Made by a program: the position numbers and the translations under genes. DNA of 21,420 nucleotides from a virus, in the IMG/VR virus record IMGVR_UViG_3300010885_041680, positions 1 through 21,420 of that record. One strand, written 5' to 3'. Shown here piece after piece: positions 1 through 21,420 of this stretch (its first letter is position 1; each line of letters starts with the position of its first letter). The notes under the pieces were generated by a model. It saw only the letters and a list, made by a program, of their open reading frames with translations. It was not told where the DNA came from and searched no databases.

Positions 1-269
1 AGCCGGGAGCGTATAGATCTGGGGCAATAGTCAGATGTAGAAAAGGGGATATTTGGAAAAATTTAAAAGAAGAAGAAAAAGAAACTATTCATAAATGGTT
101 CTCCAGACAAGGAGCACCAGGCTCTAGTTCAGGATGGATTGATTGCAATACTTGCCGTGAAGTAGACGGAAAAAAACAATGCAAAGCATGCGGTAGAGCA
201 AAAGGAGAAAAAAGATCTAAAAAACCTAGATGCAGACCTACGCCTTCTGCATGTAAAAGAAAAAAATAA
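1..269 (+). CDS. Cysteine-rich small protein, N-terminus cut by window edge
   Basis: An open frame entering from the left edge (first complete codon at base 3) ends at TAA 267-269, leaving about 88 residues. It is strongly basic in its second half and carries a CNTC pair, a CKACGR motif and a tail with two further cysteines (the second in the string RPTPSAC), so a zinc-stabilised fold is possible. A stretch reading YRSGAIVRCRKGDIWKN precedes the cysteine region. Short proteins with this kind of GWxDC...CGR...CRPT ending occur in phages and other viruses as uncharacterised families; I do not assign a named family. The next gene starts six bases after the stop, so the two are probably co-transcribed. 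The true start lies outside the window. Confidence 0.6.
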   Translation, partial: PGAYRSGAIVRCRKGDIWKNLKEEEKETIHKWFSRQGAPGSSSGWIDCNTCREVDGKKQCKACGRAKGEKRSKKPRCRPTPSACKRKK

Positions 270-275
270 AAAATA

Positions 276-776
276 ATGATAAAGCTTAAAAAAATTTTAA
301 CAGAAGTATCATACGAAAAATCAGGGTTAAAAAATCCTAAATTAGCCGATAGAGATAAAGACGATAAAATATCTTCTTGGGAAAAAAATGTGGCTAAAAG
401 TATAGAAAAAAATCTAGACGAAGAGGGAGATACATACAATATTGGTATGAAAAGATATACAACATCTAAACCGACTTTGTCTCAAAATATGTGTGTCGAA
501 TGCGGAGGAATGATGTACGAAGATATGTGTATGGAATGTGGTTGCGACGAACCAAACCAAGATTCCTACGAAGGCGGGTACGAACACAGCGAAGAAAGTC
601 AAGATCACGAAGTCAGTATGTCTCAAAATCTTTTAAAAGACATAATAAGTAATGCTTCACAGCTTATGAATAAAATAGGAGAAGACGAAAAAGATATGCC
701 GGCGTGGATTCAAGATCACATATCTCAAGCACAAAATTTCATAAATCAAGCAAATACTGGATATTACGATTACTAA
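276..776 (+). CDS. EF-hand-like plus zinc-ribbon head-region protein, function unknown
   Basis: A 166-residue protein with three visible parts. Residues 25-36 (DRDKDDKISSWE) fit the 12-residue EF-hand or dockerin-type calcium loop, with Asp at 1, 3 and 5, Ile at 8 and Glu at 12. Residues 73-88 hold CVEC and CMEC pairs (C73, C76, C85, C88), a zinc-ribbon knuckle. The C-terminal part (about 115-166) is helical and has a W-x-x-x-x-I-x-x-A-x-x-F segment similar to helical modules in other phage head proteins. The N-terminus MIKLKKILTE ends in L-T-E, which fits the prohead-protease rule (L/I)-x-E, so it may be a cleaved capsid-targeting peptide (inference). No Shine-Dalgarno; the leader is A-rich. 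I do not recognise a specific function. Confidence 0.75.
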   Translation: MIKLKKILTEVSYEKSGLKNPKLADRDKDDKISSWEKNVAKSIEKNLDEEGDTYNIGMKRYTTSKPTLSQNMCVECGGMMYEDMCMECGCDEPNQDSYEGGYEHSEESQDHEVSMSQNLLKDIISNASQLMNKIGEDEKDMPAWIQDHISQAQNFINQANTGYYDY

Positions 777-786
777 TACAATATAA

Positions 787-2868
787 ATGAATAATTTAGA
801 CATATTAAAAAAATTGATACTTCAAGAAGAAGAGCAGGATGACAAAGAAAGAATGGAGACTTCTCCAAAAACTTTCGAAGACGATCCTATGAATTTTATC
901 TTGGCAAAGTACGATGGTCTTAAAGAGATTATGAGTGAATTGATGTCTGAAGATTTCGAAGAATTACTAACTGGTATCTATATATTAGCGTATAAACCAA
1001 CTCAACTTAAAATAGTTTTACATAATGGTCAATATTTCTTTATGACTTTTATGGGAGAAGCTTATCAAGCTACAGTTTCTGGTAAGAATTATTTTTTATT
1101 GAATACTGGAGAAAAACAAAGAGCGATGATGGCGATATCTAGATTGCTTAGATGGGGAAGTCCTTTAAAAGTCAAAGGTCCTGAAGGAGCTGAGCAAGAC
1201 GCTACAACAACAGAAGAAACACCGATCGAAACACCACCTGCAGAAGGATCAGAAACAACAGGTGGTGAAGAAGGAGAAACTTTAGAAGAATCTAAAAAAA
1301 AAATAGAATTAAAAGTTTTAGAAACTCTTTTTAATTCATCGAATTTTTTATCAGAAGTAAAAAAAAGTTCAAATAACATTACTCAAGAAGAAGCTGATAA
1401 GATTTTAAAATCTTCTGCATATAAGAAATTAAATATAGTAAAAACAACTTTAGATAAAAATAATATCATTATATATGCATCAGATATATCTAAAAAAGAC
1501 AGATCAACTATATTACAAAATATAGCAAAAGATACAAAAGGAAAATATATTCAATCAAAAGAATCTACTGCTGGAGCTGTACAAAATTCTATAAATGGTA
1601 AACCATATATAATAACAATAAAAGTAACTGCTGAAGAAAAAACAGATACTGATTTAAAAGAAGGAATGTCAGTTGTATTAGCAAATATTCCTAATCTAAC
1701 TCCTGCTACCCCTAAAAATGTAGAATCTATAATTAATAAAATGATTAAGGATCTTAAAAATACTGAAGGTCTAAGTGAAGTTACAATAAATAAAATAAAA
1801 TCATATTTAACCACTTTAAAACTAAAATTAAAATCAAATCCAGCAATATCGCAAAAAGTATGTAGTATACTGAATGAAAATATTTCTCAAGGTTCTTCAT
1901 TTCAAGTTTTCTTAAAGAAAAATCCTAATTTTAGAATAGAAAGAGGACAAATGAAAGATGAATTATTTACGAAAATTAGGAGTGCTGGATCTAAAATAAC
2001 AAACCTTCCAGCCGATAAATGGTGTCCTGGAGATATATATTTTATTAGAAAAGGAAGTGAAAGCAATATTGATTCTACTATAAAAACTGCTCTATCTACA
2101 GAGAATAAAGAATCTGCTATTGCCATTTTAAATAGTATGTTTTCACCAATTCCAGATTTTAATTCTAGAGTAGATAAAAAGCATAATATAGTTGCAGTTT
2201 CATTAAAACAATCATCAGCTCAAGGTGGAAAGTTAAAATCTGTGTTTCAACAATACGAAGGAACTAATAAAGAATATAATATATCGAAAGAAGAAATGTC
2301 TCTACCAGATAAAAAATTGGCAGATATAATAACTAAAATGAGAAACGATGTAAAAGCGGCAATCAAATCAGAAAAATCTACTAATTATATATATAATCCT
2401 TGCGATATCATATCTGTAAAAGATCATAAAAAATTATTAGGAAAATTTGGAGCTTATAAAGCTTTAGAATATATAATGAAATATATCGCAAAAAAAGGAG
2501 ATAGTTTAGATGATGCTTTAGTTGGAATAACTGCGTATGGATTTGGAATTGTTAAAAAAGATAATATTCCAATCAATCCACCATTTTTAAAACTTATTGC
2601 TTCTTCGAAAGGCATAGTAACCGAACCTCAATATTTTGAACCCGGTAGAACAGTTAGATTAATGAGTTTATCTGGAGATAATAAGCCTCCTCAAATTCAA
2701 ATAGTTGACGGACCTGACTATGGAGGAATTGCCATATATTTGACATTAGCACTTCAGGGATCTAATAAGCAAGGAGAAGAAGAAAAAATTAAATACGAAG
2801 TAAATTTTAGATATAATGGAGGAGATCAATTGACTATAGAATTAGGAAATCCTAAACATATAAATTAA
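787..2868 (+). CDS. Large phage protein of unknown function, multidomain
   Basis: 693 residues, the largest complete protein here. A folded N-terminal part (about 30-130, with aromatic strands such as NGQYFFMTFMGEAY) is followed by a low-complexity Thr/Glu/Pro/Gly linker (about 131-168), a Lys/Asn/Ser-rich middle, and a C-terminal part (about 540-693) with an amphipathic helix region and a beta-rich end. DKWCPGDIYFI (410-420) looks like the (D/S)KWxPxDI motif I associate with uncharacterised large-phage proteins; I know of no proven role. LNE-N at 362-365 and LQE near residue 14 fit the prohead-protease rule. It lies ten bases after the previous gene and five before the next. A structural or head-internal role is inferred from position only. 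I see no enzyme signature I trust. Confidence 0.75.
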   Translation: MNNLDILKKLILQEEEQDDKERMETSPKTFEDDPMNFILAKYDGLKEIMSELMSEDFEELLTGIYILAYKPTQLKIVLHNGQYFFMTFMGEAYQATVSGKNYFLLNTGEKQRAMMAISRLLRWGSPLKVKGPEGAEQDATTTEETPIETPPAEGSETTGGEEGETLEESKKKIELKVLETLFNSSNFLSEVKKSSNNITQEEADKILKSSAYKKLNIVKTTLDKNNIIIYASDISKKDRSTILQNIAKDTKGKYIQSKESTAGAVQNSINGKPYIITIKVTAEEKTDTDLKEGMSVVLANIPNLTPATPKNVESIINKMIKDLKNTEGLSEVTINKIKSYLTTLKLKLKSNPAISQKVCSILNENISQGSSFQVFLKKNPNFRIERGQMKDELFTKIRSAGSKITNLPADKWCPGDIYFIRKGSESNIDSTIKTALSTENKESAIAILNSMFSPIPDFNSRVDKKHNIVAVSLKQSSAQGGKLKSVFQQYEGTNKEYNISKEEMSLPDKKLADIITKMRNDVKAAIKSEKSTNYIYNPCDIISVKDHKKLLGKFGAYKALEYIMKYIAKKGDSLDDALVGITAYGFGIVKKDNIPINPPFLKLIASSKGIVTEPQYFEPGRTVRLMSLSGDNKPPQIQIVDGPDYGGIAIYLTLALQGSNKQGEEEKIKYEVNFRYNGGDQLTIELGNPKHIN

Positions 2869-2873
2869 AAATT

Positions 2874-3236
2874 ATGACATTCGACTTACAAAAATATCTA
2901 ATAGAAAATAATCTCACTCTAACAGGCAGACGAAGACTATTCGAAGATGTAGATCCAGATGAAACTCCTGAACCTACTAAAGACGATATGAAGAGCACCG
3001 ATAAAGAGATGAAGAATTTAGATAAGAATAAAAAAGAACTAGGTCAATTACAAGCAAAAGCAAAAGACATAATTTTTAAGTATACAATTGATACTCCACA
3101 AGGTAGAAAAATAAAAGGCAGTATCACTGATTACAAAAAAGCTATAGGAGATATTCCTAAAAAAATAAAAGAGTTAGAGAAAAAAATTAAAGCCGTAGAA
3201 AACCCAACGACAGATGATACAGATGAACAAGATTAA
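2874..3236 (+). CDS. Small charged coiled-coil protein, unknown function
   Basis: 120 residues, very rich in Lys, Asp and Glu, with long helical heptad-like stretches at about 40-70 and 88-110 and an acidic disordered tail. The N-terminus reads MTFDLQKYLIENN, whose L-I-E at residues 9-11 fits the same (L/I)-x-E pattern seen at the start of several head-region proteins here, so it may be cargo or scaffold-associated (inference). The start ATG follows an AAATTAAAAATT leader without Shine-Dalgarno. Its last codons overlap the next gene if that gene uses its most upstream ATG. No family recognised. Confidence 0.65.
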   Translation: MTFDLQKYLIENNLTLTGRRRLFEDVDPDETPEPTKDDMKSTDKEMKNLDKNKKELGQLQAKAKDIIFKYTIDTPQGRKIKGSITDYKKAIGDIPKKIKELEKKIKAVENPTTDDTDEQD

Positions 3237-3567
3237 TAACAAAATGATTATTAACGTAGTTATAGGAATAATACTACTATGTGTATTTGTTTTTTTAGCA
3301 ATTCCAAAACCAAGTATGCCAGCAGATTTAAGAGCGAGCATAGATTCTTTAACAACTCAAAATAGAAAATTAATAGAGCACCAAAAACGAATGGATAGCG
3401 CTATCTCTGCATATCAATCTCAAGTTAATCAAATTGATAATCATATAAGTCATATTAAAAGTCAAACTACTATTGTTAACAAATATTACAATGATTTAGG
3501 ACAACAAGTAGATCAATATAAGCCAACTCAAGTTGATTCATTTTTTAAATCAAGATATAACTATTAA
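3214..3567 (+). CDS. N-terminally membrane-anchored coiled-coil protein, possible i-spanin-like
   Basis: 117 residues from the first ATG. Residues about 12-30 form one hydrophobic membrane segment, followed by PKPSMP and then a long Gln/Ser/Asn-rich coiled coil (about 37-95), ending in VDSFFKSRYNY. This N-anchor plus periplasmic coiled-coil layout is that of inner-membrane spanins (Rz-type), and the next gene encodes a second exported coiled-coil protein. The start is uncertain: ATGs at 3214 and 3223 overlap the upstream gene, while ATG 3244 avoids overlap and still keeps the membrane segment. The stop shares TAATG with the next start, suggesting translational coupling. Lysis function is inferred from topology and pairing; a tail or membrane accessory role is possible. 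Confidence 0.6.
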   Translation: MIQMNKINNKMIINVVIGIILLCVFVFLAIPKPSMPADLRASIDSLTTQNRKLIEHQKRMDSAISAYQSQVNQIDNHISHIKSQTTIVNKYYNDLGQQVDQYKPTQVDSFFKSRYNY

Positions 3568-4013
3568 TGAAAAATATATTAATTACACTATTAACGTTAT
3601 TATCGTTTTCTAGTAAATCACAGACACTTCCTACATATGATAGCTTAGGTAATGTTACATATTATACTGAAGATACAATCAAATTACCATTTTCAATAGC
3701 TAAAAAAATAACTAGGGAATTAGTTGGATGCGATAGCGCTAAAGCAATACTTGACTTAACTAAAGATCAACTTGCATTAACTGAACAAAAAGTAGTATTA
3801 AAAGATAATATCATTTCCAATTACATTCAAAAAGAGGTATTATATGAACAACGCATCTCAAACGAAAAAGAAAAATTCAATATACAAGGCGTATATGTAA
3901 AACGTTTAGAGTGGGACAATAAAAAATTGCGTATTAAGTTAACTCTTTGGAAAATTGGCTTCTCAGCAGGAGTTGCAACAGCAGTTCTTGGATACTTATA
4001 TCTCACCAAATAG
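3567..4013 (+). CDS. Secreted coiled-coil protein with C-terminal membrane segment, possible spanin partner
   Basis: 148 residues. The N-terminus has a short positive end and hydrophobic core followed by SSKSQ, resembling Bacteroidota signal peptides that end in a Gln just after cleavage. The middle (about 40-125) is a helical, charged coiled coil beginning LPFSIAKKITRELV. Residues about 129-147 (IGFSAGVATAVLGYLYL) form a C-terminal transmembrane helix. An exported coiled coil with a second anchor, directly after an N-anchored one, fits a spanin-like lysis pair. I see no lipobox cysteine just after the signal, so it is not a classical outer-membrane spanin. Proteins of this layout are common in Bacteroidota phages and prophages. 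The ORF ends in TAG, one of two TAG stops here. Confidence 0.6.
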   Translation: MKNILITLLTLLSFSSKSQTLPTYDSLGNVTYYTEDTIKLPFSIAKKITRELVGCDSAKAILDLTKDQLALTEQKVVLKDNIISNYIQKEVLYEQRISNEKEKFNIQGVYVKRLEWDNKKLRIKLTLWKIGFSAGVATAVLGYLYLTK

Positions 4014-4044
4014 ATATATAGTAATATTGACCGAATAAAATATA

Positions 4045-4052
4045 TATTTATA
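4045..4052 (+). promoter_or_regulatory. TATTTATA element upstream of terminase
   Basis: TATTTATA lies inside a very AT-rich 54-base gap, 15 bases before the GTG start of the terminase gene. The same octamer class (TATTTATA or TATTTATT) occurs in four other gaps of this window, making it a candidate late promoter core. Read on the other strand it is TATAAATA, the T4 late-promoter core, but pointing away from the genes. A run of A/T could produce it by chance. Confidence 0.35.
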
Positions 4053-4067
4053 AATTAAAAGGTATTC

Positions 4068-5666
4068 GTGTCAGAGCAAATAAGTATAAAAGAAAAAATA
4101 AAAGAGGAATTTATAAAATGTGCATCAGATCCAGTGTACTTCATGAAGAAGTATTATACGATCCAGCACCCTCAAAGAGGTCGCCAGCTTTTCGATCTAT
4201 ATCCTTTCCAAGAAAAAGTACTTCGCTTATTTCAAAAATATCCAGATTCAGTAATAAATAAATCTCGTCAGCTAGGTATCTCTACTCTCGTATCAGCCTA
4301 TTCTTTATGGATGATGATATTCAACAAAGACAAGAATATTCTTGTTATTGCAACCAAGCAGGATACTGCAAAAAACATGGTAACTAAAGTACGCTTTGCT
4401 TACGATAATTTGCCAATTTGGCTAAAGATCGGCTCTGCTGCTACTGAAAATAATAGATTGAGTTTGCGCTTGGCAAATGGTTCTCAAATCAAAGCCGTGT
4501 CTGCAGCAGGTGACTCTGGTCGTTCTGAAGCTGTATCTCTTCTAGTAATAGATGAAGCCGCATTTATTGATAATATCGATACAATATATACCGCGGCTAA
4601 AATGACATTGGCAACTGGTGGAGGATGCATAGCACTATCTACTCCTAATGGTGTTGGTAATTGGTTTCATAAGACGTATACAGAAGCTCAAAAACAAGAC
4701 AATAACTTTATTCCAATATCATTGCCATGGAGTGTTCATCCAGAACGTCAACAGGACTGGAGAGACAAACAAGATGTAGATCTAGGAAAAAGAAATGCTG
4801 CTCAAGAGTGTGATTGTTCATTTCTTAGCTCAGGAAATACAGTTATTGAACCTGATATTCTTACATGGTACGAACAGAATATGATATGTGATCCTCAAGA
4901 AAAACGAGGACCTGAAAAAGCATATTGGATTTGGGAATATCCTGATCCTATGAAATATTATGTCATTATTGGTGACGTTGCTCGTGGAGATGGGTCTGAT
5001 TACTCAGCATTTCACGTTATAGACATAGAAACTATGACACAAGTTGCTGAATATAAATCTCAAATAGGCACAAGAGAATATGCCAATGTACTCATAGCTG
5101 CAGCAACAGAATACAATCAAGCGTTGCTAGTAGTTGAAAACGCAAATATTGGCTGGGACGTAGTACAATCTATAGTAGAAAGTGGATATTCAAATATTTA
5201 TTATAGTCTAAGATCAGAAGGTAATTCAGATTTTACCACATATTTGAATAAATTTGAAAGAACAGACGGATTAGTACCGGGTTTTACAACATCTTTAAAA
5301 TCAAGACCTCTGGCAATAGAGAGAATGAGAGATGTTATAGAAAAAAAGCTTGCAACTATTAAATCGATTAGATTGCTAGAAGAGCTTAGAGTTTTTATTT
5401 GGAAAAATAATAAACAACAGGCTATGAACGGTTATAATGACGATCTTGTTATACCGTTTGCGATAGCAATGTATCTTAGAGAGACATCATTGAGATATAA
5501 AAAAACTGCTGAAAGTCTAACTTACAGCACATTAAACAATTATACAAAAACAACCGGCGATACGCCTCTTTATAATTCAAATAGTCATATGAATCAAAAT
5601 CCATGGACTATGCAAATAAGTAACTCACAAGGACAAGATACTCAAGATCTAACTTGGTTAATATAA
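4068..5666 (+). CDS. gp17: Terminase large subunit (gp17-like), ATPase-nuclease packaging motor
   Basis: 532 residues; pumps DNA into the prohead through the portal and cuts the concatemer. The ATPase domain has a Walker A-like KSRQLGIST (65-73), Walker B LLVIDEA (158-164) with D162 and E163, and the coupling motif STPNG (191-195). The RNase H-like nuclease domain has the expected acids: D303 in IIGDVARGDGSDY, E357 in LVVENAN and D458/D459 in GYNDDLV. The usual Walker A lysine before Thr/Ser is Ile; K65 before the loop may serve instead, as in deviant terminases. The start is GTG 4068: no in-frame ATG precedes the conserved region, and AAAAGG seven bases upstream is one of the few Shine-Dalgarno-like sequences here. 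The portal gene follows four bases after the stop. No small terminase gene is visible. Confidence 0.95.
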   Translation: MSEQISIKEKIKEEFIKCASDPVYFMKKYYTIQHPQRGRQLFDLYPFQEKVLRLFQKYPDSVINKSRQLGISTLVSAYSLWMMIFNKDKNILVIATKQDTAKNMVTKVRFAYDNLPIWLKIGSAATENNRLSLRLANGSQIKAVSAAGDSGRSEAVSLLVIDEAAFIDNIDTIYTAAKMTLATGGGCIALSTPNGVGNWFHKTYTEAQKQDNNFIPISLPWSVHPERQQDWRDKQDVDLGKRNAAQECDCSFLSSGNTVIEPDILTWYEQNMICDPQEKRGPEKAYWIWEYPDPMKYYVIIGDVARGDGSDYSAFHVIDIETMTQVAEYKSQIGTREYANVLIAAATEYNQALLVVENANIGWDVVQSIVESGYSNIYYSLRSEGNSDFTTYLNKFERTDGLVPGFTTSLKSRPLAIERMRDVIEKKLATIKSIRLLEELRVFIWKNNKQQAMNGYNDDLVIPFAIAMYLRETSLRYKKTAESLTYSTLNNYTKTTGDTPLYNSNSHMNQNPWTMQISNSQGQDTQDLTWLI

Positions 5667-5670
5667 CAAT

Positions 5671-7575
5671 ATGGCAGAACAACAACAAAGACAGAATAAT
5701 TTATTTTCTACACTTAGAAGATTATTTTCAACAGACGTAATAATAAGAAACGATGGCGAAGGATCTTTAAAAGTAATCGACGTTGATCGTATTCAAAATA
5801 ACGGTGTAATTCAGAATAATTCTTTAGTAGATAGGTTTCACAAGATTTATACGACTTCTACAGCTTATGGAGTCAATCTAAACCTAGCACAAAACTACCA
5901 ATCAGCCAGGGTTCAAATATATGCTGATTATGACGCTATGGATACAGATGCTATAGTTGCATCAGCCTTAGATATTTTAGCTGACGAATGTACGCTTAAA
6001 AACGAACAGGGAGAAGTTTTACAAATCAGATCATCAGATGAGAATATACAAAAAATACTATATAATTTATTCTATTCAGTGCTAAATATAGAATTTACTA
6101 TGTGGGGCTGGATAAGAAACATGTGTAAGTACGGAGATTTCTATTTAAAACTTGAAATAGCAGAAAAATATGGAGTATACAATGTTATTCCATTCTCTGC
6201 TTATAATGTAATTAGGCAGGAGGGATATAATCCAACAAATCCGAATGAAGTGAGATTTAAATACGACCCACTTGGAGCGCTTGGAACAACATCAGGATTT
6301 TCTTCGGCTTATAACAATGAAGATCCAGGAGTTTACTTTGATAATTATGAAATGGCTCATCTTAGATTAACTGGCGATGTAAATTATCTGCCTTATGGAA
6401 GATCTTATTTGGAACCAGGAAGAAAGCTATTTAAGCAATACACACTTATAGAAGACGCGATGTTAATTCATCGTATCACAAGAGCCCCAGAGCGTAGAAC
6501 TTTTTATGTAAATGTAGGAGCAATTCCTCCAAATGAAGTAGAAAACTATATGCAAAGAATGATTAGTAAGATGAAGAAGACTCCACTTATTGATCCACAA
6601 ACAGGAAATTATAATTTAAAATACAATCAACAAAATCTATTAGAAGATTTCTTTATCCCAGTTAGAGGCGGAGATACTACTACAAAAATAGATACAGCTA
6701 AAGGATTAGAGTATAATGCAATAGAAGACGTACAATATTTTAGAGAAAAGCTATTTGCGGCTCTTAAGATACCGAAAGCTTTCATGGGTTACGAAAAAGA
6801 TTTGACTGGTAAAGCCACATTAGCCGCCGAAGATATACGTTTCGCAAGAACGGTAGAAAGATTACAGAGAATTATCATATCCGAAATGACTAAAATAGCT
6901 TTAGTGCATTTGTATGCTCATGGATATACTAATGAATCAGCAGCTAATTTTACGCTATCTCTAACCAATCCATCAATCATTTACGAGCAAGAAAGAATTG
7001 CTCTTTTTAAAGAGAAAGTCGCTTTGGCAAAAGATGCGATGGATGGCAATCTACTTCCTAAAGACTTCATTTACGATAAGATATTCCAATTCTCTGAAGA
7101 TCAATACGCAGAAATGGAAGATTTAATAGTAGAAGACAAGAAAAAAGCATTTAGATTGAAACAAATTGAGGAAGAAGGAAACGATCCAGCAGAAACAAAT
7201 CAAGTATTTGGAACTCCACACCAATTAGCCAGCTTGTATGGTGGCAAAGGAGATAGCCCTTTAGATCTACCTACTGGATACGACGAAAAAGACGTACAAG
7301 ATGGTCCTGGAAGACCAAAAAAATATCAATCTAAAATAGGAACAGACGCATCGGCATTTGGTAGAGACGCTCTTGGCAAAAAAGATATGAAGAAAGGCAT
7401 GTCTCCAGAAGACTCTTTAAAAGTTCAATATAAAGGCGGACCGCTTGTTTACGAAACGTCTATGGCAGAGTATGTAAGAAACAAAGCTATGTTAGATGCA
7501 ATGGGTAGAAAAACAAATTTATTTAAGGGTCCATCTTTATTAAGTGAAGACAATATTAAATCAGATTTAACCTAA
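5671..7575 (+). CDS. gp20: Portal vertex protein (gp20-like)
   Basis: 634 residues. The dodecameric portal sits at one capsid vertex, starts prohead assembly and is the docking site for the terminase and then the neck. The T4-family signature is clear: a YGDFYLKLEI strand, an LPYGRSYLEPGRKLFKQY segment followed by LIEDAMLIHRITRAPERR and FYVNVG, and a late segment around KAFMGYEKDLTGKATLAAED that matches the region around the tunnel and clip. It is longer than T4 gp20 (about 520 residues); the excess is a C-terminal extension from about residue 500, rich in Gly, Pro and Lys, with the string GPGRPKKY. It starts just after the terminase stop, without Shine-Dalgarno. Sheath and tube genes (gp18, gp19), which separate terminase and portal in T4, are absent at this place. 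Confidence 0.93.
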   Translation: MAEQQQRQNNLFSTLRRLFSTDVIIRNDGEGSLKVIDVDRIQNNGVIQNNSLVDRFHKIYTTSTAYGVNLNLAQNYQSARVQIYADYDAMDTDAIVASALDILADECTLKNEQGEVLQIRSSDENIQKILYNLFYSVLNIEFTMWGWIRNMCKYGDFYLKLEIAEKYGVYNVIPFSAYNVIRQEGYNPTNPNEVRFKYDPLGALGTTSGFSSAYNNEDPGVYFDNYEMAHLRLTGDVNYLPYGRSYLEPGRKLFKQYTLIEDAMLIHRITRAPERRTFYVNVGAIPPNEVENYMQRMISKMKKTPLIDPQTGNYNLKYNQQNLLEDFFIPVRGGDTTTKIDTAKGLEYNAIEDVQYFREKLFAALKIPKAFMGYEKDLTGKATLAAEDIRFARTVERLQRIIISEMTKIALVHLYAHGYTNESAANFTLSLTNPSIIYEQERIALFKEKVALAKDAMDGNLLPKDFIYDKIFQFSEDQYAEMEDLIVEDKKKAFRLKQIEEEGNDPAETNQVFGTPHQLASLYGGKGDSPLDLPTGYDEKDVQDGPGRPKKYQSKIGTDASAFGRDALGKKDMKKGMSPEDSLKVQYKGGPLVYETSMAEYVRNKAMLDAMGRKTNLFKGPSLLSEDNIKSDLT

Positions 7576-7584
7576 CCGCAGATA

Positions 7585-7592
7585 TATTTATT
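7585..7592 (+). promoter_or_regulatory. TATTTATT element between portal and next gene
   Basis: TATTTATT sits in the 36-base gap after the portal gene, 19 bases before ATG 7612, preceded by CCGCAGATA. It is one of five TATTTAT(A/T) elements placed in gaps of this otherwise gene-dense window and is a candidate promoter core for the 7612-10297 gene group. No mapped start supports it. Confidence 0.35.
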
Positions 7593-7611
7593 ATCAGTAT
7601 AATCTAAATAA

Positions 7612-8463
7612 ATGATTAAACATTCAAAATATCGTAATACTGGAATTCTATTTGAATTGCTAGTTCGACAAACTACTTCTGATCTCTTAAATAATACGGA
7701 TTCTAAATCTGTAAAAATATTAAAGAAATATTTCGCCAATACAGAATTGGGAAAGGAGTATAGTTTATATAGCGCTCTAGCCACTAGTAAAAAACTAAGC
7801 GAAGCAAAAGCCGAGATATTAGTATCTACTTTGATAGAGCAATATAAAAAACTTGACTACGAAAAAATAAACAAGTTAAAGTATAATTTGATAAAAGAAA
7901 TTAAATCTAATTATGAATTAGAAGAGTTCTTTAAAGCTAAGATTTCTAATTATAAGCAATATGCATCTCTTTATACAATATTCGAATCTCAAAATAGCAA
8001 ATCTATAGATACAAAACAATTGATCTTGAATAAGATAACCTTATTAGAACAATTGACAGACGAATCTATTTCAGATAAAAAAGCTCCACAATCAATCATG
8101 GAAGATTTCATGAAAGAAGACAAAGAAGTTAGATTGCTGGCTTATAAAATATTAGTAGATAAATTTAACGATAAGTATGAAAGTTTAAGTGAGATTCAAA
8201 AGTCTGTTCTTAAACAATATATCAATAGCATAGCTGATACAAAATCTCTAACTACATATTTAAATAAGAGAATTTACGAAGTTAAAACAGAATTAAAGGC
8301 TCTATCAAAGTCAGTACCAGATAAAGTTTTAAAGATAAAATTACAAGAAGTTTTAAAACTTGTACAACCAATAGATGAAAATAAATCTATAAAAGACGAT
8401 ACAATTGTAGGTATACTTCAGTGTTACGACTTAATAGAAGAAATTAAAAGAGCAAATGTCTAA
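7612..8463 (+). CDS. Conserved-looking helical head-region protein, unknown function
   Basis: 283 residues, almost entirely helical and Lys/Glu/Leu-rich. The opening KYRNTGILFELLVRQ is distinctive and I believe it recurs in uncharacterised proteins beside the portal gene of other T4-like environmental phages; that is memory, not a search. GKEYSLYSAL (about 47-56) follows. No membrane segment, signal peptide or catalytic motif is evident. It lies between portal and protease, where T4 carries the prohead core genes 67 and 68, so a role in prohead core or assembly is plausible. Its last eight bases overlap the next gene. The start uses CTAAATAAATG without Shine-Dalgarno. Confidence 0.75.
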   Translation: MIKHSKYRNTGILFELLVRQTTSDLLNNTDSKSVKILKKYFANTELGKEYSLYSALATSKKLSEAKAEILVSTLIEQYKKLDYEKINKLKYNLIKEIKSNYELEEFFKAKISNYKQYASLYTIFESQNSKSIDTKQLILNKITLLEQLTDESISDKKAPQSIMEDFMKEDKEVRLLAYKILVDKFNDKYESLSEIQKSVLKQYINSIADTKSLTTYLNKRIYEVKTELKALSKSVPDKVLKIKLQEVLKLVQPIDENKSIKDDTIVGILQCYDLIEEIKRANV

Positions 8464-10165
8464 ACAAAAAAAATACGAATTTAATCAACAATTCGCCACA
8501 CTCAGATTAAGAGAAGAAATAACCAAACCTCTTTTTGAAGGTCGTGTAATGTTTACAATAGATGATGAAGATGTAGATCAATTATTCAGTAATCAATTTG
8601 AAGCTGATGTGGATTATATTCATGATGGACCAGATGTATATTACGTAACAGATCAGAATGATCTTGAAAGATTTGTAGATTACGTAGAGAGCAGCGGATT
8701 AGATGCAGATGCTATCAAAATTCAACAATATTTCAAAGAAGAAGGCAGCGTTACCGGAGGTGAAGGTTATTTTCCAGCTATGGACGTTTCATCTAAAAAA
8801 CAGAATCCGTTTAAAGAAGATGCTTTATCTGGTTATACTCAAGATAAAAACTTCCGTCCTGGACATACAGCAGACAAAGGTGGATTTCAATACAAAGATC
8901 TTTGGGGATTGAATGAATCAGAAGATTTAGAAGCCACAAAACAAAAAGTTATTTCTTGGTCTAGACAAAATCGCAATGCTAAACAAGATTCATTAGCAAT
9001 CCAATGGTTTAAAGAGTTTGAAGACGCGGTAATGAAGGCTACAACAAAACAAGGGATTAGAGACGCAGTACTCGATATGTACTATGCACAAGATGATCTT
9101 TTTGATAAACTTGGTTTACTTGATCTAGATTATGATGATTCTGAAAAATCTACTGATCGTCTTATGAAAAAATCTACTTCAAACGAAGAAGAGCTTCAAA
9201 GACTACAAGGTCTATTAGATAGAGCAAATCAAGAGAAATCATATTCTGTCATGAGTTCTTACGAAGACAAGATAAAAAAATTAAAATTTCTAGTTGCGTT
9301 AGAGAAAAAAATCAATGATAAATTACCTTTATTCGCTTTTAGCGATTATTGGGAAGATTATGCAAAAAGCAAACTAGCATGGAACGGAAATCCTAATAAA
9401 TTCTCAGATATAGCTATTCATGTTCAAGGTTTAATGGAACCGCCTTATAAAGGCAAAATGGAAACTTTAAAAGAGATGAATCAGATTGTTGACGAAGTAT
9501 TTTCTAGAGAAGATTACAAAAAAGTTTTAAGTATAATAGAAAAAATAAAATATACTAATACTAAACTATATAATGCTATATTGGATATGTTAACAGACAA
9601 TTATCCACATAGTTATGAAGAAGTTGAAGCTCAAATGGGATTAAACGAATCTATGATTCCAGATAATATTGTTACTTTCGCTAAAAGAAAAGGCGTTATG
9701 ACTCTAGTAAAAAAAGTAGCTAATTGGGTACAAAAAGCAGGTAAAAGAATAGTCGGAGGAACAGCTATAGGAAAAAATTATAATACATTAGTATTAGATC
9801 TAACTTATCAAGGAGGAGAAATACGCATTAATTTAGAAGACGAAACTATATCTGTAAATGGAGAAGATTATATTTACGATTATGACGAATTTATTAATGC
9901 ATTAGGTACAATAAATGAAAATTATTCTCGTTTTAAAAACGAAACTAAAACAAGAACAAGTCCAGAACAATTTCATCAAGCAGTTAAATCTGTTAAGCGC
10001 AAAGTAGAAGAAATTCATAAGCTTTACGAGTATATGGAAAGGTTGCAAAAAGAATTAAGCGAAGGAAGCGATGGACTTAAATATAAGAAGTATACTGAAA
10101 ACGCAATGCAGAAAATAAAAGAAGCTGTGAAAACTTTACACATAAAAACAAAGAAGTTAAAGTAG
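8456..10165 (+). CDS. Multidomain head-region protein, candidate protease-processed polyprotein
   Basis: 569 residues, no recognised family. Visible parts are: an N-terminal alpha/beta domain (about 28-95), a Gly/Lys/Pro-rich linker (about 96-150), a long helical region (about 156-392), a domain with a basic helix then beta strands (about 400-485), and a C-terminal basic coiled coil (about 490-569) opening FKNETKTRTSPEQFHQAVKS. The sequences LNE-S at 152-155, LNE-S at 396-399 and INE-N at 486-489 fall at these boundaries, and LRE at 18-20 near the start; all fit the T4 gp21 cleavage rule. I infer, without proof, that the neighbouring protease cuts it. It overlaps the upstream gene by eight bases and ends in TAG, one base before the next ATG. 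A non-cleaved scaffold or core protein is the alternative. Confidence 0.75.
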   Translation: MSKQKKYEFNQQFATLRLREEITKPLFEGRVMFTIDDEDVDQLFSNQFEADVDYIHDGPDVYYVTDQNDLERFVDYVESSGLDADAIKIQQYFKEEGSVTGGEGYFPAMDVSSKKQNPFKEDALSGYTQDKNFRPGHTADKGGFQYKDLWGLNESEDLEATKQKVISWSRQNRNAKQDSLAIQWFKEFEDAVMKATTKQGIRDAVLDMYYAQDDLFDKLGLLDLDYDDSEKSTDRLMKKSTSNEEELQRLQGLLDRANQEKSYSVMSSYEDKIKKLKFLVALEKKINDKLPLFAFSDYWEDYAKSKLAWNGNPNKFSDIAIHVQGLMEPPYKGKMETLKEMNQIVDEVFSREDYKKVLSIIEKIKYTNTKLYNAILDMLTDNYPHSYEEVEAQMGLNESMIPDNIVTFAKRKGVMTLVKKVANWVQKAGKRIVGGTAIGKNYNTLVLDLTYQGGEIRINLEDETISVNGEDYIYDYDEFINALGTINENYSRFKNETKTRTSPEQFHQAVKSVKRKVEEIHKLYEYMERLQKELSEGSDGLKYKKYTENAMQKIKEAVKTLHIKTKKLK

Positions 10166-10297
10166 ATGGCAAAAGCAATAGTAAGGGGCGGATCTAGTAC
10201 GAAATTGAGTTTCGGCAAAAGAAAAAAAGGCTTAGTAAAAAAAAGTTATAATAAGCACAATCCTAGACCAAAAAAATATATCGGACAAGGTAGATAA
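10166..10297 (+). CDS. 43-residue highly basic protein
   Basis: ATG 10166 directly follows the TAG stop of the previous gene, and the frame ends at TAA 10295-10297. The product is 43 residues with roughly a third Lys or Arg and no acidic residue. It opens MAKAIVRGGSSTKLSFGKRK, and its end reads NKHNPRPKKYIGQGR. The tight spacing, coding-like composition and ordered Gly/Lys pattern support a real gene. I recall similar small basic GKRKKG...KKYxGQGR proteins among phages of this type but cannot check. A DNA-binding or DNA-condensing head protein, or a partner of the acidic scaffold, would suit the charge (inference). It would be easy to miss by length alone. Confidence 0.65.
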   Translation: MAKAIVRGGSSTKLSFGKRKKGLVKKSYNKHNPRPKKYIGQGR

Positions 10298-10301
10298 CAC
10301 A

Positions 10302-10309
10302 TATTTATA
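10302..10309 (+). promoter_or_regulatory. TATTTATA element just before the 526-residue gene
   Basis: TATTTATA ends only three bases before ATG 10313. If it were a -10 element with T4-late spacing, the transcript would start at or just inside the start codon, giving a nearly leaderless message, so promoter function is doubtful here. It is listed because it matches the four other intergenic elements. Confidence 0.25.
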
Positions 10310-10312
10310 AGT

Positions 10313-11893
10313 ATGAAAAACATAAGCAAACAATACGCAGATCTTTTAGAGGGCAAAATGAGTAGAGACAATTTCGTTAGAAACTGTCGTCAACAATTTC
10401 CTCAATTCGTATCTCCTGTAACATCAGTAGATGACGCGATTAAGATTCTTAAAAGTAAAAGAATCATAGCAGAAGCAATGAATAATATGAATCCTGATGC
10501 AGAAAAGCAGGGCTATAATGATAATTATGATGGGTATTCATTGAAAGATTGTCCATATACTGGTATCGATGCAGCTTTATGGAAAGATGGTTGGATGGAA
10601 GCCGAAACAGAAAAACAAATGGAGCATGATGAAGACACATACAACAGAGAGACTGGCGGATATGGAGATCTTTATAATGATGACAAAGATCAAGATGATT
10701 GGTCGAAAATGGATAAAGACGATGTTCATCCAGGAGGATTTCCAGGTATGACTGAGAGATTAAATGAAGCTGAAGAAAAAACACAAGGTCGTTGGAAAGA
10801 AGCCACAGGTCAAGGACAATACGAAAGATTCAAAGACATGGACAATGTTAATTTTTCAACTTTCTTGAGAGCGGTTGCTTTTGAAGTATCGAAAGATCCT
10901 GTTATCAACGATGATAACTTGCCCGATATAATGGAAAAAGTTGCCAAGGCTATGAAGAAAGATCCTATGGCTTACAGAGATCTTGTTATATCAAATACTG
11001 CCGACATCAAGAAGCAAGATGAAACTCGTAAAATGAGAGAAGTTAAACCTGGCAACATGGTTGACAAAGATAACGGCATGCAAGAAATAAAAGGTCAGGA
11101 AAAATATAAAGCAGATAGCGCACCAAAAACCGAATATAGAAAAGGTAAACCAGAAGGAGTAAAAGAAATGGGAATAACTCCAAAGAAAGCACCCGGAATC
11201 AAAGATGTAATGGACATGCCAGGTAAAGAAACGGTGATAGATCAATTGAAAGAAGCCTTAAAAAAAAGTCTAAAGGAAGATACTCACTATAACTATAGAC
11301 CAGGATCTGAGGTAGAAACTCCTAGCGGATTTGGAATAGTTAAAGATATAATCGGAGGAACTATCACGGTAGAATTAACTAATGGAGAATTGGTCGACTA
11401 CCAAGTAAATATGTTGGACGCGATAGTCGCCAAAAAACAAAGAGACGATGCATTCAAATCTTTACCAGATCTTGGCAGTGCTGGACAAAATTGGTTAAGT
11501 AACCAGATAAATGAAGATGATCAAGACACAAATATTCAAGCACTAGAAGCCGCGCTTCGTTCTCACGATTGGTATTATAGAATGAGTGATGATCCTAGAG
11601 CGTACGATAAAGGAGACGATGAAAATACTAATATCAGCAAACTAATGAAACTAGTTCCAAGAGAAATAGCTAAAGAGCTATATAATAAATATTCTCCTTG
11701 GAAAATGCAAGAATCTGCTAAAGAAGACAAATATAGTAAATTAAAAGAGTACTTAAGAAAAGTGCTAAAGAAAGAAGCTATAAAATTTAAAGCTGGAGGA
11801 GAAACAATATTCAAGAATAATGCAGAAGCAACGCCGTACGAATCAGATTTAAAAAAAGCGGGTGTTAAATATGTAAAAACAAGTGTATCATAA
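10313..11893 (+). CDS. Multidomain head-region protein with RMF-like segment and SH3-like segment
   Basis: 526 residues. Residues about 66-98 read QGY...DGYSLKDCPY...W-KDGWMEAE, closely matching the layout of ribosome modulation factor (RMF) proteins: GY, a CPY turn, then W and GW near the end (C80-P81-Y82, W90, G93-W94). An acidic linker follows, then a helical part (about 175-230), a Lys/Pro-rich stretch (about 235-305), and a beta segment (about 328-378, PGSEVETPSGFGIV then TVELTNGELVDYQ) like small SH3/KOW-type barrels. The helical C-terminal part ends with GVKYVKTSVS. LLE at 11-13, LNE-A at 150-153, LKE-D at 320-323 and INE-D at 399-402 fit prohead-protease sites lying between these parts. 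The stop shares TAATG with the protease gene, so the two are probably coupled. Its role is unknown; head-internal cargo is my inference. Confidence 0.72.
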   Translation: MKNISKQYADLLEGKMSRDNFVRNCRQQFPQFVSPVTSVDDAIKILKSKRIIAEAMNNMNPDAEKQGYNDNYDGYSLKDCPYTGIDAALWKDGWMEAETEKQMEHDEDTYNRETGGYGDLYNDDKDQDDWSKMDKDDVHPGGFPGMTERLNEAEEKTQGRWKEATGQGQYERFKDMDNVNFSTFLRAVAFEVSKDPVINDDNLPDIMEKVAKAMKKDPMAYRDLVISNTADIKKQDETRKMREVKPGNMVDKDNGMQEIKGQEKYKADSAPKTEYRKGKPEGVKEMGITPKKAPGIKDVMDMPGKETVIDQLKEALKKSLKEDTHYNYRPGSEVETPSGFGIVKDIIGGTITVELTNGELVDYQVNMLDAIVAKKQRDDAFKSLPDLGSAGQNWLSNQINEDDQDTNIQALEAALRSHDWYYRMSDDPRAYDKGDDENTNISKLMKLVPREIAKELYNKYSPWKMQESAKEDKYSKLKEYLRKVLKKEAIKFKAGGETIFKNNAEATPYESDLKKAGVKYVKTSVS

Positions 11894-12522
11894 TGAATAA
11901 GGAACTCTTAATAGAATACAGCATTTTTACTCCTAAAAAGAGCACGCTATCTGAAGGAACAAAAAATGGAAACGGAAATATGATCGTTTCTGGGTTAGTA
12001 CAAGCTTGCGATAAGCCTAACGCTAACAAAAGAATATATCCATATGACACATTAAGAAGTCAAGTAGATTTATATATAAAAGGACCAATAGCAGAAAACA
12101 GAGCACTCGGAGAATTAGATCATCCAGAAACATCAGTTGTTAATTTAAAAAATGTATCTCACAACATACTTAAATTATTTTGGGATGGAAAAAATCTTTT
12201 CGGAGATATTGAAATTCTACCAACTCCATCAGGAAATATACTAAGACAACTATTCGCAAATAATATAACAGTCGGCATCTCATCAAGAGCTATGGGAACA
12301 GTGTCTCCTATCGGAGAGGGTCTTGTTCAAGTAGAAGACGATTTAGAATTGATTTGTTGGGACTTTGTATCAACACCATCTACATTCGGAGCCTATGTTA
12401 GACCTGTATCAGGAATCAACGAATCATACGCTCCATCTGCAAATCAAAACAGATATGGTAAAGCAAACAGAATGGTTTCAGACATCATTTGTAGCATGTC
12501 GGGTGTATGTTGTATTAATTAA
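11893..12522 (+). CDS. gp21: Prohead core protease (gp21-like, herpesvirus-assemblin-type serine protease)
   Basis: 209 residues, close to T4 gp21 (about 212). It cleaves scaffold, capsid and internal proteins after Glu in (L/I)-x-E sites during prohead maturation. Family features seen: an N-terminal strand region with NKRIYPYDTLRSQVD, the catalytic-histidine motif ALGELDHPE (H77), the nucleophile motif VGISSRAMGTV (S130 or S131), and the conserved acidic strand LICWDFVSTPS (D157). The C-terminal tail contains INE-S at 175-178, a likely self-cleavage point removing about 32 residues, which fits the known self-processing of T4 gp21. It lies directly before scaffold and capsid genes, as in T4. 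Translation is probably coupled to the preceding gene through TAATG. Confidence 0.92.
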   Translation: MNKELLIEYSIFTPKKSTLSEGTKNGNGNMIVSGLVQACDKPNANKRIYPYDTLRSQVDLYIKGPIAENRALGELDHPETSVVNLKNVSHNILKLFWDGKNLFGDIEILPTPSGNILRQLFANNITVGISSRAMGTVSPIGEGLVQVEDDLELICWDFVSTPSTFGAYVRPVSGINESYAPSANQNRYGKANRMVSDIICSMSGVCCIN

Positions 12523-12540
12523 TTATATATAATTTATGCT

Positions 12541-12550
12541 TTTACGTAAA
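12541..12550. repeat. 10-base perfect palindrome TTTACGTAAA
   Basis: TTTACGTAAA is its own reverse complement and lies seven bases upstream of the TATTTATT element in the leader region of the scaffold gene. It could be a regulator binding site, but a single short palindrome in AT-rich DNA may be chance. Confidence 0.3.
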
Positions 12551-12557
12551 TATCCGG

Positions 12558-12565
12558 TATTTATT
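12558..12565 (+). promoter_or_regulatory. TATTTATT element upstream of scaffold gene
   Basis: The sequence CCGG-TATTTATT-GTTA lies 95 bases before the scaffold ATG in the longest gap of the window. It closely resembles CCGA-TATTTATT-CTAA before the PhoH-like gene, which makes these two the best matched pair of candidate promoter cores. A start just downstream would give a transcript whose leader carries two hairpins. Confidence 0.45.
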
Positions 12566-12573
12566 GTTACTAT

Positions 12574-12639
12574 GCCTCGATCCCCATATTGCGAGGCTAC
12601 AATACCTAATACTTATATTGCTTCTCTACAATAAGCAAT
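12574..12639 (+). other. Two predicted hairpins in the scaffold-gene leader
   Basis: Stem 1 pairs GCCTCG (12574-12579) with CGAGGC (12592-12597) around a 12-base loop. Stem 2 pairs ATTGCTT (12617-12623) with AAGCAAT (12633-12639) around a 9-base loop. Neither is followed by a T-run, so they are not intrinsic terminators. They would sit in the 5' untranslated leader of the scaffold-capsid transcript and may stabilise the message or affect translation (inference). A 20-codon frame (12572-12634) spans most of both but looks fortuitous. Confidence 0.4.
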
Positions 12640-12660
12640 CGAAAAAATCAACAAACAAAA

Positions 12661-13719
12661 ATGGAAGACATGTACAAGCAGGCAATTTTAGATGCCAAAG
12701 CAGTTCGTGCTAGCGCTATGGCAAATGCCAAAGCAACACTTCAAGAAGCTTTCGAACCAAAAATTCAAGAGATGATTCGTTTAAAACTTTCCGAAGAATT
12801 AGAAGAGGATTTAGAAGAGGACGAAAACGATCCATATTCTGAAAATCCTACTCGTAGAGACTTGGGAACTCAAGACGAAGAATCTTATGAAACTTCAGCA
12901 GAAGACACAGCTTATCAAGACATGATAAGTAAAGAAAAAACCGGTGGATCACTTGCAGAAGACGAAGAAATGGACGACGCTTCATTAGAAGAAATTCTAG
13001 CAGAATTAGATGAATTAGCTGAAGCTGATGAAGAAGACGCTGAAGAAGACGATGAAACATCCGACGATGAAACATCTGACGACGCAGCAGACGATTCAGA
13101 AGCAACAGAAGAAACTCCAACTGATGACACTAAAGTGATCGATATCACTCTTGGTGATCTTAAACAAGTACTTCAATCAATGCAAGGTAACGACATGGGA
13201 GACATGGACGATACGGGCAGCGAAGAAGGCGAAGAAGGATCTGAAGAAGATGCAGACGCTACTTTAGAAGAAATCAATTTGGACGAAATCTTAAACAGCT
13301 TAGAAGAAGCTAAGATGAAGGACAAGAAAAAAGACATGACAAAAGAAGAAAAAGACAAAGAAGAAGAAACCAAGAAAAGTTTGAAAGAAGCTAAGAGCAC
13401 AATCAACATCTTACGCAGAGAACTTAACGAAGTTAATCTTTTGAACGCTAAACTTCTTTACATGAACAAAATCTTCAAGTCTAAGAATCTTAGTGAATCA
13501 CAAAAAGTAAATGTAGTTTCTGCTTTAGATCGTGCAACAAACACGAAAGAGGCTAAAAATATTTACGAAACTTTAAAAGAGAATATTCAACCGAAGAAAT
13601 CTCAAATTCAAGAATCAAGAGGCTTCGCTTCAAAACCAGCGGGCGTAGCACCTAAGAAACCTATTTTAGAATCTGATGCTTTTGTAAGCAGATGGCAAAA
13701 AATAGCTGGTATAAAATAA
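12661..13719 (+). CDS. gp22: Prohead scaffolding core protein (gp22-like)
   Basis: 352 residues. The scaffold forms the inner core on which capsid protein assembles and is destroyed by the gp21-type protease. Typical traits are present: an N-terminal amphipathic helix (MYKQAILDAKAVRASAM), a very acidic low-complexity middle (about 44-218, Glu/Asp-rich), a charged coiled coil (about 219-310), and a basic C-terminal end closing in FVSRWQKIAGIK, like the conserved (F/V)xxRxQKLAGI ending I recall for this family. IQE-S (316-319) and ILE-S (335-338) are good candidate cleavage sites. It sits between the protease and the capsid gene, as in T4. ATG 12661 follows a G-free A-rich leader (AACAAACAAAA) rather than a Shine-Dalgarno. 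Confidence 0.88.
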   Translation: MEDMYKQAILDAKAVRASAMANAKATLQEAFEPKIQEMIRLKLSEELEEDLEEDENDPYSENPTRRDLGTQDEESYETSAEDTAYQDMISKEKTGGSLAEDEEMDDASLEEILAELDELAEADEEDAEEDDETSDDETSDDAADDSEATEETPTDDTKVIDITLGDLKQVLQSMQGNDMGDMDDTGSEEGEEGSEEDADATLEEINLDEILNSLEEAKMKDKKKDMTKEEKDKEEETKKSLKEAKSTINILRRELNEVNLLNAKLLYMNKIFKSKNLSESQKVNVVSALDRATNTKEAKNIYETLKENIQPKKSQIQESRGFASKPAGVAPKKPILESDAFVSRWQKIAGIK

Positions 13720-13747
13720 TTTTAAACCAAAACAAAATTTTAAAACA
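13720..13747 (+). promoter_or_regulatory. G-free A-rich leader of the major capsid gene
   Basis: These 28 bases contain no G and are nearly all A and T, with AATTTTAAA occurring twice in direct orientation (the first copy begins in the preceding stop codon). There is no Shine-Dalgarno. A at -3 and -6 fits initiation preferences reported for Bacteroidota. As leader of what should be the most abundant late protein, it may be a strong unstructured ribosome-loading site (inference). Confidence 0.4.
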
Positions 13748-15430
13748 ATGGCAAATTTAGTACAAAATTTACTAAACGAGTCTGCTCAAACAGCATTCTC
13801 CGACCAGTTTTCAGTTGCCTCTAGACTTACAAAAAAGTGGGCAAAATCTGGTCTGCTTGAAGGTCTTAATGACCACGATCGTTCGTCTATGGCGGTGATC
13901 TTAGAAAACCAAGCAAAACAATTAGTTATCGAAACCTCAAATACAGGCACTGGCGCAACTTTTACCGCCGCTAATGGTGAACAATGGGCTGGAGTAGCTT
14001 TACCTTTGGTACGTAAGATCTTTGGTCAAATTGCAGCGAAAGAATTCGTTTCAGTTCAACCAATGAACTTGCCTGCTGGATTGGTATTCTTTTTAGATTT
14101 CCAATACGGTACTTCTGGTAACCCTAATTTCCCTCAAAATACATCTTTGTATGGTGCTCAAACTACTAACTTTGGTAATGCTGCTTCTGGTGGTCTTTAT
14201 GGAGCTGGTCAGTTCGGATATTCATTGAATTTATTTAGTGCATCAATTAGTTCATCTAATTCAGCATATGTAAGTTCATCAGCAACTTGGGCAGATGTTT
14301 CTTTTGATGGAGCTCTTTCAGCATCTATAGCATCTAATACGATAACAAAAATTGCTTTACCTCAATCCTTTTTCTCAGCATCTGATGCTAATGCAGTTAG
14401 ATCATTTACAATTGCACCGGCTGCAGCAAATTCTGTTCAATTTACAGATGGTGAAGTTTTAAGTAACTTTACTGCAATCTCTGCTTCTCAAGTGGTATTT
14501 TTATTGAATAAAGCTGCTGTATCAACTCCTGGCGCTAATGCTAACTTTGTTGCTTACTGGAATAAATCAACTGATTTCAATAGTCGTGGAGATTTTGAAG
14601 ACCGCACTTCTGGAGCTTCTGTGCCCAATGCGTATTCTCCATCGTCAATCAGTATTCCTGAAATCAACGTAGGTATGAGATCTGAAACCATTTCTGCTAA
14701 AACTCGTAAGTTAAAAGCACAATGGACTCCAGAATTTGCGCAAGATCTTAATGCTTATCATGCTCTTGATGCTGAAGCTGAATTGACTGGTATCCTCTCT
14801 GAACACGTTTCATTAGAAATCGATTTAGAAGTATTAGATATGTTGATTCAATCTGCACCCACTACTGAGTATTGGTCAGCAAAGGTTGGCGCAACTTTAA
14901 GTACTAGCGCAGCAGGTATCACATCATATAATGCGGCAACAACAACCACTGCTGTTGGACAATATTATACTCAGATGACTTGGTTTCAAACTTTGGGTAT
15001 CAAATTACAAAAAGTGTCTAACTTGATTCACCAACGTACTTTACGCGGTGGTGCTAACTTCATGGTTGTTTCTCCAACTGTAGCTACTATCTTGGAATCA
15101 ATTCCTGGATTCGCAGCAGATACTGACGGTGCAGCTGACACAATGAAGTATGCCTTCGGTGTACAAAAAATTGGTAGCTTAAATAGCCGTTACAAAGTTT
15201 ACAAGAATCCATACATGACTGAAAACGTTATCTTGATGGGCTTCCGTGGAACTCAATTCTTAGAGTGTGGAGCAGTTTACGCACCATACGTTCCATTGAT
15301 CATGACACCTCTTGTGTACGATCCAAATACCTTCACTCCTAGAAAAGGTATTATGACTCGTTACGCATTGAAAATGGTTCGTCCTGAATTCTATGGTAGA
15401 GTGATTGTAGCTGATACAAATATCATCTAA
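13748..15430 (+). CDS. gp23: Major capsid protein precursor (gp23-like)
   Basis: 560 residues; HK97-fold shell protein of the T4 type. Recognisable segments: WAKSGLLEGLNDHDRSSMAV near the start, the VSVQPMNLPAGLVFFLDFQYG strand (T4 has VQPMNSPTGQVF), the RSETISAKTRKLKAQWTPE segment with the conserved KTRKLKAxWT(P)E core, and a C-terminal RKGIMTRYALKMVRPEFYG. The N-terminal propeptide should be removed by gp21-like protease: V-I-E at 60-62 before TSNTGTG is positioned like the T4 cut after E65, and I-L-E (51-53) is an alternative; L-N-E-S (9-12) may be an earlier cut. Between about residues 125 and 310 lies a Ser/Ala/Asn-rich insertion. A strong terminator follows. Confidence 0.95.
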   Translation: MANLVQNLLNESAQTAFSDQFSVASRLTKKWAKSGLLEGLNDHDRSSMAVILENQAKQLVIETSNTGTGATFTAANGEQWAGVALPLVRKIFGQIAAKEFVSVQPMNLPAGLVFFLDFQYGTSGNPNFPQNTSLYGAQTTNFGNAASGGLYGAGQFGYSLNLFSASISSSNSAYVSSSATWADVSFDGALSASIASNTITKIALPQSFFSASDANAVRSFTIAPAAANSVQFTDGEVLSNFTAISASQVVFLLNKAAVSTPGANANFVAYWNKSTDFNSRGDFEDRTSGASVPNAYSPSSISIPEINVGMRSETISAKTRKLKAQWTPEFAQDLNAYHALDAEAELTGILSEHVSLEIDLEVLDMLIQSAPTTEYWSAKVGATLSTSAAGITSYNAATTTTAVGQYYTQMTWFQTLGIKLQKVSNLIHQRTLRGGANFMVVSPTVATILESIPGFAADTDGAADTMKYAFGVQKIGSLNSRYKVYKNPYMTENVILMGFRGTQFLECGAVYAPYVPLIMTPLVYDPNTFTPRKGIMTRYALKMVRPEFYGRVIVADTNII

Positions 15431-15455
15431 TTACTAAAGTAATATAGAAAATTAA

Positions 15456-15481
15456 GGCCCAACTTCGGTTGGGTCTTTTTT
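15456..15481 (+). terminator. Rho-independent terminator after the major capsid gene
   Basis: GGCCCAAC (15456-15463) pairs with GTTGGGTC (15468-15475) with one G-T wobble around a TTCG tetraloop closed by C-G, followed by six T residues. The UUCG loop is unusually stable. It lies 25 bases after the capsid stop and should end the scaffold-capsid transcript, separating it from the PhoH-like and neck genes. Confidence 0.93.
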
Positions 15482-15497
15482 ATTCTTGTTAGTCCGA

Positions 15498-15505
15498 TAT
15501 TTATT
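15498..15505 (+). promoter_or_regulatory. TATTTATT element between terminator and PhoH-like gene
   Basis: CCGA-TATTTATT-CTAA lies just after the terminator and 25 bases before ATG 15531. Since transcription from upstream should stop at the terminator, a promoter is expected here, which makes this the best-supported of the five TATTTAT(A/T) elements by context. Confidence 0.5.
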
Positions 15506-15530
15506 CTAAATAGATCACCAAAACTAATTT

Positions 15531-16184
15531 ATGGAAAAACCAAAGAAAGTTTTAAAAAATGAGATCAAATACCAGATAACACTAAATGAAGAGCAAAAAG
15601 AAGTAAAGAGGTTGATATTAGAAAATCAAATTGTAGTTATAACAGGCAGAGCAGGCTGTGGTAAAAGTTTAGTTTCTGCTCAAACAGCTTTAGATTTTTT
15701 ATTCAAAAAACAATTTGAAAAAATATTAATTACAAGAGCTGCAGTTGAAGTTGGACACTCTTTAGGATTTCTACCAGGAAGTTTAGATGAAAAATTTAAT
15801 CCTTATTTAGAAGCTTTTCAAGAAAATTTAATTAAGTGTTATAATAAATTAAAAATTGAAGAGTTAATAAAAGACGAAAAGATACAAGCATTGCCTGTTC
15901 AATTCATCAGGGGAAAAACAATAGATGACGTTCTTGTAGTAGAAGAGGCTCAGAATATGACCAAAGCAGAAATGCTTGCTATTCTTACACGACTTGGCAA
16001 AAACGGAAGAATTATAATTAATGGCGATAATGAACAAAAGGATATTAAAGATCCTTACAATGGATTAAGTTACGTAATAGAACTCTCTAAAAAGATTAAT
16101 GAGATCAAATATATTAAACTAAAACACAATCATAGATCTGATTTAGTTGGAAAGATATTGGATTACGAATATAACGCAAAATAA
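15531..16184 (+). CDS. phoH: PhoH-like P-loop ATPase
   Basis: 217 residues. The Walker A motif GRAGCGKS (39-46) is preceded by IVVITG, and Walker B is DDVLVVEEAQN (132-142). The string ITRAAVEVGHSLGFLPGSLDEK is diagnostic of PhoH (ITRPxVxxGxxLGFLPGxxxEK), as are the RIIINGDNEQKD segment (160-171) and a late HNHRSDLV that may carry the arginine finger. PhoH-family proteins are predicted RNA-associated ATPases; they are frequent in marine and other environmental phages and their role there is unsettled. The length is that of the single-domain phage form. It sits unusually between the capsid gene and the neck genes, behind its own terminator/promoter-like break, and is followed 11 bases later by the gp13-like gene. 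Confidence 0.9.
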   Translation: MEKPKKVLKNEIKYQITLNEEQKEVKRLILENQIVVITGRAGCGKSLVSAQTALDFLFKKQFEKILITRAAVEVGHSLGFLPGSLDEKFNPYLEAFQENLIKCYNKLKIEELIKDEKIQALPVQFIRGKTIDDVLVVEEAQNMTKAEMLAILTRLGKNGRIIINGDNEQKDIKDPYNGLSYVIELSKKINEIKYIKLKHNHRSDLVGKILDYEYNAK

Positions 16185-16195
16185 AATATAAATAA

Positions 16196-17362
16196 ATGGC
16201 AAACGCTTCTATATACGATGGCAATCCACCTGGAATAGCAGGTAAAACTCCCTTTGGAATCTATGACAATGATGCCTCATTCGTTGCAAATGGACCTAAG
16301 GTTGCAAACTTTGTTGCAAGAAAATTAGGTTATCCAGTGATGGACGTGGAATTGGATTATTTGAATATATATGCTTGCTATGAAGAAGCGGTATCTGTTT
16401 ATTCACAATTGATAAATCAGTTATCTATACAAAATAATTTATTATCATTAATAGGATCTCCAACAGGATCGAATTTGAATAATCAAGTTGTCGTTCCTAC
16501 TTTGAATAGCGTAGTGGATATGGCTGACGCTTACGGATCTCTTATAGGGGTCGGAGGACAAACAGAATGGTATACAGGATCTCTTATGCTCACAGCCAGT
16601 CAACAAGTATACGATCTCCAGAGTTGGGGAATTAGTAATGGATATATACAACAAGGCGATAGAATTGTCATTGATAGGATATTTTATGAATCTAATCCGG
16701 CTATTAACCAATATTATGATCCATACATAGGAGGATCTATAAATTACCAAGGCGCAACTGAGAATTTTGGATGGGCTAGTTATTCTCCTGGACTTAATTT
16801 TACATTATTTCCTGTGTATTGGGATATTCAAAGGATTCAAGAAATAGAAATGTCTAACCAAGTTAGAAGATCAGCATTTACGTTCGAAATAGTAAATAAT
16901 AAATTAAGAATATTTCCTATTCCAGAAATAACTGGAGTGCCTTTATGTATTCAATACTCTAAGAAGAGCGAAATGGCTAATCCTGCGCTGAATAGTCCAT
17001 ATTCTACAAGTACTGCGTTAGTAACAAATCCATCTAACGTACCGTATACAGTATTAGCGCCTAGTCAGATAAATGGACCTGGTCAGAATTGGATATTCGA
17101 ATATACATTGGCTCTTTGCATGGAATTGCTTGGTTTAATTAGAAACAAGTATACAACAGTTCCAATTCCTGGAGCAGAGACAACTCTAAATGGAGCTGAT
17201 CTATCTACTGCTGGCAGAGACATGCAAACCAAACTAAAAGAGCAATTAAAGGCTGATTTAACAGAATTATCTAGACCTGCATTATTAGAAAAGCAGTCTC
17301 AAGAAAATCAATCTATACAAGATACATTAACTAAAGTACCATTATTTATATATATTGGCTAA
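16196..17362 (+). CDS. gp13: Neck protein, head completion (gp13-like)
   Basis: 388 residues. Two segments suggest the T4-like gp13 neck family: an N-terminal ARKLGYPVMDVELDYLNIYA followed by a helix reading CYEEAVSVYSQ, and a C-terminal NWIFEYTLALCMELLGLIRN followed by KYTTVPIPGAETTLNGADL (about 298-336) and a charged helix. In T4, gp13 with gp14 closes the filled head and makes the tail-docking platform. It is longer than T4 gp13 (about 309 residues); the extra lies in a beta-rich central part (about 85-255). It is followed by the gp14- and gp15-like genes, which supports the call. The start ATG directly follows TATAAATAA, with no Shine-Dalgarno. Family assignment is from remembered motifs, not a search. 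Confidence 0.72.
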   Translation: MANASIYDGNPPGIAGKTPFGIYDNDASFVANGPKVANFVARKLGYPVMDVELDYLNIYACYEEAVSVYSQLINQLSIQNNLLSLIGSPTGSNLNNQVVVPTLNSVVDMADAYGSLIGVGGQTEWYTGSLMLTASQQVYDLQSWGISNGYIQQGDRIVIDRIFYESNPAINQYYDPYIGGSINYQGATENFGWASYSPGLNFTLFPVYWDIQRIQEIEMSNQVRRSAFTFEIVNNKLRIFPIPEITGVPLCIQYSKKSEMANPALNSPYSTSTALVTNPSNVPYTVLAPSQINGPGQNWIFEYTLALCMELLGLIRNKYTTVPIPGAETTLNGADLSTAGRDMQTKLKEQLKADLTELSRPALLEKQSQENQSIQDTLTKVPLFIYIG

Positions 17363-17382
17363 TTTAATAAATAGAATTAATT

Positions 17383-17874
17383 ATGGCAATATTTGGATCA
17401 AGTCGGGACATAACCACATTTAGAAGTATTTCTAAAGAGCTTGTTAATGACGTAATTAGTCAACAGTGCGGCTATTATAAAGTGTCTTTAAGCGATACTG
17501 TTCCTAACATATACGGAGAATCGCCTAAAAAATTCTATATAGGACCCGTACTACTAAATTGTCTAATTGAAAGAGGCGATTTCTCTTTCGATCAAGGCGA
17601 TTTTGGACCAGATGTTAAACGTCCAGCGACATTTAGATTTTTGAAAGAAGATATAATGACTGCTAATGTCCATCCAGAACCAGGAGACATAATAATGTAT
17701 AACGAAGTTTACTATCATGCAGACAATGTCAATGAAAATCAGCTGATAGTTGGTAAAGATTCGGATTATTCTTATTCAACAGGTTTAGAAAATTTTGGAG
17801 CATCTTATTCTGTAGTTATAGTTTGTCATTACATATCGCCTGATGCTCTTGGAATAACACAACAAAGATTATAA
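17383..17874 (+). CDS. gp14: Neck protein (gp14-like)
   Basis: 163 residues, shorter than T4 gp14 (about 256). It opens with a helix, RSISKELVNDVISQQCGYYK, followed by a PNIYGESPKKFYIGPVLLNC segment. Later come a TFRFLKEDI strand and PEPGDIIMYNEVYYHADNV, resembling the GD-I-I-Y turn of the family. In T4 gp14 joins gp13 at the head-tail joint. Assignment rests on these patterns and on its place between gp13- and gp15-like genes; another head-closure protein of similar fold is possible. The stop shares TAATG with the next start. Confidence 0.6.
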   Translation: MAIFGSSRDITTFRSISKELVNDVISQQCGYYKVSLSDTVPNIYGESPKKFYIGPVLLNCLIERGDFSFDQGDFGPDVKRPATFRFLKEDIMTANVHPEPGDIIMYNEVYYHADNVNENQLIVGKDSDYSYSTGLENFGASYSVVIVCHYISPDALGITQQRL

Positions 17875-18755
17875 TGAGTATACAATCAACTAGACCGCAA
17901 AATAGAAGGGAATTTATGGACAAGTTAGTTGTACCATACGATGCTCACTACGGGAATCCTAACGATGTATTCCCAGAGCCGTTTAAAGCCGGACAACCAG
18001 AACAAAATAGAGCTTTGGAAATATCTTTAAAAAACGATATTGACAAGGATTTTTCTATAGGTATAAAAGACATCAATGAAGCAGTTCAATATTATTTTTC
18101 AGATGTTCTAAAGCTTTCAGTGGTACAAAACAATACAAGAGTGCCAATTCCTATAATATATGGAAACGAAGAGAATTGGAAAGGCGTTCAGGCCGATGGA
18201 TACTATAGAGATAACAATTCTAAATTAATGGCACCTCTGTTGATGTTTAAAAGAACAAACATCACTCAAAATAGAGGACTAGCAAATAAATTGGATGGTA
18301 ACAATCCAATAAACGTTCAAGTGTTTGAAAAAACATTTAGTAGAAGAAATATATATAGCAATTTCAATGCCATAAACAGCAGACTTCCTGAAAAAGAATA
18401 TGTTGTTGCAGTTACGCCTGATTACGTTACTGTGGAGTATTCCTGCATTATTTGGACGCATTTTATAGAACAGATGGATAAACTTATTGAATCGGTAAAC
18501 TATGCGTCCAGAACTTACTGGGGTGATCCCAGCAAATTCCAATTCTATAGTTCTATAGATTCTTTTCAAGATGTTACTACTTTTAATACAGGAGAAGACA
18601 GACTAGTTAGAAGCAATTTTACTTTGACTCTAAATGGTTATTTGATACCTGACTCGATAAACAAAAGCGTATCAGCAGCAAATAGAGTATACGGAATATC
18701 AAATCTTGTCTTTGGATTAGAAACATCTACTGAAAAGATAAACTACCCAAAATAA
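17874..18755 (+). CDS. gp15: Proximal tail sheath stabiliser / tail completion protein (gp15-like)
   Basis: 293 residues, near T4 gp15 (272). The features match: INEAVQYYFSDVLKLSVVQ, then VPIPIIYGNEENWKGVQ (about 90-106; T4 has VPITYASKEHF), followed by a PLLMFKRTNI strand. The second half has a VTVEYSCIIWTHFIEQMDKL helix-strand region and the closing strand NFTLTLNGYLIPD (T4 LTFEVNGWMYP). In T4 a gp15 hexamer caps the finished tail and binds the gp13-gp14 neck, so its position after them is fitting. An N-terminal extension of about 60 residues precedes the matched core. Coupled to the upstream gene by TAATG. Confidence 0.8.
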   Translation: MSIQSTRPQNRREFMDKLVVPYDAHYGNPNDVFPEPFKAGQPEQNRALEISLKNDIDKDFSIGIKDINEAVQYYFSDVLKLSVVQNNTRVPIPIIYGNEENWKGVQADGYYRDNNSKLMAPLLMFKRTNITQNRGLANKLDGNNPINVQVFEKTFSRRNIYSNFNAINSRLPEKEYVVAVTPDYVTVEYSCIIWTHFIEQMDKLIESVNYASRTYWGDPSKFQFYSSIDSFQDVTTFNTGEDRLVRSNFTLTLNGYLIPDSINKSVSAANRVYGISNLVFGLETSTEKINYPK

Positions 18756-18777
18756 AAACAAATTAGTATATTATACA

Positions 18778-19173
18778 GTGTTAAAAGCAACCCAAATAAA
18801 ATGGAATGAAGCTCATAATGTGTGGAGCGATTTCAAATTAGGGGATTTATACACGCAATATCTCTTTGATACATATGGCATCGTAGTAGAAGCTGGTGGC
18901 CACGTTATTTGGAATCACGTTATAACTATTGAAGTAATAGTTCCTGTAATGCCTGGAGGAGCAGGAGAAGATTTTGGATATCTGGGTGGCAAAAAGAAAA
19001 AAGCAAAAAAGAAGATAAAGCTGATATTTATAATGGGTGATATACGTGAAGAACAAACAAAAGAAGTTCATGAATTGATATCTCCTAAAATAGTTTCCGA
19101 TATCAAAAACAAGATAGAGGAGCAATTGCAAACAAAAATATCACTTAGCGATGTACAAATTATTAAAGGATAA
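18778..19173 (+). CDS. Hypothetical protein between gp15-like gene and tail fibre
   Basis: 131 residues from GTG 18778; there is no in-frame ATG until well inside the protein, and the frame is open back past the previous gene, so the GTG start is likely but unproven. It opens LKATQIKWNEAHNVWSDFKL, a W-rich segment I believe recurs in uncharacterised T4-like phage neck/tail proteins. A hydrophobic stretch (about 40-58) ends in VMPGGAGEDFGYLGG, then a Lys/Ala run (GGKKKKAKKKIK), then a charged helical end. The hydrophobic stretch is weakly membrane-like. Its end overlaps the next gene by 23 bases. No function assigned. Confidence 0.62.
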   Translation: MLKATQIKWNEAHNVWSDFKLGDLYTQYLFDTYGIVVEAGGHVIWNHVITIEVIVPVMPGGAGEDFGYLGGKKKKAKKKIKLIFIMGDIREEQTKEVHELISPKIVSDIKNKIEEQLQTKISLSDVQIIKG

Positions 19174-19708
19174 AAACAACGAATTTCAGTGTGAGATAAG
19201 ATTAGAAGGCGCGAGTTCTAAAGACGCAACGGCTAGACTTTTCTTAGAAGCCGATGGTTGTGAATATGTATTCAAAGGCAAGATAGAAGGCGAGAGATGC
19301 TTGATTCCAATGGGAAAACTAAAGAAATATCAAAATCTTTTAGAAAGCGGCAAGATCAGATTAGAAATCATCGCAGAAGACACAGTTTTTGTTCCTTACG
19401 AGAGCGATTATGAATTAGATCAAGAAAAGAAGGTAACCGTGGAAGTGATTCAACAACAGTACACTCCTAAAAAACCGATAGTAGAAGTAAAAGTAAAACA
19501 AGAGCCAAAATCTCAACCTAAAAAGAAAGAAAAATTAGATCCAGTAAAAGAGATCAGATCGTACTTAAAAGAAACAGCTAATTTCGACGGATCACTAACA
19601 AGCTTGCAAAGAGTGATAAAAGATCCATCAAATAGAAAATTTATAAATAGAGTTTGCGAAGCATTTAAATTAGAAAAAAAACAAGTGTTGAAGCAAATCT
19701 TAAACTAA
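19151..19708 (+). CDS. Hypothetical two-part protein before the tail fibre
   Basis: 185 residues. The N-terminal half (1-100) is a beta-rich domain with EFQCEIRLEGASSKDATARL, VFKGKIEGERCLIPMGKL and a KIRLEIIAEDTVFVPYESDY strand pair. A Lys/Pro/Gln-rich linker (about 105-130) leads to a helical end (LDPVKEIRSYLKE to KQILN). I believe this layout recurs in phages of this type but know no function. The position beside the tail completion and fibre genes suggests a tail or baseplate role (inference). ATG 19151 lies within the end of the upstream gene, a coupling-type overlap. Confidence 0.65.
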   Translation: MYKLLKDKNNEFQCEIRLEGASSKDATARLFLEADGCEYVFKGKIEGERCLIPMGKLKKYQNLLESGKIRLEIIAEDTVFVPYESDYELDQEKKVTVEVIQQQYTPKKPIVEVKVKQEPKSQPKKKEKLDPVKEIRSYLKETANFDGSLTSLQRVIKDPSNRKFINRVCEAFKLEKKQVLKQILN

Positions 19709-19718
19709 GTTATGAATA

Positions 19719-21420
19719 ATGGCAATACCATCGCTAACAGGTTCCTACATAGATGAAACATTCCAACGGTTAGTACAGACTAACAACACTCGCACAGAAT
19801 TCGCTGACGGACTAGGTAATCCTATTACATTAGGTCCTCCAGGAGCAGTAAATCCAACCCCAAATTATTACCCATTTAACGATGCTGGTGTATTTGCTGA
19901 TAGTTATCTAAATCAATCCGGTAGCATATTAAGAACTATATATAATGGAGGTGATTATGGTTTTAACTATGATTTTAATACCGATATTTTTACAGTTGGA
20001 GATGTAGGCAATAATCAAACACATACATTATTTATTGTTGATGCTTCTAATTCTGTAGTTAAAACAACCAATAGCGGTAATGATGTAGGTTTAAAACTAG
20101 ATTTTAATAATAACTCATATACATTAGGGGACCCAGCAGGAAATACAATAACAGTATCAGATAATGGAGGTGGAGATAGTGCTACTTTATCATTAGTAAA
20201 CGGTAATGTAACATTTACCGCTGATGATGAAATTAATATTAATTCTAACACAGCAGTAATATTAAATGGAGCAGGTGGTACATATGTTAAACAACTAACA
20301 TCCTCCCCACAATTAAATATATTAACATATAACTCATCATCAGGTCAATTATACTATACTGCATCATCGGCAATTGGTGGAGGTGTAACTGGAGATTATA
20401 TAACAAGTAGTTGGACTGGATCGACAACTTCTCAATTTGCAGGTACATCATCTTATGCGTCTACCTCTTCCTTTGCGCCTGATTATGTATTAAATAGTGT
20501 TACTAGTTCAATGACGGTAGCAACTTCATCCGTATCTTTATATCCACTATCAGTAACGGGCAGTACGCTCTACTCAACATCACCTGCAGCCGCAATTAAT
20601 GCTGGTACGTCTAATAATATATTTTTAGGAACAAGCGCGGGATCTAGTACTGGTAATGTACAGGGTTCATCCTTTTTAGGAAATAACGCTGGCAATAGTG
20701 CACTATCCGCAAGTTTCTCAAACTTTTTTGGAAATTTTACTGGAAACGCTGCAACAAATGCAAGCCAATCAAACTTTCTTGGAAATAATGCAGGAACAAC
20801 TGCAATAAATGCAAGCAACTCAAACTTTTTTGGACAATACGCTGGGTATAGAGCGGTAAGTGCATCGTATTCAACACTAATAGGATATAAAGCAGGTCTA
20901 ACACCAACAACAGCAAATAGCATTGGTAGTAATAATATAGTTATAGGAACAAATATAAGTCTAGCTCCCAATCAAAAAAATGCTATTAACATAGCGGCTA
21001 TAATATTTGCAACCGGATCGTATTCAACAATAACAAGTAATTCAACTGCAGGATTTTCTGGATCCTCAAATGGCAAAGTCGGCATCAATCAACCAAATCC
21101 ACAATACAGTTTCGATGTAAGTGGAAGTGGCAATTTTTCAAATGGATTGGTTGTAACAAGTTCATTAGAAATTACCGGTAGTTTGACTATAAGAAATCTA
21201 GTAACAGCTTCAGTATCAAACGTACTAACGTATAATACAGCAACAGGTCAAGTATATTATACTGCATCATCAGCAATTGGCGGTGGAGGTGGTACACCGG
21301 GTGGATCAATAGGACAAATACAATATAATAATGCTGGAGCATTTGGTGGCGTAGATAAATTAACATTTGATGGTACTAATTTAATAGCAACAGGATCATT
21401 TACCGGTTCTTTATTTGGAA
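19719..21420 (+). CDS. Tail fibre / adhesin-like protein, C-terminus beyond window
   Basis: The frame from ATG 19719 stays open for 567 codons to the right edge. The N-terminus (MAIPSLTGSYIDETFQRLVQ, then a FADGLGNPITLG string) looks like a conserved attachment module. Residues 302-403 hold six 17-residue repeats with the core F-(L/F)-G-x-x-A-G, as in trimeric adhesin head repeats. LTYNSSSGQLYYTASSAIGG (from 202) recurs almost unchanged as LTYNTATGQVYYTASSAIGG (from 503). Ser/Thr/Ala-rich segments and GQIQYNNAGAFGG are typical of phage fibre shafts. It probably mediates host-surface binding as a trimer. ATG 19712 leads only to a 14-codon frame, so 19719 is the better start. Confidence 0.85.
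   Translation, partial: MAIPSLTGSYIDETFQRLVQTNNTRTEFADGLGNPITLGPPGAVNPTPNYYPFNDAGVFADSYLNQSGSILRTIYNGGDYGFNYDFNTDIFTVGDVGNNQTHTLFIVDASNSVVKTTNSGNDVGLKLDFNNNSYTLGDPAGNTITVSDNGGGDSATLSLVNGNVTFTADDEININSNTAVILNGAGGTYVKQLTSSPQLNILTYNSSSGQLYYTASSAIGGGVTGDYITSSWTGSTTSQFAGTSSYASTSSFAPDYVLNSVTSSMTVATSSVSLYPLSVTGSTLYSTSPAAAINAGTSNNIFLGTSAGSSTGNVQGSSFLGNNAGNSALSASFSNFFGNFTGNAATNASQSNFLGNNAGTTAINASNSNFFGQYAGYRAVSASYSTLIGYKAGLTPTTANSIGSNNIVIGTNISLAPNQKNAINIAAIIFATGSYSTITSNSTAGFSGSSNGKVGINQPNPQYSFDVSGSGNFSNGLVVTSSLEITGSLTIRNLVTASVSNVLTYNTATGQVYYTASSAIGGGGGTPGGSIGQIQYNNAGAFGGVDKLTFDGTNLIATGSFTGSLFG
20322..20384 (+). repeat. Copy 1 of 63-base imperfect direct repeat in tail fibre
   Basis: Encodes residues 202-222 of the fibre and matches 21225-21287 with no gaps. 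The core TATACTGCATCATC followed by (A/G)GCAATTGG is nearly identical in both copies; the copies lie 903 bases apart. Confidence 0.8.
20622..20927 (+). repeat. Six tandem 51-base (17-residue) repeats in tail fibre
   Basis: Units begin at 20622, 20673, 20724, 20775, 20826 and 20877. Each encodes (F/L)-(L/F/I)-G-x-x-(A/T)-G followed by Ala/Ser/Asn-rich residues. Repeats 2 to 5 are the most alike (for example FLGNNAGNSALSASFSN and FLGNNAGTTAINASNSN); the first and last are more diverged. Confidence 0.85.
21225..21287 (+). repeat. Copy 2 of 63-base imperfect direct repeat in tail fibre
   Basis: Encodes residues 503-523 of the fibre and is the in-frame partner of 20322-20384. It is followed by a Gly-rich hinge and GQIQYNNAGAFGG. 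Confidence 0.8.

Follow-up and report, generated by a model that had tools for sequence, protein, structure and literature searches.

A putative prohead-core polyprotein of exchangeable cassettes bounded by prohead-protease motifs in a T4-like phage

In the head-gene cluster of a T4-like phage, a 569-residue open reading frame (8456-10165, plus strand) with 44 non-redundant homologues probably encodes a polyprotein of the prohead core, which the neighbouring S77 protease would cut to release folded cassettes. All positions are those of the window, that is, the whole stretch of viral DNA analysed here (21,420 nucleotides). We demonstrate the modular build of this protein, the motif at its joints, the linker position of the motif, the protease next door and the autonomous predicted fold of one cassette. 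An earlier note on this DNA had proposed that the protein is a polyprotein cut by the prohead protease; this reading is now supported by the joints in homologues and by predicted linkers, and cleavage itself remains an inference from sequence, very likely to occur in vivo in our estimate but without peptide evidence. Retention and injection of the cassettes are likewise inferred, in the absence of virion data, and here the chances appear roughly even.

Under the proposed mechanism, the 569-residue protein would enter the prohead core, probably by means of the leader at its N-terminus and the conserved coil at its C-terminus, a route that is itself inferred. At maturation, the S77 protease would cut at sites of the [LIV]xE type, after glutamates 28, 154, 398 and 488, and possibly 121, which would yield the leader and four pieces, namely an N-domain, a helical part, an alpha/beta cassette and a coil. 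The leader would be about 3 kDa in size and the four pieces, beginning at G29, S155, S399 and N489, about 14, 28, 10 and 10 kDa. The folded cassettes would then represent exchangeable cargo, the counterpart of the separately encoded internal proteins of T4, and would likely be injected along with the DNA.

The surrounding genes are those of a head cluster, with the terminase at 4068, a gp20-type portal at 5671 and, between the portal and the 569-residue frame, a 283-residue protein at 7612. The gp21-like protease that the earlier note had placed at 11893 is borne out as a prohead core serine protease (11893-12522, plus strand; Peptidase_S77, PF03420, E 1.2e-21). It is followed on the same strand by an acidic scaffold-like protein (12661-13719) that, by position and composition, occupies the place of gp22 and is an expected substrate, with no family match in Pfam or PHROGs, and by a gp23-type major capsid protein (13748-15430; PF07068). 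By analogy with the 65-residue propeptide of the T4 capsid protein (PMC9026906), the latter is probably cut at LVIE62|TS. Among cultured phages, Flavobacterium phage immuto is the closest by capsid protein (55%), followed by Microcystis phage Mel-JY01 (49%) and Rhodothermus phage RM378 (35%); the phage analysed here is T4-like and related to immuto. Its host group is inferred; a cassette search in bacterial and archaeal genomes brought up no relatives, so that the host is not fixed.

Parts and predicted cut sites of the 569-residue protein

All parts of the protein described below are encoded on the plus strand. Residues 1-28 (8456-8539) form a predicted leader, a targeting-type propeptide recognized by alignment and disordered in the structural model, that ends in LFE|G; the corresponding end reads INE|G in most close relatives and LVE|N, IVE|N or LNE|V in others. 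Cleavage after E28, a predicted fourth site beyond the three proposed earlier, would remove this leader. Residues 29-154 (8540-8917) comprise an alpha/beta N-domain (29-90) and a disordered linker ending in LNE|S. This segment also includes FKE|D, a joint at which relatives carry an additional cassette of about 70 residues; its glutamate is residue 121 (codon 8816-8818). The predicted cut at E154 (codon 8915-8917) coincides with a mosaic breakpoint and with the end of the disordered segment, and all of the aligned relatives but L008 retain the site, either as LNE or as VNE. The helical cassette or cassettes that follow (residues 155-398, 8918-9649) are replaced by other modules in relatives, and end at the predicted cut LNE|S at E398 (codon 9647-9649), again a mosaic breakpoint. 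Residues 399-488 (9650-9919) are an autonomous alpha/beta cassette, composed of two helices, four strands and one more helix, that ends at the predicted cut INE|N at E488 (codon 9917-9919). The conserved C-terminal helical coil (residues 489-569, 9920-10162) is the one part retained in nearly all full-length homologues.

The three (L/I)NE motifs on which the earlier note rested (LNE|S at 154, LNE|S at 398 and INE|N at 488) are real, and there are exactly three [LI]NE in the protein, compared to a mean of 0.37 in shuffled sequences (P(3 or more) = 0.006). By itself, this count is weak to modest evidence; it is the homologues that make the case strong. The broader pattern [LIVMF]xE occurs 16 times, and most of the occurrences inside ordered parts are probably not cut sites. 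Residue 328 (LME|PP) was considered as a cut site and left out because a proline follows the glutamate. The caution expressed earlier about so short a motif was justified, given that (L/I)NE is found twice in PhoH and once in the putative gp15. Genome-wide counts of [LIV]NE alone do not separate head proteins from other proteins, and motif counts across the genome are barely above the expectation outside the polyprotein.

The suggestion that the sites fall at borders between different parts, and the accompanying proposal to examine by structure prediction whether they lie in exposed linkers, both came out in favour of the polyprotein. Confidence in the AF2 model is low over residues 1-28, 92-154, 371-399 and 485-511, such that E28, E154 and E398 end such stretches and E488 lies inside one; ordered parts begin directly after 28, 154 and 399, and the sites accordingly fall in predicted disordered linkers. 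The model of the whole protein is modest (mean pLDDT 63, 17 sequences) and a fold search with it returned nothing significant. The isolated cassette 399-488 was modelled with a mean pLDDT of 90.8 (44 sequences), showing the helices and strands listed above. Only weak matches were obtained with this fold; the best of these, to the C-terminal DNA-binding domain of T4 MotA (Z 5.9, 3.4 A over 72 residues), is too weak to support a claim.

Searches of PHROGs and Pfam with the 569-residue protein gave no match (E 0.01 / 0.1), and the Pfam search revealed no embedded peptidase or catalogued effector domain. Similarly, tblastn against cultured phages yielded no match for the whole protein or for two of its cassettes, and the only match of one module among cultured phages was to gp079 of Flavobacterium phage immuto. 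This gp079 has candidate sites such as NE|SVNE|GRV and SLNE|DDY, the protease of immuto being gp070, and in Microcystis phage Mel-JY01 the C-terminal coil is preceded by VNE|VSYK.

Joints in the homologues

The 44 non-redundant homologues, gathered from IMG/VR on the basis of their sequence and of their location beside the protease, are mosaics of about 170 to 680 residues. Segments of the polyprotein are gained, lost or moved as whole units, or are found in other genes, and the joints lie on the gp21-type motif, which is kept at the same joints while the flanking sequence changes on either side; the conservation of the motif that the earlier note had wanted checked in homologues is thereby borne out. 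For example, L010 (303 residues) is devoid of most middle cassettes and of the beta cassette. In L003-L005, L007 and L008, the 399-488 cassette is missing, and a single (V/M)NE|NY or LKE|NY takes the place of LNE, cassette and INE|NY, whereas in L011 the same slot holds a different cassette (LNE|IDNNYKIGD...KNINE|NY). Two relatives encode the polyprotein as a pair of separate genes (L020:1751-3182 and L025:3020-4913), and the second gene has a leader-like start of its own (MKNQVKNLQRIAGIINE|A).

For a quantitative assessment, a sharp joint was defined as the point where an ungapped match of at least 70% identity stops while 25 or more residues remain on both sides; a test based on gapped BLAST had given a noisy result, with 525 fuzzy breakpoints and a ratio of 1.3, and the sharp ungapped matches were used instead. 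Across the 44 homologues, 115 of 196 sharp breakpoints (59%) fall at [LIVMF]xE compared to 21% expected; when a small residue is required directly after the motif, the proportion is 45% compared to 11% expected. Breakpoints at [LIVMF]xK and [LIVMF]xD are below the expectation, control motifs with Q, N or R in place of E show no enrichment, and glutamate without a hydrophobic residue two positions before it is only slightly enriched (1.23). The reversed control motif is mildly enriched in the polyprotein family, at 1.74 as opposed to 2.73. Taken together, all other open reading frames of the same contigs show no enrichment (2784 joints, ratio 0.99); for individual genes, the ratio is 0.19 for the portal, 0.47 for the major capsid protein, 1.09 for the scaffold and 1.90 for the protease, the last value being consistent with the protease's own conserved C-terminal site. 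Because the contexts share phylogeny, binomial p-values are too small.

Searched alone, cassette 399-488 is found at 74 loci, in 59 distinct contexts, 35 of which have unrelated upstream sequence. It directly follows [LIVM]xE in all 59, including all 35 with unrelated upstream sequence (2.0 expected). The residue after the glutamate (P1') is alanine in 32 of these 35, and some of the E|A conservation could be owed to the cassette itself, as residues at its own start that are carried along with it. The codons ahead of the cassette vary synonymously (TTA/CTT/CTA/CTG/TTG for leucine, AAT/AAC for asparagine, GAA/GAG for glutamate), and P3 varies among L, I, V and M. Some copies of the cassette are internal, some are C-terminal, and in 14 cases the gene opens with a short leader directly before the cassette (such as MKHLHTFKSFLNE|A and MMTRIKQMYKDFFGYRLNE|A). 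In one relative, an 837-residue protein encoded upstream of the terminase combines the cassette with a module of the window frame 276-776 (p166) and a third module. The C-terminal coil, in turn, stands behind an [LIVM]xE motif in 84 of 86 contexts. The S77 protease is present in 12 of the 18 cassette-bearing contigs and was not seen in the other six; most of the homologue records are metagenomic fragments.

Alternative explanations and known systems

The main rival is a core (scaffold-helper) protein akin to gp67 and gp68 that is cut into disposable fragments, clearing space for DNA, with no later role for its domains. T4 genes 67 and 68 sit between the portal and protease genes, which is the map position of the frame studied here, and the C-terminal coil is retained in nearly all full-length homologues, as would be the case for a core protein. 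Moreover, T4 gp22, gp67 and gp68 are each cut into several fragments by gp21, which cleaves after the glutamate of L/I-X-E (PMC9026906), and these fragments mostly leave the head (PMC9026906, PMC5694885). However, a protein destined for disposal needs neither folding nor free exchange, and the cassettes are well folded, come and go freely and occur behind short leaders in separate genes; in addition, the neighbouring protein bears an RMF domain. There is also no PHROG or Pfam match to the T4 core-protein families (E 0.01 / 0.1), although such proteins diverge fast. We consider disposal of the whole protein unlikely, if by no means negligible: the coil may well have that role, and exchangeable, foldable cassettes fit cargo better.

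The joints could also be flexible linkers of an uncut multidomain structural protein that read LNE by chance, considering that domain shuffling generally occurs at linkers and that glutamate and asparagine are linker-prone. Shuffling of this kind does not account for the lack of enrichment when K, D or Q/N/R replaces E, for the ratio of only 1.23 for glutamate without the hydrophobic residue, or for the recurrence, in unrelated contexts, of the exact hydrophobic-x-E|small spacing that is also that of the protease's own C-terminal site, and we regard it as improbable. A further possibility is that a common short DNA sequence drives the cassette exchange, with the amino acid motif as a by-product; in other phages, the sequences at boundaries can serve for recombination. 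There is no direct support for such DNA-level linkers here, where codons alone were compared; the synonymous codon variation and the variation of P3 imply that the constraint acts on the protein, and very little room is left for this possibility.

The cassette polyprotein that we favour shares features with several known systems. With T4 gp22, gp67 and gp68, it has in common the position in the prohead cluster and several Glu-specific L/I-X-E cuts per protein (PMC9026906, PMC5694885), but the T4 fragments are mostly expelled, whereas the window segments are predicted folded domains swapped as units, without sequence match. The T4 internal proteins IPI-III and Alt consist of a short leader ending in xxE followed by a small folded domain, with diverse cargo behind a conserved leader (PMC3012670) that carries the capsid targeting sequence (PMC3012670, PMC7411985); the same build is seen in those genes of relatives in which cassette 399-488 follows a short leader and, for the predicted leader, in residues 1-28 of the window protein. 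These proteins are, however, encoded by separate genes and undergo one N-terminal cut (Alt also a C-terminal one, PMC5694885), whereas the window protein would carry several cargo domains per chain. The inner-body and ejection proteins of phiKZ and SPN3US are processed by a Glu-specific prohead protease (A/S-X-E) with multiple sites per substrate and C-terminal self-processing of the protease (PMC5694885, PMC10052503), but there the multiple sites lie in propeptides and each protein gives one mature product. Finally, polyvalent proteins of phages and conjugative elements, likened by the authors of that study to viral polyproteins, combine several domains in one injected protein that are freed by proteolysis (PMC5512222), although these rely on a peptidase domain embedded in the protein and draw on other kinds of domains.

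Core proteins cut at several sites, internal proteins with a leader and injected polyvalent proteins of several domains (PMC5512222) are already known, and the known role of multi-site cutting of core proteins in phages is to clear the head. What is new compared to T4 is the presence of folded, interchangeable cassettes delimited by cut sites, of which we found no description in the literature searched, which mostly did not include subscription papers. A phage could in this manner change its injected cargo by cassette exchange, without new promoters or leaders, a mode of swapping that we liken to the polyproteins of eukaryotic viruses. The findings also translate into a simple sequence rule, whereby segments between [LIV]xE|small sites in head-cluster proteins are candidate injected proteins, applicable to thousands of unannotated phage genomes.

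Neighbouring genes

The 526-residue neighbour (10313-11893, plus strand) has the same mosaic build, with joints at IAE54|A, LNE152|A and INE401|D, and in its family 34% of the sharp joints fall at [LIVMF]xE compared to 18% expected, making it a candidate second mosaic polyprotein. Between IAE54|A and LNE152|A, at about residues 62-99 (10496-10609, plus strand), lies a domain resembling RMF, the ribosome modulation factor, that scores 26.4 bits in the window and 34.9 bits in the L007 version, the Pfam cut-off being 27.9. If freed and injected, this domain could act on host ribosomes, which is a lead rather than a result. Extending this line of thought, we tentatively suggest that each genome in a large group of uncultured T4-like phages may encode several cassette polyproteins, which would make up a delivery system with interchangeable parts. 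In it, folded effector domains (ribosome-hibernation-type RMF, KOW/SH3-like and possibly a DNA-binding cassette), linked to one another by prohead-protease sites, would be freed in the head, injected with the DNA and act on the host at once. Between the 569- and 526-residue frames, at 10166-10312, several relatives have an extra gene of about 130 residues (MDNFNFKKYLTE|NN..., e.g. L001:4533-4931) that is absent from the window.

The C-terminus of the S77 protease is conserved as (L/I)(N/Q/K)E|(S/G), and the window version, GINE177|SY, is likely a self-processing site; related proteases of giant phages cut themselves near the C-terminus (PMC5694885). In G013, G014 and G015 (the contigs of L151, L152 and L154), the S77 domain is found in frames of 577-643 residues compared to the usual 209, which suggests a protease fusion.

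Upstream of the terminase, three frames (276-776, 787-2868 and 2874-3236) have leader-like starts ending in xxE (MIKLKKILTE|VS, MNNLDILKKLILQE|EE and MTFDLQKYLIE|NN) that resemble the capsid targeting sequences of T4. Two adjoining small membrane proteins beside the head cluster, one with an N-terminal hydrophobic segment and a coil (3214-3567) and the other with a signal-like N-terminus and a coil (3567-4013), resemble a spanin-type lysis pair. In Flavobacterium phage immuto, about 60 residues of the protein in the scaffold position (L016:10674-11915) are duplicated in tandem almost exactly (EEGFEQWLDSVSAQMDKFGKNNPTIQAIEKAV...).
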